Origin: Trueperaceae bacterium
GTDB lineage: Bacteria; Deinococcota; Deinococci; Deinococcales; Trueperaceae
Direction of reading: 5' to 3'
Length of the DNA: 61,769 nucleotides
Assembly: GCA_020354625.1 (NCBI GenBank)
Contig: CP070651.1
Span: forward strand, 2,394,924-2,456,692
Numbering within the stretch: the stretch's first letter is position 1; every line of letters starts with the position of its first letter. The notes under the pieces were generated by a model. The model made no database searches and was not told the origin of the DNA. It saw only the letters and a list, made by a program, of their open reading frames with translations. Shown piece after piece: positions 1 through 61,769 of the stretch. The translations under genes were made by a program, and so were the position numbers.

Positions 1-114
1 CGTTTAACCGAGGCTGCCTTCGACGCTTGCCGGCGCGAGGGTAAAGAGATGTCCATACCTGAAGCCATCGCCGTTGCAACCGGTGGTCGCTCTCCGGAGG
101 GCGTTGCGGAGTAA
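1..114 (+). CDS. C-terminal end of an unidentified protein (5' truncated)
   Basis: Frame 1 is open from the window edge to a TAA at 112-114 and encodes 37 residues ending GGRSPEGVAE. The stretch FDACRREGKEMSIPEAIAVA resembles the tail of the TPR region in bacterial AAA/LuxR-type regulators, where an alanine-rich helix is followed by a 'S-x-E-E-A-hydrophobic' helix. With so little sequence this is only a resemblance. No HTH domain follows. Confidence 0.45.
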   Translation, partial: RLTEAAFDACRREGKEMSIPEAIAVATGGRSPEGVAE

Positions 115-370
115 AGATTCGTAGCCAAGCTCAGGCCAAGTCTTTGAAAGGTGTGCCATGTACGCAATTTCTATTGGCCATCACCCAATTCCAATCAACC
201 TTTTGCTGTCGTCCTAATCATCGATCACTGTTTACTCATCACCTTGAATTGTCTATCCAAACGCCACTTCAGTGCGCGTTAGGGGCTTGTTAGGGCTCTG
301 TTAACGGCTCTCCTGGCACGCTGTGGTTACACGCCCCGCGACGGGGCAAACCACGCGAGGAGACGTGACT

Positions 371-1390
371 ATGAGCTGGAGTATTGGACATCGAGAAGAT
401 ACGGGTGGAAATCAGGCGGTGGTGAATCGGACGAGACCGGGTGAGGCTGTCTACCGAGGCCAGTTGCCACAACTCGACGGTCGCCTCTTTCTCACTGATG
501 GTGGCATCGAGACGACGCTCATCTTCAAGGACGGCTTGTCGCTGCCCCACTTCGCCGCTTTCGATCTTTTGAGGAGCGAGGAGGGGGAGAGGGCGCTTCG
601 CAGCTACTTCCGCACCTACGCCGCCATCGCCGCCCGCGACGGGGTCGGCGTGGTGCTGGAGAGCGCGACCTGGCGCGCCAGCGCCGACTGGGGAGCCAAG
701 CTCGGTTATTCCCAGGGAGCGCTTGCAGAAGCCAATCGCAAGGCGATCAATATGCTCGAGGACATTCGCAACGAGTTCGAAAATGGCGACAGCGAGGTCG
801 TGATCAGCGGTTGCATCGGCCCCCGGGGAGACGGCTACGATCCCTCGTTGAGAATGACGGTGGAAGAGGCCGAGCGCTATCACGCGACACAGGTGGAAAC
901 CTTTGCTGGGACTGCGGCAGACCTCGTCTCTGCTATCACCATGAACTACCTGGAAGAGGCGATCGGCATCACCCGTGCGGCCCAGAAGGCCGGGATGCCG
1001 GTCGTCATCTCCTTTACCGTCGAGACGGACGGCCGGCTCCCGACGGGGCAAGCGCTCGGCAGCGCTATCGAAGAGGTCGATGCCGCCACCGGTGCCGGGC
1101 CGGCTTACTACATGGTCAACTGCGCCCACCCCACCCACTTCGAGACCCTACTCGATCCGAGCGAGCCTTGGGTTGCCCGCATCCGGGGTATCCGGGCCAA
1201 CGCCTCGACCATGAGCCACGCCGAACTCGACCAGGCTGAAGAGCTTGATGACGGTGATCCAGTGCAGCTCGGCCGGCAGTACGCAGAGCTCAGGTCACGA
1301 CTTGGCACCTTCAACGTGATGGGCGGTTGTTGTGGCACCGACCACCGCCATATCGAACAGATCAGCAGTGCCTGTTCGCCACTTTTTTGA
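371..1390 (+). CDS. Homocysteine S-methyltransferase family protein
   Basis: Predicted zinc-dependent methyltransferase that passes a methyl group to homocysteine (or a related thiol), making methionine in the cytoplasm. The TIM-barrel start reads FLTDGGIETTLIF. The zinc-site cysteines are in VNCAHP in the second half and in the C-terminal GGCCGT signature. The 339-residue product fits the MmuM/BHMT-like family. I chose ATG 371, which has AGGAG about 8 nt upstream; an in-frame upstream start at 323 would add residues unlike the family. The methyl donor (S-methylmethionine, betaine or other) cannot be told from sequence. It stands alone, and a GC-rich stem-loop follows. Confidence 0.85.
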   Translation: MSWSIGHREDTGGNQAVVNRTRPGEAVYRGQLPQLDGRLFLTDGGIETTLIFKDGLSLPHFAAFDLLRSEEGERALRSYFRTYAAIAARDGVGVVLESATWRASADWGAKLGYSQGALAEANRKAINMLEDIRNEFENGDSEVVISGCIGPRGDGYDPSLRMTVEEAERYHATQVETFAGTAADLVSAITMNYLEEAIGITRAAQKAGMPVVISFTVETDGRLPTGQALGSAIEEVDAATGAGPAYYMVNCAHPTHFETLLDPSEPWVARIRGIRANASTMSHAELDQAEELDDGDPVQLGRQYAELRSRLGTFNVMGGCCGTDHRHIEQISSACSPLF

Positions 1391-1408
1391 CGTCGCCCTT
1401 GTTGGAAT

Positions 1409-1432
1409 GCGGGTGCCGAACACGGCGCCCGC
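1409..1432 (+). terminator. Stem-loop after the methyltransferase gene
   Basis: GCGGGTGCC and GGCGCCCGC pair (one G-T wobble) around a 6-nt loop, 18 nt after the stop codon. There is no U-tract, so its role as a terminator is only probable. The rest of 1391-1605 shows no gene. Confidence 0.4.
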
Positions 1433-1605
1433 TTCAGCTGAACCCCATGGTACGAGACTTCCCCTTGTATCTGATTTGGCTGTAGTTAGCCAGACAGACG
1501 GGATTCGGTGTAAGAGTGGGTATCGCGATCGAGGTAGCAAGCCTGTAACAAATGGAGCCCTCTCACCCCGACCCGACACCTTCAGTGGCCAGTTGATACC
1601 GGACT

Positions 1606-2292
1606 CTACTGAGGCAGCACGTAAAAGAGCATCATGAAGAAGTGACTGGCGCTCCCCGTCAGCACGAAAAAGTGCCACAGTTCGTGATAACCGATGACTC
1701 CGGGGAGGGGGTTGGGCCGTTTGAGAGCGTAGATGACCGCACCGACGGAGTAGAAGAGGCCACCGACGGCCATCCACGCCAGTCCACCGGGAGGCAGGGT
1801 TTGCGATACGGGTTTGAGAGCGATGACGACCAACCAGCCCAGCATGAGATAGAGCCCGGTGGAGAGCCAGCGGGGCGCCTCACGCCAGAACAGTTTGAAC
1901 ACGATGCCGAGGATGGCCAGCCCCCACACCACGCCGAAGAGCGACCAGCCCCACGCCGCTTCCCTACCTTGCAGGGTAACGAGCGTGAGGGGGGTGTAGC
2001 TGCCGGCGATCATGGCGAAGATGGCGGCGTGATCGAAACGGCGCAGCCAGCGGCTCCCTCGTTCTTTGAGTTTGAGGCCGTGATGCAGGGTGCTGGCGGT
2101 GTAGAGGAGAACCGTGCTGACGCCGTAGATGGCGAAACTGACCGTTCGCCAGGGTTCGCCGCGAGACAAGACCAAGAGCACGGCCAGTCCGACTAGACTG
2201 AGCAGGACTCCAGCGAAGTGCGAAAGGCTGTTTAACGGCTCGCGAAGATAGCGCTGCAGGGTGACGACGGAGGGGCTTGGCTCACGCTTCAC
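1606..2292 (-). CDS. Hemolysin III / PAQR-family membrane protein
   Basis: Seven-helix integral membrane protein of the hemolysin III (YqfA/PAQR) family. The family's metal-site motifs are visible: S-x3-H in TASTLHH, FDH in the middle, and HELWH near the C-terminus. The frame is open upstream to 2436, but that region lies inside the helicase gene. GTG 2292 overlaps the helicase stop by 11 nt and gives 228 residues, close to the family norm of 205-220, so I prefer it. The N-terminus VKREPSPSVVTLQRYLREPLN supports this. The overlap suggests translational coupling to the helicase. The physiological role of bacterial members is poorly known. Confidence 0.85.
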   Translation of the reverse strand: MKREPSPSVVTLQRYLREPLNSLSHFAGVLLSLVGLAVLLVLSRGEPWRTVSFAIYGVSTVLLYTASTLHHGLKLKERGSRWLRRFDHAAIFAMIAGSYTPLTLVTLQGREAAWGWSLFGVVWGLAILGIVFKLFWREAPRWLSTGLYLMLGWLVVIALKPVSQTLPPGGLAWMAVGGLFYSVGAVIYALKRPNPLPGVIGYHELWHFFVLTGSASHFFMMLFYVLPQ

Positions 2293-3613
2293 GTGTGGCT
2301 TGCTGCCCGGCACGGGAAGTGTTTCGCTGCTTGTTGGGACCGTTCCTACTGCGGCGATACCGGCGGTTGTGGGTTCTGCCATCGGTCTGACGTGTCGATC
2401 GTTCGGAACGCTCTCTTCCGTCACCCCTTCTCCCAACCCCCGTTCGATTCGGACGGGACTTTCTGGGGTGGTGAGAATCGAACGTGTCGTCCCAAGCGAA
2501 GGCTTCGAGCTCGATACGCTCGAGCCGGGTCCCTAGCGAGCGCTCGATAGAGCGGATCATTTTTACGTCGTCCTGGGTTACCAACGTGAACGCCTCTCCA
2601 CTTCGCTCGGCGCGTCCGGTACGGCCGATGCGATGGGTGTAGGCTTCGACTGTATTCGGTACGTCGTAGTTGATGACGTGGGAGATGCGGGTCACGTCGA
2701 TACCTCGAGCTGCGATGTCGGTTGCGACCAGGATATGATAGTCGCCCCTGCGAAAACCGTCGAGCGCCTTCTGACGCTTGCTCTGTGAGAGGTCTCCCTG
2801 GAGGGAGGTGACGAAGAAATTCTCACTGTCGAGCTGTTTTGCGAGTCGTTTGGCGCCGCTCTTCGTGCGGGTGAACACCAATGCTGAACGGGGATCGTGT
2901 TCGCGGAGCAGGTGCTTGAGCATCTCGGTTTTCTTGTTGCGCTCGACCGGGTAGAGGGCGTGGGTGACCGTCTGTGCAGGTTTTCTATGGCCGATCTCCG
3001 CTGTGAGGGGATCGCTGAGTACCCCGTTGGCAAGGTGCCTTACATCCTCTGGCATGGTGGCAGAAAAGAGTAGCCGTTGAGCCGTCGTCGGTACCTGCTT
3101 CATGATGGTGCGGACGTCGGGCAGAAATCCCATGTCGAACATGTGATCGGCTTCGTCGAGAACGAGAACTTCGAGGTTTGACAGGTCGGCATGGCCCCTG
3201 TTCATATGGTCGAGAAGCCGTCCGGGGCAGGCCACGATGATCTCGGCTCTTCCCTTGCCTCGCAGAGCACGAATTTGTGGTGCCATGCCCACGCCGCCGT
3301 ACACCGTGGCGCTACGCAGCCTGGTGGCTTGTCCGAGCATGCGGATCTCACCATGGATCTGTTCGGCGAGTTCACGGGTCGGCGCTACGATGAGTGCACG
3401 CATGCGGCCTCGCGGGCCGCTGGAGAGCCGCTGCAAGATCGGCAGCACGAACGCAGCTGTCTTGCCGGTTCCGGTCTGTGCCAGGCCCAAGATATCCCGG
3501 CCTGAGAGGGCAGCGGGGATGACGCGCCTCTGAATGGGGGTGGGAGTGCGATACCCTGCACTTTTCACGCCGGCCATGATGCGGGCGTGAAGTTCAAACG
3601 ATTCAAATGTCAT
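2282..3613 (-). CDS. DEAD-box ATP-dependent RNA helicase
   Basis: 443-residue RNA helicase acting in RNA unwinding (ribosome assembly, mRNA decay or cold response). All core motifs are present in order: Q-motif region PTPIQRRVIP, Walker A AQTGTGKT, PTRELAEQ, PGRLLDH, DEAD, SAT, and the C-terminal HRIGRTGR. After about residue 370 comes a basic Arg/Ser/Gly-rich tail typical of RhlE/CsdA-like proteins, likely for RNA contact. ATG 3613 is preceded by GGAAGGATC. The next gene starts within its last codons. Confidence 0.95.
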   Translation of the reverse strand: MTFESFELHARIMAGVKSAGYRTPTPIQRRVIPAALSGRDILGLAQTGTGKTAAFVLPILQRLSSGPRGRMRALIVAPTRELAEQIHGEIRMLGQATRLRSATVYGGVGMAPQIRALRGKGRAEIIVACPGRLLDHMNRGHADLSNLEVLVLDEADHMFDMGFLPDVRTIMKQVPTTAQRLLFSATMPEDVRHLANGVLSDPLTAEIGHRKPAQTVTHALYPVERNKKTEMLKHLLREHDPRSALVFTRTKSGAKRLAKQLDSENFFVTSLQGDLSQSKRQKALDGFRRGDYHILVATDIAARGIDVTRISHVINYDVPNTVEAYTHRIGRTGRAERSGEAFTLVTQDDVKMIRSIERSLGTRLERIELEAFAWDDTFDSHHPRKSRPNRTGVGRRGDGRERSERSTRQTDGRTHNRRYRRSRNGPNKQRNTSRAGQQATREA

Positions 3614-3821
3614 AAAGATCCTTCCTGGCTACCTTTTCAGCCAGGTCTTATCATGTTTGCCTTAGCTAAAAAACGTTGCACTAGTAAGCCTACAACAGAA
3701 ACGCGTATCGTAGTGCGATCTAGCACACCTGAACCCGATCGAACGCAACAGATCCACGGTATGATTGTGGAACAGGTGCAAGGGCGATGTCGAGGAATTT
3801 CGTCTCGACATGATCGATTGA

Positions 3822-4032
3822 GGTGATGAGTGATGGGTAATGGGTGCTGCGAAATTCACGGCTGAGCCAGCTTCTCGTCACGGACGTGTCTGGAAGAAAG
3901 GTCATGGATGATGAGTGATGGGTAATGGGTGCTGCGAAGGCTAGTGGTTCAGCCTATTTTTCGTAGGCAACCCACTCATCACTCATTACTCATCACTGCT
4001 CACTCATCACTCATCACTGCTTACTCATCACC
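3822..4032. repeat. Heptad-repeat element (two direct copies plus complementary tract)
   Basis: In the 480-nt gap between divergent genes, a 29-bp unit built of 7-mers (GATGAGT, GATGGGT, AATGGGT, then GCTGCGAA) occurs identically at 3825-3853 and 3910-3938. It is followed at 3972-4032 by a complementary run of 7-mers (ACTCATC, ACTCATT, ACTGCTC). The element can fold back on itself. Related elements occur at four other places in the window. I see no gene in this gap. Confidence 0.8.
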
Positions 4033-4096
4033 AAACAGAAGCCCATAAGTCGCCCTCAACAGCCTTGTGGAGAGGTGCGCCGCTGAGGAGGAGACC

Positions 4097-5209
4097 GTGC
4101 GAATCACAGCAGTCGAAGCGCTGCACCTGCGACTCCCCGTTGTCAGAGAAGTCGCCGACGGCACCCAAGAGGTGTTGATCGTTCGAGTGCGGACCGACGA
4201 GGGTCTGGTTGGGTTTGGGGAGGTAGTGTCGTCTTCTTATGTCGCCAAGGCCGTGATCACCGCACCGAAGTCCGCGCCGCGGAGACACGGGCTCGCCGCT
4301 GTGCTGGTGGGCACCGATCCCCTCGAGCCGGAAGCGCGCTGGCAGGAGATGTACGAAGCGAGCCGTGTCTATGGTCGCAGAGGTGTCGCGATCCACGCCA
4401 TGAGTGGTATCGACCAGGCGCTTTGGGACATTGTGGGCAAGGCATCTGGCAAGTCTGTCTCAGACGTGTGGGGGAGGATGCGCGACCGGGTGCGAGCCTA
4501 TGCCAGCGTCCTCTTCCCGCAGACACCCGAGCAGGCAGCTGCCGAGACGCTCCTCCTCATCGACAAGGGGGCGAGCGCCATCAAGTTCGGTTGGGGGCCC
4601 TTTGGTGTCGATCGCGAGCTCGATATGAAGTTGGTCGGTGCGATTCGAAAGGCGGCTGGGGACGATATCGAGATCATGGTGGATGCCGGGCGCATCTGGG
4701 ATGTGGAGACCGCTGCTGAGCGGGCTCGAGAGCTGTTCGAACGCTTCGGCATCACCTGGTTGGAAGACCCCTTGCACAACGAAGCCCCTGAAGGGTACCG
4801 AACTTTGTGTTCGGAAGTGAGCGGCCGGATCGCGACCGGAGAGCTCGATGATGCCTTTGAAATGTACGAGGCGTTAATCGATAGCGGCGTCCGTGTGGTG
4901 CAGCCCGACGTCGGCCGGGCAGGCGGCTTGACGGTGTGCCGGCAAGTCTCCGATTTGGCTTACCAAAAGGGTGTGTGGGCAGTCCCCCACTGTTTCGGGA
5001 CGGGGATCAATCTGGCTGCCTCTTTGCAGTGGATGGGGAGTGCCCCGGATGCACCCTTTATCGAATACCCCTTTACCGAATCGCCGCTCCGCAACGAGCT
5101 CGTTCCGGGCCTCCCGGTGCTCGAGGACGGTTGGGTCCGGATTCCGGATGGACCGGGACTCGGTGTCGGTCTCGACGAAGCGGTCGTCGAGCGCTTTCGG
5201 GAACGTTGA
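4097..5209 (+). CDS. Mandelate racemase / muconate lactonizing enzyme family protein
   Basis: Enolase-superfamily enzyme that abstracts a proton alpha to a carboxylate; substrate unknown. GTG 4097 follows GAGGAGGAG and gives 370 residues, the family norm. The capping domain comes first, then the barrel with metal ligands in MVDAG, WLEDPL and ATGE. QPDVGRAGG and a C-terminal PHCFGTGI (catalytic His/Asp dyad) place it in the MR subgroup. The usual K-x-K is IKFGWGPFG, so only the first lysine is present, which suggests chemistry different from mandelate racemase itself. The creatininase-family gene 87 nt downstream may belong to the same catabolic route (inference). Confidence 0.88.
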   Translation: MRITAVEALHLRLPVVREVADGTQEVLIVRVRTDEGLVGFGEVVSSSYVAKAVITAPKSAPRRHGLAAVLVGTDPLEPEARWQEMYEASRVYGRRGVAIHAMSGIDQALWDIVGKASGKSVSDVWGRMRDRVRAYASVLFPQTPEQAAAETLLLIDKGASAIKFGWGPFGVDRELDMKLVGAIRKAAGDDIEIMVDAGRIWDVETAAERARELFERFGITWLEDPLHNEAPEGYRTLCSEVSGRIATGELDDAFEMYEALIDSGVRVVQPDVGRAGGLTVCRQVSDLAYQKGVWAVPHCFGTGINLAASLQWMGSAPDAPFIEYPFTESPLRNELVPGLPVLEDGWVRIPDGPGLGVGLDEAVVERFRER

Positions 5210-5231
5210 TCGTGATGAGTGATATGACTTC

Positions 5232-5270
5232 CTGTTTGTATGGCCCGGCGCAGCCGGGCCATACAAACAG
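5232..5270. repeat. Perfect 18-bp-arm palindrome, GGCCCGGC core
   Basis: An arm starting CTGTTTGTAT and ending GGCCCGGC is matched perfectly by its complement around a GCA loop. Thymines lie on the outside of the 5' arm and adenines outside the 3' arm, the reverse of an intrinsic terminator. A close relative lies at 10873-10907. Confidence 0.85.
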
Positions 5271-5296
5271 CGTTGTATAAGAAAGGGGAACCGACC

Positions 5297-6136
5297 GTGC
5301 GAGACATCAAGAATCTATACCGCTACGTCGACCACACCTGGCCGGAGATCGGTGAGGCGGTTGCGCTCAACAAAGTGGTCATCCTGCCCACGGGTTCGGT
5401 AGAGGATCACGGCTACCATCTGCCGCTCGACATGGATCACCAAGTCGAAAAGATCTGTCTGGAAGCGGGCCGGCGCCGGCCCGACCTGTTTCTGATCGCT
5501 CCTCTGATCCCCTACGGTTACAACCTCCATCACCTCGACTTTCCTGGCACCGTACACGTTGCATCAGAGCATTACATCGGCTACTGCAGCGATGTCTGCA
5601 AAAGCTTTGCCCATCACGGGTTCAAAAAGATCCTCATCGTCAACGGTCACGGATCGAACATGCCGAATCTCGACCTGGCAGCCAGAAAGGTCGTCCTTGA
5701 AACCGATGCTCATTGCGCGGCTCTGATGTGGGTGAACCTTTGCAGAGAAGCCTATAACGACATCCGGGAGACGCCCTGGCCGGGGAGCAGCCACGCAGAG
5801 GAGATCGAGACCTCGCTCTACCTCTATATCGACGAGTCGCGGGTGCAGATGGAAAAGGCCGTGCGAGAGATCCCTGAGCAGTGGGCATCGTCGAAGTTTT
5901 TCTACCGTGATCTCGCAACGGGGTCGCCGGTCTTGTTCGTTGACTGGTGGACGCGTTGGAACGAGAGTGGCGTGGCCGGTGATGCCACCGTCGCCACCAA
6001 AGAAAAAGGAGAGATCTTATGGGAGCAGACGATCGCGAACCTCATCGCCTTGGCGGAGGAGTTCAGGCAGATCCCGATCGCTGATAGGGTGGACTACCAT
6101 AAGCACGGGGTGGGGAGCGCCAAGTTGGAACCCTAG
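5297..6136 (+). CDS. Creatininase family protein
   Basis: Metal-dependent amidohydrolase of the creatininase/MftE fold, 279 residues from GTG 5297 (AAGGGG upstream). The metal-ligand pattern is intact: VEDHGYHLPLDMD supplies Glu, His and Asp; IVNGHGSNM supplies the later His; HAEEIETS supplies the Glu. Members act on creatinine, formamides or modified peptides, and the present substrate cannot be named. It lies in the same direction as the preceding enolase-superfamily gene with a large palindrome between them. Confidence 0.85.
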   Translation: MRDIKNLYRYVDHTWPEIGEAVALNKVVILPTGSVEDHGYHLPLDMDHQVEKICLEAGRRRPDLFLIAPLIPYGYNLHHLDFPGTVHVASEHYIGYCSDVCKSFAHHGFKKILIVNGHGSNMPNLDLAARKVVLETDAHCAALMWVNLCREAYNDIRETPWPGSSHAEEIETSLYLYIDESRVQMEKAVREIPEQWASSKFFYRDLATGSPVLFVDWWTRWNESGVAGDATVATKEKGEILWEQTIANLIALAEEFRQIPIADRVDYHKHGVGSAKLEP

Positions 6137-6233
6137 TTCTCTGTCGGCTCGAGCCCTTGGCAGCACTCATCCCAGGTAGTCACGGTGTCAGTATGACAGG
6201 GAGATCCGTCTATTACGAAAAAGAAAAATCGAG

Positions 6234-6262
6234 TGGACGTATCACGCCGAAGCGAGTACAAT
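6234..6262 (+). promoter_or_regulatory. Candidate sigma-70 promoter with long leader
   Basis: TGGACG (6234-6239), a 17-nt spacer and TACAAT (6257-6262). The next recognised gene starts at 6722, so a transcript from here would have a leader of about 450 nt. Confidence 0.45.
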
Positions 6263-6721
6263 AAAAGTTGCAAGGAAGGAATTAAGGACCAGGAGGCGGC
6301 GAGGGACAGAAGACCCTGCCGGTCCTCGGTGGTTTGTGTCGCTGCTGCCGCTCGATCCTGGGAGATAGGCGCCCGATTAGATCGTTGAGGGAATCACAGA
6401 ACCGAAGTCGTTGGTGATACGTTACGTCGTCCTGAAGAATCGGGGTGATGGTGGTTGGGAGATCATCGGTCAGTATGGTTCAGATCTTCTTATCCAGGGT
6501 GCTTGTGAAGTCGTTGTTATGCGATCTTTGAGCGATCTAGTGCGCCTCGAAAAGCGTTCCGTACAAGCCGAGCAGGTCGAGAGTATCTTTGGGGGTGGTT
6601 GTGCGTAAAGCCTTCCATAGGCGACGCGCGCGCAAGAAACCGAGGGATGGTTGAGGAACCGAGGTGGGGTTGGCAGGAATCGTCGCCGGGATCTTCTCTT
6701 GCAGTTCGAGGAGGATAGCGT
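6263..6721 (+). other. Long non-coding interval before the NHL gene
   Basis: No convincing protein is seen. A 65-codon frame at 6411-6608 has a weak start and no recognisable family. The interval does not match RNase P RNA, tmRNA or SRP RNA motifs that I can recognise. It may be a long 5' leader or contain an unrecognised RNA. Confidence 0.35.
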
Positions 6722-7732
6722 ATGCAAACGGTAAAGCGCAAAAGATCCCCGCTCCTGTTGATGTCGTTGTCTTTAGCGGGGCTGTTCATCATCGCTGTAA
6801 TCACACCCATCGTGCCGACCACAGCAGCATCACTCGATGCCAACTTGGTGCTCGAGGTCGTTTGGAAGGCCGATACGTCTGCTCATCCGATCGCGGGCGG
6901 CTGCAACATCGCGGTCGATGGGGTCGGTCATCTATACGTCACCGACTACGGTGTCGATGGGCATTCGTATCAGATCCACAAGTTCGATTCATCGGGTAGC
7001 TATGTGATGTCTTGGGGCTCGACCGGTAGCGGCCCGGGAGAGTTCTCCTGGCGTCCGGATACCCCTGATGGGGGACCTGATGCGGGTTTCCTCGCCACCG
7101 ATCAGGCGGGGAACGTCTATGTCTCCGACGGCTACAACTTCCGCGTGCAGAAATTCAACGGCGAGGGTGAGTTCTTGTTGGAATGGGGCACGATGGGCGA
7201 AGCTGATGGACAATTTCTCCCGCCCAGTGTCGGCCCCGCCTCGATCGATTCACAGGGGAACGTCTATGTTCCCGATTTTGCCCACGTCCAGATTTTTGAC
7301 GGGAGCGGCCACTTCCTCGACCAGTTCGGTAGTTTCGGCAGCAACGAGGGGGAATTCCAAGGAGCGTCGCAGGTGGGATGGGATAGCCAAGGCAACCTCT
7401 ACATAGCCGATCTGCTCAACGGCCGTTACCAAAAATTCGATGCCGAAGGGACCCTCCTGCAAGTGGTGAGCGCTGCCGGCGACGGTGCGCTCTTGATGCC
7501 GTTTCAAGTCGTGGTGGATAGTCAAGATCACGTCTTCGTCACCGACAATTCCGAGCGTCTTCAGCTTTTCGACACCGAAGGCCATTTCATCACTTCCTGG
7601 ACAGAACCTGGCAACGGCGACGGTCCCTTTGAATTGGTGAGCGCGGTCGCCGTCGATCGTGAAGACAACCTCTACATCGCCTTCTTTCGTCAAGACGGTG
7701 GATGTGCACCCTACAAAGTCCGTTTGAACTAA
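6722..7732 (+). CDS. Secreted NHL-repeat beta-propeller protein
   Basis: 336 residues beginning with a basic stretch and a hydrophobic helix (LLLMSLSLAGLFIIAV), so it is probably exported. The body consists of five to six NHL-type repeats with the recurring pattern 'D-x-x-G-N-hydrophobic-Y-V-x-D', for example DQAGNVYVSDGYN and DSQGNVYVPD, alternating with 'F-x-x-x-G-x-F' turns. Such propellers usually bind proteins or ligands, and some are lyases; no catalytic residues stand out. GAGGAGGAT lies just before ATG 6722. A long untranslated interval precedes it. Confidence 0.82.
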   Translation: MQTVKRKRSPLLLMSLSLAGLFIIAVITPIVPTTAASLDANLVLEVVWKADTSAHPIAGGCNIAVDGVGHLYVTDYGVDGHSYQIHKFDSSGSYVMSWGSTGSGPGEFSWRPDTPDGGPDAGFLATDQAGNVYVSDGYNFRVQKFNGEGEFLLEWGTMGEADGQFLPPSVGPASIDSQGNVYVPDFAHVQIFDGSGHFLDQFGSFGSNEGEFQGASQVGWDSQGNLYIADLLNGRYQKFDAEGTLLQVVSAAGDGALLMPFQVVVDSQDHVFVTDNSERLQLFDTEGHFITSWTEPGNGDGPFELVSAVAVDREDNLYIAFFRQDGGCAPYKVRLN

Positions 7733-8038
7733 AACACAGGTCTTTAGGAACACCGGTGTAGTGTCTCTTGGTGGGGATTGCTGCACCGCCGGTTACGGCA
7801 CGGCTTCCAATCCTGAACGCCTCAAAACCCACCACGGCAGCGCACGAAACCTCCCGTACCTTTTGTCCGGTTCGGTGTAACCGAGCCGGGCGAACTGCGT
7901 TTGAGGGCGTAAAGAGACCGTCACGCCTCTACACAGAACCTGGACAATTCCTGTTCGGGATCGATACGTCATCGAGTCAAGATATGAGGTGTGGAATGGC
8001 TTCAAAAAGCAGCCTGGGTAGATGCTACAGTAACCTCT
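7733..8038. other. Intergenic region with one stem-loop
   Basis: No gene is seen. CCGGTTCGGT (7867-7876) and ACCGAGCCGG (7880-7889) form a stem-loop with one G-U pair. The response-regulator promoter lies at the 3' end. Confidence 0.5.
8026..8031 (+). promoter_or_regulatory. Leaderless-type -10 box (TACAGT) for the response regulator
   Basis: TACAGT ends 7 nt before ATG 8039 and no Shine-Dalgarno sequence lies between them. TTCAAA at 8001-8006 is a weak -35 (19-nt spacer). Confidence 0.6.
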
Positions 8039-8719
8039 ATGGCGCTGGTCTTGGTTGTTGAGGACGAGCTCACCTTGGCTCAGACGATCGAACTCTACCT
8101 CAAGCAGGCGAGCTACCGTACCGAGCGAGCCGGCGACGGCAAGAGAGCGCTCGAGCTCTTCCGCGCGGCGCGACCGGACCTGGTCATTTTGGACTTGGGT
8201 TTACCGGAACTCGATGGGCTCGAAGTTTTAAAAGCCATACGGGCGGAGTCGGATGTGCCGGTGATCATTCTCACCGCACGGGCTGAAGAGATCGATGAGC
8301 TTCTAGGTCTCGGTCTCGGAGCCGACGACTATTTGGTCAAGCCGGTCGGTGCCCGTAAGTTGATGGCACGGGTCCAGGCGGTTCTCAGGCGCAGCCTGCC
8401 GGCGCAACATGCTAGGGCCGTGCACCGTATCGGGGCGCTGGAGGTCGATGCCTATAGCATGGTGGTGCGAGTTGGAGGCAGACCGGTCGATCTTACCCCG
8501 ACCGAGTTTCGCTTGTTGCACCACCTGGCGAGCACGCCAGGCCGCGCTATCTCTCGGAATGAACTCTACGAAGCAGCCTTACCTGAAAGCGACGCGTATG
8601 AGCGTGCGGTCGACACGCATCTGGCCAATCTCCGGCGCAAGTTGGGTGGAGCGGGGGCCGATGGTCTGATCGAGACCGTGCGAGGGATTGGGTACCGCCT
8701 GGCCGACCTCACGGTGTGA
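8039..8719 (+). CDS. OmpR/PhoB-type response regulator
   Basis: 226-residue DNA-binding response regulator. The receiver has the acidic pair in VVEDE, the phospho-acceptor Asp in VILDLGLPELDG, the Thr/Ser switch in ILTAR and the lysine in LVKPVG. The C-terminal winged helix (DLTPTEFRLLHHLASTPGRA to VRGIGYRL) is OmpR type. I chose ATG 8039 because the product then starts MALVLVVEDE; longer upstream frames add unrelated residues. Its stop overlaps the kinase start (GTGA), so the two form an operon. Confidence 0.95.
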   Translation: MALVLVVEDELTLAQTIELYLKQASYRTERAGDGKRALELFRAARPDLVILDLGLPELDGLEVLKAIRAESDVPVIILTARAEEIDELLGLGLGADDYLVKPVGARKLMARVQAVLRRSLPAQHARAVHRIGALEVDAYSMVVRVGGRPVDLTPTEFRLLHHLASTPGRAISRNELYEAALPESDAYERAVDTHLANLRRKLGGAGADGLIETVRGIGYRLADLTV

Positions 8720-9933
8720 TCGTGAACCGGCTCGCACCGCGCCTCATCATCGCCATGGTTGCCGTGACGCTCGCTGCGCTCTTGGTCGTTCCCATCGCAC
8801 AGTCGGTCGCGGCGCGAAAGACCTTCAACCGCCTCAATCCCGAGTTCCGTGAGTTGGTGCTTGAGCGGACGCGACCACCGCGTCTGGGACAGGGGAACCG
8901 GCCGCGTCCGGGCGAACGCGTTCGATCCCCCCTCGCCCAGGAAGACGACCGGTTGCTCAGTGAACAGAACGCGCGACTGTTCGCCTTGCTCGGTTCCTAC
9001 CGGGTAGCGATCCGTCAGGCCATCGCTCTAGGTAGCGCAGCAGCCGTCCTTCTGAGCATCGCCCTGGCGGTTTGGCTCGGCCGCAGCATCGCCAAGCCGA
9101 TCGGGGCGGTGGCGCAAGCGGCCTCGGTAATCGCTGGCGGGGACCTGAGTGCCCGCGCTACTTTGACGGGATTCGAACGGCAGCCGATCGAAGCGCAGCA
9201 ACTCTCACGCGATTTCAACGCCATGGCGAGTTCGCTCGAACGGTACGAAGCCGAGCGGAAGTCGATGACAGCCGATATCGCTCACGAACTTCGTACTCCG
9301 CTGGCGACCCTGCAGTTGCGGCTCGACGCCTTGGAGGATGGCCTCGTTCCCTTCGATGGTGAGGAACTCGGGCTTCTGCAGCAACAGGTAGGGTTGATGT
9401 CGCGCCTCATCGACGACTTGAGGATACTCTCACTGGCCGATGCCGGCCAACTCTCTCTGGATGTGGAAGAGGTCGATTTGAGAGAGTTGGTGGGAGATGT
9501 GTCGAGGAGCTTCCGTGAAGCGGCGGAGCGGGTGGGTGTACGGCTCGAGTTCACGTCTCCGTCTGGGGAAACCTTTGTGAATGCCGATCCCGATCGCATG
9601 ATACAGATCGTGATGAACCTGCTGGATAACGCTTTGCAGGTGACACCGGCCGGTGGCTGGGTTCGCGTCACCCTGGAGGCGACGGAAAGCGAGTGCATCG
9701 TGAGCGTTCTCGACTCCGGCCCGGGCGTTCCAGAAGAGGAGCTCGAAACCATCTTCGAGCGCTTCGTTCAGGGGGAGCGTCGCGATAGCCGAGGGCAACA
9801 GGGGAGCGGCTTGGGCCTGGCGATCGTGCACTCGCTGGTCACCCTGCACGGTGGCTGGGTACGGGCCGGGAACCACGCTGATGGTGCCCGTTTCGACGTG
9901 GTGTTGCCGCTCAGACAGGGATCGAGCACCTAA
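8716..9933 (+). CDS. Sensor histidine kinase
   Basis: 405-residue membrane kinase partnering the regulator just upstream (4-nt GTGA overlap). It has an N-terminal transmembrane helix (about residues 8-28), a short Arg/Pro-rich extracytoplasmic segment, a second helix (about 95-118), HAMP, the H-box DIAHELRTPLATL with phospho-His near residue 190, the N-box NLLDNALQ, G1 DSGPGVP and G2 GSGLGLAIVHSLV. The sensor loop is only about 65 residues. The signal is unknown; the secreted protein downstream may be its target or partner. GTG 8722 is an alternative start. Confidence 0.95.
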   Translation: MIVNRLAPRLIIAMVAVTLAALLVVPIAQSVAARKTFNRLNPEFRELVLERTRPPRLGQGNRPRPGERVRSPLAQEDDRLLSEQNARLFALLGSYRVAIRQAIALGSAAAVLLSIALAVWLGRSIAKPIGAVAQAASVIAGGDLSARATLTGFERQPIEAQQLSRDFNAMASSLERYEAERKSMTADIAHELRTPLATLQLRLDALEDGLVPFDGEELGLLQQQVGLMSRLIDDLRILSLADAGQLSLDVEEVDLRELVGDVSRSFREAAERVGVRLEFTSPSGETFVNADPDRMIQIVMNLLDNALQVTPAGGWVRVTLEATESECIVSVLDSGPGVPEEELETIFERFVQGERRDSRGQQGSGLGLAIVHSLVTLHGGWVRAGNHADGARFDVVLPLRQGSST

Positions 9934-10065
9934 ACAAAACCTATACAGACTCCAAAAAAGAATTACAAACCGGGCTGCCACACTTAGGGAGTGATGGGAT
10001 CGAGATCTTGGCACCTCAACATTACGAACGCCGAGTCGAATGACGCTCATCGGAAAGGAACGAGG

Positions 10066-10827
10066 ATGAACATCAAGAGAGGTTTGATTGTGCTGGTGGC
10101 CGGTGGCTTGCTCATCGGTACCGTTGCGGGAGCCCAAGGTTTTGGAAACCAGCTTCGGTCTCCACAAGGTGCTGGGGTGAAGGGAGAGGTGTTGGCCCAT
10201 AGGGGCCCGGGATTCGGTCCCGGTGCCGGCGGTCGCTTCCAAGGTAACGCTGGCCCCGGTCGTCGCGGTTTCGCCGGGCCTGGACCTCATTTCGCGCTAG
10301 GATCGACGCTGGAAGTCGTCTTCTACGACGGTGATCCAGAAGAAGGTGCCAACGTACTCGAGACGCTCACGCTCACCGTGGGGGAAGACAGCGAGTCGGC
10401 CTTTGCCCAAGCGATGCGTGAGGCGCGTTTTGGGGCGGCGTTCTTGCAGATGAACATCAGCGAACAGACGCGGACGATCGATCTTTCTGCAGTACAACCT
10501 GGTGTCGGTCGTAACCGTACCGTTGGGCTTGGCCACAGCGTCTTAGGTCGCAACCTCAACGAAGGGAGCAGCGTCGAAGTGACCTTCTATGACGCGGATC
10601 CAGAGTCAGGGGCTGCGAGCGCGCTCGAGTCGCTGAACTTTACCTTGGGGCAAGACAGCGCCATCGGGTTCATGAATGACGTAAGAGATGCGGCCTCTGA
10701 GGCAGCTTATGCGGTAGTCATCACCAGCCCTCAGACTCATACCGTCGATCTCACGGCCCGGCAGCAAGGGTCCTTTGGCAACCGTCGGGGCGACTTCGGT
10801 CGCGGTTTTGGCGGTGGGTTCAGGTAG
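10066..10827 (+). CDS. Secreted Gly-rich protein with two tandem homologous domains
   Basis: 253 residues from ATG 10066 (GGAAAGGA upstream), beginning with a signal peptide that ends near TVAGAQG. A Gly/Pro/Arg-rich stretch (about 30-75) is followed by two related domains of about 70 residues: one starting STLEVVFYDGDPEEGA (about 77) and one starting SSVEVTFYDADPESGA (about 168). Both end with a 'T-hydrophobic-D-L' strand and Gln-Gly or Gln-Pro-Gly. The C-terminus is again Gly/Arg-rich. I recognise no family. It follows a two-component system on the same strand by 132 nt, so it may be regulated by it (inference). Confidence 0.75.
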   Translation: MNIKRGLIVLVAGGLLIGTVAGAQGFGNQLRSPQGAGVKGEVLAHRGPGFGPGAGGRFQGNAGPGRRGFAGPGPHFALGSTLEVVFYDGDPEEGANVLETLTLTVGEDSESAFAQAMREARFGAAFLQMNISEQTRTIDLSAVQPGVGRNRTVGLGHSVLGRNLNEGSSVEVTFYDADPESGAASALESLNFTLGQDSAIGFMNDVRDAASEAAYAVVITSPQTHTVDLTARQQGSFGNRRGDFGRGFGGGFR

Positions 10828-10872
10828 TGAAATCTCCTCGGTGGAATGATATGAAATCCTACCTATACCACG

Positions 10873-10907
10873 CTGTTTTTTGGCCCGGCTATGCCGGGCC
10901 AAAACAG
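10873..10907. repeat. GGCCCGGC-core palindrome between convergent genes
   Basis: CTGTTTTTTGGCCCGGC, loop TAT, then GCCGGGCCAAAACAG. Same core and layout as the palindrome at 5232-5270. It sits between two convergent genes, so it might end transcription from both sides, though the outer A/T tracts are inverted relative to a normal terminator. Confidence 0.75.
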
Positions 10908-10910
10908 GAA

Positions 10911-11789
10911 TCACTCGAGGAGTTCCGGATGGAGGATCTGTGCGAGGAGGAGTACCGCTTCGATTACCCGGGGGCCAGGACGGCTCAAGGTATCGACCTG
11001 CTCTTGCGTCAACGGCACGACGCGTCCTTCACGTACAGCGTCGAGATCGTCCCAGCCGGCTCGAGCCTTGACGGTTTCGATGCTTTCGCCATACGGTGCG
11101 TCGCTGAGGATGATAATGTCGGGATTTGTCGCGATGATGAACTCGTTATCGAGTTTTGGGAAGTCCCCTATGCCTTCGGGGACGATGTTTTGGCCACCGG
11201 CGCTGGAGATCAGAACACCGATGAAAGACGCTGGGCCAGGGCTGTAGTATTCGTTGCTGATTTCATAGTAGATGCTTGGGGTAGCAGAATTCCCCAAAAG
11301 CGATGCTAGGCCCGCCACTGTGACGCGGATCTGCAGGTTGATCCTGCCGGCTGCCTCTTCACGATTGACCATCTGCCCGAGCGTTGTGATCTTTTCGAGG
11401 AGTTCTTCGTAACGCTGAGCATTCCCTGCATAGACGGTGAGGCCTGCTTTGCTAAGGGCGGACGCGAGTTCATCGTCTTCGCCGATCAGCACCAGATCGG
11501 GATCCAAGGCGATGATGCCTTCGATGTTCGGGGAGTAAAGATCACCGAGTTTCGGTAGTGCTTCGACGCTGGCCGGATAGGTACTGAAGGTGTCTGTTCC
11601 CAAAATGCTGTCGCAGCGGCCCAAGGCACAGAGCGTTTCGGTGTGGCTGGGGAGCATGGTGACGAGGCGTGAGGGTTCGGACTCGATCGTGATCTGGCGG
11701 CCGAGATCGTCGGTGATGGTGAGCGGATAGGACGTGGCCGCCGCCAGGTTTAGTAGCAAGCATGTGAGAAGCGCGGTCAGCGGTTTCAT
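10911..11789 (-). CDS. btuF: ABC transporter substrate-binding protein, BtuF-like (cobalamin)
   Basis: 292-residue periplasmic or membrane-anchored binding protein of the BtuF/FepB class. A signal peptide (MKPLTALLTCLLLNLAAATS) precedes the two-lobed fold, with typical segments ITDDLGRQI, SRLVTMLPSHTETLCALG, GDLYSPNIEGIIALDPDLVL and NPDIIILSDAPYG. A cysteine in the signal region could make it a lipoprotein, but no clean lipobox is seen. GGAGGAACC precedes ATG 11789. The cobalamin riboswitch upstream argues for vitamin B12 or a precursor as ligand rather than iron-siderophore. No permease or ATPase gene is adjacent. Confidence 0.88.
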   Translation of the reverse strand: MKPLTALLTCLLLNLAAATSYPLTITDDLGRQITIESEPSRLVTMLPSHTETLCALGRCDSILGTDTFSTYPASVEALPKLGDLYSPNIEGIIALDPDLVLIGEDDELASALSKAGLTVYAGNAQRYEELLEKITTLGQMVNREEAAGRINLQIRVTVAGLASLLGNSATPSIYYEISNEYYSPGPASFIGVLISSAGGQNIVPEGIGDFPKLDNEFIIATNPDIIILSDAPYGESIETVKARAGWDDLDAVREGRVVPLTQEQVDTLSRPGPRVIEAVLLLAQILHPELLE

Positions 11790-11992
11790 AGGTTCCTCCG
11801 GAAAGTTCGCAAACGGGTTGGCTATACCGAGCAGAAGAGGCGTTGTGTGGATGGCTAGAGGTATCGATCGCCCTATGTGCCCGGGGGCATGGGTACATAG
11901 AGCACGCTTCGGAGCTCACGATCGCTATCGGGATGAATTAGGTACTCAGCACCATCACCACCTTCGCTCTTTCTCACGAGAGCAGGAGATGA

Positions 11993-12166
11993 AGCTGCTA
12001 GGCAGGTACTCGGGCTCCGTCGTATCCCTCTTTCGCCCACGGTTACGTGGAAGGTGGCGAATCGAGGGCTGCAACGACACCGTTGCGGGACAGCGTCGGT
12101 CTCTCACCGAACTTCCCCTGTCACCCTGGAAAGGTGTCCTGCCCTGGCGGGCAGGCAAAGCAGCTA
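11993..12166 (-). promoter_or_regulatory. Cobalamin (B12) riboswitch
   Basis: On the minus strand the conserved core is clear at about 12124-12080: GACAGGGGAAG, then CGGTGAGAGACCG, then GCTGTCCCGCAACGGT. The 3' conserved block AGCCCGAGTACCTGCC lies at about 12016-12002. Closing stem P1 pairs AGCTGCT (near 12165) with AGCAGCT (near 11999). About 200 nt separate it from btuF, including an imperfect hairpin at 11871-11898 (CTATGTGCCC / GGGTACATAG) that could be part of the expression platform. Binding of B12 is expected to repress the gene. Confidence 0.88.
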
Positions 12167-12184
12167 GCCACACCTGGCTACGCG

Positions 12185-12214
12185 ATGTTACCTTACCTGA
12201 CGACCAGATGACAA
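12185..12214 (-). promoter_or_regulatory. Promoter of the riboswitch-btuF transcript
   Basis: On the minus strand: TTGTCA (12214-12209), an 18-nt spacer and TAACAT (12190-12185), placing the start of transcription just before the riboswitch. Confidence 0.65.
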
Positions 12215-12289
12215 TATCGCGGGTGCTGCCTTTACGTGCTTTTCATCAAACTGCTGGTGAGCTGCACGCACGTCTCCATAGGGTTTTGC

Positions 12290-13102
12290 TCAGATATCGG
12301 GGTCGGTATCTATGGCATTCTTACCGAGGTCGCGCGCCGGTGGCCCGTCGTAGGTGTGTCTGGTAGGGTCGATGCGGCGCATGGGGCGTTCACGGGTGGT
12401 CTCTTCGACAGCGTGAGCCACCAGGCCTGGGATCCGGGCGATGATGAAAAAGGCGTTGGAGAGCGGTATGGGAAAGCCGAGATCCGTCAGCAGTGCGGCT
12501 ATGGCGCCATCGACATTGATGGGGAGGTGTCGGCCGGTTTGCTGCTCGAGAGCAGACTCCAACGCCCTTGTCACGATCACGGCCTTGCCGGCTACGCCCA
12601 GCTTCTCGGCAAGCTCGAATAGTCGTCGCGCTCGCGGATCGGTTCGGTGGACACGGTGTCCGAAGCCGGGGAGCCGCTGCCCTGTTCTCCGGGCTTCCTT
12701 CACTGTCTCTGTAGCGGCTTGAGTCACGGTCTCGCTTTCGTCGTGAGCGCGCTCTAGGGCGTTTTTGATAAGCTTCATCGAGTTCTCGATGGCACCGCCG
12801 TGGTGGCGGTTGATCGACAGCACGCCGGCAGCGATAGCAGCGTTGAGCGGCGCACCGGTACCTGCGGCTGTCCGAGCTGCTAGCACCGAAGGTGGTGAGG
12901 CACCGTGGTCGACCGATGCCACCAAGATGGCATCTAGCAGCGTCGCGGTCTCCGGAGCGGGCAGTTCCCCCATCATGGCGAGGTAGATAGCTTGGGTGAA
13001 GGTGATCTGACCCATCAGCGCGTCGATGCGGTATCCGCGCAGCCGGATTTCGTTTTTTTTGATCTCGGTGATGGCCGTAGCCCAGGATCGATCCTGATTC
13101 AT
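12290..13102 (-). CDS. Citryl-CoA lyase / short citrate synthase-like protein
   Basis: 270 residues, much shorter than citrate synthase (about 370-430) and the size of citryl-CoA lyase or the C-terminal domain of ATP-citrate lyase. The three catalytic positions of the citrate synthase fold are kept: NRHHGGAIEN (first His), PGFGHRVHRTDPRA (second His) and LPINVDGAIAALL (Asp). A predicted role is C-C cleavage of citryl-CoA or a similar CoA ester to acetyl-CoA plus an oxoacid. ATG 13102 has GAGGTGG upstream. It ends an operon with two CoA-ligase subunits, which fits a two-step cleavage scheme. True substrate unknown. Confidence 0.8.
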   Translation of the reverse strand: MNQDRSWATAITEIKKNEIRLRGYRIDALMGQITFTQAIYLAMMGELPAPETATLLDAILVASVDHGASPPSVLAARTAAGTGAPLNAAIAAGVLSINRHHGGAIENSMKLIKNALERAHDESETVTQAATETVKEARRTGQRLPGFGHRVHRTDPRARRLFELAEKLGVAGKAVIVTRALESALEQQTGRHLPINVDGAIAALLTDLGFPIPLSNAFFIIARIPGLVAHAVEETTRERPMRRIDPTRHTYDGPPARDLGKNAIDTDPDI

Positions 13103-13163
13103 CGTCAACCCACCTCAACCCACCTTAGCCTACTCGGGGTCGCCGTACCCCTTACCTTGGGCC

Positions 13164-14063
13164 TTATCGATCGCTCTGCTGAAGCAGCCCTCCGACGATC
13201 CGTGGGATGTCACCAAGCGAGGGGGCGATGTGGGCGCCCGCCCCACGGAGTCGTGAGATCTTGCTCTGATAGGTGCCGCGTCCGCCTTCGATGATGGCCC
13301 CGGCGTGACTGAAGCGGGTACCGTCTTTGGCCGCCTTCCCCCCGAGGTAGGCGATCAAGGGTTTGGTAAAGCGGCCGGCTTCGATGAGGTCGGCAACCTG
13401 TTCTTCTTGCGAAGTACCGATCTCGCCAAAGAGCACCACCGCTTCGGTTTCGGGATCGGTTTCGAACCGCTCGACCATGCTCGGCAGGGGGAGGCCAACC
13501 AACATGTCGCCACCGACGTGTACCAAGGTGCTGGTGCCGATGCCTTCTTTGGCGAGGTAGTAGGCTGCGCTCGTGGTCATGCCCCCGCTACGGCTGACGA
13601 TGCCGACCGGGCCTGGTAAAAACCACGATTGTGCGCTTGCCACTTGTCCACCGATCATGCCCAACACGGCCCTGCCGGTGTTGAGAACCCCTAAGGTATT
13701 CGGTCCGATGAAGCACGCATTCGAACGATCTGCTGCCGCAATGATCTCCAGAACGTCATAAAGGGGCACGCGATCGGGCACGATCACCAGGAGCCGGATA
13801 CCCGCATCGATCGCTTCCAGGGCAGCGTCCAGAACCAGCGGTGCGGGAACGAAGATGACGCTCGCGTCGAGCGGGCCTGCCTGCTCCCAGGCTTCCCGTA
13901 CGGTATCGAAGACGGGTATGCCCTCGACGACCTGTCCGCCTCTGCCCGGCGTCACACCGGCGACGACGTCGGTGCCGTAGCGCTTCATCAGGCTGGCGCG
14001 GGCGCGGCCTTCACGCCCGGTGATCCCTTGGATGAGGACCCGCGTCGTATCGTCTACCAGCAT
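13164..14063 (-). CDS. ADP-forming CoA ligase, alpha (CoA-binding) subunit
   Basis: Homologue of succinyl-CoA synthetase alpha (SucD) or citryl-CoA synthetase small subunit, 299 residues. It has the Rossmann CoA-binding start (VLIQGITGREG), a central GIVSRSGGMTTSAAYYL segment, HVGGDMLVG and the phosphohistidine motif RFSHAGAI near residue 250, so it should be catalytically able. ATG 14063 starts 9 nt after the upstream stop; GTG 14069 is possible. Its context (ligase beta subunit upstream, citryl-CoA-lyase-like gene downstream) suggests it is not the TCA-cycle SucD but part of a dedicated acyl-CoA forming and cleaving system (inference). Confidence 0.87.
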   Translation of the reverse strand: MLVDDTTRVLIQGITGREGRARASLMKRYGTDVVAGVTPGRGGQVVEGIPVFDTVREAWEQAGPLDASVIFVPAPLVLDAALEAIDAGIRLLVIVPDRVPLYDVLEIIAAADRSNACFIGPNTLGVLNTGRAVLGMIGGQVASAQSWFLPGPVGIVSRSGGMTTSAAYYLAKEGIGTSTLVHVGGDMLVGLPLPSMVERFETDPETEAVVLFGEIGTSQEEQVADLIEAGRFTKPLIAYLGGKAAKDGTRFSHAGAIIEGGRGTYQSKISRLRGAGAHIAPSLGDIPRIVGGLLQQSDR

Positions 14064-14072
14064 GGCCACAGG

Positions 14073-15626
14073 TCAGTCCACACCTTCTGTGGCGCTATAA
14101 GCCTCGAGCCCTTCGATCGGGAGGGTGAGATGCCCACCACCGTTTCCATGCAGGTAGCACTCTACCTCGCAGGCCAGACACTCGGTGCACCCTCCACGCT
14201 TTGCCTCCTCGCGGCTGATGTTGAGCACGGGAACGCCGTTTTCGAGCGATAGGATGTTGGGCGCGCAGGTCTCCAGGCAGATCTTGCTCTGGCAGTCCAG
14301 GCATGTTTTGTGGTCCAAGGTCACGGTTCCGCCGCTTACCGTCTCGAAACGGTAGGGCTTGTCCGCTCGTGGGGTTAGCCGCTTCGACGGGCGTTTTTCA
14401 GAGGGTGTGTAGGAGCCGATCAGCTCACGCAGCCGCAAGGCGCACGCTTCGGCGGGATCGTCTTTGCCGTATCCCTCGAGCGGAGCGGGGAGGTGTTCCG
14501 CAGCCCGCTCGAGGAGCGCCAATGCGTGTTCTTCACCGTTTCCCCCGAGCCGTACCACCGCTGGTACGCTGAGCGGCACCTCTAGAAACGCCTTGATCAG
14601 GCCCCGTGCGGAGTGGTATTGCTCTTGGCTGGCAACGCCGCTGCCGCTGGCAAAATACCCATCGATGCCCGGTTGGCTGAGGATGATGCGTGCGGCGCGA
14701 TACACTTTGCTCGCGGGAGGGTTGCCGCTGGTATCGACGTAGTTGGCTACCTTCAAGCCGGCGGCATGTGCTGCGTCCATGCTGATCATGCCCCCTCCGC
14801 CTCCCGCTCCGTGGAACCCGATTACACCTTCACCAGACCGGAACCCCCGGTCCAGTTGGATGAAGTAGAAGGTGCCCCGGTAGTCGTCTTTTTCGACTTG
14901 CCAGGCGATCTTTTCCAGCTCGGTGGCCGGGTGGTCGAATTCGCGAGCGATTTCGATGCCGAGATCGGTTTGGCGGTACACGGCGTGGTCGTCGATGGTG
15001 ATGCGGCAGTCGGCAGCGATCAACTTTCCATCGGTCGTCAGGATCAATGGGTTGATCTCGGCGGCTCGTGCGTCAACCCTTCGTGCAAGCCGGTAGAGTT
15101 TCGGGAGGACGTCGCCCAATGAGCGCAACAGATCTCCGTGAACACCGGTTTCTCGTGCCAGGTTTCTGGCTTCGAAGGGCCTGAGGCCTAGCTCGATATC
15201 GATTCGGTGGCGTGCGATTCGGTCCGGGCTGCCGGCGGCAACGGTTTCGATGCCGGTCCCCCCGGCCCTGCTGAAGATCGCGACCGGAGCCCGCGCCCGG
15301 TCGTCGACTGTGATCCCGGCGTAGAACTGCTCGGCGATATCCAGCTTCTTTTCGACCAAGACCTGCTCGACCGCGAAGGATCCGATGTTCGTTCCGAGGA
15401 GGGAAGCCGCGGCTTCCTCGGCTTCTCTGGGGTCGTCGGCGAAGCGAATCCCTCCTAAGTCGGCGCGGCCGGTCAGCCACACTTGCGCTTTGACCACTAC
15501 GGCCCCACCGATCTCTTCTGCCAGGGCTCGGGCTTCGGCTGCCGTGCCGGCCAACCCCCCTTTTGGGATGGAGATCCCGACCGTGGTAAGAAGCGCTTTG
15601 CTCCGGTGTTCGTGTAGACGGCTCAT
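14073..15626 (-). CDS. ADP-forming CoA ligase beta subunit fused to an 8-Cys ferredoxin-like domain
   Basis: 517 residues, longer than SucC (about 390). Residues 1 to about 380 are the ATP-grasp ligase subunit: MSRLHEHRSKALLTTVGI start, VVVKAQVWLTGRADLGGI (lysine contacting nucleotide), RAAEINPLIL (metal-binding Glu/Asn) and the C-terminal flavodoxin-like part with GFHGAGGGGG and VRLGGNGEEHALALL. After a basic linker, about residues 430-500 contain CLDCQSKICLETC and CTECLACEVEC, eight cysteines in a bacterial two-[4Fe-4S] ferredoxin pattern. ATG 15626 is preceded by a strong promoter. I know of no usual role for such an iron-sulfur domain in this ligase family. Confidence 0.85.
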   Translation of the reverse strand: MSRLHEHRSKALLTTVGISIPKGGLAGTAAEARALAEEIGGAVVVKAQVWLTGRADLGGIRFADDPREAEEAAASLLGTNIGSFAVEQVLVEKKLDIAEQFYAGITVDDRARAPVAIFSRAGGTGIETVAAGSPDRIARHRIDIELGLRPFEARNLARETGVHGDLLRSLGDVLPKLYRLARRVDARAAEINPLILTTDGKLIAADCRITIDDHAVYRQTDLGIEIAREFDHPATELEKIAWQVEKDDYRGTFYFIQLDRGFRSGEGVIGFHGAGGGGGMISMDAAHAAGLKVANYVDTSGNPPASKVYRAARIILSQPGIDGYFASGSGVASQEQYHSARGLIKAFLEVPLSVPAVVRLGGNGEEHALALLERAAEHLPAPLEGYGKDDPAEACALRLRELIGSYTPSEKRPSKRLTPRADKPYRFETVSGGTVTLDHKTCLDCQSKICLETCAPNILSLENGVPVLNISREEAKRGGCTECLACEVECYLHGNGGGHLTLPIEGLEAYSATEGVD

Positions 15627-15648
15627 CCTAGATGCTCGACCCCGTGCA

Positions 15649-15677
15649 AGCATAGTCTTGCCCCACCGCGCTGTCAA
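15649..15677 (-). promoter_or_regulatory. Strong sigma-70 promoter of the CoA ligase-lyase operon
   Basis: On the minus strand: consensus TTGACA (15677-15672), a 17-nt spacer and TATGCT (15654-15649), about 22 nt before ATG 15626. This is one of the best -35/-10 matches in the window. Confidence 0.75.
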
Positions 15678-15735
15678 ACGGGATCTCTACTCGGGCCGTC
15701 ACAAGGTTTCCGAATCGTGAGGTGCCTGTCGGGGG

Positions 15736-15741
15736 TACACT
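15736..15741 (+). promoter_or_regulatory. Leaderless-type -10 box (TACACT) for the DinB-like gene
   Basis: TACACT ends 5 nt before ATG 15747; no ribosome binding site fits between. Confidence 0.6.
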
Positions 15742-15746
15742 GGTGT

Positions 15747-16223
15747 ATGAGCAATCCTAAACGCGAGATGCTCCGTCATTTCCTCGCTACCATCGCCTAC
15801 CGCGCGCAGAAGGTGCTGCGCGGCGCTCCTGGAAACTACCCCGATCTGCTGATCGGTTCCGGCGTCAGGAGCCCGCTCGAGATCGTGCACCACATGCGCG
15901 GTCTCGCCATGTTTACCCATAGCCACTTCAGGCCCTACGAGTCGACCCATCCTCCGTACCTGGGCTGGGAAGAAGAGGTCGCAGGGTTCCACCAGGTATT
16001 GGCGGAGCTCGACGCCGATCTTGCCAGCGACCTACCCTTGCTCGAGCGCTCTTATGAACGCCTGTTGCAGGGCCCGCTCGCAGACATCATGACCCACGTC
16101 GGGCAGCTGGCCATGCTGCGGCGCCTGGCCGGCAGCTCCGTCCCGGCCGAGAACTTCTCCAACGCAGAAATCCGCTCCGGCCGGGTCGGCAGCGACCAAC
16201 CCGACCCGGCGGATCCGGATTGA
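15747..16223 (+). CDS. DinB-like four-helix protein
   Basis: 158 residues, all-helical, resembling the DinB/YfiT metal-binding fold: SPLEIVHHMRGLAMF early and GPLADIMTHVGQLAMLRRLAG late supply the histidines expected at the metal site. Such proteins include thiol transferases and many of unknown function. I start it at ATG 15747; an upstream frame start at 15717 would contain the promoter. It is divergent from the CoA ligase operon. The C-terminal 15 residues are Asp/Pro-rich. Confidence 0.72.
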   Translation: MSNPKREMLRHFLATIAYRAQKVLRGAPGNYPDLLIGSGVRSPLEIVHHMRGLAMFTHSHFRPYESTHPPYLGWEEEVAGFHQVLAELDADLASDLPLLERSYERLLQGPLADIMTHVGQLAMLRRLAGSSVPAENFSNAEIRSGRVGSDQPDPADPD

Positions 16224-16240
16224 GGTGGTGGCGCCGAGCG

Positions 16241-16975
16241 CTAGTTGTGGCCTAAGCTCGGGTCGTCGCCGTCACCGCAGAGGTCGTTGAGGAAGGCGAA
16301 GCCGTAGGTGCCGGAATCTATTTCCCCCCTCTCCTTAACGATAGCCGATCCATTTATAGCGGTTGGGTCTTCAATTCTTATTTGAAGGGGCACCCACCAG
16401 ACGAAGTCCTCGAGTTCCTTCTTGTCAGGGTCGTCAAAGGAAATGCGTATATGGGCGTCTGGATCTCTTTCAATATCTTCATCTGTAAAGCGACTAAGTA
16501 GCTCTACCGGTGGGTTTGGATAGCAAAATGGAGAACCATTTACCTCAACGGCGAAAAATAGAAGAGGTCGAATCTCCTTACCCTCTACAGTTTCCCCATT
16601 TTCTCCGAGGAATTCCTGGTACTCTTCAGGTGCAAGAGACTGTCCTCGAATGGATATCTCCGTACCGGCTGGTAAGACAGATTGTGGAGGAATACCGATC
16701 GCGAGCTCTACCTCGAAGTCCGAGCCTTCCAAAGCTGGCATTGTGGCATCACATACAACTGGAAGGGATCGGCCTTCGCTCCCAATAGCTACTGTTACTT
16801 GGATGTTGTCGGTGCCGTCAGAAAATTGATCACCAGACTGACATACCCAAGCTATGTCCTGCGCCCATACCGTCATCCCAAAGAACACACCCAGTGTCGT
16901 AACGAGCGCCATTACCCCCGGAACCTTCGACCACAACCCTATGCGACGCATGATTTCAGATGCAATATCTTTCAT
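16241..16975 (-). CDS. Secreted protein of unknown function
   Basis: 244 residues with a basic N-terminus and hydrophobic helix (VMALVTTLGVFFGMTVWA) ending in an Ala-Gln cleavage site, so it is probably exported. The mature part is acidic, with four or five cysteines (WVCQSG, VVCDATMP, FCYPNPP, NDLCGDG) that could form disulfides. No family recognised. AAGGGAGATGGGG precedes ATG 16975. Its DNA is more AT-rich than its neighbours in places, which could point to separate origin. It is convergent with the DinB-like gene (17-nt gap). Confidence 0.7.
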   Translation of the reverse strand: MKDIASEIMRRIGLWSKVPGVMALVTTLGVFFGMTVWAQDIAWVCQSGDQFSDGTDNIQVTVAIGSEGRSLPVVCDATMPALEGSDFEVELAIGIPPQSVLPAGTEISIRGQSLAPEEYQEFLGENGETVEGKEIRPLLFFAVEVNGSPFCYPNPPVELLSRFTDEDIERDPDAHIRISFDDPDKKELEDFVWWVPLQIRIEDPTAINGSAIVKERGEIDSGTYGFAFLNDLCGDGDDPSLGHN

Positions 16976-17196
16976 ACCCCATCTCCCTTCGCAGTTCTTG
17001 AAAGATTCTTGGAACTCTGGTGACTTCCCAAGGGTGATAGCTACCCTGAGCGGCCTACGATCCTCTTACCCTCGACCTCCTCTTCTATCGTTTTGTCTGG
17101 TTCGAGTATAGAGCACTCCCCTTACCGACCCCTTACCTGGATCTTTCGGTTTCGTCCTAAAGGGAGTTTCTGGCTTCTTGCCGGGAATACCGTTTT

Positions 17197-17302
17197 GGTG
17201 ATGCGTAATGAGTGATGGGTGATGAGAGCTGCGAAGCGTATCTCTTGAGCCTGTACGGTCGAAGTGATTCTACTCATCACTCATTACTGCTCACTCATCA
17301 CC
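17197..17302. repeat. Heptad-repeat element
   Basis: GGTGATGCGTAATGAGTGAT and following 7-mers end in GAGCTGCGAAGC; after a 35-nt centre comes a complementary run (CTACTCATCACTCATTACTG). Same family as 3822-4032. Located downstream of the large regulator gene; nothing else is seen in 16976-17365. Confidence 0.75.
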
Positions 17303-17365
17303 ATGCACCCCTCTACGAAAGCCATCTCGAGACGTGGAAGCATGAGCGGGCATATCTGCGAAGGC

Positions 17366-20236
17366 TCAATGGTCCTGATCGATTTGGAGTTCCAGCTCTT
17401 GGACGGCGTTCCGGGCTCTTTCCAGCTCCACCTCCTCTTCCAGGCCTTCGAGTAAGGCGATAGCGCGCTCCAGCCACCTTCTTGCCTGATCGGCGTCCCC
17501 TTGGGCCTGCCAAGCCTGCCCGATCACGCGGGCGCTGATGCCTTGTATCGATTCCTGATTCGTTTCCAGGGTGAGTTCGAAAGCCTTCTCGGCGATATGT
17601 CGCGCTTTATCGAATTGTTGGGTGGCCAGCTGAACTTCGGCAATACCCAGATACGCGAGGCTGAGCAGATGGGTGTGCTCGGTATCTTCGGTGAGCTTCA
17701 AGAGTTTCTGGTAGGTCTCGAGCGCGCTGGTGTATTCCTCGAAGCGGAAGTAGGCGACGGCGAGATCGTTCAGGTTGATGATCAGATCGTTTCGGTTCCC
17801 CAGTCTTTCAAGGACGGCTTCGGCCTCCTTGTAGAGTGCAATGCTTCTGGTTTTGTTGCCGAGCAGGCTGTGGATCCAACCGAGATCGCCGGAGATACGG
17901 GCCAGCTGGGTCTGATCTTTTCCATATCGTTGGGTGAGCTCCCAACTGCGCTCGAGGTGCTCGAGCGCCTCCTCGAACTTTCGCTGTTTGAGCGCCACCA
18001 GGCCGAAACCGTGATCGGCCAGAGCGAGAACCAGAGGATCTTCCAGGTACTCTGCAATACTCTGACCGACCAGAAAGTGCTCTCTGGCCAGCTCCCACTG
18101 GTTTTGCCGGAAGTGGCTCCAGCCGATCTCGATGTGGGTACGTGCGATGGCGGCCTGATCGCCAACGGTCTCTTCGATGCTGAGGCTACGCTGTAGAAAA
18201 TCGATAGCCGTCTGGCTCTTATAGAAGCGCCGGTAGAGCATTCCCACCGTGTGCAGCAGGGTACCTACCTCCTCGATCTGACCCGTGGCCTCTGCAACTT
18301 CGAGCCCCCGGTTGGCCCAGTCGAGCGCTTCCTTCCACAGGCCGCGACGCTCCTGGTAGGGGTGGAGGCAACGGATGAACCGAAGGATCTCCTCGCCTTC
18401 GGCCGAGGTCCAAGCCGCCCTGATATTGTCTATCTCATCGGTGATGGCGTCGATGGCGTCGGTGTCGCCGGACTGCTGGAGCGCGTCTGACCAGCGCTCA
18501 GCGAACGACAGGAAGAAGTCCCGGTGTCTATCGCGCGTCTCCTGTTCCTCTTCTGGGTGCTCCGCCAAGCGCTCCCGGGCGAAGTGATCGAGCAAGGGGT
18601 GCCGGTCGTATCTGCTTCCTGGTCCATAACGGAGGAGCGATTTGTCGATCAGACGGGCTAAGGTAGGCAGTGTGACGTCGACTACCTCGGCGGCCTGCTG
18701 ATGCTTGAAGCCCCCGCGAAAAACCGATAGCCGTCTCAGAACCCCCTGCTCTTTGGGTGTGAGGAGTCCCCAGGAGTACTCGAGGGTCGCCTGCATGCTG
18801 CGGTGGCGGTCGGCGACATTACGTGTCGGAGCCTCGAGGAAAGCGATACTGCGCCCGATCTCTCGAGCGATTTCAGCGGGGGATAGCACCTTGATCCAGG
18901 CGGCGGCGAGCTCGAGGCCGAGCGGTAGCCCTTCGACCAGCCGGCAGATCTCCAGGACGTCGGCGAGGTTTTCTGGGGTCAGCGAAAAGTCGAGTCGTGC
19001 CCGCTTGGCTCGCTCCAGGAACAGCTGTACGGCTCCGAGGCCCCTACTCTCTTCGGCGGAGAAGGCATCTCGATCCGGAACGGGCAGGCCTTCTACTGCC
19101 AGTACCCACTCTTCAGCCAAGTTGAGCCGTTCGCGAGAGGTCATCAGGATCTTGAGCTTTGTGCAAGTGTCCAGGAGCTCCGACACTACGATCGAGGCAT
19201 CGATGAGATGCTCGTAGTTGTCGAGAATCAGCAAGAGCTTTTTGGGGGAGAGGTGATGCTTGACCTGTGTAAAGGCGTCGGGCTGCTGCTGAAGGGTGAG
19301 GTTCAACGCCTCCGCAAGGCTGACCGGAAGCTGCTCGGCCTGCGTCAGAGTGTCGAGAGAGATGAAGAAGATCCCTCCTTCAAAGAGACCGCTGTGGAGT
19401 TGATGGTGGGCGGCCTGGAGCGCCAGGCGCGATTTTCCCACGCCACCAGGCCCGTGAAGGGTGAGGAGGCGGCATTCCGGTTGGGTGAGCAGGCGCTCGA
19501 TTTCAGCCAGTTCCGCGTCCCGGCCCAGAAAGGGTGTCCGGGCTGTGGGCAAATTGTGCTCTGGCACCGGTGAGTGCGATTCAGGGGATCGGAATTGAGC
19601 TCGAGCGTCTTCCATGGAGAGTGATAGATGAATGTCGAAGTCTTCGGCTTCTTTGCGAACTACATCGGCTTTGGGGTTGCCACCGGCCAAGAGGAGTGAG
19701 TAGATGTGGCCGAACACCTCGGGCTCCAGTTCGGGTGCGGCCGTGAGCAGGTAGGCCTCTTCCGCGTTTCGGGAGGCGTTTTGGAACTTGCCTTCGGCAG
19801 CTGCACGTTCGCCTAATACCAGGAGGGCTTCGCGCATCCTTCCCGCCAGGAACTCGCGGGTGCCGTAGACCCACTCCTCGAGCTCGATGCCGAGCGGGAA
19901 ATCTATTCCTTCGGCAAAGGGGCCCTGGTAAAGTTCCAGGCACCCTTCGACCTTTTCTGCCTCGATCGAGCCGATCAGGCTAACCGCATCGCAGTCGATT
20001 TCGGTCCAGACCCGCTTCTCGTCCGCTCCGAACGAGCCCGGGGCGTCGCGCCTGAGATACGAGAGCACCCTCGAGAGGCTGTTCAAAGGGTCTTTGGCGT
20101 CCATGAAGAACACCTCGGCGAGGTAGCGCCGGAGCTTGGGCCCTTCGAGTGCCAGGTACGCCAAGAGCAGGAGGGGTTTGGGGCGGTGGAAGCCCGTGCC
20201 TTCCAGCGCCAGACCCCCTAGGGTGCGTAGCAGCAT
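17366..20236 (-). CDS. SARP/AfsR-like transcriptional regulator with NTPase and TPR domains
   Basis: 956 residues. The N-terminus (MLLRTLGGLALEG to about 95) resembles the winged-helix of SARP regulators, followed by a bacterial transcriptional activator domain (about 95-195) with LDW-type helices. A STAND NTPase follows: P-loop HGPGGVGKSRLALQ (about 260), LLLILDNYEHL (Walker B), and LTPKEQGVLRRLSVFRGGF, a typical arm segment. From about 600 to the end are TPR repeats (for example ALADHGFGLVALKQRKFEEA, SLAYLGIAEVQLATQQFDKA). Expected to be a signal-gated activator. A TATTAT -10 lies 8 nt before ATG 20236. It is downstream of a secreted-protein gene whose upstream DNA carries SARP-like direct repeats. 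Confidence 0.88.
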   Translation of the reverse strand: MLLRTLGGLALEGTGFHRPKPLLLLAYLALEGPKLRRYLAEVFFMDAKDPLNSLSRVLSYLRRDAPGSFGADEKRVWTEIDCDAVSLIGSIEAEKVEGCLELYQGPFAEGIDFPLGIELEEWVYGTREFLAGRMREALLVLGERAAAEGKFQNASRNAEEAYLLTAAPELEPEVFGHIYSLLLAGGNPKADVVRKEAEDFDIHLSLSMEDARAQFRSPESHSPVPEHNLPTARTPFLGRDAELAEIERLLTQPECRLLTLHGPGGVGKSRLALQAAHHQLHSGLFEGGIFFISLDTLTQAEQLPVSLAEALNLTLQQQPDAFTQVKHHLSPKKLLLILDNYEHLIDASIVVSELLDTCTKLKILMTSRERLNLAEEWVLAVEGLPVPDRDAFSAEESRGLGAVQLFLERAKRARLDFSLTPENLADVLEICRLVEGLPLGLELAAAWIKVLSPAEIAREIGRSIAFLEAPTRNVADRHRSMQATLEYSWGLLTPKEQGVLRRLSVFRGGFKHQQAAEVVDVTLPTLARLIDKSLLRYGPGSRYDRHPLLDHFARERLAEHPEEEQETRDRHRDFFLSFAERWSDALQQSGDTDAIDAITDEIDNIRAAWTSAEGEEILRFIRCLHPYQERRGLWKEALDWANRGLEVAEATGQIEEVGTLLHTVGMLYRRFYKSQTAIDFLQRSLSIEETVGDQAAIARTHIEIGWSHFRQNQWELAREHFLVGQSIAEYLEDPLVLALADHGFGLVALKQRKFEEALEHLERSWELTQRYGKDQTQLARISGDLGWIHSLLGNKTRSIALYKEAEAVLERLGNRNDLIINLNDLAVAYFRFEEYTSALETYQKLLKLTEDTEHTHLLSLAYLGIAEVQLATQQFDKARHIAEKAFELTLETNQESIQGISARVIGQAWQAQGDADQARRWLERAIALLEGLEEEVELERARNAVQELELQIDQDH

Positions 20237-20244
20237 GGGCCATC

Positions 20245-20250
20245 ATAATA
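20245..20250 (-). promoter_or_regulatory. Candidate -10 box (TATTAT) for the SARP-like regulator
   Basis: TATTAT on the minus strand ends 8 nt before ATG 20236, another leaderless-like spacing. No clear -35. Confidence 0.45.
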
Positions 20251-20273
20251 TGTCGGTTTGAGACCTTACGGCC

Positions 20274-20327
20274 TGGTCACGTGTGGTTAACACGTGACCA
20301 GCCGGACGCCTTGGCGTCCGGCTGGTC
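20274..20327. repeat. Two overlapping, mutually exclusive hairpins
   Basis: TGGTCACGTG (20274-20283) pairs with CACGTGACCA (20291-20300). GACCAGCCGGACGCC (20296-20310) pairs perfectly with GGCGTCCGGCTGGTC (20313-20327). The segment GACCA belongs to both stems, so the full hairpins compete. They lie between two same-strand genes and may act as a terminator or attenuator before the regulator gene. Confidence 0.7.
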
Positions 20328-20353
20328 TGCGAGTGATGGGGTAGTGGTTCCTT

Positions 20354-20920
20354 TCAGGCGTTACTGAAAAAGACCTTGACGTCGTCGCCTGTGCGGGTGA
20401 ATACCACTCTGCTCCTATGGGAGCCGTTGGCGATGGTGTAGGCCTTCACGTTGGCCATCTGCAGCCCGCCTGTGACCGTGAATCCGAGTTCCTCGAACTG
20501 GCTCAGGTAGTAATCTAGTGCCGAATGCAGGGCTACATCCTGGTGAACGATCTGCCAGCCGTTCATGTGCTCGTACATGTTGACGCGCTTTTGGAAGCGC
20601 TCCCGTACTTCGGCTGCCGTGGCTCTCAGCTCGATGAATGAGGATCCGCTCGGTCCTTCTGCAGAGATCGCATCGAGCTGATCGTCCGTGAACTCACCGA
20701 TCTCTTCGAATGAGTGTCTGATGGTCCCGGGTGCGGGGGTCTCTTCGAGGTGGAACCAGAGTACGCCGGCGTCGTAACTGAGCCACACGTACCCGTTTTC
20801 GAGCTCAGAGTAGTTGAACTTGCTGTCGTCTACGGCGATGCTTAGGTTCTTTTGGCTTACGGCTGCCAAGGCGCTGCCAAATACGAGGGCCAATGTCAGA
20901 CTCAAGATCAGTTTTTTCAT
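20354..20920 (-). CDS. Secreted protein of unknown function
   Basis: 188 residues from ATG 20920 (AGAAAGGAAACG upstream). The signal peptide MKKLILSLTLALVFGSALAA is clear. The mature protein has no cysteines, is rich in aromatic and acidic residues, and ends with a beta-rich stretch (GGLQMANVKAYTIANGSHRS then VVFTRTGDDVKVFFSNA). I recognise no family; the layout is similar to small secreted proteins known from Deinococcus and Truepera. Three 11-bp-spaced CTGATCG repeats lie about 130-160 nt upstream, so it may be a target of the SARP-type regulator next door. Confidence 0.75.
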   Translation of the reverse strand: MKKLILSLTLALVFGSALAAVSQKNLSIAVDDSKFNYSELENGYVWLSYDAGVLWFHLEETPAPGTIRHSFEEIGEFTDDQLDAISAEGPSGSSFIELRATAAEVRERFQKRVNMYEHMNGWQIVHQDVALHSALDYYLSQFEELGFTVTGGLQMANVKAYTIANGSHRSRVVFTRTGDDVKVFFSNA

Positions 20921-21049
20921 CTTCGTTTCCTTTCTGTGTGGTTTGAGTTGTAAGCGGTCTGCCTCTCTTCCGACTCTGTTTCTGTAGTGCATGGTGGGTC
21001 TTTACCTCCTTCCCGTGTTTGTATCAGCTCCGATTGTGCAAGGGAGTCC

Positions 21050-21078
21050 CTGATCGACCCCTGATCGATCTCTGATCG
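21050..21078 (-). promoter_or_regulatory. Three direct heptamers at 11-bp spacing, candidate SARP operator
   Basis: CTGATCG occurs at 21050-21056, 21061-21067 and 21072-21078 (CGATCAG read on the minus strand), separated by exactly 4 bp each. SARP activators bind heptamers with 4-bp spacers just upstream of or over a -35 region. On the minus strand a TACAAA box follows about 26 nt later, with no good -35, as expected for an activated promoter. Confidence 0.55.
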
Positions 21079-21140
21079 CGGGTGCTATTGAAGCAGAGAG
21101 GGGGGGCTGCGGTGTCTCACCAGAGGTGGGAAGGTCGGTT

Positions 21141-22013
21141 TTAGGGGCTGAAAACGGTCAGGGAAGCGGGCCGTAGTTGGATCGAGAAGTCTGTTTGCGG
21201 CTCGAGGAGTTCGCCGTCGACGTGGCCAGGTCTGGCTGAGGACCACCTCAGAAGGATTTCCTGTCCCTGAAAGGCATGTACCTTCGGGTGGTCGAGGTGG
21301 GTACCGCGCAGCACCTTGGGCAAGATCGCAAGGGTACCTGGCCGGTCGAAGTCGGTGGCGATCAACACTTCGAGGTAGCCACTGTCGAGTTTTGCTCCTG
21401 GAGCGAAGAGGAACCCGCCGCCGATGCGGGGACCGTTGTGGGTGGAGGCGAGCAGTGATGGGCCCCAGTAGACAGACCTACCATCGACCGTGATCTCGAC
21501 GGTGGACAACTCTAGAAGGCGCAAGGTGGTGATGACGGCGTAGAGGTAGGCTAGGTGGCCTGCAAGGGGCCGTGGAGCCTGGTGTACCCGCGCTGCGACT
21601 TCGGCGTCGAAGCCGATCCCTACCGCATTGACGAACGGAATGCCGTTGACCAGCCCCGTATCGATGGTCCGGGTCTTTCCCGTGCAGATGACCTGTAAAG
21701 CCTGCGCCAGATCGCGGCGGGCCAACCCGAGCGCGAAGGCGAAATCGTCGCCCGATCCCACCGGCAGTACACCGAGGATCCGATCGGTCCCCAGGCAGGC
21801 TTTTGCCACCTCGTGTACAGTGCCATCACCACCGATGCAGACGATCTTGGCAGCCTCTGGCAGCTTTCGGGCCAGGTGTGTGGCCTGTCCAGGCCCCTCG
21901 GTGGTCAGCACTTCTACCGGTAGCCTTTCGGCGGTGAAAAGATCGAGCGCCTTCCCAAGAGCGCGCCTGGCACGCCCCCGTCCCGCAACCGGATTGTAGA
22001 TCAGATAGAGCAT
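21141..22013 (-). CDS. Diacylglycerol kinase family lipid kinase
   Basis: 290-residue cytoplasmic kinase of the DgkB/YegS family that phosphorylates diacylglycerol or a related lipid. Motifs: nucleotide-binding NPVAGRGRARR, GGDGTVHEV, and LPVGSGDDFA where most members have LPxGTxNDFA (Thr-Asn replaced by Ser-Asp). The C-terminal beta-sandwich (ARPGHVDGELL) is typical. Its start at ATG 22013 faces the next gene, with divergent promoters in the 57-nt gap. Confidence 0.9.
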   Translation of the reverse strand: MLYLIYNPVAGRGRARRALGKALDLFTAERLPVEVLTTEGPGQATHLARKLPEAAKIVCIGGDGTVHEVAKACLGTDRILGVLPVGSGDDFAFALGLARRDLAQALQVICTGKTRTIDTGLVNGIPFVNAVGIGFDAEVAARVHQAPRPLAGHLAYLYAVITTLRLLELSTVEITVDGRSVYWGPSLLASTHNGPRIGGGFLFAPGAKLDSGYLEVLIATDFDRPGTLAILPKVLRGTHLDHPKVHAFQGQEILLRWSSARPGHVDGELLEPQTDFSIQLRPASLTVFSP

Positions 22014-22058
22014 CGCTTCGTCAGGGTAGTGTAGCGCGGCTCGAGGGAGGTGGTAGGC

Positions 22059-22064
22059 TACAAT
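22059..22064 (+). promoter_or_regulatory. Leaderless-type -10 box (TACAAT)
   Basis: TACAAT ends 6 nt before ATG 22071 with no ribosome binding site between. Confidence 0.65.
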
Positions 22065-22070
22065 CGGTCT

Positions 22071-22757
22071 ATGACCCCTCCGACGCCAGCTGAGCTTTTC
22101 GACCTCGAAAACCTGCCCCCGGAGCTCCGCCCCCTTTTCGGGGTGACCTACCCTTGGGAGGTACTCGAGCGCCTCGATACCTTTGTGGCGGCGCTAAAAG
22201 ATTGTCGATACGGCTCGATTCATCCTAGCGCTGTCGTGACGGGAGTGGTCTATCTCGCAGCCGGTGCCGAGATCGGACCGCATGCCTGTGTCGAGGGTCC
22301 GGCCTGGTTGGGTGAGGGGAGTCGTGTCGGCCACGCGGCTTATCTACGGAGTGGAGTGGTGCTCGCTCCGGGGGCGATCGTCAATCATGCCAGTGAGGTA
22401 AAGCGGTCGATTTTACTGTCTGGTGCCAGGGCGCCGCACTTCAACTACGTGGGGGATAGTATCGTTGGACAGGGAGTCAATCTCGGGGCCGGCGTCAAGT
22501 TGGCTAACTTCAAGGCCTTCGGTGATGAGATCAAAAGCGGCGGACGCGCGACGGGTCTGAGAAAGTTCGGTTCCGCCATCGGCGACGGCGTATCGATCGG
22601 ATGCAATGCGGTGTTGGCGCCGGGTACGATCGTCGGCAGGGGTGCTGTCATCTACAACGGTGTGATGCTGCGCGGCACGGTGCCGGATCGTACCGTGGTC
22701 AAGTTGCGCCAATCCCAAGAGGTGATCCCCTTCCGTAACGACACCCTCTCCAAGTAG
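22071..22757 (+). CDS. Left-handed beta-helix (hexapeptide) acyl/nucleotidyl-transferase-like protein
   Basis: 228 residues. From about residue 45 the sequence shows hexapeptide-type repeats with small or hydrophobic residues every six (SAVVTG, VVYLAAGAEIGPHACVEG, AWLGEGSRVG, VVLAPGAIV, NVGAG-like NLGAGVKLANFKAF), matching the C-terminal acetyltransferase region of GlmU. The nucleotidyltransferase domain of GlmU is absent. FNYVGDSIVGQGVNLGAG resembles the GlmU active-site region. Function is probably acetyl transfer to a sugar nucleotide, or a stand-alone GlmU-like module. The start is fixed by the leaderless promoter. Confidence 0.8.
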   Translation: MTPPTPAELFDLENLPPELRPLFGVTYPWEVLERLDTFVAALKDCRYGSIHPSAVVTGVVYLAAGAEIGPHACVEGPAWLGEGSRVGHAAYLRSGVVLAPGAIVNHASEVKRSILLSGARAPHFNYVGDSIVGQGVNLGAGVKLANFKAFGDEIKSGGRATGLRKFGSAIGDGVSIGCNAVLAPGTIVGRGAVIYNGVMLRGTVPDRTVVKLRQSQEVIPFRNDTLSK

Positions 22758-22783
22758 CGTCTCGAGGGAACTGGACCGCGTAG

Positions 22784-23497
22784 ATGTTTCCTCTAAAAGA
22801 CGCCAATCCTCGGCATGGGCCGGCAGTGGTGATGTGGCTCGTGGTGGTGGCCAACATCGTCGTCTTCCTGATCCAGTTTTCCCCTTCCGATGATCTTCAA
22901 GTGATCGCCTTCTTCCAGCGCTATGGGTTCATTCCGAGGGAGTTTTTCGTCGCACCGCTGCCCGAGAGCTCCACCTTGCTGACGAGCATGTTTCTTCACG
23001 GTGGCCCCGGTCACTTGGTCGGCAACATGTTTTTCCTATTCGTGTTCGGTGATAACGTCGAGGATCGTATGGGGCATCTCAACTTCGCTGTGTTCTACCT
23101 GCTGGGTGGCGTGGTGGCCACCCTCATTCACGGATCTTTCGCCGCCACCTCTGGCATACCGATGGTCGGGGCCTCGGGGGCGATCAGCGCGGTCTTGGGA
23201 GCCTACATCGTTCTCTTTCCCCGCCAGCGGGTACTGACGTTGATCCCACCCCTCATCTTGCCTTGGTTGGCGCTCCGCATGTTGCTGCGGGTGCCGCGTT
23301 TCTTTCTTTTGTGGCTTCCGGCTTGGCTATTTATCGGCTACTGGGCACTGCTTCAGTTTTGGGAGGCGACCAGCAGCGTGTTTGTTACGCAGTCCGATGT
23401 TAGTGGGGTGGCCTGGTGGGCGCACGTGGGAGGTTTTGTATTCGGGCTCTTGACCGTATCGTTTTTTACGAGGCGCAAGCGGCCTTCGGGAGTATAA
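22784..23497 (+). CDS. Rhomboid family intramembrane serine protease
   Basis: 237 residues, six transmembrane helices. The catalytic serine is in GASGAIS (about residue 132) and the paired histidine in WWAHVGGFVFG near the C-terminus; the HGGPGHLVGNMFFL segment carries the conserved His and Asn of the oxyanion region. Expected to cleave membrane proteins within the bilayer. It starts 26 nt after the previous gene, on the same strand, so it may be cotranscribed. Confidence 0.92.
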   Translation: MFPLKDANPRHGPAVVMWLVVVANIVVFLIQFSPSDDLQVIAFFQRYGFIPREFFVAPLPESSTLLTSMFLHGGPGHLVGNMFFLFVFGDNVEDRMGHLNFAVFYLLGGVVATLIHGSFAATSGIPMVGASGAISAVLGAYIVLFPRQRVLTLIPPLILPWLALRMLLRVPRFFLLWLPAWLFIGYWALLQFWEATSSVFVTQSDVSGVAWWAHVGGFVFGLLTVSFFTRRKRPSGV

Positions 23498-23517
23498 GAA
23501 TAGGTAGGAGGATCCCC

Positions 23518-24753
23518 ATGCAAAGACTATTAGTATACGGTTGTCTTCTTTTGCTCGGCCTTACGCTCTCGCTATCTTTTGCCCAAGTGAGCTATGTGGA
23601 GCAAAACGGTAGCAAGCAGGAAGATACCCGTGGCGCCTCACGATTTTTGCACTACCTTCCTGAAGACATCCCTATCGATGTATTTGTATCATCCCCTGAC
23701 GTTGAAGGGGGAGATGTGTTGAAGCAGCAGGTTGTTGCGGCCTTCGAAGCGTGGCAGAGCGCAGCTGGCGACCTCGTTCGATTTCGTTTGGTCGATAGCC
23801 CAGACGAGGAGACCTTGAGGGTGACGTGGATACCTTTTGATGACGGGCGCGTGGGAAGTTACCAGTACGTTTACGCCGTGCAGCGAGACGGCGTCTATCG
23901 CTTTCGTACCAGCGAGATCTTTCTCGATCCACGCCACGGCTCCGAGGACGCATTCCGCTACGCTCTGTTGGAAGTTGGGCACGCACTCGGTCTGTTGGGA
24001 CGTAGCCCGTTCGAGGGTGACGCCATGAGCGCCGATCCGAGTGGTGTGGTGAGCGAGCGCGACGTCGCCACCTTGCGCGCCCTATACGATCTGCCGAGTG
24101 GTTCGGTCGTTGGAGGGGATGCTAGACCGGCGAGTATCGACGAGCCCTCGGCCGAGCCCGTTCAGACCGAAACGGAGCAGGAGGTCGTCGAATCGGTTTC
24201 CGTGGCCGACGCCTCATCCGTGGACGTACGGGTGTCTACCAGCGAAGACGATGCCGAGGAACGGAGTATGGGTAGGGTAAACCGCTCGAGCAAGGCGTTG
24301 GAGCTTACCGTCGATCCGAATCAAGGACCAGGACAGCTTATCGGTATGCGTTTCGTGAACGTGAATCTCCCTGAAGGAGCTCGTGTGACGGGGGCATATG
24401 TGCAGTTCACGGCGGATCAGCCGAGTAGCGAAGCGACGTCGCTCACGATCGGGGCAGAGGCCAGCGGTGACGCCGGGATCTTTACGAGTAGTAACTTGAA
24501 CCTATCCTCTCGAGAGCGCACCGTTGCGTCCGTCACTTGGTCTCCTGAAGCGTGGTCGGTGGAGGGTGAGTCGGGGGTGTTGCAGCGTACGCCCGACCTC
24601 GCTTCTGTGATACAGGAGGTTGTGAGTCGACCCGACTGGCAGTCTGGCAATGCCCTCGTGATCTTGATCGAAGGTTCGGGGCGCCGTGTGGCGGCGTCTT
24701 ATGATGGCGATGCCGCTGCGGCACCGCTTTTACATATCGAATACGGTCAATAA
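23518..24753 (+). CDS. Secreted matrixin-like protein with degenerate zinc motif and a C-terminal beta domain
   Basis: 411 residues from ATG 23518 (AGGAGGATCC upstream), with signal peptide (MQRLLVYGCLLLLGLTLSLS, cleavage after SFA). Residues about 35-195 follow the matrix-metalloprotease plan, but the zinc motif reads LLEVGHALGLLGRS: the first and third histidines of HExxHxxGxx(G)H are Leu and Arg, while Glu and the middle His remain. It is therefore probably inactive or altered. After an acidic linker, about 260-410 form a beta-sandwich seen in surface proteins (VNVNLPEGARVTGAYVQFTA, then LLHIEYG at the end). Confidence 0.75.
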   Translation: MQRLLVYGCLLLLGLTLSLSFAQVSYVEQNGSKQEDTRGASRFLHYLPEDIPIDVFVSSPDVEGGDVLKQQVVAAFEAWQSAAGDLVRFRLVDSPDEETLRVTWIPFDDGRVGSYQYVYAVQRDGVYRFRTSEIFLDPRHGSEDAFRYALLEVGHALGLLGRSPFEGDAMSADPSGVVSERDVATLRALYDLPSGSVVGGDARPASIDEPSAEPVQTETEQEVVESVSVADASSVDVRVSTSEDDAEERSMGRVNRSSKALELTVDPNQGPGQLIGMRFVNVNLPEGARVTGAYVQFTADQPSSEATSLTIGAEASGDAGIFTSSNLNLSSRERTVASVTWSPEAWSVEGESGVLQRTPDLASVIQEVVSRPDWQSGNALVILIEGSGRRVAASYDGDAAAAPLLHIEYGQ

Positions 24754-24902
24754 CGGGTAATGGGTAATGCGTGATGGGTAATGCGTGGGGAATATGTGAA
24801 GGAGTGCGGGAGCGGAGCGCGTTGCTTCGAAGATGAAAATATCAGAGAAGACGGGCTGAGCTTTGACTTTCGCAGCGCCCATTACTCATCACTCATCACC
24901 TT
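24754..24902. repeat. Heptad-repeat element
   Basis: Begins right at the stop of the matrixin-like gene with AATGGGT/GATGGGT-type 7-mers and ends with the complementary run at 24874-24902 (CGCAGCGCCCATTACTCATC and following). The motif TTTCTTCCAGAC just after it (24901-24912) is the complement of a sequence flanking the element at 3890, so the conserved unit extends beyond the heptads. Confidence 0.7.
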
Positions 24903-24929
24903 TCTTCCAGACGGTAGCGTAGAAGCAGA

Positions 24930-24960
24930 CGAGCTTGGGCGAGGATTTCGCCCAAGCTCG
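24930..24960 (-). terminator. Terminator-like hairpin downstream of hpf
   Basis: CGAGCTTGGGCGA pairs perfectly with TCGCCCAAGCTCG around GGATT, 24 nt after the hpf stop on the minus strand. Moderately T-rich sequence follows on that strand. Confidence 0.6.
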
Positions 24961-24983
24961 ACAAAGGCCGTTGCAGTTTGACT

Positions 24984-25511
24984 TCAGGCGGGTTCGATCA
25001 GACCGTAGTGACCGTCGTTTCGCAAGTAGATCACGTTGACCGCATCGGTCTCGGCGTTGCGGAACATGAAGAAGCTGTGCCCCAGCGCCTCCATTTGCAC
25101 GGCGGCATCTTCGGGATCCATCGGCCTGAGCACATGCCTTTTGGTGCGTACGATAGCCGGGTTGAACTCTTCGGATTCCTCAAGGGTCGGTTGCGGACGC
25201 TCTTCGAGCCTCCGGGCGATAAAACGCCCCTTGAAACGCTTGAGTTGCCTCTCTAGTTTGTCGACCACCTTATCGATGGCCGCATAGGTATCCTGACCGC
25301 TCTCCTCAGCTCGGACGATGCCGTTGGGGACGTTGAGTTGGACCTCGACTCTGGCAGCGTTCGAGCTGGCGTTGCCACCGTAGGACATCACTACCTTTGC
25401 GTCGACGATCTGATCGGAGAAGCGATCGAGCTTTTGTAGCTTTTCCTCGGCATAGTTGCGCATTGAATCTGTGATGTCGATATTGCGGCCGATGAGTTGA
25501 TAGATATTCAT
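24984..25511 (-). CDS. hpf: Ribosome hibernation promoting factor, long form
   Basis: 175-residue long HPF (RaiA/YvyD family). The N-terminal domain (MNIYQLIGRNIDITDSMRNY to about 110) binds the 30S decoding region; the C-terminal domain (IVRTKRHVLRPMDPEDAAVQ, then GHSFFMFRNAETDAVNVIYL) dimerises to form 100S ribosomes. Length and both domains match the long form found in Gram-positive and Deinococcus groups. ATG 25511 has GGAAGGGAG upstream. Confidence 0.95.
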   Translation of the reverse strand: MNIYQLIGRNIDITDSMRNYAEEKLQKLDRFSDQIVDAKVVMSYGGNASSNAARVEVQLNVPNGIVRAEESGQDTYAAIDKVVDKLERQLKRFKGRFIARRLEERPQPTLEESEEFNPAIVRTKRHVLRPMDPEDAAVQMEALGHSFFMFRNAETDAVNVIYLRNDGHYGLIEPA

Positions 25512-25669
25512 GCTGCTCCCTTCCGAAGGCGCTTCTCACCTTATCCGGTCGTTAGCGTCGTGCCGTACATTTGAAATGTAGTGTAGCACTTCGCGGTACG
25601 CTCGGGGAGAGAGTTTTGTCCCTTGAATTCCGGTTGGGATGGTGATTACGATCTCGCAAAATCTGGGGT

Positions 25670-25678
25670 CCCCCCCCC
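25670..25678 (+). other. Run of nine cytosines upstream of the HxlR gene
   Basis: A C9 tract lies in the 283-nt intergenic region between the divergent hpf and HxlR-family genes. GTTCAAGAAC at about 25696-25705 is a small palindrome that could be an operator. No gene is seen here. Confidence 0.4.
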
Positions 25679-25780
25679 GGATCTATTGTTCTAAGGAGCG
25701 TTCAAGAACAGTCCTTACGTTTCTAAGATGTTTTCAAGCGGAATGTTTCCGGGCAAAACGGCTGGACGGGTGGTGCGTGC

Positions 25781-25786
25781 TACACT
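25781..25786 (+). promoter_or_regulatory. Leaderless-type -10 box (TACACT) for the HxlR gene
   Basis: TACACT ends 8 nt before ATG 25795. No ribosome binding site is visible. Confidence 0.5.
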
Positions 25787-25794
25787 TCGTGGTA

Positions 25795-26121
25795 ATGAGG
25801 CAAGCTCAGCAAGGGTGTGTGGCCTATGATGCCATCCAGATTCTTCAAGAGAAGTGGGTGCTTCATATCATTCATACGCTCTTGGATGGCCCACGAGGCT
25901 TCAACGAACTCGGGCGCGAGGTTGGGGGTTGTAACCCGACCACGCTGAATCAGCGCCTGGCTCGCCTCGAATCGCTCGGCTTGATTCGCAAAACGGTGTA
26001 CTCCTCTGGGTTACTACGGAGCAGCTATGAGCTCACTGCTTCCGGTAGGGCATTGCAGTGTGTGATCGATGCCATCCAGACCTGGGCAACCAACCACCTG
26101 GCCAGAGAGACCGTCACGTAA
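25795..26121 (+). CDS. HxlR-family transcriptional regulator
   Basis: 108-residue MarR-like winged-helix regulator. Typical HxlR signatures: an early cysteine in GCVAYDAIQILQEKWVLHII, GPRGFNELGREVGGCNPTTL (recognition helix region) and LESLGLIRKTVY, then the wing YELTASGRAL. A cysteine near residue 8 and another in GGCN could sense redox or electrophiles, as in some family members. ATG 25795 gives the family length; the frame extends upstream to 25639 but lacks family similarity there. Confidence 0.9.
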   Translation: MRQAQQGCVAYDAIQILQEKWVLHIIHTLLDGPRGFNELGREVGGCNPTTLNQRLARLESLGLIRKTVYSSGLLRSSYELTASGRALQCVIDAIQTWATNHLARETVT

Positions 26122-26248
26122 ACCTTCAGTACAATAACGGATAGCGGGTGCCTGTGAGACGCAAGCTACGCGCTCCCGCGACCCAACCTCGTTCTGCTTT
26201 TGAGTTGTGCCGTCGTTACAAACTCAAGGTGGGGGTGCTGAGACGGAG

Positions 26249-27361
26249 TCAAGCGTGGTGCCGGCTGGGGCTCTCGAGTTTTTCTCGCTCTAAGGCCTGT
26301 AATAGGAGCTGGTTGCGCTTGCGCAAGTTCCCGAGCTCTTTCCCTTGACGTGCCACGCGTTCTACCAGCGATGGAGGGGGCTCGGAAACCTCTTCCGGAC
26401 TCGGGTTTTCCAGCAGCGACTGAATCTCGTTCAGGGTATACCGAAGCGTTTCGTTTTCCTGTCTTAGTTGCCGGTTCTCCTGATCGAGCAGATGGCCTTT
26501 TTCCATAACCTGTTCTGAGTTCGTTCCGGTTTCGTCCGTTCCGATGTCCCCTTGCTCGCTTTTCGTAGGGCGAGCTGGCGCTACGAACTGCCGATTACTC
26601 TCGCGTAACATCTCCACCTCTTGCCGCCACCGCTCCACTTCACGACCGAGCTCTACGTTGGTGTGAATCAGGAGCTCCGTCTTCTCTTTGGAACGGTTCA
26701 TCGCTTCTCTGAGACGCCGATGCCGTTCTAGGAGTTTCCGATGCTCGTCGGTTTGTTGGTCGAGCCGCTCTTGCAGTTTCTTGAGCGTTTGGAGTGGTTC
26801 GAGCACCTCTGTTGCATCGTAGGGCTCGCCGGTTTCGGTCGCTACCGAGTAAGGTTTGTGAGGGGTCGTTTCGCGATCTTCGCTGCTCGAGGAGGTGCTT
26901 TCGAGGTTTTCGAGAGTGTCGTCGATTACCTGGGTAGTTTTGAGTTCTTCTGAGGGAGATGTGAGGGTTTCGGCCCGGGTCTGTATCAATTGAAGCACAC
27001 GCTCTCTGAGGTTCTTGTCTCCCAGAGGTTTTTGCAGCAGCAAATCGGCTTTGACGATCCGAGCCAGTTCTTTTGTTTTGTCGTCTAGACCGAGTTCTTT
27101 CGAAGGGGGTGCGGTCAGCACCACGGGGACGCGGTTCAGACGGGCGATTTTCCTCATCTTCTCGCAGATCGAGCCACCACTGATATCGGGCAGTTCGAGG
27201 GCCAAGATGGCTAGGTCAGGGGTCTTGGTACGCAAAAACTGCAACGTCTCGCGACCATTTTCCACGCCGATGATGTGAAACTCATCTTCAGCCAGCAACA
27301 TTTCGATGAGCTGCCGTTGCGTTTGTTGAATATCGGCGACAAGTATGGTGTAGAGAGACAT
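26249..27361 (-). CDS. Pseudo-receiver protein with long coiled coil
   Basis: 370 residues. The N-terminal 125 follow the response-regulator receiver fold (ILVADIQQTQRQLIEMLLAE, VPVVLTAPPS, LLLQKPLG with the conserved Lys), but the phospho-acceptor position reads PDLAILALELPD: Ala stands where Asp is expected. An acidic linker (about 130-185) is followed by heptad-rich coiled coil (about 185-360; KLQERLDQQTDEHRKLLERH, QENRQLRQENETLRYTLNEI). No output domain. It lies 139 nt downstream of minE on the same strand, so a link to division-site placement or polarity is possible. A TATCCT box is 10 nt before ATG 27361. Confidence 0.75.
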   Translation of the reverse strand: MSLYTILVADIQQTQRQLIEMLLAEDEFHIIGVENGRETLQFLRTKTPDLAILALELPDISGGSICEKMRKIARLNRVPVVLTAPPSKELGLDDKTKELARIVKADLLLQKPLGDKNLRERVLQLIQTRAETLTSPSEELKTTQVIDDTLENLESTSSSSEDRETTPHKPYSVATETGEPYDATEVLEPLQTLKKLQERLDQQTDEHRKLLERHRRLREAMNRSKEKTELLIHTNVELGREVERWRQEVEMLRESNRQFVAPARPTKSEQGDIGTDETGTNSEQVMEKGHLLDQENRQLRQENETLRYTLNEIQSLLENPSPEEVSEPPPSLVERVARQGKELGNLRKRNQLLLQALEREKLESPSRHHA

Positions 27362-27477
27362 CGCTCACGAGAGGATAGCACACCTCATGATGCGATTAAG
27401 CTCAAGATTTTCACACCGAGATTGTACCTGGATTGGATGGGTCGGCGGGCGCGTTCGAGTCGCGGCTTCCGTACCGA

Positions 27478-27515
27478 TTCTCAGTGTGCTTCCACTTTCT
27501 CAGTGTGCTTCCACT
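27478..27515. repeat. 19-bp tandem duplication at the 3' end of minE
   Basis: TTCTCAGTGTGCTTCCACT occurs twice in direct tandem (27478-27496 and 27497-27515). The second copy contains the minE stop codon and last codons; the first lies just past it on the minus strand. Confidence 0.8.
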
Positions 27516-27745
27516 CGGCTGACCGGTAAATTGGCGACGAAGACCATGCGGTCGCCGTGCCGCTCGAGCTTCACATCATAGTCGTTCTCTTCAGCGGGAA
27601 AGTACTTGCCGATCACTTGCAAAAGCTCGTCTTTTAGTTCGTCCATCTTGGCTGGAGTAAGTTTGGCACGGTCGTAAGAGAGCACGAGCTTGAGGCGCTC
27701 TTTAAGATGGTCTTTGCTCTTTTTTCGTCCGAACAGTCCAAACAT
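27500..27745 (-). CDS. minE: Cell division topological specificity factor MinE
   Basis: 81 residues. The N-terminal MinD-interacting part (FGLFGRKKSKDHLKERLKLV) and the topological domain (KLTPAKMDELKDELLQVIGK) match MinE, which releases MinCD from the membrane and drives pole-to-pole oscillation. ATG 27745 overlaps the minD stop (TGATG) and GGAGGT lies upstream within minD, so the two are translationally coupled. Confidence 0.95.
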   Translation of the reverse strand: MFGLFGRKKSKDHLKERLKLVLSYDRAKLTPAKMDELKDELLQVIGKYFPAEENDYDVKLERHGDRMVFVANLPVSRVEAH

Positions 27746-28554
27746 CAACTACCTCCAAAGAGGCGCCGCAGACTCGCCAGGAAACCGCCTCCGCTGTCCA
27801 GAGAAAGGTAGGGGACCTCGTCACCGCGGAGGCGCCTGGCGATGTTGCGAAAAGCTGAGCCTGCCCCTGCCTTGACGCCGTTGTCGAGGCTGGCCGGGTT
27901 GCCGATATTGGTAGAAACCAAGATTTTTTCGTCTTCGGGTACGATCCCGATAAGCTTCACGCCCAAGATTTCGAGAACGTCTTCAACTTCGAGCATATCT
28001 CCCCGCTTGACCATTTCCGGCCTGATGCGGTTGATGACCAGCTTGACCTCGTCGATCTCTCGCGCTTCGAGTAGCCCGATAATGCGATCTGCGTCTCTAA
28101 CACTCGATACCTCGGGGTTGACGACCACGAGGGCGCCTTGAGCAGCGCTGGCGGCCGTCTGGAAGCCGGACTCGATCCCAGCCGGGCTATCGATGAGCAC
28201 CCGGTCGAAACCTTCTCGCTCGATGAGGGCTTTGACAACTGCTTTCATCTGCCCTTCGGAAAGGGAACTCTTGTCCTTGGTCTGCGAGGCTGCGAGCAGG
28301 TACAGGCTATCCACACGCTTATCTCGGATCAGTGCTTGCTTGAGCTTACAACGCCGTTCGAAAACGTCGATGATATCGAAAACCACGCGCCCCTCGAGCC
28401 CCATGACGACATCGAGATTGCGAAGCCCCACGTCCGTGTCGATCACCGCGACCTTTTCCCCGAGCTGTGCGAGGGCCGCGCCGACATTAGCGGTTGTAGT
28501 AGTCTTGCCCACACCCCCTTTGCCGGACGTAACAACGATGGCTTTTGCATTCAC
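27745..28554 (-). CDS. minD: Septum site-determining ATPase MinD
   Basis: 269-residue ParA-type ATPase. Deviant Walker A SGKGGVGKTTTTANV, switch regions DTDVGLRNLDVVMG and IDSPAGIESGFQTA, and a C-terminal amphipathic helix (FLASLRRLFGG) for membrane binding. GTG 28554 follows GGAGGAGG at good spacing; a longer frame from TTG 28572 would start inside this site. minC is not next to it, unlike many genomes. Confidence 0.96.
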   Translation of the reverse strand: MNAKAIVVTSGKGGVGKTTTTANVGAALAQLGEKVAVIDTDVGLRNLDVVMGLEGRVVFDIIDVFERRCKLKQALIRDKRVDSLYLLAASQTKDKSSLSEGQMKAVVKALIEREGFDRVLIDSPAGIESGFQTAASAAQGALVVVNPEVSSVRDADRIIGLLEAREIDEVKLVINRIRPEMVKRGDMLEVEDVLEILGVKLIGIVPEDEKILVSTNIGNPASLDNGVKAGAGSAFRNIARRLRGDEVPYLSLDSGGGFLASLRRLFGGS

Positions 28555-28700
28555 GATCTGGGCCTCCTCCAATAAGGTGCTACATCGGTCTTTGTTGCGG
28601 GTGATGATGTCGTTTTCAGGCTGAAGCTGACGCGATGAGGCACGTTCGCTACCTACGCACTATAACAGAAATACGTTGCTGTCCATACCGAGCGAACGGG

Positions 28701-30932
28701 CTACGGCAGAGTGGTCAGGTTGGAGTACTTGACCATCAGCCGTTTGGCCCCGCCCTGATCGAAAACCACCGTGATCTCTGCCCGCATCCCCTCACCGCTG
28801 ACCCCTACGACCGTTCCCGCTCCGTACCGCGGGTGCTCGACTTTCTCTCCCCCTCGAAAGCTTGTGATCTGGGTGCTCCCCGTGGCGACTTCGATGCTCG
28901 GTGGGCGCCACGTGCGGCGGGGAAACTTGTTTAGGCCGCTATCGCTGAGGTCTCGACCGAACACGTCGATGTCGACGAGGGTCCCTTCTGGGATATCCTC
29001 TAAAAACCGGCTCGGCCGAGTGTATTCGGTTCGCCCGAAGCGCATACGCGATTCACAGTGAACAAAAAATAGCTCCTCCTGGGCACGTGTAATCCCAACG
29101 TAGAGGAGGCGCCTCTCTTCTTCGACCTCTTGCAGGCTCCCGGTCGAACTGCGGTGGGGCATCAGCTCTTCTTCTAAGCCGACGAGAAAGACGATAGGGA
29201 ACTCGAGCCCCTTGGCATTGTGGAGCGTCATCAAGGTCACCGCTTGTTCGGGTGCATCGGGGTTGACTGCCTTGACGGCACGATCGTCCACACTGGCTAG
29301 CAGCGCTGCTTCGTCGAGGAACTCTCCGATCGATCCCCCGCCATCCTCTTCCCACTCTGAGAGGGCGTTTAGCAGTTCGTCCAAGTTTTCCAGCCGCGCC
29401 TGCGCTTCGAAAGAGCCCTCGTCTTCGAGGGCCTTCCGGTATCCTGATTCCTCCAATACCGTTCTCAGGAACTCCGCGGCCGGGAGCAGATCGACAGACT
29501 CGATCAACTCCTCCATCAACGCCAGGAAATTGGCGATGCGCGCTACCGCCGGGGTCCCTTTGAGAATTTCATCGGCAGCCCTCAAGGCATCGACGAAGCG
29601 CACACCCCGCTTGGCGGCGGCACCTGCGAGTCGCTCGAGACTCGTCTTCCCGATCCCTCGTTTGGGTCGGTTTAGGATTCTTTGCCAGGCTACATCGTCG
29701 GCGGGATTGAGTGCTGCCCGTGCGTAGCTAAGCGCATCTTTTACCTCGCGCCGCTCGTAAAAACCGACCCCTCCCACGATTCTGGCTGGGATGCTTGCGC
29801 GCCGCATGGCCTCTTCTAGTACCCGCGATTGCACGTTGGTACGGTAGAGGACCACGAAGTCGTCGAAGCCGTACGCTCGCTCGGCCATGAGCCGTTCTAC
29901 CTGTCTCGCAACGAAGTCTGCCTCGGCACGGTGATCGACGGCCCTATAGACCTTGGCCCGCTCGCCGGTATCTTTGACCGGTTTCAGCTCTTTCTCCAAG
30001 CGGTTTTCGTTGTGGAGAATGACGGCGTTGGCGACCTCGAGCACGCGGCCGGTACTGCGGTAGTTGAGCTCGAGCCGGTAGACGTTGGCATCTTCGTAGT
30101 CCTGTTGGAAGTCGAGGATGTTGCGTACGTCCGCTCCTCTAAACGAGTAGATGCCTTGATCCGGGTCTCCCACCACCATCAAGTTGCCGTACTTCTCCGC
30201 TAGGAGCCGAGTGAGTTGGTACTGAACTTTGTTGGTGTCTTGGTACTCATCTACGTGGATGAAAACAGCTCGCTGTTGGACGTTATCGAGCGTATTCGGG
30301 TGTGCTTCGAAGAGCTCGACCGTACGCGACAAGATGTCGCTGAAGTCCACCGCATTGGCACGGTGCAACCTCGCTTGGTAGCGCCGGTACACTTCGATCA
30401 AGAGTTCGAGGGGGATTCCGGCGATGGTGCCACCGAGTTTCTGCTCCCCGCTCGAGGCCAACATCTGAGGTGACCAGAGTTGCGACTTGGCGCGTTCGAT
30501 CAGCGCCCTGAGAACGCGTGGGTTGGCGTCGCCGAGCCCAGGCACGCTCTCCAGTACGTTCTTGATGAGATCGAGCTGGTCGCTCTCATCGTAGATCGCG
30601 AAGCCCGGTCGGAGATCGATGAGTTCACCATAGGTGCGCAGCACTCTGAGGCAGGCTGCATGAAAGGTGCTGACCCAAAGATCTTTGGCAGCGTTGCCGA
30701 TCAGTCCTTCGACACGCTCTTTGAGTTCACCGGCCGCCTTGTTGGTAAAGGTCACCGCCAGAATTTGCTGTGGGTAGACTTTGTGCTCTGCCATGAGATA
30801 GGCGATGCGCTGCACGATGGTTCGAGTCTTGCCCGAACCTGCCCCTGCGATGACCAGGGCCGGCCCGCCGTAGTGCGTGACGGCTGCGCGCTGCTGTTCG
30901 TTGAGGGAATCGAGTAGGGGGTGATCGGACAC
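28701..30932 (-). CDS. pcrA: UvrD/PcrA-type DNA helicase
   Basis: 743-residue superfamily 1A 3'-5' helicase, the usual PcrA/UvrD length. It starts LLDSLNEQQRAAVTHYGGPA (Q motif), then GAGSGKTRTIVQRIAYLM (Walker A), AVTFTNKAAGELKERV, VDEYQDTNKVQYQL (Walker B), GDPDQGIYSFRGAD, LNYRST, VTLMTLHNAKGLEFPIVFLV and LLYVGITRAQEEL. The C-terminus has the basic PcrA-like tail with HPRYGAGTVVGVSGEG. Start is GTG 30932: the open frame continues upstream to 31364 but overlaps the P450 gene and has no helicase similarity. Roles include nucleotide excision repair and dismantling of RecA filaments. Confidence 0.95.
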   Translation of the reverse strand: MSDHPLLDSLNEQQRAAVTHYGGPALVIAGAGSGKTRTIVQRIAYLMAEHKVYPQQILAVTFTNKAAGELKERVEGLIGNAAKDLWVSTFHAACLRVLRTYGELIDLRPGFAIYDESDQLDLIKNVLESVPGLGDANPRVLRALIERAKSQLWSPQMLASSGEQKLGGTIAGIPLELLIEVYRRYQARLHRANAVDFSDILSRTVELFEAHPNTLDNVQQRAVFIHVDEYQDTNKVQYQLTRLLAEKYGNLMVVGDPDQGIYSFRGADVRNILDFQQDYEDANVYRLELNYRSTGRVLEVANAVILHNENRLEKELKPVKDTGERAKVYRAVDHRAEADFVARQVERLMAERAYGFDDFVVLYRTNVQSRVLEEAMRRASIPARIVGGVGFYERREVKDALSYARAALNPADDVAWQRILNRPKRGIGKTSLERLAGAAAKRGVRFVDALRAADEILKGTPAVARIANFLALMEELIESVDLLPAAEFLRTVLEESGYRKALEDEGSFEAQARLENLDELLNALSEWEEDGGGSIGEFLDEAALLASVDDRAVKAVNPDAPEQAVTLMTLHNAKGLEFPIVFLVGLEEELMPHRSSTGSLQEVEEERRLLYVGITRAQEELFFVHCESRMRFGRTEYTRPSRFLEDIPEGTLVDIDVFGRDLSDSGLNKFPRRTWRPPSIEVATGSTQITSFRGGEKVEHPRYGAGTVVGVSGEGMRAEITVVFDQGGAKRLMVKYSNLTTLP

Positions 30933-31022
30933 AACCCTCGTATCATAATACGTCTGGTCCAAAGGGACGGTCGGTGGAGCTTGCTCCGTTTTAGATTCGT
31001 CATGTGACTGCGAGCGGTGCGC

Positions 31023-31028
31023 TAGAGT
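31023..31028 (+). promoter_or_regulatory. Leaderless-type -10 box (TAGAGT) for the P450 gene
   Basis: TAGAGT ends 6 nt before ATG 31035, with no room for a ribosome binding site. The helicase start lies 103 nt away on the other strand. Confidence 0.6.
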
Positions 31029-31034
31029 ACCACT

Positions 31035-32249
31035 ATGGACGAGGTCGTCTTCGATCCGAGCAGTGCCGTATTTCTCGCCAATCCCTACCCTACCTACGCT
31101 CGTTTGCGGCGACAGGCCCCCATCTTCTACTACCCGGGTTGGGACAAGTGGATCGTCACACGCTATCACGATGTCGATGCCTTGCTGCGTGACAGGCGTC
31201 TCGGTCGAGTGATCCACCACCGGCTCCGTCCTGAGGATCGGCCACCCACCGATCCGGCCCACGCCGCTTTCGAAGCCATTCAGAAGGGCTCGCTGCTCGA
31301 GATCGAGCCCCCCGACCACACCCGTGTCCGTGCGGTGGTTCACCAGGCCTTTACGCCGCGACACGTTCGCATGCTTGCGGTCCGTATAGAGGAGCTCTGC
31401 ACGCGTTTAGCGACGCGGCTCGAGCAGATTGCGGGGCGAGAGGTCGATCTCATCAAGGCGTTTGCCGAGCCGCTGCCGGTCACGGTCATCGCCGATCTCC
31501 TGGGTGTGCCTGAGGACGATCGTTCCAACCTATTGCCGTGGTCCAAAGGGATTATCGGCATGTTCGAGCCTGAACGGACCCTCGAGATGGAGCGGCGCGC
31601 CGAGTCGGCCGCAGCAGAGTTTGCAGCGTATATACGGCAGCTCATGTGCGAAAAACGCAGTCGCCCTCAGGACGACTTGATCACGAGGATGGTCAGGGTG
31701 CACGATGCCGATCCGGAGCGTCTGAGCGAGGGGGAGGTGGTGGCCAACTGCATCCTGTTCCTCAATGCAGGACACGAGGCTGTTGTGAACGTAATCGGTA
31801 ACGGCATGTTGGCCCTGTTGCAACATCCGCAAGAGATGTTGCGCCTTCGCAAAGACCCTTCACTCTGCTCGAGTGCCGTCGAGGAGATGATGCGGTTCGA
31901 CACCCCCTTGCAGTTCTTCGAACGCTACGTGCTCGAAGAGATGGAATATGCCGGTATAAAGTTCGAAAAAGGCGCTGTGATGTGCCTCTTTTACGCATCG
32001 GCCAATCGCGATCCTGACGTATTCACGGAACCCGACCGCTTCGATATCACGCGCGATCCGAACCCACACATCGCCTTCGGCTTGGGTCTTCACTACTGCA
32101 TCGGCGCACCGCTGGCCAGGCTCGAACTCACCACGGCCGTGTCGACGTTGCTGAGCCGTTTCCCGGAGCTGCGTCTGGTCACGACGCGGCCCGAGTATCA
32201 TCCGAAGAACGTGTTTCGGTACCTAAAAGAGCTGAGGGTCGCTTTTTGA
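31035..32249 (+). CDS. Cytochrome P450
   Basis: 404-residue soluble bacterial P450. The haem loop FGLGLHYCIGAPLARLE carries the cysteine ligand; the ExxR pair falls in VEEMMRFDTPLQFFERY; the I-helix reads LFLNAGHEAVVN, where the usual oxygen-activating Thr after Glu is Ala. Expected substrate is a small hydrophobic molecule, perhaps a carotenoid or terpene as in other Deinococcus-group P450s, but nothing nearby confirms it. No ferredoxin or reductase gene is adjacent. Confidence 0.93.
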   Translation: MDEVVFDPSSAVFLANPYPTYARLRRQAPIFYYPGWDKWIVTRYHDVDALLRDRRLGRVIHHRLRPEDRPPTDPAHAAFEAIQKGSLLEIEPPDHTRVRAVVHQAFTPRHVRMLAVRIEELCTRLATRLEQIAGREVDLIKAFAEPLPVTVIADLLGVPEDDRSNLLPWSKGIIGMFEPERTLEMERRAESAAAEFAAYIRQLMCEKRSRPQDDLITRMVRVHDADPERLSEGEVVANCILFLNAGHEAVVNVIGNGMLALLQHPQEMLRLRKDPSLCSSAVEEMMRFDTPLQFFERYVLEEMEYAGIKFEKGAVMCLFYASANRDPDVFTEPDRFDITRDPNPHIAFGLGLHYCIGAPLARLELTTAVSTLLSRFPELRLVTTRPEYHPKNVFRYLKELRVAF

Positions 32250-32293
32250 TCCCTTTATGCGAGAGTTATGTGACGAGAACGGAAGGGTGTCAA

Positions 32294-32393
32294 GGTGATG
32301 AGTGATGGGTAATGGGTGCTTCGAAGGGTACGGGTTCAGCCAAAGCGTTTGCGGATCGACCACGCATTACTCATAACGCATTACCCATTACCC
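32294..32393. repeat. Heptad-repeat element
   Basis: GATGAGTGATGGGTAATGGG and GTGCTTCGAAGG, a short centre including GGGTTCAGCC, then the complementary ACGCATTACTCATAACGCAT and TACCCATTACCC. Located between the P450 gene and the next promoter; a T-run follows at 32395-32401. Confidence 0.75.
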
Positions 32394-32439
32394 TCTTTTT
32401 TTCATTGTCCCATACCGAAAACACCAACAATCGTAATGG

Positions 32440-32445
32440 TAGACT
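32440..32445 (+). promoter_or_regulatory. Leaderless-type -10 box (TAGACT)
   Basis: TAGACT ends 7 nt before ATG 32453; no ribosome binding site between. Confidence 0.6.
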
Positions 32446-32452
32446 GAACGCT

Positions 32453-32839
32453 ATGACTGAGCAAGATATGGCGTTTTATCAGGCCTGGAAAGAGCTTCTC
32501 GATTGGATGCGTGGGTATGCTGAAGACCGTGAAGGGGTGATCTTTGAAAAGGAGGCGGACTTCCCCGACTACGTCTACCGTATGGAGCGCCCCTTCGATC
32601 TCCCGACCATCATCATGAGTGCCAGCCTATCTGACCGCCGGGGTCAGCCGGTGCTGATGGTGAACGCCAGTCCACGCCACGCGGTTTTCAAGGAAGTGAT
32701 TCTCCATCCTTTTGAATCGCACACCTATCGCAAACTCACGCTCGGTGGGGATGGACACGGGTTGGTCGAAGGCAAAAGAGAGTTCACCGAAGACCGGTTC
32801 GTCGCTCTGGCAGATAGTCTTTTCAAGGTCCACGCCTGA
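32453..32839 (+). CDS. Hypothetical protein, possibly coupled to a small Cys protein
   Basis: 128 residues, no signal peptide or membrane helix. The start MTEQDMAFYQAWKELLDWMR is helical; later come beta-like stretches (TIIMSASLSDRRGQPVLMV) and a conserved-looking HPFESHTYRKLTLGGDGHG. I recognise no family. Upstream in-frame codons to 32312 lie in a repeat element, so ATG 32453 with its leaderless promoter is the start. Its stop TGA overlaps the CTG start proposed for the next gene. Confidence 0.72.
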   Translation: MTEQDMAFYQAWKELLDWMRGYAEDREGVIFEKEADFPDYVYRMERPFDLPTIIMSASLSDRRGQPVLMVNASPRHAVFKEVILHPFESHTYRKLTLGGDGHGLVEGKREFTEDRFVALADSLFKVHA

Positions 32840-33030
32840 GCGAGTACGACAGGTACGAACGCATCGGCGCCGCTCGCGGTGGTCTTTGCGGTTTGTGCGC
32901 CCACGCGATTATGGTGCGCAGTAGCCGGGATAGCGCTTTTATACGCTGTAGCGATCCGGTCCTGCCCAAGTACCCGTATCAACCGGTATCCGATTGTGTG
33001 CGGTTCGTCCGCGAAGATGGGAAGACCTGA
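32836..33030 (+). CDS. Small Cys-containing (putative zinc-binding) protein
   Basis: A 64-residue frame with GGLCGLCAHAIMV, AFIRCSD and SDCVRF: a CxxC plus two later cysteines in the order seen in small bacterial proteins with 'C..C' and 'YPxxPV..C'. Codon usage and the motif KYPYQPVSDC support it being real. No ATG, GTG or TTG occurs in frame after the preceding stop; CTG 32836 overlaps the upstream TGA (CTGA) and is the likely start, with translational coupling. It could instead be a decayed gene lacking a start. Confidence 0.5.
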   Translation: MSEYDRYERIGAARGGLCGLCAHAIMVRSSRDSAFIRCSDPVLPKYPYQPVSDCVRFVREDGKT

Positions 33031-33041
33031 GGCGCGTGCTC

Positions 33042-33146
33042 TAAAGCGGTTGCCATAATTATGTAAGCAGGTATCATCCAAGAAACAGGTTACAGGATAG
33101 GTTTTTACCCACGGACTTTGTCTATGACCAGATGATGCCTGCTTTA
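33042..33146. repeat. 105-bp palindromic MITE-like element, copy A
   Basis: Contains GCAGGTATCATC at 33067-33078 and the near-complement GATGATGCCTGC at 33131-33142. Inverted relative to copy B at 39027-39131, which it matches over its whole length with about 85-90 percent identity by eye. It ends at the stop codon of the FAD oxidoreductase and separates two convergent genes. Confidence 0.85.
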
Positions 33147-34136
33147 AACGAGGAGTTTACCGGCGAGCTGTCGGCTGAGGTGGGCGCTACAGAGGAAACC
33201 TCGTCCTGCCAGTGCGCCGAAGACCCACAACCCCGGACCAAGCTGTTCGAGCAGGGGGGTTCGATCGGCTTGCCTGGCTCGCACGCCGGTCCAGCGGTTG
33301 GTTTGAGGCGCTCGTTTGAGGTGAGGTGCGAACCAACCGAGAGCGTTGCGGAGCTTTTCGGGGGCGCTGGGGTCTTCTTGGTGGATCGGTCGGTGGTTTC
33401 CCCCGACGAAGGTCTGCTCTCCACGGGAGGCACCGTAGACCGCCCCGGCGATGGGTAGTGGTAACAGCGCCTTCGATGACAGACCGATCATGTCTCCGGC
33501 TACGCGTTCCACGCCTAGCGGGGCCAGCGAGGGGTGGTCGTCGGCCCCCACACAGAAGACCACCAGGTCGGCTTCCAGCGACTCACAGGAATTGGCGATC
33601 CGGTACGTGCCTGTATGGGTTTCCAGCTGTCCGGCGCGACAGTTTTCGAGGATCCGCACGCCGCGTTGCCGAGCTGCTGCTACCAGTGCTCCGAGCAATC
33701 GGTTGGGCATGACCCAGCCCCCCTGTTCGACCATGAACCCGCCATACGGTGCGTTGTAGATAGCTGGAACCTCCTGAGACTCGAGCCATCTTACCCCTGA
33801 GAGTTTCTGCCAGGAATTGGCTTGGCGTCGGTTGGAGGCGATTCGCAGCACGCCACTACGCGTTGTGCCCGGTTCGTATCCGTGTTGTCGTAACTCCTCG
33901 GCGACGCGCCAGAAGGAAGCCAGGCCGGCGAGATCGAGCTCGCTGGCGCGCCCGCTTCGCCCTCGGTAGGGATTGATCAAGGCGACAGGGAGCGATGATG
34001 CTCCCTGTCGGCCGATGCGCCCTTGTTCTATCAGGGTTACCTCGGCAGGGAATTTGCTGAGCTCGAAAGCGAGGTGACAGCCGGCCACGCCGCCTCCGAT
34101 GATCACGATGCGTTGCCTATTCGCTGTCTTGCTCAC
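33144..34136 (-). CDS. FAD-dependent oxidoreductase, MnmC C-domain/DAO-like
   Basis: 330 residues, DadA/glycine oxidase fold. The FAD dinucleotide motif is IVIIGGGVAGCHLAFELSK, and the following ASSLPVALINPYRGR resembles the MnmC oxidoreductase domain, where 'GASGNPAGxxxP' follows. Later motifs include VFCVGADDHPSL and TGVRARQADRTPLLEQLG with WVFGALAGRGFLCS at the end. An MnmD methyltransferase, the other half of MnmC, is encoded 3.6 kb away, so this may be the stand-alone cmnm5U34 oxidoreductase (inference). Other DAO-family amine oxidases remain possible. GTG 34136; TATACT 9 nt upstream. Confidence 0.8.
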   Translation of the reverse strand: MSKTANRQRIVIIGGGVAGCHLAFELSKFPAEVTLIEQGRIGRQGASSLPVALINPYRGRSGRASELDLAGLASFWRVAEELRQHGYEPGTTRSGVLRIASNRRQANSWQKLSGVRWLESQEVPAIYNAPYGGFMVEQGGWVMPNRLLGALVAAARQRGVRILENCRAGQLETHTGTYRIANSCESLEADLVVFCVGADDHPSLAPLGVERVAGDMIGLSSKALLPLPIAGAVYGASRGEQTFVGGNHRPIHQEDPSAPEKLRNALGWFAPHLKRAPQTNRWTGVRARQADRTPLLEQLGPGLWVFGALAGRGFLCSAHLSRQLAGKLLV

Positions 34137-34164
34137 CGCACTCTAAGTATACGGGACCGATTTA

Positions 34165-34195
34165 CGATTCGGCCTGGTAAACCCAGGCCGAATCG
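34165..34195. repeat. Perfect 13-bp-arm hairpin between divergent genes
   Basis: CGATTCGGCCTGG, loop TAAAC, CCAGGCCGAATCG. It lies between two divergent start codons, so it is unlikely to be a plain terminator. Confidence 0.7.
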
Positions 34196-34230
34196 CGGCA
34201 AATCCTATCATCTCTCATCACCCGTTGCGC

Positions 34231-34236
34231 TACCAT
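34231..34236 (+). promoter_or_regulatory. Leaderless-type -10 box (TACCAT) before a GTG start
   Basis: TACCAT ends 6 nt before GTG 34243. Confidence 0.5.
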
Positions 34237-34242
34237 CAACTT

Positions 34243-34539
34243 GTGAGCGAGCGCGAGCTGTTGAACTACTTCCGCGAAGTGCGCCAGGCGGTGACGCAGG
34301 GGAATCGTGGCGCTGCACCTCATCCTTACCGGCGGGGTGACTTTATGGTGTGCGCTCAAGCTGGGGATATCGAACTCACCGTTCAGGATATCAGTGAAGA
34401 GGATGCAATCCTGATCGCCTCGGAACTGAAAGCGCTCGGGGCCCACGCCATCGTCAGTGGATCGCTCCTCTGCCCTCGCTGTGGGGAACGTGTGCCGGCA
34501 CAGAGCTACTGCACCAACTGTCGGGCCAGGCTGCCATAA
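34243..34539 (+). CDS. Small protein with C-terminal zinc ribbon
   Basis: 98 residues. The C-terminus CPRCGERVPAQSYCTNC is a zinc ribbon of two CxxC pairs. The body (residues 1-75) is an alpha/beta domain with DISEEDAILIASELKALGAH, a segment like a ribosomal L7/L12-type C-terminal helix. Function unknown. I start at GTG 34243 because the promoter box would otherwise lie inside the gene. Confidence 0.7.
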   Translation: MSERELLNYFREVRQAVTQGNRGAAPHPYRRGDFMVCAQAGDIELTVQDISEEDAILIASELKALGAHAIVSGSLLCPRCGERVPAQSYCTNCRARLP

Positions 34540-34582
34540 GCGGCGTGTAACCTGACCGGATCCGAGCACGCAGGGTATCCGT

Positions 34583-35209
34583 TCAGCGGTCGGTCTCTTC
34601 TTCCCAGTCTGACGGCGTGCCGTAAGACCCACAAAAGACCAGTTCAGACAACGGTTTACGAGTCCGCTCCCGGCGTTCTTTTTCCTGAAGGTCGGGTGGC
34701 AGGTGATGAGGGGAGCCCGGGTACCCGATCACCAGGCCACTCACCGGCTCGTACTCCGCTGGCAGTTGGTAGGTCGTACGGACCTTCTCGGGGTAAAACC
34801 CCCCGACCTGGTGTACTTGCAACCCCACCGACGCTGCCTGAATACTCAGCGACGCTACCGCCAGACCGACATCGTGCCAGGCGTAGCGGTTGACGCCGCC
34901 GCTGTTGCTGTAGACGGTTTTGGTCAGCGAGAAGGCGAGCACCGGCGCATACCGAGCCCAATTGCGGTTCCGCTCTCTTAAGCAGAGGAGAGCCGTTGCA
35001 AATGCATCCGGTTCCCCTTTGACGGCGAGGATGAACCGCCACGGTTGCTCGTTGGCAGATGAAGCTGCCCAGCGCGCTGCCTCGAACAGGCTCTTCAGTT
35101 TCTTTGGGTCCACCGGCCGTTCTGAGAAGGCACGAGGGCTCCAGCGGCGCCGAATCGGCTCGAGCACGGGGTCTCCGCTATCGAAGCCCTCGGCCGCGTC
35201 CTTACTCAC
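34583..35209 (-). CDS. Nitroreductase family protein
   Basis: 208-residue FMN-dependent NAD(P)H oxidoreductase. RRRWSPRAFSERPV gives the FMN phosphate-binding Arg/Ser pattern; ARWAASSANEQPWRFI is the family hallmark; YAWHDVGLAVASLSIQAAS and VSGLVIGYPG complete the fold. GTG 35209 follows GAGGAAGG at 6 nt; ATG 35233 is upstream of that site. Substrates may be nitroaromatics, quinones or flavins. Confidence 0.9.
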   Translation of the reverse strand: MSKDAAEGFDSGDPVLEPIRRRWSPRAFSERPVDPKKLKSLFEAARWAASSANEQPWRFILAVKGEPDAFATALLCLRERNRNWARYAPVLAFSLTKTVYSNSGGVNRYAWHDVGLAVASLSIQAASVGLQVHQVGGFYPEKVRTTYQLPAEYEPVSGLVIGYPGSPHHLPPDLQEKERRERTRKPLSELVFCGSYGTPSDWEEETDR

Positions 35210-35333
35210 CGACAACCTTCCTCGAAAGAGCATAGGTGGAACAGAAGAGGGTTCTCTCAGCGACGGTCATCGAAACAAACGCCGCCACACGCTGTCGTGG
35301 GTAGAACCGGACCTGCCCAGCGGCTCTTTGAGA

Positions 35334-36440
35334 TCACGATTCGACTGTGTGGCGCCTGACGGCGATGCGCTCGATCAGATCTCGCCGCAATTCCACGCCC
35401 AGGCCCGGACCGGTCGGAATCCGCTGGATCCCATCTTCAGCGTCGAGCCACGGGTCGACGATATCTTCCTCCCAATAGCGGCTGGCACTGGCGGTATCGC
35501 CGGGCAGAGAGAAGCCTTCCAGCGAACTGATGTGCAGGTTGTGCGCTCGACCGACGCCGAGCTCGAGCATCCCCCCACACCAGACCGGAGCGCCGAAGCT
35601 GAGCGCGATATCGTGCACTCGCCGGGCCATCAGGTGGCCTCGCACACGCCCGACTTTCACGTTGATCACCCGCCCGGCATCCATCGCCAGCGCCTTGCGG
35701 GTGTCCTCGGGGGAGTGGACCGATTCGTCGAGGCAGATCGGGGTCTGCAGGAGACGTTGCAACACCGCGTGATCGACGAGATCGTCGAAGGCGAGCGGCT
35801 GTTCGATGTAATCGAGACCGAGTTCATCTAGCTCGTGGAAGGTGCGGGTATCGGTAAGTCTGTAGGCGCTGTTGGCATCGACGGTAAGGTTCATGTCGGG
35901 CAAGGCCTCCCGCACCGCACGCAACGGCAACACATCCCAGCCGGGTTTGATCTTGAACTTGAGCCGCCGATAGCCCTGCTCGGCGTGAGCCTTGGCTAGG
36001 TTTACCGTCGCTTCGATGCTCTTTTGAATTCCGAGCGAGGCACCTACCGGGTGCTCCGTACGCACCCCTCCCAAGAGCTGCCAAAGCGGTAGGTTCGCCG
36101 CCTTGGCCTGCAGATCCCAAAACGCGTTTTCAAGCGCCGCGACTGCCATGTTGTGCCCCCGAATCATCCGTAGGCGTTCCAAGAGTTGGGCAGGTGTGGC
36201 GAGATCTTCTCCCACGATGCGCGGCAAGATATAGTCTCTGAGGGCCACCCAAGCGGTATCGGTTGTCTCGTAACTGTAGCCGGGAAAGTGACCGGCCGTC
36301 ACTTCACCGTAGCCCTCGAGGCCGTCCGCGAAGACGATGACCAGGATCTTCCGCAGGTCTTGCTCCACCCCAAAGCTTGTTTCGAATCGGAAGCGTAACC
36401 TCACCGACAGTTCACAAAGCTCAATGCGTTCGATTTTCAC
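35334..36440 (-). CDS. MenC-type enolase-superfamily protein (o-succinylbenzoate synthase / N-succinylamino acid racemase)
   Basis: 368 residues of the MenC/NSAAR branch. Catalytic KFKIKPGWD gives K-x-K, LTVDANSAY, YIEQPL and CLDESV give the metal ligands, and NVKVGRVRGH the second-half lysine. PVWCGGMLELGVGRAHNLHIS is typical of NSAAR/OSBS enzymes found in Deinococcus and Bacillus groups. Either menaquinone synthesis or racemisation of N-succinyl amino acids is possible; no other men genes are present here, which favours the racemase role weakly. It differs from the MR-type gene at 4097 in keeping both lysines. Confidence 0.9.
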   Translation of the reverse strand: MKIERIELCELSVRLRFRFETSFGVEQDLRKILVIVFADGLEGYGEVTAGHFPGYSYETTDTAWVALRDYILPRIVGEDLATPAQLLERLRMIRGHNMAVAALENAFWDLQAKAANLPLWQLLGGVRTEHPVGASLGIQKSIEATVNLAKAHAEQGYRRLKFKIKPGWDVLPLRAVREALPDMNLTVDANSAYRLTDTRTFHELDELGLDYIEQPLAFDDLVDHAVLQRLLQTPICLDESVHSPEDTRKALAMDAGRVINVKVGRVRGHLMARRVHDIALSFGAPVWCGGMLELGVGRAHNLHISSLEGFSLPGDTASASRYWEEDIVDPWLDAEDGIQRIPTGPGLGVELRRDLIERIAVRRHTVES

Positions 36441-36463
36441 GTGCTCTCCCTCGTGCGGCGCCT

Positions 36464-37411
36464 TCAGAAATCGAAATCCTTGGGGAAGCTCAGCGATTCT
36501 CGCTTCCGCTCCTCACGCTTATCAGGCGATTTTTTCGAACCCTCGTCGACCTCGCTAGACGGTATCTCCTCCAACTGGTTTAACAGTTCGTCGAACTCCT
36601 CTAGGTCAACGGCTTCAGCCGCGCGTTTGGCCTCCTTTTCCGCGATCTCGGCTGCGCGTTTGGCCTTCTTTTCTGCGGCCTCGGTTGCGGCTCTTTCCTT
36701 CGCCTGCTTCCGACGCCACTCGCGTTCTTGCTTCTTCTTTTCGCGTGTGCTGGCGAGCATGCGTACGGGGATGATGCGCTGTTCCAAGGGGGCGATGGTG
36801 AAGCGCTTGTTCCAGGGCTCCCACACCAGTTTGGAGCGTATGCAGTAGGTTTTGTGCCGTGCTTGCGCTGTGTAGAGGTAGAGTTCGATCTGGCCATCCA
36901 ACCCTTCCAAGGGGGGGAGTTCGACCGATAAGTTTTGACGGCTATGAGGTGAAAGCAGCGAAGAGAGCGTCACCGTGTGCGGTGTGTCCATCACGTTGGT
37001 GCAAATAGCCAGCTCGAGCAGTTGAACGGGGTAGGTGTTGAGGTTGCTAATGTTCATTCTGGCGTTCATGCCCACATAGGCACTGTCGGGGTTCTGCTGT
37101 TGATCGGGTCCGGGGATCCCGGTTCCTACTCCGCCCCTAGCCCCTCTTTGTTGAGGTTCTTCGGGAATGACTTCCCCTTGAGAGATGAGCAAGTCGGGCT
37201 TGAGTTCCGGTTTGATGAGCGCCAGGCGCGGACGCGAGAGCAAAAAGAAGATTACTACCAGTAGCACCGCAACGAGTATCCAGGTCAACAATCCCCAACT
37301 CAGTGGATTCCAGGCCAGCGTCTCCATCCACAACCTGAAGGTTACCCAGGTGGAATCGATCGCGTTTCGCATCATGTCGAGAACTCGCCCCATACCTAAC
37401 ACCATTTTCAC
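36464..37411 (-). CDS. Membrane-anchored protein with Lys/Ala/Glu coiled coil, unknown
   Basis: 315 residues. One transmembrane helix (about residues 40-58, GLLTWILVAVLLVVIFFLLS), then a beta-rich domain (about 100-225; MNARMNISNLNTYPVQLLEL, QIELYLYTAQARHKTYCIRS) and a highly charged coiled coil (about 230-275, repeating AEKKAKRAAEIAEKEAKRAA). No family recognised. The start could be GTG 37411 or one of the ATGs shortly after it. It ends 23 nt before the MenC-like gene, so they may be cotranscribed. Confidence 0.65.
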   Translation of the reverse strand: MKMVLGMGRVLDMMRNAIDSTWVTFRLWMETLAWNPLSWGLLTWILVAVLLVVIFFLLSRPRLALIKPELKPDLLISQGEVIPEEPQQRGARGGVGTGIPGPDQQQNPDSAYVGMNARMNISNLNTYPVQLLELAICTNVMDTPHTVTLSSLLSPHSRQNLSVELPPLEGLDGQIELYLYTAQARHKTYCIRSKLVWEPWNKRFTIAPLEQRIIPVRMLASTREKKKQEREWRRKQAKERAATEAAEKKAKRAAEIAEKEAKRAAEAVDLEEFDELLNQLEEIPSSEVDEGSKKSPDKREERKRESLSFPKDFDF

Positions 37412-37731
37412 GCCTGTCGCTCATTTTGGCGTCAGACGCATGACATCGTCGATTCTGACAGCAGCTGGACACCGCGAGACCGAGGTCGACGAAGACCTGT
37501 TCGCGTAGACCTAGCTTGTGTCAGGGTACCATCCCCCTGGGAGCGTATCAAAGTGGTGGGGAGTACGGGCGCATCGAGGCGACCGATAGGTGGTCGAAAC
37601 ACGGCTCGGAACGGCGAGGATCGATCTTACATAGTATGGAGGGAGTCTCCGTTCGACCCACGTACTTTTCGATGGTTGGGGTGCGGGAGAGTGGTCTTTG
37701 AGATCGCCTCGAGAATGCCGTAGAGTTGAGT
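37412..37731. other. Divergent intergenic region
   Basis: No gene recognised. It holds the mnmD promoter at its right end and presumably the promoter for the coiled-coil gene on the other strand. Confidence 0.5.
37698..37726 (+). promoter_or_regulatory. mnmD promoter, leaderless type
   Basis: TTGAGA (37698-37703), a 17-nt spacer and TAGAGT (37721-37726), ending 5 nt before GTG 37732. One of the clearest leaderless promoters in the window because both boxes are recognisable. Confidence 0.7.
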
Positions 37732-38463
37732 GTGAGGATTCTATGTACGGCGGACGGTAGCTATACACTCTATAGTGAAGCTTACCAACAGAGCTTTCAT
37801 TCGCACCGGGGTGCCAGAGCCGAGGCCGAACACGTCTTTTTACGGGGGAGTGGTGTGGCTTCGCGTCTCATCGAGGGCCACCCGACCGAGGTGCTGGAGG
37901 TCGGGTTTGGGACCGGTCTCAACTTCTTGTTGACCGCCGAGCTTGCGCGGCGCTTGGGCACTCCGCTCTACTACGTGGCGCTCGAGCAAGAGCTTTTGCC
38001 GGCTGCTACGTTAGAAGCGCTCCGGTATCGAGAGCTCCTCAAGGATTCTTTTTTGCTCACGAACCTATTGAGCTTCCGTCGAGAGCTCCCCGCACGTCCG
38101 GCGCCGGGGCGTTACCGATGTGCCTATAGTGACCGACTTATCTGTGAGCTGCGAATAGGTGACGCAACGCTTGGGAGCCTTGAGCAAGATGCATTTCACG
38201 CCGTCTACCAAGACGCTTTCAGCCCTGAGGCCAACCCCGAGCTCTGGAGCGAACCTTTCCTCGGTGCTCTGTATGGATCGTTGCGTCCAGCCGGCCGCCT
38301 GGCGAGCTATTGCGTAAAGGGGACGGTCAGACGGAGGCTGGCGAGGCACGGATTTGCCGTCACCAAGAGGCCGGGTCCACCTGGGGGAAAGCGCGAGGTT
38401 TTGGTGGCGACCAAGGCGAGTCCAAGTGCCTCGATGCAGGGCGGCTCTACGCCCAGGGAATAA
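37732..38463 (+). CDS. mnmD: tRNA 5-methylaminomethyl-2-thiouridine methyltransferase MnmD
   Basis: 243 residues of the MnmC N-terminal/MnmD (DUF752) family, which methylates nm5U34 in certain tRNAs to mnm5U34. It shows HVFLRGSGV early, the SAM motif VLEVGFGTGLNFLLT and the diagnostic QDAFSPEANPELW, with YCVKGTVRRRLARHGFAV near the end. No FAD domain is fused. GTG 37732 is set by the promoter. Its last 17 nt overlap the convergent membrane-protein gene. Confidence 0.92.
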   Translation: MRILCTADGSYTLYSEAYQQSFHSHRGARAEAEHVFLRGSGVASRLIEGHPTEVLEVGFGTGLNFLLTAELARRLGTPLYYVALEQELLPAATLEALRYRELLKDSFLLTNLLSFRRELPARPAPGRYRCAYSDRLICELRIGDATLGSLEQDAFHAVYQDAFSPEANPELWSEPFLGALYGSLRPAGRLASYCVKGTVRRRLARHGFAVTKRPGPPGGKREVLVATKASPSASMQGGSTPRE

Positions 38464-38893
38464 GCGAACGACCCCAAGGAATTCCGTAGACAAGGAGCAG
38501 CGCTGCGATGAGGTATCCGATGCTGGAACGAACGAACTTCGCCCGGTCCGTTGGAGCCCTTCTGGCCAGCGAATAACCGAGCTGCGCCGAGACGACGGCG
38601 AGCAGCATGATGACCAGATGCTCGACCGCGAAAAAGCGCAGGTGGTCATCTTGCATCGCTGCCCCCATGTTGCCGAACGCGCCCCGTACCAGGGGGCTAA
38701 AGAGATAGACCACGATTCCCAAGACGAGTTGGACGTTGAGTGAGCTTGTGAAGATGAGCCCGGCGCGCCGGTCCGTAGGCGCCCAGACGCCGCCGGAGAT
38801 GAGGCCTCGTAGAGATGTCCAGAGCGCGTAGACTCCGCCGAAGACGACGATCCAGCGTAAGAGGTTGTGAAGTCCCTTGATCAGTTCGAACAT
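38447..38893 (-). CDS. Four-helix membrane protein (cytochrome b561-like fold, unknown)
   Basis: 148 residues with four transmembrane helices: IKGLHNLLRWIVVFGGVYAL, SSLNVQLVLGIVVYLF, HLVIMLLAVVSAQLGYSLA and YLIAALLLVYGIPW. Conserved-looking histidines in GLHNLLRW and FAVEHLVIM recall two-histidine haem or metal sites. Similar proteins occur in Deinococcus and Bacteroidetes without known function. TATGAT 9 nt before ATG 38893 suggests another near-leaderless start. Confidence 0.72.
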   Translation of the reverse strand: MFELIKGLHNLLRWIVVFGGVYALWTSLRGLISGGVWAPTDRRAGLIFTSSLNVQLVLGIVVYLFSPLVRGAFGNMGAAMQDDHLRFFAVEHLVIMLLAVVSAQLGYSLARRAPTDRAKFVRSSIGYLIAALLLVYGIPWGRSLIPWA

Positions 38894-38955
38894 AGCAAGG
38901 GCATCATAACCTTTGTTCTAGAGCCAGTCTGGTTTTGCGGTTGCATCTGCAAGAG

Positions 38956-38987
38956 CAGGTAATGAGTAATGGGTAATGGGTAGATCT
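38956..38987. repeat. Heptad-repeat element, left half
   Basis: AGGTAATGAGTAATGGGTAA and TGGGTAGA; the matching right half is at 39165-39207, separated by the palindromic element. Confidence 0.65.
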
Positions 38988-39026
38988 CCATCAAACGTAT
39001 GACACGATACGAACGCTTGTTTGAAG

Positions 39027-39131
39027 TAAAGCAGGTATCATCTGGTCATAGAAAAAGTCAGTGGGTGAAAACCTGTCCTGTAGCCCGTTTCTTGGATGAT
39101 ACCTGCTTACGTAATTTTGGCAACCGCTTTA
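39027..39131. repeat. 105-bp palindromic MITE-like element, copy B
   Basis: AAGCAGGTATCATC (39029-39042) is perfectly complementary to GATGATACCTGCTT (39095-39108). The element runs from TAAAGCAGG to CCGCTTTA. It lies between the two halves of a heptad-repeat element, suggesting insertion into it. Confidence 0.85.
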
Positions 39132-39164
39132 ATACTGGTAGAGGTTGGCTGGCTCAGGCGCGAA

Positions 39165-39207
39165 CTTTGCAGCACCCATTACCCATTTCTCATCACCCAT
39201 CACCATC
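39165..39207. repeat. Heptad-repeat element, right half
   Basis: Complementary tract TGCAGCACCCATTACCCATT and TCTCATCACCCATCACC. Just before it, GGCTGGCTCAGGC is the complement of GCCTGAGCC-type sequence found beside the element at 3850. Confidence 0.65.
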
Positions 39208-39269
39208 TACCGATCCCCCTCGCAGTCGATTCGTTCCCTGGACCATCCTCTCACATAGACCTAGAAGGC

Positions 39270-39275
39270 TACACT
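39270..39275 (+). promoter_or_regulatory. Leaderless-type -10 box (TACACT) for cysK
   Basis: TACACT ends 7 nt before ATG 39283 without a ribosome binding site. Confidence 0.6.
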
Positions 39276-39282
39276 GGACCTA

Positions 39283-40224
39283 ATGGAAAAGGGCGTGCCC
39301 AGACGGATGTTGGACGGCGTGGTGGGGAACACACCACTTATAAAGCTCTTTAGGGTGACCGAGCCCGACATGGCCGAATTATGGATCAAACTGGAAGGGC
39401 AAAACCCCGCAGGCAGTATCAAGGACCGTACCGCCTTCGGCATGATTCAAGACGCCGAGGAGCGGGGTATTTTGACGCCCGGATCAGGGCAGGTGATCGT
39501 CGAGCCTACCAGCGGCAATACCGGTATCGGGTTGGCTTTCCTGGCCGCGGTCCGGGGCTACCGTTGTCTGATCGTACTCCCCGATACCATGAGCGAAGAG
39601 CGAAAGCGTACGCTGACTGCGTACGGAGCTGAGCTTGAGTTCACGCCGGGCCACCTGCGCATGCAAGGTGCGATCCCACGTGCTCAGGAGTTGGCAGAGG
39701 AGCTCGGTGCCTGGATGCCGAATCAGTTCGAGAACCCCGCCAATCCGCTTTATCACTACCGCGTTACGGGACCCGAACTTTGGCAACAGATTCAGGGTCG
39801 GATCGATGCCTTCGTGTGGGCGAGTGGTACCGGCGGATCGATCAGCGGCATCGGTCGCTATCTCAAAGAGCAGCGTGGTGAGATCCGTGTCGTCGCCGTC
39901 GAGCCGGCTCGGAGTGCGGTGATCAACGGTTTCGAGCGCGGTCAGCACAAGTTTCAGGGAATGGGACCAGGGTTTTTGCCAAAAAACCTCGATCTCGAAC
40001 TCTTGGATGAGTGCCGGATGGTCTATGAGGAGGATGCGTTTCCGCTGGCGAGGCGCTTGGCTCGTGAGGAGGGGATATTTGTGGGCATGTCGAGTGGGGC
40101 GAGCGTATTTGCCGCTATGGAAGTCGCAAGGGAGCTCGGCCCCGGCAAGGTGGTTGTCTGTCTGGCGGCTGACAGCGCCGCACGCTATATCAGCACGGAA
40201 CTCTTTGCCGAGGTGGTCGTATGA
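39283..40224 (+). CDS. cysK: Cysteine synthase (O-acetylserine sulfhydrylase)
   Basis: 313-residue PLP enzyme making cysteine from O-acetylserine and sulfide. The PLP lysine is in [11 protein letters not shown], substrate loop [13 protein letters not shown], phosphate-binding [13 protein letters not shown], and the C-terminal [11 protein letters not shown]. Length and motifs fit CysK/CysM. The next gene starts inside its stop (ATGA), so the two are coupled. Confidence 0.95.
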
Positions 40225-40883
40225 AGAGGCGGGCGCTTGTCAACTGGGGTGGTTGGGAGGGTCACGAACCCGAACAGTGTGCCCAACTATTCGCTGAACT
40301 TTTGCGAGAATCGGGTTTCGAGGTCGACGTCGTCTCCGATCTCGACGTCTATTGTGATGGCGCGTACCTGCGCTCGCGTGAGCTGATCGTTCCCGTGTGG
40401 ACGATGAGTTCGATCACCTCGTCCCAAGAGGAGGGGTTGCTCGAGGCGGTGCGGAGCGGTGTCGGTATCGCTGGTTGGCACGGTGGCATGGCGGACTCGT
40501 TTCGTCAGAGCACCAACTATCAATGGATGGTCGGGGGACAGTGGGTGGCCCACCCGGGAGATATTGTCGATTACAAGGTGACGATCACGCAGCCGGATGA
40601 TCCGATCGTTGCAGGTCTGGGCGATTTCACGATGCGCTCCGAGCAGTACTACATGCACGTGGATCCCTCGAACGAGGTGTTGGCTACAACGACCTTTTCT
40701 GGTGAGCACGGAGACGCTCCCTGGATCAAAGGTGCAGTGATGCCGGTGGTGTGGAAGCGCCGCTTCGGCCAAGGGCGGGTATTTTACTGCTCGCTCGGTC
40801 ACGTTCGCAGCGACTTCGATACGCCGGAGGCACGTGAAATCACCTTGCGTGGTTTGCAGTGGGCTGCGCGCACCGGTCGATGA
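40221..40883 (+). CDS. ThuA-like domain protein
   Basis: 220 residues with a glutamine-amidotransferase-like fold of the ThuA family: [20 protein letters not shown] at the start, [19 protein letters not shown] in the middle, and [19 protein letters not shown] and [10 protein letters not shown] near the end. ThuA-family proteins occur in sugar (trehalose) use, often as putative hydrolases. The 4-nt overlap with cysK is odd for metabolism but suggests shared expression. Confidence 0.88.
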
Positions 40884-41091
40884 GTCGAGGAGCTGTAGCA
40901 GATCGTCCCCAGACGGGGTATCATCGGGATAAAGGTGTGGGCTTTGGTGAATCAGCTGTGCTCGGCGACGCCAGAACCGGGTAACGAAGGCGGTTGTCGT
41001 TGATCGTGTAAGCGAAAACGTCTTGGCATGCACCTGAACATACCTGTGATGAAGGTAAGAATTTCGATACGATGAGCGGAGGAGGTTACCC

Positions 41092-41964
41092 TTGCAAGCT
41101 TTTGATTTCGCAACCCCTACCACCGTCGCTGAAGCCGTAGAGCTACTAATGGGACGCAATGGCGACGCTCGCATACTCAGCGGTGGCACCGATCTGATCG
41201 CTCAACTCAAAGAGGGTCGTCGAACGACTTCTTTGGTGGTGGATGTCAAGCGCATACCAGAGGTGACCGAACTGCGGTATCACCCCGAAAGCGGACTCAA
41301 ACTCGGTGCAGCGGTACCCTGCGTTGTCCTCTATGGAGACAAAGAGATCGTTGCTGCTTATCCCGGACTCATCGATAGCGCTACGCTGATCGGTGGAAAA
41401 CAGATCCAGGGACGCGCCTCCTTCGGTGGGAATCTCTGTAATGCCTCTCCGGCCGCCGATTCGATTCCAGCCATGATCGTTCACTCTGCTAGCTGCCTGA
41501 TTGCCGGCCCTGACGGACAACGGAGCGTAGCGGTGGAGGCATTTTGTACGGGTCCTGGTCAGACGGTGCTACGGGATGGTGAGTTTCTGGTGGCGATTCA
41601 CATGCCGGCTCCACCCGTACGATTTGGGGCACACTACTTGCGTTTTATTCCCCGTAACGAGATGGATATCGCTGTCGTCGGTGCTGGGGCTTCCGTGGTT
41701 CTGGATGAAGCTGGTGAGCGGTTCGAGCAGGCTCGAGTCGCACTCGGTGCCGTGGCACCGACCCCCCTTTTAGTGGCAGAGGCGGGTGAGTACTTGGCCG
41801 GCAAGCCTGTCTCTGAAGATGTGGTCGATGAGGCGGCTCGTCTGGCAAAAGAGGCGGCGCGCCCGATCGACGATATGCGGGGCAGTGTCCGGCAGCGTAA
41901 ACATCTCTCTGCGGTTTTGACTCGACGTGCTCTCTGGAAAGCGATCGAGCGGGCCCGTGGGTAG
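41092..41964 (+). CDS. Molybdenum hydroxylase FAD subunit (xanthine dehydrogenase type)
   Basis: 290-residue medium subunit. FAD motifs: LSGGTDLIAQLKEGRR and SFGGNLCNASPAADSIPAM; the C-terminal CO-dehydrogenase flavoprotein domain follows (AAVGAGASVV-like VVGAGASVVLDEAG). TTG 41092 follows GGAGGT at a good distance. It transfers electrons from the 2Fe-2S subunit to NAD or oxygen. First of a five-gene run: FAD, FeS, Mo subunits, a MoaD-like protein and an SDR. Confidence 0.92.
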   Translation: MQAFDFATPTTVAEAVELLMGRNGDARILSGGTDLIAQLKEGRRTTSLVVDVKRIPEVTELRYHPESGLKLGAAVPCVVLYGDKEIVAAYPGLIDSATLIGGKQIQGRASFGGNLCNASPAADSIPAMIVHSASCLIAGPDGQRSVAVEAFCTGPGQTVLRDGEFLVAIHMPAPPVRFGAHYLRFIPRNEMDIAVVGAGASVVLDEAGERFEQARVALGAVAPTPLLVAEAGEYLAGKPVSEDVVDEAARLAKEAARPIDDMRGSVRQRKHLSAVLTRRALWKAIERARG

Positions 41965-42039
41965 TGCAGTGGGCGTAACCGGTAGGTTACCGCATCGTTG
42001 TCAACATCATCACCTTACAGACACAGAAAGGATTCGACC

Positions 42040-42543
42040 GTGGCCGATCGAGTGATTGTGAACACCTCTATCAATGGTGAGGAGGCAACCCTGCTCTGCG
42101 AGCCCCGCCAGACCTTGCTGGAGGTACTGCGCGAAGGGCTGAGGCTGACAGGGACCAAAGAGGGGTGTAGCAACGGTAACTGTGGGGCCTGCAATGTGCT
42201 TTTGGACGGTGTCCTTGTCAACTCCTGTCTGGTGCTGGCGGTGGAAGCCGAGGGGCGTTCGGTAACGACCATTGAAGGGATCGCTCTGCCGGAAGGATTA
42301 CATCCCCTGCAGCAAAAATTCCTGGAACACGCCGCCCTCCAGTGCGGTATCTGCACGCCCGGCTTCATCATCTCGGCAAAAGCGTTGTTAGAGGAGAACC
42401 CGAGCCCTACCGAGGAGGAGGTGCGGTTCTGGTTAGCCGGCAACCTATGCCGCTGTACCGGGTACGACAAAATCGTGCGTGCTGTCCTGGATACCGCAGA
42501 AGCTGCTCCTAGTGTCGGCTCATTTGGAGGGGAGACACCGTGA
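42040..42543 (+). CDS. Molybdenum hydroxylase [2Fe-2S] subunit
   Basis: 167 residues. Plant-type cluster CSNGNCGAC with a later Cys (VNSC), then the second cluster domain CGICTPGFIISAKALL and LCRCTGYDKIV. GTG 42040 has AAAGGA upstream; the frame from 41998 is longer but lacks a site. Its stop overlaps the large-subunit start. Confidence 0.95.
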   Translation: MADRVIVNTSINGEEATLLCEPRQTLLEVLREGLRLTGTKEGCSNGNCGACNVLLDGVLVNSCLVLAVEAEGRSVTTIEGIALPEGLHPLQQKFLEHAALQCGICTPGFIISAKALLEENPSPTEEEVRFWLAGNLCRCTGYDKIVRAVLDTAEAAPSVGSFGGETP

Positions 42544-44825
42544 CCTTGACCAGGGACAAAAAGGGCGTAGCAGGCAAGGCTCCTTATAAAGTCATCGGTA
42601 CCCGGCCGCTCCGTCCCGACGGCGCCGACAAAGTTACGGGCAAGGCTGTGTACGGTGCGGACGTGCACTTACCCGCCATGCTCTATGGTGCGATGTTGCG
42701 CAGCCCACACGCGCACGCTCGTATCTCTTCGATCGACACCAGCGAGGCTGAAAGAGTACCGGGGGTCAAAGCGGTGGTGACCGCGGCGGACTTGCCTGTG
42801 ATCCAAGACATCCTCACCGATCTCGGTGAAGGTGTGGTCAACCTGCGCTACACCAGCAACAACGTGTTGGCACACGACAAGGTGCTCTACCATGGGCATG
42901 CGGTTGCGGCCGTGGCAGCGACCAGCACGGCCATCGCCGAAGAGGCCGTGAAGCTTATCAAGGTCGAATACGATCTGTTGCCACCGGTTCTCGATGTGCT
43001 CGAGGCCATGAAAGACGACGCCCCGATCATCTTGGAGGACCTGCGTACCACCGAGTTGGGTGAGAAGCGAGAGGGTCAGACCAATATCGCCAGCCATATT
43101 CAGCACCGGCGGGGTGATCTGGAACAGGGATTTGCCGCCGCCGATATCATCGTCGAGCGCGAGTTCCGAACCGGCACCGTCCATCAAGGATATATCGAAC
43201 CCCACAGTGCTGTAGGGCTCTATAACGATGACGGTCACGTCACCGTGTGGTGTTCTACCCAAGGGGCTTTCGGCATACGCAACCAGGTCTCAGAGCTCCT
43301 CAAGTTGCCGGTTTCGGATGTCACTGTCATCCCCACCGAGATCGGCGGGGGCTTCGGCGGCAAGCTCGGTGTCTACCTAGAGCCGGTGGTAGCCCTCCTG
43401 TCGAAGAAAGCCGGACACCGCCCGGTCAAGATGACCATGAACCGTACCGAGGTGTTGCAAGCCACCGGACCGACCTCGGCTTCGTATATTCGTGTGAAAA
43501 TGGGTGCGACCCGTGATGGCAAGCTCACGGCGGCCGAAGCGTACCTGGCGTACGATGCAGGGGCCTTTCCCGGTTCACCGGTCGGCTCTGCTGCCGTGGT
43601 CATTCTAGCCCCTTATAAACTCGATCACCTGTTGATCGATGGCTACGACGTAATCGTCAACAAACCGAGGTCGGCGGCCTACCGGGCTCCGGGGGGAACC
43701 AACGCTGCATACGCCTCGGAAGCCGTGATCGACGAGCTCGCAAAGATCATCGGCATGGATCCGCTCGAGTTCCGTCTCAAGAACGCCGTTACCGAGGGAG
43801 ACCGGCGGGCAGACGGTCCGGTCTACGCCCGGATCGGTTTCGTAGAGACCCTACACGCCGCCCAAGAACATCCGCACTACCGTGCACCCCTTGAGGGTAA
43901 GCACCGTGGGCGCGGGGTCGCATCCGGTTTCTGGAACAACTGGGGTGGCCGCTCGAGCGTTTCGGCCAGCATCAACCCCGATGGCAGCGTCAACCTGCTC
44001 GAGGGCTCGCCCGATATCGGTGGCACCCGGGCGTCGATCGCCATGCAGCTCGCAGAAACCATGGAGATCGCCTACGAAGATGTCCATCCTCGAGTGGTGG
44101 ACACCGATTCGGTAGGTTACAACGATGCGACCGGCGGCAGCCGCACCACCTTCGGCACCGGCTGGGCGGCTTATGAGGTCGGTTTGAAGCTGATCGATGA
44201 GATGAAGCGTCAAGCCGCCGATCTCTTGGAAGTCGATCTCGAGAGCATAGCGTATGAAAACGGTATCTTTTCCTCGAACGGAGACAGCCTGGGTTTCAAA
44301 GAGATAGCTGAGCGCATCGACGAGTCTGGTCACCCTGTGGTGGCCTCCGCTTCGGTGCACCCGGAGGAGTTCGGACCCGGCTTCGGTACCCACATCGTCG
44401 ACGTCGAGGTCGATCCCGAGACGGGTAAGGTCGAGATCTTGCGCTACACCGCTGTGCAAGACGTCGGCAAGGCCATCCACCCCAGTTATGTCGAGGGGCA
44501 GTTGCACGGAGGCGTTGCCCAAGGGGTAGGGTGGGCGCTCAACGAGGAGTATGTTTACGATGATGAGGGGCATCTGCTGAACGCCAGCTTCCTCGACTAC
44601 CGTATTCCGACCGCGCTCGATCTGCCGATGATCGATACGGTATTGGTCGAGGTGGCCAATCCGGGTCATCCCTTCGGGGTGCGCGGGGTTGGAGAGACGC
44701 CGATCGTACCGCCGGCAGGAGCTGTGGCCAACGCCATCTATGATGCGATCGGGGTGCGTATGACGACGCTACCGATGTCGCCTGGTACCATCCTGGAGGC
44801 ACTTTGGGCACAGGAAGAGAGCTGA
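42540..44825 (+). CDS. Molybdenum hydroxylase large (molybdopterin-binding) subunit
   Basis: 761 residues. Molybdopterin motifs: QGAFGIRNQV, EIGGGFGGKLG, AYRAPGGTNAAYASE, and the catalytic glutamate in GVRGVGETPIVPPAGAV. The active-site loop is AYRAPG rather than the AYRCSFR loop of CO dehydrogenase, so it belongs to the xanthine/aldehyde oxidase side. The hydroxylated substrate (purine, aromatic, aldehyde) cannot be fixed from sequence. GTG 42540 follows GGAGGGGAG. Confidence 0.94.
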   Translation: MTLTRDKKGVAGKAPYKVIGTRPLRPDGADKVTGKAVYGADVHLPAMLYGAMLRSPHAHARISSIDTSEAERVPGVKAVVTAADLPVIQDILTDLGEGVVNLRYTSNNVLAHDKVLYHGHAVAAVAATSTAIAEEAVKLIKVEYDLLPPVLDVLEAMKDDAPIILEDLRTTELGEKREGQTNIASHIQHRRGDLEQGFAAADIIVEREFRTGTVHQGYIEPHSAVGLYNDDGHVTVWCSTQGAFGIRNQVSELLKLPVSDVTVIPTEIGGGFGGKLGVYLEPVVALLSKKAGHRPVKMTMNRTEVLQATGPTSASYIRVKMGATRDGKLTAAEAYLAYDAGAFPGSPVGSAAVVILAPYKLDHLLIDGYDVIVNKPRSAAYRAPGGTNAAYASEAVIDELAKIIGMDPLEFRLKNAVTEGDRRADGPVYARIGFVETLHAAQEHPHYRAPLEGKHRGRGVASGFWNNWGGRSSVSASINPDGSVNLLEGSPDIGGTRASIAMQLAETMEIAYEDVHPRVVDTDSVGYNDATGGSRTTFGTGWAAYEVGLKLIDEMKRQAADLLEVDLESIAYENGIFSSNGDSLGFKEIAERIDESGHPVVASASVHPEEFGPGFGTHIVDVEVDPETGKVEILRYTAVQDVGKAIHPSYVEGQLHGGVAQGVGWALNEEYVYDDEGHLLNASFLDYRIPTALDLPMIDTVLVEVANPGHPFGVRGVGETPIVPPAGAVANAIYDAIGVRMTTLPMSPGTILEALWAQEES

Positions 44826-44868
44826 GGCCGTCCAACATTCTGGTTGTTGGCACGCTTGGAGGTCCCTG

Positions 44869-45129
44869 ATGGCAACGGTATGGATCCCACCTCTCGTTCA
44901 AGGCCTAACCGGCGGCCGGCAAGTGGTCGAGGCCCCCGGGGCTACTCTGCGCGACGTCATCGATAATCTCGATGCCGAGTACCCGGGACTCAAGGGGCGC
45001 CTTTTTGAGCACGGCCGAGTTCGGCCGGGGATCTCTGTAACTGTAGACGGCGTGGTGAGCAACAAGCGCAACCGGTCTGTGCGGGAAGATAGCGAGATCC
45101 ACTTCGTGCCGGCGATCAGCGGTGGTTGA
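44869..45129 (+). CDS. MoaD/ThiS-family sulfur carrier
   Basis: 86-residue ubiquitin-like protein ending in Gly-Gly (VPAISGG), the thiocarboxylate site. GATLRDVIDNLDAEYPGLKG and PGISVTVDG are typical of MoaD. GGAGGT precedes ATG 44869. Placement after a molybdenum enzyme suggests a role in molybdopterin or in sulfuration of that cofactor. Confidence 0.9.
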   Translation: MATVWIPPLVQGLTGGRQVVEAPGATLRDVIDNLDAEYPGLKGRLFEHGRVRPGISVTVDGVVSNKRNRSVREDSEIHFVPAISGG

Positions 45130-45170
45130 ACGCAGGGAGCGCTCTGGAGTTGATCGGAGTAGGGGTGTAG

Positions 45171-45938
45171 ATGAGCGTGTTGGAACGCTTCCGCCTGGAC
45201 GGTAAGGTGGCCCTCGTTACGGGTTGCCGGCGCGGCATCGGCAAGGCGATGGCGCTGGCTCTGGCCGAAGCGGGAGCGGATATCGTCGGTGTGAGCGCCA
45301 GCTTGGAGCCGGGGAGCGAGCTGGAGGCCGAGGTTCAGGCTCGGGGGAGAAGCTTTCACGGCTACGCCTGCGATTTTGGCGACCGCGCTGCACTCTACGG
45401 CTTCATTCGTCGCTGCAAGGACGATCACCCGGTGATCGACATCCTGGTCAACAACGCCGGGACGATCTTGCGGGCGCCGAGTGAGGAGCACTCCGATGGC
45501 TACTGGGATCACGTGCTCGAGGTAAACTTGAGCGCCCAGTTCATCCTGAGCCGCGAGTTCGGCAAGCAGATGCTCGAACGCGGCGCCGGAAAGATCATCT
45601 TCACGGCCTCTTTATTGAGTTTTCAAGGAGGCATCAACGTACCCGGCTATAGCGCCAGCAAGGGCGGTATCGCCCAACTTACCAAGGCCTTATCGAATGA
45701 GTGGGCGGGTAGGGGTGTGAACGTCAACGCCATCGCCCCCGGTTATGTTGCGACCGATAATACCGAGGCGCTTCGCAACGACCCTGCGAGATATAGAGCG
45801 ATTTTGGATCGCATCCCTGCTGGTCGCTGGGGAGAGCCAGAGGATTTCAAGGGACCGGTCATCTTTCTCGCCTCGGCCGCCTCGGATTACGTCAACGGTG
45901 AGCTTCTCACGGTCGATGGCGGTTGGATGGGGCGTTAA
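45171..45938 (+). CDS. Short-chain dehydrogenase, KduD-like
   Basis: 255-residue NAD(P)-dependent SDR close to 2-deoxy-D-gluconate 3-dehydrogenase (KduD): FRLDGKVALVTGCRRGIGKAM, NNAGTILRAPSEEHSDGYWDHVLEVNLSAQF, YSASKGGIAQLTKAL and VNAIAPGYVATDNTEALR. The catalytic Ser-Tyr-Lys set is present (ASLLSF, YSASK). It may act on a product of the molybdenum hydroxylase or belong to hexuronate catabolism. Followed by 190 nt without features before a convergent gene. Confidence 0.88.
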   Translation: MSVLERFRLDGKVALVTGCRRGIGKAMALALAEAGADIVGVSASLEPGSELEAEVQARGRSFHGYACDFGDRAALYGFIRRCKDDHPVIDILVNNAGTILRAPSEEHSDGYWDHVLEVNLSAQFILSREFGKQMLERGAGKIIFTASLLSFQGGINVPGYSASKGGIAQLTKALSNEWAGRGVNVNAIAPGYVATDNTEALRNDPARYRAILDRIPAGRWGEPEDFKGPVIFLASAASDYVNGELLTVDGGWMGR

Positions 45939-46127
45939 GAAGCTCCAACTCGAGTTTGAGGCATGGGCTCAGACTCAAGGCTACAGCAGCGAAGTCGGAA
46001 TCGCAGCCGCTAGAAGGTCTCAGCAGCAAACAGTACCTGGGGGTGTCGAGACCTGTGCAACCGCTCGAGTGCAACACGACTGCGGTGCGGGGTATCCGGG
46101 TCAGCCTCCCGTAGTTCTGGGCGTCCC

Positions 46128-47147
46128 TCAAAACTCGAGCATCGCCTTGATGACCCCACTGCCCGGTTCGAGCCAGCCTGGGAAGTCTTGAATCAGCTGC
46201 TCTGCCGAGACGCGATGGGTGATCCACGGACCAGGATCGATCTCTCCTCTGCGTAGCGCGGCAATCACCTCACCAAAGTCTTCAGCGGTGGCGTTGCGGC
46301 TGCAGAGCAGGCTGAGCTCGCGTTTGTGAAGCTCCGGGTTGCTGAAACGGAGCTCCCCTTTGGTATGCCCAACCAAAATCAACTTACCACCGTGTTCGAC
46401 GGCCTGAACGGCTCTCGTCATCGATTCGGCGTTTCCGGTGGCGTCGAACACAGCTGTAGGTAAGGTATCGCCCAAGCGAGAACGTAACTCGGTGATCATC
46501 TCTCGTTTGCCGTCTATGACATCGGCCAGTCCCAGTTTGGATACGAAACCGAGACGGTTATCGTCGATATCTACCACCGTGATGTGGTCGCTGCGGCGCC
46601 GGGCAAAGGCTGCCGTGGACAGGCCGATCGGCCCAGCGCCGATGACCAGCACGATGTCATCGGGCTCGAGCCGGGCCCGCCCGACCGCGTGGGCTCCTAT
46701 CGCGAGCATTTCGACCAGGGCGAGGTGTTCAGCCGGAAGGGTGTCTTCTCTGATCAGGAGCCTGACCGGCAAGATGAGATGTTCGCGCATGCCGCCGTCG
46801 ACGTGTACACCGAGTACCTTCAAGTTGCGGCAACAGTTGGTCTTCCCCCGGCGGCAGGCTGGGCAGGTGCCGTCGGATAGATAGGGAATTACCACGCAGC
46901 GGTCGCCCTGTTTGAAACCAGAATCGGCCGCACCCTCTCCGAGCACGGTGATTTCGACGCTCAATTCGTGACCGAGAATGCGCGGGTAACTGAAAAACGC
47001 TTGCTCCCCTTTGTAAGCGTGGAGATCGGTGCCGCAAATACCGACATGGCGAACGCGAACGAGAGCTTCGCCGACGCCGGGTTGCGGGGGTGATGCCGTT
47101 TCGGTGAGCCGTAACCGATGCGGTGTTTCGAGAACGATGGTCTTCAT
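46128..47147 (-). CDS. Zinc-dependent alcohol/polyol dehydrogenase
   Basis: 339-residue medium-chain dehydrogenase. Catalytic zinc ligands in GICGTDLH and GHELSVE; structural-zinc cysteines in CPACRRGKTNCC; NAD site VLVIGAGPIGLSTAAFA. It resembles sorbitol, threonine or L-gulonate-type 5/3-dehydrogenases (VIDGKREMITELRSRL). With the neighbouring KduD-like SDR it hints at sugar-acid catabolism. Confidence 0.92.
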   Translation of the reverse strand: MKTIVLETPHRLRLTETASPPQPGVGEALVRVRHVGICGTDLHAYKGEQAFFSYPRILGHELSVEITVLGEGAADSGFKQGDRCVVIPYLSDGTCPACRRGKTNCCRNLKVLGVHVDGGMREHLILPVRLLIREDTLPAEHLALVEMLAIGAHAVGRARLEPDDIVLVIGAGPIGLSTAAFARRRSDHITVVDIDDNRLGFVSKLGLADVIDGKREMITELRSRLGDTLPTAVFDATGNAESMTRAVQAVEHGGKLILVGHTKGELRFSNPELHKRELSLLCSRNATAEDFGEVIAALRRGEIDPGPWITHRVSAEQLIQDFPGWLEPGSGVIKAMLEF

Positions 47148-47160
47148 CAGACTGCTCGAT

Positions 47161-47925
47161 TCAGAAGAGCGGTTCGCTCGAGGCGACCGCCTCGGCCTCT
47201 TCCACCCGGTCGAGCCGGAAGGTGAGTACCCCCCGGCGCAGGTGGCAGTAACCCCGAATGTAGCTGCCGTCGAAGCGGTGTACGTCTACCAAGCGCTCTT
47301 TGGTCCCATACACCATCCGTATGCTCCCGCGTTTACGGCTGGCCTCGCGAAAGAGCGCAGCGTAGGGACTCTCGGCGAAGCTCATGGGGACGACGCCACG
47401 GCGGTCGCCACGCTGGTAGAGCAGGTGACCGTGTTTTTTGGCGTATTCATAGAGATCGCGGGTCAGCTTGACGTCTTCGAGGCAGTAGCGCTCGAGCTTG
47501 TCCCACTCTCCGTTTCGGTAGTAGTCGAGCGCATCGAGTCCCGAGCCCAACTTGCTGGCACCCAGGGTCGCCTCGGCTAGCGAGGCCAGGCTGACCCGGT
47601 GCCCGAGCGCCTTTTGTGCCTCCACCATCAGGTCGAGGCTTGGCAGTTCCTCCACCCACGCACCGAGCTCGGCGGCCAACACCGGCCAGTCGAAGCCGAT
47701 CAGGTTGAAGCCTATAACTTCATCGGCGCGGCGGAGTTCTTTCTCGAGGTCGTCAAAGGCCCCCTCGCGGTACGCAACAAAGCGGTCGCCTGCGTAGTGA
47801 TAGACGCCGACGACGCTGACGCCCAAAGCTGCCCGGTTGTGTGCGCCACCGACCTCATCGAACGAACGCTTGGTCTCCAGGTCGAGGACCAGTCTCTTTT
47901 CAGGTTGCTCGCCTGGTTGGGTCAT
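47161..47925 (-). CDS. DEDD 3'-5' exonuclease domain fused to a WYL-like domain
   Basis: 254 residues. The first ~180 form an RNase H-like exonuclease: VLDLETKRSFDE (D-x-E), VIGFNLIGFDWPVL (Asp) and YCLEDVKLTRDLYEY (Y-x3-D, DEDDy type), as in YprB/Rrp6-like nucleases. The last ~65 (RMVYGTKERLVDVHRFDGSY, IRGYCHLRRGVLTFRLDRVE) match the core of WYL ligand-sensing domains. GGAGGC precedes ATG 47925. This combination is unusual; a nuclease controlled by a bound ligand or single-stranded DNA is a reasonable guess. Confidence 0.78.
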   Translation of the reverse strand: MTQPGEQPEKRLVLDLETKRSFDEVGGAHNRAALGVSVVGVYHYAGDRFVAYREGAFDDLEKELRRADEVIGFNLIGFDWPVLAAELGAWVEELPSLDLMVEAQKALGHRVSLASLAEATLGASKLGSGLDALDYYRNGEWDKLERYCLEDVKLTRDLYEYAKKHGHLLYQRGDRRGVVPMSFAESPYAALFREASRKRGSIRMVYGTKERLVDVHRFDGSYIRGYCHLRRGVLTFRLDRVEEAEAVASSEPLF

Positions 47926-47951
47926 GTGGAGCCTCCATTTCGGTGCCTCTG

Positions 47952-48746
47952 TTACGCCAGCGCGTAGCCGAGGTCGAGTAGCTCGAGCAGTTTCGCGTGT
48001 AGGTGGCCGTTGCTGGCCACCAATACATCCATACCCAAGCGGTAGGGCTCAGCGGAGGGACCGCTGATGGACCCACCGGCTTCTTGGATGATGAGGACGC
48101 CGGCAGCGGCATCCCACGGGTTGAGGCCGAGCTCCCAAAACCCGTCTAGCCGGCCACAAGCCACATAGCAGAGGTCGAGAGCAGCCGCTCCGGGTCGGCG
48201 GATAGAGCGGACCTCTGGAAGCAGGCGCGCAAAGATTTCGAGGTTCTGACGGACGAGATCCGCCCGATAGGAAAAACCTGTAGCCAGTAGCGCCTTTTTC
48301 GGCTCGCTCTCTTTCGAGACGTCGATCGGTGCCCCATTGACAAAGGCACCCTGGCCGCGCACGGCCGTGAAGAGTTCACCCCTGACGCTATCGAGCACCA
48401 CACCGACCTCCAAAATGCCATCGATTTCCAAGGCAATCGATACGCAGTAGAAAGGGAAGTCGTGGGCGTAGTTGATGGTGCCATCGAGCGGATCGACGAT
48501 CCAGCGGTGGCTAGAGCTGCCCCCTTCTTGCCCCCCTTCTTCGCCGAGGACCGCGTGATCCGGGTGAGCCCCCGTGATGATTTCGCGGATGCGGGCTTCG
48601 CAAGCTGTGTCGACCTGGGTCACAAGATCGATCTCGGTCGACTTCGTGTCGATCTCGAGCTCGCCTCCGGCGTGATACCGCTGGATTCGACCGGCCGCCC
48701 GGGCGGCTTGGATGGCTGTTGTCAAGTAGGGAAGCTGGGTCGTCAT
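47952..48746 (-). CDS. Inositol monophosphatase family protein
   Basis: 264-residue Mg-dependent sugar-phosphatase (SuhB/IMPase). Motifs: DLVTQVDTACEARI, GEEGGQEGG, WIVDPLDGTINYAHDFPFYC (metal ligands), and NPWDAAAGVLIIQEAGG. ATG 48746 lies 7 nt after a TATAGT box, so the leaderless start is preferred to the slightly longer frame at 48755. Confidence 0.93.
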   Translation of the reverse strand: MTTQLPYLTTAIQAARAAGRIQRYHAGGELEIDTKSTEIDLVTQVDTACEARIREIITGAHPDHAVLGEEGGQEGGSSSHRWIVDPLDGTINYAHDFPFYCVSIALEIDGILEVGVVLDSVRGELFTAVRGQGAFVNGAPIDVSKESEPKKALLATGFSYRADLVRQNLEIFARLLPEVRSIRRPGAAALDLCYVACGRLDGFWELGLNPWDAAAGVLIIQEAGGSISGPSAEPYRLGMDVLVASNGHLHAKLLELLDLGYALA

Positions 48747-48753
48747 GGCCTTC

Positions 48754-48759
48754 ACTATA
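48754..48759 (-). promoter_or_regulatory. Leaderless-type -10 box (TATAGT) on the minus strand
   Basis: TATAGT ends 7 nt before ATG 48746. Confidence 0.6.
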
Positions 48760-48903
48760 AGACGTCTGGGGTTTTAAAGCGCTGGGTGGGGGAGGGCTGC
48801 ATAGTATGCTTGAAGGAACTGTGTCCGTATCTGGCGCCCCGTTGCGGGTTGTTGGCAGGCGACTCGCCTCACGGTGACAGGTGTGAGCTGGGAGGAGAGG
48901 ATC

Positions 48904-49338
48904 TTGTTCGACACAATTTTGGTCCCCGTAGATGAGAACGTTATCAGCCTGAGAGCCGTTACGACGGCAACCAAGCTGGCCGAGCAACTCGCTGGCCACG
49001 TGATCTTGTTGCATGTGATCGAGCCTCTTCCACCCTACACCAGTCAGGTTGCGCTTCAACTCCCCGAGGGAGAACTCGAGCAGGCGATCAGTGAACACGG
49101 CAGGAAGGTTCTCGAAGGCTTTTCGGCGCGCGTTCCTGATGGGGTCGGTCACGAGGTGATCTTATGGCGCGGCCGCCAGAGCATATGGCGCGAGATTCTG
49201 CAAGTGGCTACAGAGAGAAACGTCGATCTCGTCATTATCGGGACTCACGGTAGAGAGGGCGTGGCCAGAGCGTTTTTGGGCAGTGTGGCCGAGCGGGTGG
49301 CGCGCCATGCCGAAGTGCCGGTGATGTTGGTTCGTTAA
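48904..49338 (+). CDS. Universal stress protein (UspA family)
   Basis: 144 residues from TTG 48904 (GGAGGAGAGG upstream). Starts FDTILVPVDENVISL and has the ATP-type motif GTHGREGVARAFLGSVAERV near the C-terminus (G-x2-G-x9-G-S/T pattern). The longer frame from GTG 48874 is less like the family. Its stop and the next start share one base (TAATG), so the operon continues. Confidence 0.9.
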   Translation: MFDTILVPVDENVISLRAVTTATKLAEQLAGHVILLHVIEPLPPYTSQVALQLPEGELEQAISEHGRKVLEGFSARVPDGVGHEVILWRGRQSIWREILQVATERNVDLVIIGTHGREGVARAFLGSVAERVARHAEVPVMLVR

Positions 49339-50687
49339 TGAGATCCTACCTCGATTCGGCCGTTTTTCTTAGAGATTTGGGCCGCGAGCCGATCCTGATC
49401 GATCGTGCAGAGGGTGTCTATCTCTTCGACCGATCGGGAAAACGGTATCTCGATGCCGCCTCTGGCGCAGCGGTGACCTCGCTCGGCCATGGGAATCTCG
49501 AGCTGGCAGAGGTCCTTTTTGAACAGGCTCGGCGTCTCAACTACGCTCACCCTTCGAAATTCGTGACATCTGAGGTGGTCGAGCTGGCCGAGAAGATGGT
49601 TGCGCGGGCCCCAAAGGGTCTCACGCGCGTGTTGTTCACATCGGGTGGCTCCGAAGCGACAGAGGCTGCTGTCAAGCTTGCCCGGCAGGTTCATGTGGCC
49701 CGGGGGGAAACGAGCAAGAATAAAGTCATCACTAGGCGCAGCTCCTATCACGGTGCGACCCTCGGCGCGTTGGCCCTCTCTGGTCAGATGGGCCGCCGGC
49801 AGCCGTTTGTACCGATGCTGATGCCTCAGCCCATGATCGCGCCGACGTCTTGTTACCGCTGCCCCTTCGGTAAAGAACCCCGCAGCTGTGCGTTGGAATG
49901 CGCTGAAGACCTCGAGACGACTCTGATGAGTGAGGGTCCAGAGAATGTGGCCGCCTTTATCGCCGAGCCTATCGTAGGTTCGAGTTCTCCCGGAAGACAC
50001 CCTCCCGACGAGTACTGGCGGCGCATTCGTGAGATTTGTGATCGTTACCGGATCCTCTTGATCGCTGATGAGGTGATGAGCGGCAACGGAAGGAGCGGTA
50101 AGTGGTGGGCCATGCAGCACACCGGTGTCTCTCCCGATATGATTACTACAGCCAAAGGGATCGTTGCGGGCTATACCCCGCTCGGAGCGGTCTTGGTCAA
50201 GGGTGAGTTCGTGGAAGACTTGCGCAAGACCGACGAAAGCTTTCGTCACGGGCACACCTATTCCGGCAACCCGCTCTCTTGTGCGGTGGGGAGCCGTGTA
50301 ATCGATATCATCGAGCGAGAGGGGCTGCTCGACAATGTGTGTCGGATGGGGGAGCTCCTCCTGAGACGGCTCAGAGAGACGTTTTGCGATCACCCGAACG
50401 TCGGTGTCATCCGGGGGCGGGGATTGCTTCTCGGTGTCGAGTTGGTGGCAGATCGGGCCAGCAAGCAGCCCTTTCCAGCAAAACTCGACATTCGTAGCCG
50501 CTTCAGTCACGCCTGTCTCGATCAGGGCCTCTACCTCTATCAAGGTGGTGGTCATATCGATGGAACTAACGGTGATCACGCCATGCTTGCGCCCCCTTTT
50601 ATCATCGATGAGACCAGCGTAGAGGAGATCGTGGTGGCGATGCAGATCGCCTTGGGAGAGATCTTACCGGGGGGAGTGCCAGCGTGA
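49338..50687 (+). CDS. Class III PLP-dependent aminotransferase
   Basis: 449 residues. Motifs: RAEGVYLFDRSGKRYLDAASG, SGGSEATEAAVKLAR, HGATLGALALSG, and the PLP lysine in DMITTAKGI with ADEVMSGNGRSGK. Four Cys in CYRCPFGKEPRSCALEC suggest the branch that includes glutamate-1-semialdehyde-like and omega-amino acid:pyruvate aminotransferases. Donor and acceptor unknown. Confidence 0.92.
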   Translation: MRSYLDSAVFLRDLGREPILIDRAEGVYLFDRSGKRYLDAASGAAVTSLGHGNLELAEVLFEQARRLNYAHPSKFVTSEVVELAEKMVARAPKGLTRVLFTSGGSEATEAAVKLARQVHVARGETSKNKVITRRSSYHGATLGALALSGQMGRRQPFVPMLMPQPMIAPTSCYRCPFGKEPRSCALECAEDLETTLMSEGPENVAAFIAEPIVGSSSPGRHPPDEYWRRIREICDRYRILLIADEVMSGNGRSGKWWAMQHTGVSPDMITTAKGIVAGYTPLGAVLVKGEFVEDLRKTDESFRHGHTYSGNPLSCAVGSRVIDIIEREGLLDNVCRMGELLLRRLRETFCDHPNVGVIRGRGLLLGVELVADRASKQPFPAKLDIRSRFSHACLDQGLYLYQGGGHIDGTNGDHAMLAPPFIIDETSVEEIVVAMQIALGEILPGGVPA

Positions 50688-51016
50688 AATTCAAGCCCTC
50701 GTCGTTAAACTCGCAAGAGATTTCGGAACATGTTGTCCGTAGGCGCCTCTGTGGTGAAAACCTAGAGTTCATTCTCTATACCTACCAGCCAGGGGCAGTA
50801 TTTGCGGTGCATCAACACCCGGCCGAGCAGCTCACAATCGTCATCCAAGGAGAGCTGATTTTCACTTTCGATGATGAGGAGGTGGTGCTGGTAACAGGTG
50901 ACGCCATTTTGATCCCACCCGAGCGCCGGCACGGTGCCTATGTTCCCACCACAGCGGGGGAGACACGAACCTACAACATCTTTAGCCCGGTACGAGAACG
51001 TTTGCCAGGTGCTTGA
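50684..51016 (+). CDS. Cupin domain protein
   Basis: 110-residue single cupin. Metal-site histidines and glutamine are in AVHQHPAEQLTIVIQGEL and the second motif is RRHGAYVPTTAG. GTG 50684 overlaps the aminotransferase stop (GTGA), so both are coupled. It may be an isomerase or dioxygenase on the aminotransferase substrate. Confidence 0.88.
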   Translation: MKFKPSSLNSQEISEHVVRRRLCGENLEFILYTYQPGAVFAVHQHPAEQLTIVIQGELIFTFDDEEVVLVTGDAILIPPERRHGAYVPTTAGETRTYNIFSPVRERLPGA

Positions 51017-51131
51017 GCACAAGCAGTGTTTACGGTCGGGATCCCATTCCAACCTCGCTTCGTTAGGCTTGCGTCTGAGTCGGTGTCTCAGGCTCAGGTT
51101 GGAGGTTACTGGGCCGTTCGTTCGCCCCGTC

Positions 51132-51974
51132 CTACTTTGCCATTTTGAGCGCGATCCGCCGGCCGGTCGGCGTGGCCGCGATGCCTCCCTCACCCGTCTC
51201 GCGCAGTTCGGGTGGCAACAGTCGGCCGATCGAAGCCGTGGCAGACACCACTTCGTCGGGTGGGATGACCGACTCGAGCCCTGCTAGTGCCAGCTGCGCG
51301 GCGCTGACAGCGTGAACCGCAAAAAAGGCGTTGCGGGAGACGCAAGGCACCTCTACATAGCCCCCGACCGGGTCGCAGACGAGCCCGATGGTGTTCATAA
51401 GCGCTAGGGTGGCCGCTTCCACCGCTGCTTTGGCCTCTCCGCCGAGGAGCTCACACACCGCAGCCGCAGCCATGGCCGCAGATGAGCCGATCTCGGCCTG
51501 GCACCCACCGCTTGAACCGGCGATGAACATGCGCTGGCTGATGACCTGTCCGATGCCGGCAGCCAGGACGAGCGGCATCACGAGCGCTTCATCGGTAAGT
51601 TCCAGGTGGTCTCCTACTCCGATCAGCGCTCCAGGTACGGTGCCGGCGCTCCCGGCTGTAGGGGCGGCGACGATCCGCCCCATGCGCGCGTTCTCTTCGT
51701 TGACAGCCATCGCATAGGCCTGGACGCGCTTCATCAGAGGCGCTCGCAGCTTATCGTCGGCTCCCCAAAGCGTTTTGGCATTCCAACCGACCATTCCGGT
51801 ACGGCTAGGTTCATCCGAGCTGAGACCACGGGCGATAGAGGACCGCATCTCCTGCAGGCGGAGTAGCATCTTCTCTAAGAGGTCCTCGCGCGCCGCCCTT
51901 TCCTCGCCCACTTCTTCGTGCAAGATGAGCTCAGATCCGTATCCTGGATAGTCGGCCAACTGTTTCAGGTTCAC
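51132..51974 (-). CDS. sdaAA: L-serine dehydratase, alpha subunit
   Basis: 280 residues of the iron-sulfur serine dehydratase. Typical [20 protein letters not shown]-like stretch ([17 protein letters not shown]), [22 protein letters not shown] and [10 protein letters not shown] give the cluster cysteines. Converts serine to pyruvate and ammonia. Its start overlaps the sdaAB stop by 4 nt. Confidence 0.94.
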
Positions 51975-52669
51975 GCCACGTCTCCGGTGCCGGAGAGATG
52001 TCCCTCTCCACTGATGACTTCGGGCAGAATGCGGAGCCAGCGAATGTAGGGGAGGTGGGTCAGGTAGTCGAGCACATATTGGGAGAGCCGCTTATCGATT
52101 TCGATCGACATCATGGCCTCTCCACCTTTTTTCTGCCGCGCTGAGTAGAGGGTGGCGATGTTCCCCTCATTATCGGCGATGACCTGCGCGACGTGAGCGA
52201 TCACACCGGTCTGGTCCACATGCCTGAGTAGCAAGGTGTGATAGCGTCCCGAGAAACGTACCTCGAACGCGTCGATCTCGAATACCTGGATCGAGCCGCC
52301 GCCGAGGCTAGAACCGGTCAGATGACTTTTTTCCGTTCTGTTCTCGAGTTCGATACATACCGTGTTGGGATGAACGTCTCCGAGGTCTGCTGCATCGAAT
52401 ACGATGTCGAGCTGTTGTTTCTTGGCAATGGAGAGTGCTTGCGGGATACGCGGGTCGTGCGGGTAGTAACCCAAGATACCGGCGGTGAGAGCCAGTTCGG
52501 TCCCGTGCCCCTTCGCCGTTTTGGCAAAAGAACCGTGGAGGGTAAGCTTCGCTCGTTCCGCGGGTCGCTGGAGCGTGTGCCGTGCTAAAAGGGCCAAGCG
52601 GCAGGCTCCCGCTGTGTGACTGCTCGAGGGGCCGATCATGATTGGGCCGATCATATCCAGAAGACTCAT
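51971..52669 (-). CDS. sdaAB: L-serine dehydratase, beta subunit
   Basis: 232 residues. The [21 protein letters not shown] start is diagnostic, and the C-terminal ~75 residues ([20 protein letters not shown]) form an ACT domain. Split alpha/beta subunits are typical of Firmicutes and Deinococcus groups. TATAGT (52684-52679) ends 9 nt before ATG 52669. Confidence 0.94.
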
Positions 52670-52722
52670 CTGGTTGCCACTATAGCGGGTTTAACCTGCC
52701 TATTTCCGTATCTGGAGTAAGC

Positions 52723-52746
52723 AAAAAAGCGGCCCGTAGGCCGCTT
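52723..52746 (-). terminator. Intrinsic terminator of the HU gene
   Basis: On the minus strand AAGCGGCC, loop TACG, GGCCGCTT, then a run of T residues. It lies 19 nt after the HU stop. Confidence 0.85.
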
Positions 52747-52764
52747 CTCACTCTAGGGGGGAAT

Positions 52765-53058
52765 TTACTTCTTAACCCGTTCTTTGAGACCTTTACCAGG
52801 CTTGAAGGCGGGGTACTTGCTGGAAGGGATCTCGATCTTGTCGGTAGTGCCGGGCTTTACACCTGTGCGTGCTTTGCGCTTACGCACTTCGAAGGTGCCG
52901 AAGCCGGTCAGCTGAACTTTGTAGTTGTCATCAAGGTGGCCACTGATCTTGTCGAGCATGGTGTCCATGACTTCCTTGACATCTTTTTTCTTCATCCCTG
53001 TCTCGTCAGCAACGAGATCGACCAGATCGGCTTTTGATACGGTTTTCTGCTTTCCCAT
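52765..53058 (-). CDS. hup: HU-family DNA-binding protein
   Basis: 97-residue histone-like protein. VSKADLVDLVADETGMKKKD, the beta-arm motif GTFEVRKRKARTGVKPGT and C-terminal FKPGKGLKERV are standard HU/IHF. A short Lys/Gln-rich N-terminal extension (MGKQKT) recalls Deinococcus HU. AAGGGAGGAG upstream of ATG 53058. Confidence 0.95.
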   Translation of the reverse strand: MGKQKTVSKADLVDLVADETGMKKKDVKEVMDTMLDKISGHLDDNYKVQLTGFGTFEVRKRKARTGVKPGTTDKIEIPSSKYPAFKPGKGLKERVKK

Positions 53059-53093
53059 CTGAACTCCTCCCTTGTGAAATATGGCTTAATGGC

Positions 53094-53122
53094 ACTCTAT
53101 CATGGAAAGTTTCAGAAAGCAA
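53094..53122 (-). promoter_or_regulatory. HU gene promoter
   Basis: On the minus strand TTGCTT (53122-53117), 17-nt spacer, TAGAGT (53099-53094), with a leader of about 30 nt containing the ribosome binding site. Confidence 0.7.
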
Positions 53123-53176
53123 GTCTGTCACGGCATTTATAGGTTTCTTGTCGACGTGATTTCCTTGTGTGTCATC

Positions 53177-53255
53177 TCTCGAGCCGGCTCGAGAATCGTT
53201 TGCCCTTTGCGCTTCGCAACGATTCTTACGAGCCTAACGAGTCTGATGAGGCTCG
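53177..53255. repeat. Cluster of inverted repeats
   Basis: TCTCGAGCCGGCTCGAGA (53177-53194) is a perfect palindrome. AGAATCGTT (53192-53200) pairs with AACGATTCT (53218-53226), extended by GGCTCG/CGAGCC, and CGAGCC (53229-53234) also pairs with GGCTCG (53250-53255). It lies downstream of the acyltransferase gene and upstream of HU; no gene is seen in 53123-53370. Confidence 0.6.
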
Positions 53256-53370
53256 AATTCCCTCTCATCCGGGCTTCGTTATATTAAGACAGGGCAGGGT
53301 TGTTTCTTGCTTATAACACGCAATTTCTGGTCTGGTATGGCCAGAATGGATAACGGAAAGACAACGCACA

Positions 53371-53994
53371 TCAACTCTCTCGTGTCTGTACCCCTCTGAT
53401 GGCAGTGTCATCGGTCGGCGTCAGTTCATCGATACGTTGCATCAGTTTTTGCGTCATCGCTGACAACGCCTCTCGATCGCGGCCTACGGGGAGGATCGGA
53501 TCACCGAAGCGGACATGAAACGATCTGCCTTGCCGCCATATGGTTACCGGTTGTAGTGGCACGGAGGCGCGCTGAGCCAAAAATGCCGCTCCGTCGAGCG
53601 CTGAGGTGTCGGGAGCGCCACGAGTCCCCTGTGGGAAGATACCGACTGCGGTTCCGGCCTTGAGAAGCCTCAAGGCGTGCCTGACAGCTGTTAAATCGTT
53701 CCGCTCTCGATCGACGGGGAACGCTCTCATACCTATCATCGCCACCCGCATGAACGGGTTCTCGAACAGCTCTTTTTTTGCCATGAAGTCGATCTCGCGC
53801 GGGACGGAAACGCCCATCACAAACGGATCCCAAGCGGTAAAGTGGTTGCTGGCAACCACCAACCCACCGCTGCGGGGTACCTTCTCGGCATCGATGATGG
53901 TGAGGCCGAAGACCACTTTGGAATAGAAAAAGACCGTGGCCCTGACAAACCAATAGAACCAGAGGCCCTGAACGAGGCGTTCAAGTAGCTTCAT
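53371..53994 (-). CDS. 1-acyl-sn-glycerol-3-phosphate acyltransferase (PlsC family)
   Basis: 207-residue membrane acyltransferase. The HX4D catalytic motif is NHFTAWD, and the second motif FPQGTR carries Gln where most have Glu. One N-terminal hydrophobic helix (LWFYWFVRATVFFYSKVVFG). Start ATG 53994 is 7 nt after TAGAAT, a leaderless layout; the open frame extends further upstream without family similarity. Confidence 0.9.
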   Translation of the reverse strand: MKLLERLVQGLWFYWFVRATVFFYSKVVFGLTIIDAEKVPRSGGLVVASNHFTAWDPFVMGVSVPREIDFMAKKELFENPFMRVAMIGMRAFPVDRERNDLTAVRHALRLLKAGTAVGIFPQGTRGAPDTSALDGAAFLAQRASVPLQPVTIWRQGRSFHVRFGDPILPVGRDREALSAMTQKLMQRIDELTPTDDTAIRGVQTRES

Positions 53995-54001
53995 CTCGAT
54001 T

Positions 54002-54007
54002 ATTCTA
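54002..54007 (-). promoter_or_regulatory. Leaderless-type -10 box (TAGAAT) for the acyltransferase
   Basis: TAGAAT ends 7 nt before ATG 53994. Confidence 0.6.
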
Positions 54008-54205
54008 CCGTGACGAGGTCTCGAGAAGCGGTTTCGGGCAGAAGCTCGAAACCGCTGGCGGCTCTGGAGTGCGTAGGATCCGAACTGATTAGGACGGAAG
54101 ATGGCGATGTAAGAGACCGTTTGGCCTCCCGTTCCACTCTGGAGGCGCCTTTCGTATATGACCTTCCGGTTCCGGTCTATGAAAGCCACCTAAAAGATCC
54201 CCCGA

Positions 54206-54703
54206 TCAAGCTCTTTCTTCGCTCTTCTCCCGCCAGCGATCGAGCAGGACGCCAGCCAGGACTCCTGCGAGGGCGACCATAGTGTGCAGGCCGATCCAGA
54301 GGGCGGCGTTCGGTTCCCACGGCAGGGCAACTTCGAAGAGTTCGCGTTTGGAGGCGACGAGAGCGAACACCTGTGGTGTGATGAGGAGCACGGGTGAGAC
54401 GGCGAGTGCCGGATAGCGCCAGGCGAACTCCAAGCCGAGCATGGCCAGCAGGTTTGAGCTGAGAACGATCGGGAGCATGATCAACCAGCCGACATCGCCT
54501 GTAATGAGGCCGATCGGTGGTCCGAGCAGAGCCGTGAGGTAAGCAAACGGCATGCCACCCATACCGAAGGCCAGATAGCTAAAGAGCAGGATCCCCAGGC
54601 TCCGGTACATAAGGGGTAGCGGAGCGACGGCAGCCACTACCCCTGCCAGGACCATAAAACCCCCGATAATCAGGTTCTGTGGGCTGGTTGCTGTCCGGAT
54701 CAC
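54206..54703 (-). CDS. Multi-pass membrane protein, unknown
   Basis: 165 residues with about five hydrophobic helices (LIIGGFMVLAGVVAAVAPLP, LGILLFSYLAFG, LITGDVGWLIMLPIVL, LAVSPVLLITPQVFALVA, MVALAGVLAGVLLD). No family recognised; the organisation recalls small integral proteins of the Deinococcus group. It is directly downstream of uvrA on the same strand (33 nt), so probably cotranscribed. Confidence 0.7.
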   Translation of the reverse strand: MIRTATSPQNLIIGGFMVLAGVVAAVAPLPLMYRSLGILLFSYLAFGMGGMPFAYLTALLGPPIGLITGDVGWLIMLPIVLSSNLLAMLGLEFAWRYPALAVSPVLLITPQVFALVASKRELFEVALPWEPNAALWIGLHTMVALAGVLAGVLLDRWREKSEERA

Positions 54704-54736
54704 GGTGAAGTCTTCGGGTGTCGTCGTGAGGTGGGA

Positions 54737-57607
54737 TCAGGCCACATAATCGAGAGGGCGAGCAGCGCGGCGAGCGATCTCTGGTACTCTCCGAAGGAAC
54801 GTTCCGGTAGCCGACTCTTTGTTGCCGGCGACGGCTTCAGGGGTGCCTTCTGCGACGATCTCACCACCGCGTGTCCCACCGTGGGGGCCGAGGTCTACAA
54901 TCCAGTCTGCTGTCTTGATGACTTCCAAATTGTGTTCGATCACCACCAGCGTATTCCCTCCATCCACCAGGCGGTGGAGTACGTCGAGTAGCTTTCGGGT
55001 GTCTTCGAAGTGCAGGCCCGTGGTGGGCTCATCGAGGATGTAGAGGGTCCGACCGGTGGAACGCTTGCCGAGCTCGGAGGCGAGTTTCACGCGTTGCGCC
55101 TCGCCGCCTGAGAGGGTGGGGCTCGGTTGACCGATCTGGATATATCCCAAGCCGACATCTTTCATGAGCTGGAGCTTTCGGGCGATGCTCGGGATATTCT
55201 CAAAGAACTCGAGACCCTCTTCGGCCGTCATGTTGAGCACATCGGAGATCGATTTTCCGCGAATCTTGACCTCTAAGGTTTCCCGGTTATAGCGTGCTCC
55301 CTTACACACTTCGCACGGTACGTAGATGTCCGGCAAGAAGTACATCTCCACTTTGACAGTGCCATCACCCTTGCAGGCTTCACAGCGTCCACCTTTGACG
55401 TTGAAACTGAACCGGCCCGGTTTGTAGCCGCGTTTACGGGCCTCAGGGGCCCTGGCGTAGAGATCGCGGATGTCGGTGAAGATACCGGTGTAGGTAGCGG
55501 GATTGCTTCGTGGCGTACGCCCGATCGGGCTCTGGTCGATCTCGATGACTTTGTCGACGTGTTCGGTGCCCAAGATACGGGTGTGGGCACCGGGTATCGC
55601 CTTGGCCCGGTAGAGCTGTTTGGCCAGGCTCGCGTGAAGGATGCGGTGCACCAGCGTCGACTTGCCGGAACCCGATGGACCTGTGATGCAGGTGAGCGTA
55701 CCCAGGGGGATGCCCACGTCGATGTTTTTGAGATTGTATTCGCGCGCCCCTACGATCTTGAGATTTTTGCCGTTTCCCTCACGACGCCGTTTCGGAATGT
55801 CGATCTGCCGGTCGCCTCGAAGATAGGCTGCCGTCAGCGAGGTAGGGTGAGCGTTCAATTCGGCAGGGGTAGCAGCTGCGACCACCTCACCACCGTGTAT
55901 ACCTGCACCAGGCCCGAGGTCCACGATGAAGTCTGCCGTGCGCATCGTCTCTTCGTCGTGCTCGACCACGATCAGGGTGTTGCCGAGATCACGAAGGCTG
56001 AGCAGGGTCTTGAGGAGGCGGTGGTTGTCGCGAGGGTGCAGACCGATAGAGGGTTCATCTAACACGTAAAGAACCCCGGTAAGCCCGGAGCCGACTTGTG
56101 TCGCCAAGCGGATACGTTGCGCCTCCCCACCAGATAAGGTATTCGCGCTACGCTCGAGCGACAGGTAGTCCAAACCGACATCTTCCAAGAACCCCAGGCG
56201 GGCGTTTACCTCGCGCAAGATCGGTCTGGCGATCTTGCCGGCAGCCCCCTGTAAGTCGAGTTCTGAAAAGAACTGATGCGCGTCTAAGACCGTCATCGAC
56301 GATATGTCGGCGATGTTGTGTTCGGCGACTCGCACAGCGAGAACTTCCGGTTTGTAACGGGTTCCCTTGCAGTGGGGGCAAGCGACCAGTGACATGTACT
56401 CTTCGAGTTGCTCACGGGCGTAGTCTGAAGAGACCTCTTTGAGGCGTCGTTCCAGGTTCGGAATGACACCCTCGAACTCCGCTTTGAAGCGCATGGTTTC
56501 GCGACCACCGCGCCGATAGACCACGTCGATGGCCTCTTCAGCCCCATAGAGGACGGCCCGGCGCACCTCTTCGGGAAGCTCTCGCCAAGGTGAAGCCAGA
56601 TCGAAGCCGAGGTGGTCGGAGAGCGCGCGCAAGCGATCCCAATAGTAGACCTTGCTGCTCTCGCCCCGCCCACCACTCCAGGGGGAAATGGCACCGCCGC
56701 TGATCGATAGGCTATCGTCAGGGACGATTCGCTCAGGGTCGAACTGCTGCAGGTATCCGAGGCCACTGCAGTGTGGGCAGGCCCCGTAGGGAGAGTTGAA
56801 CGAGAAGACCCGCGGTTCGAGCTCTTCGAGGAAGGTACCGTGTTCAGGGCAGGCGAATCTTTCACTGAAGAGTTCGTCAACGGCCTCGTCGGGTAGCCAG
56901 ACCCGTACCAGGCCATCCCCCTTTTGCAAGGCGAGTTCTACCGACTCGGCGATACGGGCTCGTTCTTCTTCACGAATCTTGATTCGGTCGACGACCACCT
57001 CGATATCGTGTTTTTCGTAGCGCTCGAGATTCGATTTGATGGCGTCATCCAGGCTCTGTACTTCGCCGTCCACGCGTACCCGAGCGAAGCCCTCTTTTCT
57101 AAGCTCTTCGAAGAGTTTGCGGTACTCACCCTTCCGACCTCGGATAACCGGGGCGAGGAGCATGGCGCGCTGATCTAGAAAACGCTCGTGCAACCTGTCT
57201 GTGATCTCGCTGGCCGATTGCTTGTGAATGGCCCGGTTGCAGATGGGGCAGTGGGGGGTGCCGGCACGCGAAAAGAGCAGCCGCAAATAGTCGTGGATCT
57301 CGGTGACAGTCCCCACGGTTGAACGGGGGTTGTGACTCGTCGTCTTCTGGTCGATACTGATCGCCGGACTGAGACCCTCGATCGAATCGACATCGGGTTT
57401 GTCCATGATGCCGAGGAATTGCCTGGCGTACGCAGACAGACTCTCCACGTAGCGCCTTTGACCCTCCGCATAGATGGTGTCGAACGCCAGAGTCGATTTA
57501 CCGGAACCGGACACGCCTGTAAAGACGATGAATTTGTTTCGGGGGAGCTGTAAGTCGATCTCTTTGAGGTTGTGCTCTCGCGCACCGTGAATGACGATGT
57601 CCTGCAA
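54737..57607 (-). CDS. uvrA: Excinuclease ABC subunit A
   Basis: 956-residue ATPase that finds DNA damage with UvrB. Two ABC modules: [20 protein letters not shown] at the start and [15 protein letters not shown] in the middle; signature sequences [20 protein letters not shown] and [20 protein letters not shown]. Zinc modules [10 protein letters not shown] region, [15 protein letters not shown] with ACPHCSGLG, and [19 protein letters not shown] with [10 protein letters not shown]. The first zinc half reads CPEH where many bacteria have CPxC. TTG 57607 has AAGGAGG upstream. Confidence 0.97.
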
Positions 57608-57782
57608 AGGAAGACGCCTCCTTCAAAGGTTCCCTGGCGGGGGTGCTTGGAGCTGGGGCGCTCCCTCTGCAGCTTCTCGGTGGCAGTGCAGCTGTTCCCC
57701 GTTACCAGAACACAAGAGTATACCAGAGCCTTCGGCCCTTTGGCTAGCGTACGTGTCAGTACCGAGCAGGCAGATGACCAGG

Positions 57783-57808
57783 AAAAAAGGCTGCCAGCGG
57801 CAGCCTTT
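57783..57808 (-). terminator. Intrinsic terminator of the DUF4342-type gene pair
   Basis: On the minus strand AAAGGCTGCC, loop GCT, GGCAGCCTTT followed by T residues, about 25 nt after the stop of the second gene. Confidence 0.85.
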
Positions 57809-57833
57809 GTCGCGCGATGTCTCCGATGCCGGC

Positions 57834-58157
57834 TCAGCCGGTCTCACCGTTCACGTGGGGGGGCGTCTCTCTGGTAACGATGAATTGTACCCTGAGCGCC
57901 AAGGCGATGATAAAGGCGATCAGCAGGAGCGGGGCTGCGCTCCAAAGGAGCAAGAGACCGATGATGACCGCGATCGTGAGTGGGAGGCGGAATACGACTT
58001 TACCGTTACGGCTGCGCAGCATGAACTGTCGTCGATTCCCTTCTTTGATGAGCTGACCCAATTTGGCAAAGAGTGCGTTCAGACTGCTCCCGAGATCGTT
58101 CCACGACCCTTGGGGTGTTTCCGTTTTTGCCTCTTCGTGACTGTTTTGGTTCGACAT
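57834..58157 (-). CDS. Small membrane protein, DUF4342-like
   Basis: 107 residues: acidic, disordered N-terminus, a basic stretch (LGQLIKEGNRRQFMLRSRNG) similar to the DUF4342 core, then one or two hydrophobic helices (TIAVIIGLLLLWSAAPLLLI, AFIIALAL). It is a paralogue of the next gene upstream; both share 'REGN-R-x-x-x-x-x-N-x-G-K'. AAAGGACG upstream of ATG 58157. Confidence 0.75.
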   Translation of the reverse strand: MSNQNSHEEAKTETPQGSWNDLGSSLNALFAKLGQLIKEGNRRQFMLRSRNGKVVFRLPLTIAVIIGLLLLWSAAPLLLIAFIIALALRVQFIVTRETPPHVNGETG

Positions 58158-58186
58158 CTTGTTCGTCCTTTCTTTAGCGTCCCCGT

Positions 58187-58522
58187 TTAGCTTTCCAGTT
58201 CCGGAGTGTCGTTTTCGGGATGGCTGTCAGTGCGGCGTTCGACCGCGATCGTGAGGTTGGCGACCAGCGCTGCGATGGCGCCGATAGCGGCCCAGACCGG
58301 CAACAACACGGTGCCGATCACCCCGATGGTCAGCGGGATCTCGATGAGCGTCTTCCCCTCTTCATTCTTGATGGTAATGCGCCTTACGTTTCCCTCCCTA
58401 ACGAGCTCCTTGACCTTGGCGACTACCGCCTCACCACTGACCTTGAACTCTTCGGTAGAGGTCGTTTCTTTTTCTTGCACTTCTTCTTGCTGGACGAGGG
58501 TATCTTTGCTCTCTTCACTCAT
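58187..58522 (-). CDS. DUF4342 domain protein
   Basis: 111 residues. The core VSGEAVVAKVKELVREGNVR followed by RITIKNEEGKTLIEIPLTIG is typical of DUF4342; hydrophobic segment GVIGTVLLPVWAAIGAIAAL follows. Perfect AAGGAGGT before ATG 58522. DUF4342 proteins are widespread in Firmicutes and Deinococcus groups with unknown function. Confidence 0.85.
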   Translation of the reverse strand: MSEESKDTLVQQEEVQEKETTSTEEFKVSGEAVVAKVKELVREGNVRRITIKNEEGKTLIEIPLTIGVIGTVLLPVWAAIGAIAALVANLTIAVERRTDSHPENDTPELES

Positions 58523-58914
58523 GATCCAACCTCCTTCTGAGGTTTGTACCTAATGTGAGTGTAGGGCGGGTAAGGGTGAGTTGTCGTCACACCAAAGGGT
58601 GAGTCTCGAGTTTGATAGGGTGTGAGTGGGTCTCGGTTTACCCGCCAGCCGAGTCTTTTTGGAAGGCTGTGTTTGAATAGCGTGCTAGAGCCTTCAAAAG
58701 CGCCCTCGCCACCTCCCCAAATCAAACCAAAGTCTAATAAGTTTATGGATCACAGGGGTGACCAGTGTAAGACGTTTGGCCAATAGCTATTTGTTTGCGT
58801 TTGTCCCTACAATTGAAAATCCGGAAGAGTAACGCGAGTGGAAATCTACCATTCGTTCGTTGAGGGTGAGTCATACCGACCCTCGAGGTTTTTGGAGGAG
58901 AGTGGGAGTGTGGG
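58523..58914. other. Intergenic region upstream of the sugar dehydrogenase
   Basis: No gene recognised; a minus-strand frame at 58743-59117 is a shadow of the dehydrogenase. TACAAT at 58808-58813 is a possible -10 about 100 nt before the start. Confidence 0.45.
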
Positions 58915-61769
58915 ATGGGTTTTGTAAGTTTCGTTTTCTCTTTGGCGCAACGCTTTTCGCGCTCTTTGTTACTTATAGGGTTGTTCTTCTTTACTGTCGG
59001 CATCGTTTCATGCAACTTGCTTCCAACTGCCCCTGCGAAGGACACCATTTCCACAGCTGTGGGAATACCCCCAGAAGGCTTCGAAGATACTTTGGTTGCG
59101 TCCGTCAGCGCTCCCATGGACCTTGCCTGGACGCCGGATGGCCGTATGTTGATTCCTACGAAGGGCGGGCAACTGTGGGTCTATGAAAACGGGGCCGTAT
59201 TGCCGACCCCAGCGATCGACCTGTCTGGCGTCATGTGTACCAACGGCGAGCGGGCCATGGGTGACGTGGCCGTCCATCCGAATTTCGAAGCCAATCATTA
59301 CATCTACATCTATTACACCTTCAACAAGTTTGGGACGTGCAACGAGAGCGAAATCGACGGTCCGGTCAACCGTTTGTCGCGCTTTGTATTGCCGCACGAA
59401 AACATCATCGATCCCGCTACCGAAGTCGTCTTGTTCGACACATCGCCGCTGTTTCGCGATCATCATAACTCCGGTGACGTAGAGTTCGGTTCAGACGGAA
59501 ACCTCTACGTGACCGTGGGGGATGGGGGAGGGCGCCGTTTCGATTGGCCGCAGGATCCTGGCATTCTGTTGGGCAAGATCATACGTCTGACGGACACCGG
59601 GGATATTCCGTTGGGGAATCCGTTTACCGGGGTAGACAGCGCTCGCTGCCATGTCGATGGGGTTCCCCCCGCCGGTTCACCAGCGGGGACCAAATGTCAG
59701 GAGGTCTTCTCGCTCGGGCTACGTAACCCGTTCCGCTTCGCCTTCGACTCGAACTCGGAATCGGTGCGCTTTTTTATCAACGATGTCGGGCAACACACCT
59801 GGGAGGAGATCAGCGAGGGTCCTGTGGTCGGCGGCAATTACGGTTGGCCGGCTCGTGAGGGACCGTGCGCGCTCGACTCGACCACGGACTGTGAGCTCCT
59901 GCCAGGCTTCGACGATCCCATCCACTGGTACCAGCATGGGGTGAACGGAGCGGCGGTGACCGGCGGCGCGTTCGTGCCGAACGGCCTGTGGCCGGCTTCA
60001 TACGATGGCAGCTACCTTTTTGCGGACTACGTGTTCGGTACGATCTACCAGTTGTTGCCTGGCGAGCCTGGGTGCAGGAGTTGCTCCCCACCAACTTCCA
60101 ATTCCACGACGCCCGACTTTGCGGTCGCTCCACGCGTGGTCTCCATGATCTTTGGTCCTCCCAACGATCCGGTCGGACTCTACTACGTCAGCCGCGAGGA
60201 TAGTGAGGTTCGCCTGATCACCTACGCCGGTGGAGCCAACCGTGCTCCGACCGCAGTGGCAACTGCCGACCCGGCCTTTGGGATGCCTCCACTCGACGTT
60301 CAGTTTGATGGGACCTCGAGTACCGATCCCGATCTCGACCCGCTGAGCTATGAATGGGACTTCGAAAGTGATGGGGTATCCGATTCCACAGAGCCGGCGC
60401 CGCTACATCGTTACGACACGTTGGGAACAGTGTTTGCGACGCTTACCGTCCGAGACGGCAGGGGTGGTGAAGACACCACTTCCCTTCGTGTCGACGTCGG
60501 CAATACGCCTCCGACGCCGTCAATAGAAGCACCTCTTGATGGCACCACCTTTGCCGTCGGCGAGATCTTCACCCTCCGAGGAAGTGCTACTGACGTGGAG
60601 GATGGCGGAGCGCTTGCCGACACATCGCTAACCTGGGAAGTGCGCCAGCATCATGCTGACCATTGGCACCCCTTTCTCGACCCCACACCGGGCAATAACC
60701 TCGAATTGGCCCCTGCTCCAGAACCAGAGGATTTTCTTGCAGCCACCAACAGCTTCCTCGAAATCCTTCTGACCGCAACCGATTCTAGCGGGTTAAGCAC
60801 GACCGTAAGTCGCACGGTCATGCCACGAACGGTCGACCTTATCTTCGAATCCGACCCCCCAGGCCTGAATCTCGCTTTAGACGGCTTTACCGTGATGACA
60901 CCGACCACGGAGGTGTCATGGGAGAACCACAACCTCCAACTCGACGCACCTGATCAGACGGACGCGGGAGGGATCTCTTGGCGTTGGGAATCGTGGTCGG
61001 ATGGTGGTGCCCAACAACACACAATCTCTGTTCCGGCGACGCCTGTCACGTATTCCGCGACGTTCCAGCAAGTCCAGGTGGATTCCTTGACCTTCAACCC
61101 GACCGACGACGCGACGATTCGGGAGAGCAGGCCGGATCGGAACTACGGTTTGGAAGCGAATGTAGAGGTCGATTTGAACTCGCGGAAGGATGCGTTGTGG
61201 CGGTTTGAGGTAAGCGGGACGGGTGGATCCGTGGCGAGTGCGGTATTGCGTCTTTACGCTACCGACGGATCGAGTTATGGGGGAGATTTTTTCAAGACGA
61301 CGGATACCTTTTGGAGTGAGGCGACGGTGACGTGGTCGACGGCGCCGGCGGGTGATGGAGGTTTGTTGGGATCGTTGGGGCAGGTAGATGCGGGGAACTG
61401 GTACGAGGTGGACGTGAGTTCACTGGTAACGGGGGATGGCGTGGTGAGCATCCGGGCGAGTTCGAGCAGCAACAACGGAGTGGACTACGCCTCGAAAGAA
61501 GAGGGATCATTTGTGCCGGAGTTGGTGGTGACGCTGGGAGAGCCGCCGGCACCGGACGAGACGGCGCCGAGCGCACCTGGGAACTTTCGAGCGGTCGAGG
61601 TGGGAGCGAGCGAGGTGTTGCTGGAGTGGGACGCGTCGACGGATAACGTGGGGGTAACGGGGTACGGCCTCTATCGGGACGGGGAGTTGCTGGTTGAGCT
61701 AGGAGCGGTAACGTTGTTCCGGGATGTAACGGTAGATCCGTTGACGAGCTACCGTTACGAGGTGAACGC
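58915..61769 (+). CDS. Secreted lipoprotein: PQQ-type sugar dehydrogenase with PKD, DNRLRE and FN3-like modules (3' truncated)
   Basis: Open from ATG 58915 (GGAGGAG upstream) past the window end: 951 codons so far. The signal ends at a lipobox IVSC (Cys33). Residues about 55-440 form a GSDH/soluble glucose dehydrogenase propeller (DVAVHPNFEANHYIYIYYTF, DHHNSGDVEFGSDGNLYVTV, SLGLRNPFRFAFD, GGNYGWPAREG). Then a PKD domain (about 445-525, DVQFDGTSSTDPDLDPLSYE), an Ig-like part, a DNRLRE-type domain (from about 732, NPTDDATIRESRPDRNYG) and a fibronectin III-like domain (from about 882). Likely a surface enzyme oxidising aldoses or polysaccharide ends. Confidence 0.88.
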   Translation, partial: MGFVSFVFSLAQRFSRSLLLIGLFFFTVGIVSCNLLPTAPAKDTISTAVGIPPEGFEDTLVASVSAPMDLAWTPDGRMLIPTKGGQLWVYENGAVLPTPAIDLSGVMCTNGERAMGDVAVHPNFEANHYIYIYYTFNKFGTCNESEIDGPVNRLSRFVLPHENIIDPATEVVLFDTSPLFRDHHNSGDVEFGSDGNLYVTVGDGGGRRFDWPQDPGILLGKIIRLTDTGDIPLGNPFTGVDSARCHVDGVPPAGSPAGTKCQEVFSLGLRNPFRFAFDSNSESVRFFINDVGQHTWEEISEGPVVGGNYGWPAREGPCALDSTTDCELLPGFDDPIHWYQHGVNGAAVTGGAFVPNGLWPASYDGSYLFADYVFGTIYQLLPGEPGCRSCSPPTSNSTTPDFAVAPRVVSMIFGPPNDPVGLYYVSREDSEVRLITYAGGANRAPTAVATADPAFGMPPLDVQFDGTSSTDPDLDPLSYEWDFESDGVSDSTEPAPLHRYDTLGTVFATLTVRDGRGGEDTTSLRVDVGNTPPTPSIEAPLDGTTFAVGEIFTLRGSATDVEDGGALADTSLTWEVRQHHADHWHPFLDPTPGNNLELAPAPEPEDFLAATNSFLEILLTATDSSGLSTTVSRTVMPRTVDLIFESDPPGLNLALDGFTVMTPTTEVSWENHNLQLDAPDQTDAGGISWRWESWSDGGAQQHTISVPATPVTYSATFQQVQVDSLTFNPTDDATIRESRPDRNYGLEANVEVDLNSRKDALWRFEVSGTGGSVASAVLRLYATDGSSYGGDFFKTTDTFWSEATVTWSTAPAGDGGLLGSLGQVDAGNWYEVDVSSLVTGDGVVSIRASSSSNNGVDYASKEEGSFVPELVVTLGEPPAPDETAPSAPGNFRAVEVGASEVLLEWDASTDNVGVTGYGLYRDGELLVELGAVTLFRDVTVDPLTSYRYEVN

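Follow-up and report, generated by a model that had tools for sequence, protein, structure and literature searches.

The ferredoxin-fused ligase and the lyase encoded by three adjoining genes on a Trueperaceae (Deinococcota) chromosome are, as judged from their sequences, a further form of the ATP-citrate-lyase kind of enzyme with an altered substrate site. The genes lie in a stretch of 61,769 nucleotides that was analysed as a whole (the window). In the reading that we favour, with a probability of about 0.6, an ATP-dependent ligase and a retro-Claisen lyase would release oxaloacetate from citrate or an acid resembling it, an Fe-S module being an additional component. The ligase pair would turn a tricarboxylic hydroxy acid, either citrate or a near relative (e.g. 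a 2-substituted citrate), into the corresponding CoA thioester in an ATP-dependent manner via a phosphohistidine. The citryl-CoA-lyase-like subunit would then split this thioester in a retro-Claisen reaction to yield oxaloacetate together with acetyl-CoA or a different acyl-CoA, the overall reaction being reversible in principle. The chemistry is predicted from family membership and the probable substrate class from the oxaloacetate site of the lyase.

All three open reading frames were confirmed on the minus strand, where an ATP-grasp ligase subunit, a CoA-binding ligase subunit and a citryl-CoA-lyase-like protein, with family matches that clearly exceed chance, form a gene set behind one promoter:

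15649..15677, minus strand: sigma-70-like promoter TTGACA-17-TATGCT, 10/12 consensus positions, 22 nt upstream of the ATG at 15626
14073..15626, minus strand: SucC/CcsA-like ATP-grasp acyl-CoA ligase subunit with C-terminal ferredoxin domain, 517 aa (ATP-grasp_2, 5.4e-49; SucC 3ufx, 6.6e-72; start taken from homologues)
14106..14330, minus strand: [4Fe-4S] dicluster ferredoxin domain, approximate limits (8 Cys; Fer4 models in homologue L126)
14588..14731, minus strand: ligase motifs at the substrate site, SGNPPASK and GSGVASQEQ, limits approximate (little or no variation in 36/36)
13164..14069, minus strand: SucD-like CoA-binding ligase subunit, 301 aa (sucCoAalpha, 1.3e-84; His255, Glu216)
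12290..13108, minus strand: citryl-CoA-lyase-like protein with a short citrate-synthase fold (NF004869, 1.2e-82; 6hxp, 1.3e-57)

The ligase had initially been taken to start at TTG 15677, which is too far upstream, as this TTG is itself part of the −35 box (TTGACA, 15677-15672). Its homologues begin with M[AS]RLHE, corresponding to the ATG at 15626 and thus to 517 residues up to the stop at 14073. The promoter, completed by a 17-nt spacer and TATGCT at 15654-15649, had been called strong by the sequence-only reading. It is present and its placement fits the corrected ligase start, but a 10/12 match is weak evidence taken alone, since an average of 0.8 promoter-like sites matching 9 or more of the 12 positions turn up when this stretch is shuffled. 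Extension of the operon to a downstream BtuF-like gene was ruled out by a cobalamin riboswitch in between.

The ligase ends in a C-terminal Cys domain which, by its conservation and by profile matches in a homologue, is very probably a genuine [4Fe-4S] dicluster ferredoxin domain. Its eight cysteines (residues 459, 462, 467, 471, 497, 500, 503 and 507 in the numbering of the over-long ORF) follow the pattern C-x2-C-x4-C-x3-C ... C-x2-C-x2-C-x3-C, and both four-Cys sets are invariant in all 36 homologues compared from Deinococcota, Chloroflexota and WOR-3, so that the 8-Cys motif noticed at the ligase C-terminus proved to be a real and conserved fusion. The models Fer4_6, Fer4_10, Fer4_2 and Fer4 exceed the Pfam cut-off in the WOR-3 homologue L126, while the window copy scores below it. 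AlphaFold modelled the domain with low confidence, both within the fused subunit and alone (seven sequences each), and a search of solved structures with the Cys-domain sequence returned no significant match. The ferredoxin-fused ligase was not found in the plasmid collection, nor was a description of such a fusion found in the open-licence papers searched.

No support emerged for the proposed tie between the Fe-S centre and redox chemistry, as no oxidoreductase is consistently linked to the genes. Most likely, the domain serves the ligase structurally or as a redox sensor, and not in electron transfer. An electron carrier that couples ligation or cleavage to ferredoxin-dependent chemistry would suit the dicluster arrangement with its two invariant Cys sets, yet the assigned reaction contains no redox step and no clade has a conserved oxidoreductase or ferredoxin partner beside the genes, which makes such a role improbable. 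Somewhat less doubtful, though still speculative, is a redox-gated citrate-type lyase acting on a non-citrate substrate, in which the [4Fe-4S] dicluster would sense or use the redox state and thereby decide whether the enzyme works on a citrate-like acid at all, and whether it breaks it down or makes it.

A search for further fusions of ATP-grasp and ferredoxin domains located the fused ligase in 42 genomes of Deinococcota, Chloroflexota and WOR-3. The lyase co-occurs with it in 39 of the 41 genomes tested and went undetected only in G593 and G786, both fragmented MAGs. Among ten genomes of the same order without the fusion, the lyase is absent from nine, while in the remaining one the contig breaks off. 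At seven loci the fused ligase has no adjacent lyase, which is encoded elsewhere in those genomes; linkage of the two thus largely survives at the genome level, if not always as adjacency. The deep placement of the family was left unused, as AclB, CcsA and the Hydrogenobacter lyase stand on very long branches in the trees. The co-occurrence data bear on another explanation, namely that paralogues of succinyl-CoA synthetase happen to lie beside a lyase unrelated to them. The seven unlinked loci would fit it, as would the scores of both ligase subunits, which are nearest to SucC and SucD among solved structures. It is nevertheless largely refuted and retains a very small probability, given the co-occurrence (39/41 versus 0/9 evaluable same-order genomes without the fusion), the alpha-lyase gene fusion described below, the lack of conservation of the succinate-binding loop and a separate SucC-like gene in the window genome.

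The alpha subunit carries the Pfam domains CoA_binding (2.8e-22) and Ligase_CoA (2.3e-16) and remains below the NCBIfam SucD cut-off (284 against 353). Among solved structures it matches 2yv2 at 4.4e-82 and CcsB (6hxq_A) at 2.5e-49. The phosphohistidine motif RFSHAGAI (His255), already recognized in the sequence-only reading, and the catalytic GEIG (Glu216) are both found in 33/33 homologues. While alpha subunit and lyase are separate genes in the window, they constitute a single chain of ~570 aa at 16 loci of one Chloroflexota clade. This AclA-like fusion has apparently arisen independently, because its ligase portion is closest to SucD and the sister clades are unfused. The comparison that had been drawn with the domain order of eukaryotic ATP-citrate lyase (ACLY) applies to the gene order in the window, but an all-in-one fusion of that type was not seen in the family, in which only SucD-lyase fusions occur.

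The lyase probably starts at ATG 13102 and comprises 270 aa. It matches Citrate_synt (2.6e-41) and has citryl-CoA lyases as its best matches, and its score for the NCBIfam citryl-CoA lyase model NF004869 lies above the cut-off of that model. Its match to the Hydrogenobacter citryl-CoA lyase structure 6hxp and the three-component set of ligase and lyase are both supported. The catalytic His and Asp residues, in place as first noted, and the oxaloacetate-binding Arg residues of citrate synthase type are invariant in 28/28 sequences; we take them to be the equivalents of citrate synthase H238, H274, H320, R329, D375, R401 and R421.

The beta subunit is matched over the full length of the ATP-grasp_2 domain and also resembles citryl-CoA synthetase (6hxq_B, 3.2e-44), while it falls below both the NCBIfam SucC cut-off (247.9 against 370) and, narrowly, the curated cut-off of Pfam Citrate_bind (PF16114; 26.3 against 26.8 bits). 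Its substrate-site motifs differ from those of SucC (GGGA...GGITRAD) and of AclB/CcsA (ANFT/ANNT); GNPP is common to the family ligase and citryl-CoA synthetase and not to SucC, and GSGVASQEQ is a family-specific loop. The citrate-contact side chains of ACLY are presumably N346, T348 and R379 (human numbering). In AclB and CcsA the equivalent positions are kept, whereas the family has A, Q and L/I/V there; N-x-T occurs in 0/36 family sequences, which have A-S-Q and R-[LIV] instead. Citrate may hence not be the substrate of the ligase, as the A-N-x-T and RR contacts are replaced in all members, and the original proposal that the complex cleaves citrate is not supported in that form.

Conceivably, and with a chance only somewhat below even, the complex works as described on a natural substrate other than citrate, such as a 2-alkylcitrate, hydroxycitrate or a sugar-derived acid that would be catabolized to oxaloacetate or another 2-oxo acid and an acyl-CoA. 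Apart from the unique ligase loop and the lost contacts, this is in line with the neighbourhoods. The Chloroflexota copies are situated within a conserved cluster of sugar-type ABC transporter, ADP-ribosylglycohydrolase and esterase genes, which suggests catabolism of something other than citrate; the G003 copy is adjoined by dehydrogenases, a TPP enzyme and a uronate isomerase, and related proteobacterial lyases belong to varied CoA-transferase catabolic clusters. On the other hand, the oxaloacetate site of citrate-synthase type is complete in the lyase, the neighbourhoods share no single fitting substrate, and aconitase-type genes are paired with the complex in the WOR-3 genome G686. There, in favour of a citrate-type pathway, the downstream genes encode an HD protein, a two-subunit aconitase/homoaconitase-type dehydratase and an isocitrate/homoisocitrate-type dehydrogenase. 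A LeuA-type origin for the latter two was rejected, as no LeuA/homocitrate-synthase-type enzyme was detectable in this genome, a single MAG that has its own citrate synthase-aconitase-ICDH operon besides.

The G686 operon, which leads toward a 2-oxo acid, would also suit the synthetic direction, in which acyl-CoA, oxaloacetate, ADP and Pi would give citrate or a citrate-like acid, CoA and ATP. Such a replacement for citrate synthase, energy-conserving and redox-switched through the Fe-S domain, would draw on the reversibility of both half reactions and on the possible lack of another citrate synthase in G690, G711, G712 and G550 (incomplete MAGs). It appears unlikely, however, given the uptake type of the Chloroflexota cluster and the normal citrate synthase in most genomes with the fused ligase. 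Given this co-existence, an enzyme that cleaves citrate would also be in danger of setting up futile cycling.

The cleavage of citrate is the defining reaction of the reductive TCA cycle and provides eukaryotes with acetyl-CoA, and citrate-cleavage enzymes serve as genome markers of carbon fixation; because of the present family, autotrophy by citrate cleavage would at times be called falsely. With its Fe-S module and altered substrate site, the family may offer a new point at which redox state controls central carbon flux. If redox gating applied, the iron-sulfur state would be tied directly to acetyl-CoA/oxaloacetate flux. The alpha-lyase fusion would independently repeat the gene fusion behind AclA.

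One of the closest counterparts is the Hydrogenobacter system of CcsA/CcsB and Ccl (6hxq, 6hxp), which has the same three components with the same split into beta, alpha and a ~260-aa lyase, a closely similar lyase (1e-57) and the shared GNPP motif, whereas the family differs in its fused [4Fe-4S] dicluster domain, higher SucC/SucD scores and loss of the citrate-contact N, T and R. The Chloroflexota members resemble Chlorobium AclB and AclA in consisting of beta plus an alpha-lyase fusion, and the predicted reaction class is the same; in contrast to AclB/AclA and to ACLY, which is one chain, the family has a ferredoxin domain and a different citrate-site loop. SucCD has the same ligase fold, ATP-grasp domain and phosphohistidine and provides the closest solved structures by score, yet the family carries GSGVASQEQ for FGGITRAD, GNPP for GGGA, a near-universal lyase partner and the Fe-S domain. 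Finally, proteobacterial ‘citryl-CoA lyases’ (PRK06224) encoded beside CaiB-type CoA transferases belong to the same lyase family (34-44% identity among the plasmid matches listed), but there the CoA stems from a CoA transferase rather than an ATP-dependent ligase, and no ferredoxin fusion was seen in these systems.

The genes for the ligase beta subunit with its C-terminal ferredoxin domain, the CoA-binding ligase alpha subunit and the citryl-CoA-lyase-like protein lie closely spaced on the minus strand of the window, which originates from a 4.29-Mb single-contig genome (G000), placed in Deinococcota because its relatives carry Thermus/Deinococcus-like proteins. As the sequence-only reading had described, they stand behind one promoter. 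The ligase start in that reading (TTG 15677), however, was placed 17 codons too far upstream, as this TTG belongs to the -35 box; homologues begin M[AS]RLHE, and the start is ATG 15626. Merely 3 bases separate the stop of ligase beta from the start of the next gene, while the lyase gene starts after a gap of about 55 bases.

15677-15649, minus strand: single sigma-70-like promoter, 5' of the three genes
11984-12175, minus strand: cobalamin riboswitch (Rfam RF00174, 33.6 bits), 5' of the BtuF-like gene
11789-10911, minus strand: gene for a BtuF-like periplasmic binding protein, 3' of the operon, beyond the riboswitch

Since the riboswitch separates the BtuF-like gene from the operon, the latter most likely comprises three genes. 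Riboswitch and BtuF-like gene form an ordinary B12-uptake unit.

By family, beta belongs to the ATP-grasp acyl-CoA ligases (ATP-grasp_2, 5.4e-49), and it matches the solved structures of SucC (3ufx, 6.6e-72) and citryl-CoA synthetase (6hxq_B, 3.2e-44). The alpha subunit is SucD-like and carries the phosphohistidine motif RFSHAGAI. Both ligase subunits score below the NCBIfam cut-offs for SucC and SucD, and G000 has a separate SucC-like gene. NF004869 (1.2e-82, above cut-off) and the Hydrogenobacter enzyme 6hxp (1.3e-57) identify the third protein as a citryl-CoA lyase. The ligase-ferredoxin fusion is patchily distributed (2/111 Deinococcota, 27/154 genomes of one Chloroflexota order, 13/147 WOR-3), and a thin draw of 400 Chloroflexota recovered it in the centre genome only. 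The proposed linkage to the lyase holds for gene content, but not always for position. Looked for in every fusion genome except G689, the lyase is present in 39 of 41 (2/2 Deinococcota, 26/27 Chloroflexota, 11/12 WOR-3). The exceptions are the MAGs G593 and G786, whose relevant genes lie on short contigs. In seven loci (G548, G549, G550, G681, G687, G688, G690), ligase beta is encoded apart from the lyase, which is found elsewhere in the same genome, usually alongside alpha. Ten same-order genomes lack the fusion; nine of these lack the lyase as well, and the tenth (G523) breaks off inside alpha at a contig edge. This joint presence and absence is strong genomic evidence that ligase beta, alpha and lyase would work together, and homology, invariant residues, co-occurrence and gene fusion together give good support to the predicted ligase and lyase chemistry.

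The same ligase-ferredoxin architecture occurs in Chloroflexota (Anaerolineae/Aggregatilineales), WOR-3 and one further Deinococcota genome. The 8-Cys Fe-S motif previously recognised at the ligase terminus is borne out, with all eight cysteines invariant in 36/36 sequences from three phyla and the domain of the WOR-3 homologue L126 exceeding the Pfam cut-offs for Fer4_6, Fer4_10, Fer4_2 and Fer4. The window copy scores below the cut-offs of the Fer4 models, structure prediction of the domain gave no confident model, and searching solved structures with its sequence gave no match. Judged by sequence, the Fe-S domain is real and strongly constrained. Because it has no linked oxidoreductase, the domain more likely plays a structural or sensing part than transfers electrons. 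A ninth cysteine before the domain and outside the ferredoxin motifs, Cys412 (numbered from TTG 15677), is likewise invariant (36/36) and possibly a cluster ligand or redox partner. The fusion is described in no paper of the library searched; in the passages found of a 2025 survey of WOR-3 metabolism (PMC12542636), citrate synthase is named and the ligase-ferredoxin/lyase system is absent.

That the operon cleaves citrate or a citrate-like acid, as first proposed, is supported in part. The lyase residues that we take to correspond to citrate synthase H238, H274, H320, R329, D375, R401 and R421 are invariant in 28/28 sequences, which makes an oxaloacetate-shaped product likely. The family ligases share GNPP with the citryl-CoA synthetase subunit CcsA, whereas SucC has GGGA. 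In eukaryotic ATP-citrate lyase (ACLY), N346, T348 and R379 represent the citrate-binding loop and arginine of the published structures. The loop (ANFT/ANNT) and RR are conserved in AclB and CcsA, but replaced by GVASQEQ and R[LIV] in the family ligases. Owing to both differences, the pocket would match the standard site for neither succinate nor citrate. The most economical substrate is citrate or a close relative, but with the altered pocket citrate itself is only about an even bet. How the ACLY reaction is divided between its ligase and citrate-synthase-like modules is debated (PMC10115795), and hence we only infer separate roles for ligase and lyase here.

No single pathway accounts for all gene neighbourhoods. 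In the Chloroflexota clade with alpha and lyase fused, the order is LacI regulator, ADP-ribosylglycohydrolase-fold protein, sugar-type ABC transporter, second ADP-ribosylglycohydrolase-fold protein, ligase-ferredoxin, alpha-lyase and esterase; the LacI/ADP-ribosylglycohydrolase-fold/transporter cluster recurs beside ligase-lyase genes in the Chloroflexota loci L050, L051 and L079-L096. A NanE-like epimerase, a GlcNAc-kinase-like protein, a sugar ABC transporter and a DegT-type aminotransferase accompany the alpha-lyase fusion of G041 (L048, 391-6889), a cluster assigned by eye as sialic-acid or amino-sugar-like. In G003, a TPP enzyme, an Ldh_2 dehydrogenase and a glyoxylate-reductase-like dehydrogenase are encoded immediately upstream, with a uronate isomerase nearby. 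The WOR-3 MAG G686 has ligase-ferredoxin, alpha, lyase, an HD-domain protein, large and small homoaconitase-type subunits and an isocitrate/homoisocitrate-type dehydrogenase; an HMGL-type synthase was not detectable in this genome. Its separate TCA operon (L162, 1683-6917) encodes citrate synthase, LeuC/LeuD-type aconitase, ICDH and, assigned by eye, an Ldh_2-like malate dehydrogenase. HD-domain genes adjoin or lie near the lyase in eight loci from WOR-3 and one Chloroflexota clade (L109, L110, L111, L138, L140-L143); their products of about 180 aa, 41-51% identical to the G686 copy, are a possible fourth component. In Proteobacteria, related lyases are paired with CoA transferases in catabolic clusters. 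On plasmids, citryl-CoA lyase homologues (L121, L122, L124) adjoin CaiB-type CoA transferases; the catabolic clusters around them vary (tricarboxylate transporter, TPP enzyme, 3-dehydroquinate dehydratase) and probably represent several uncharacterised cleavage pathways.

The window copy is closest to the Chloroflexota clade in which alpha and lyase are not fused (the G549 ligase is 68% identical), which suggests acquisition via horizontal transfer. Alpha and lyase are separate in the window, G003, WOR-3 and another Chloroflexota clade, and form one chain of about 570 aa in 16 Chloroflexota loci. This single chain resembles AclA of the two-subunit ATP-citrate lyase; yet the fused sequences cluster together in the lyase tree (91/94) and alpha is nearest SucD, so that the alpha-lyase fusion looks independent of AclA.
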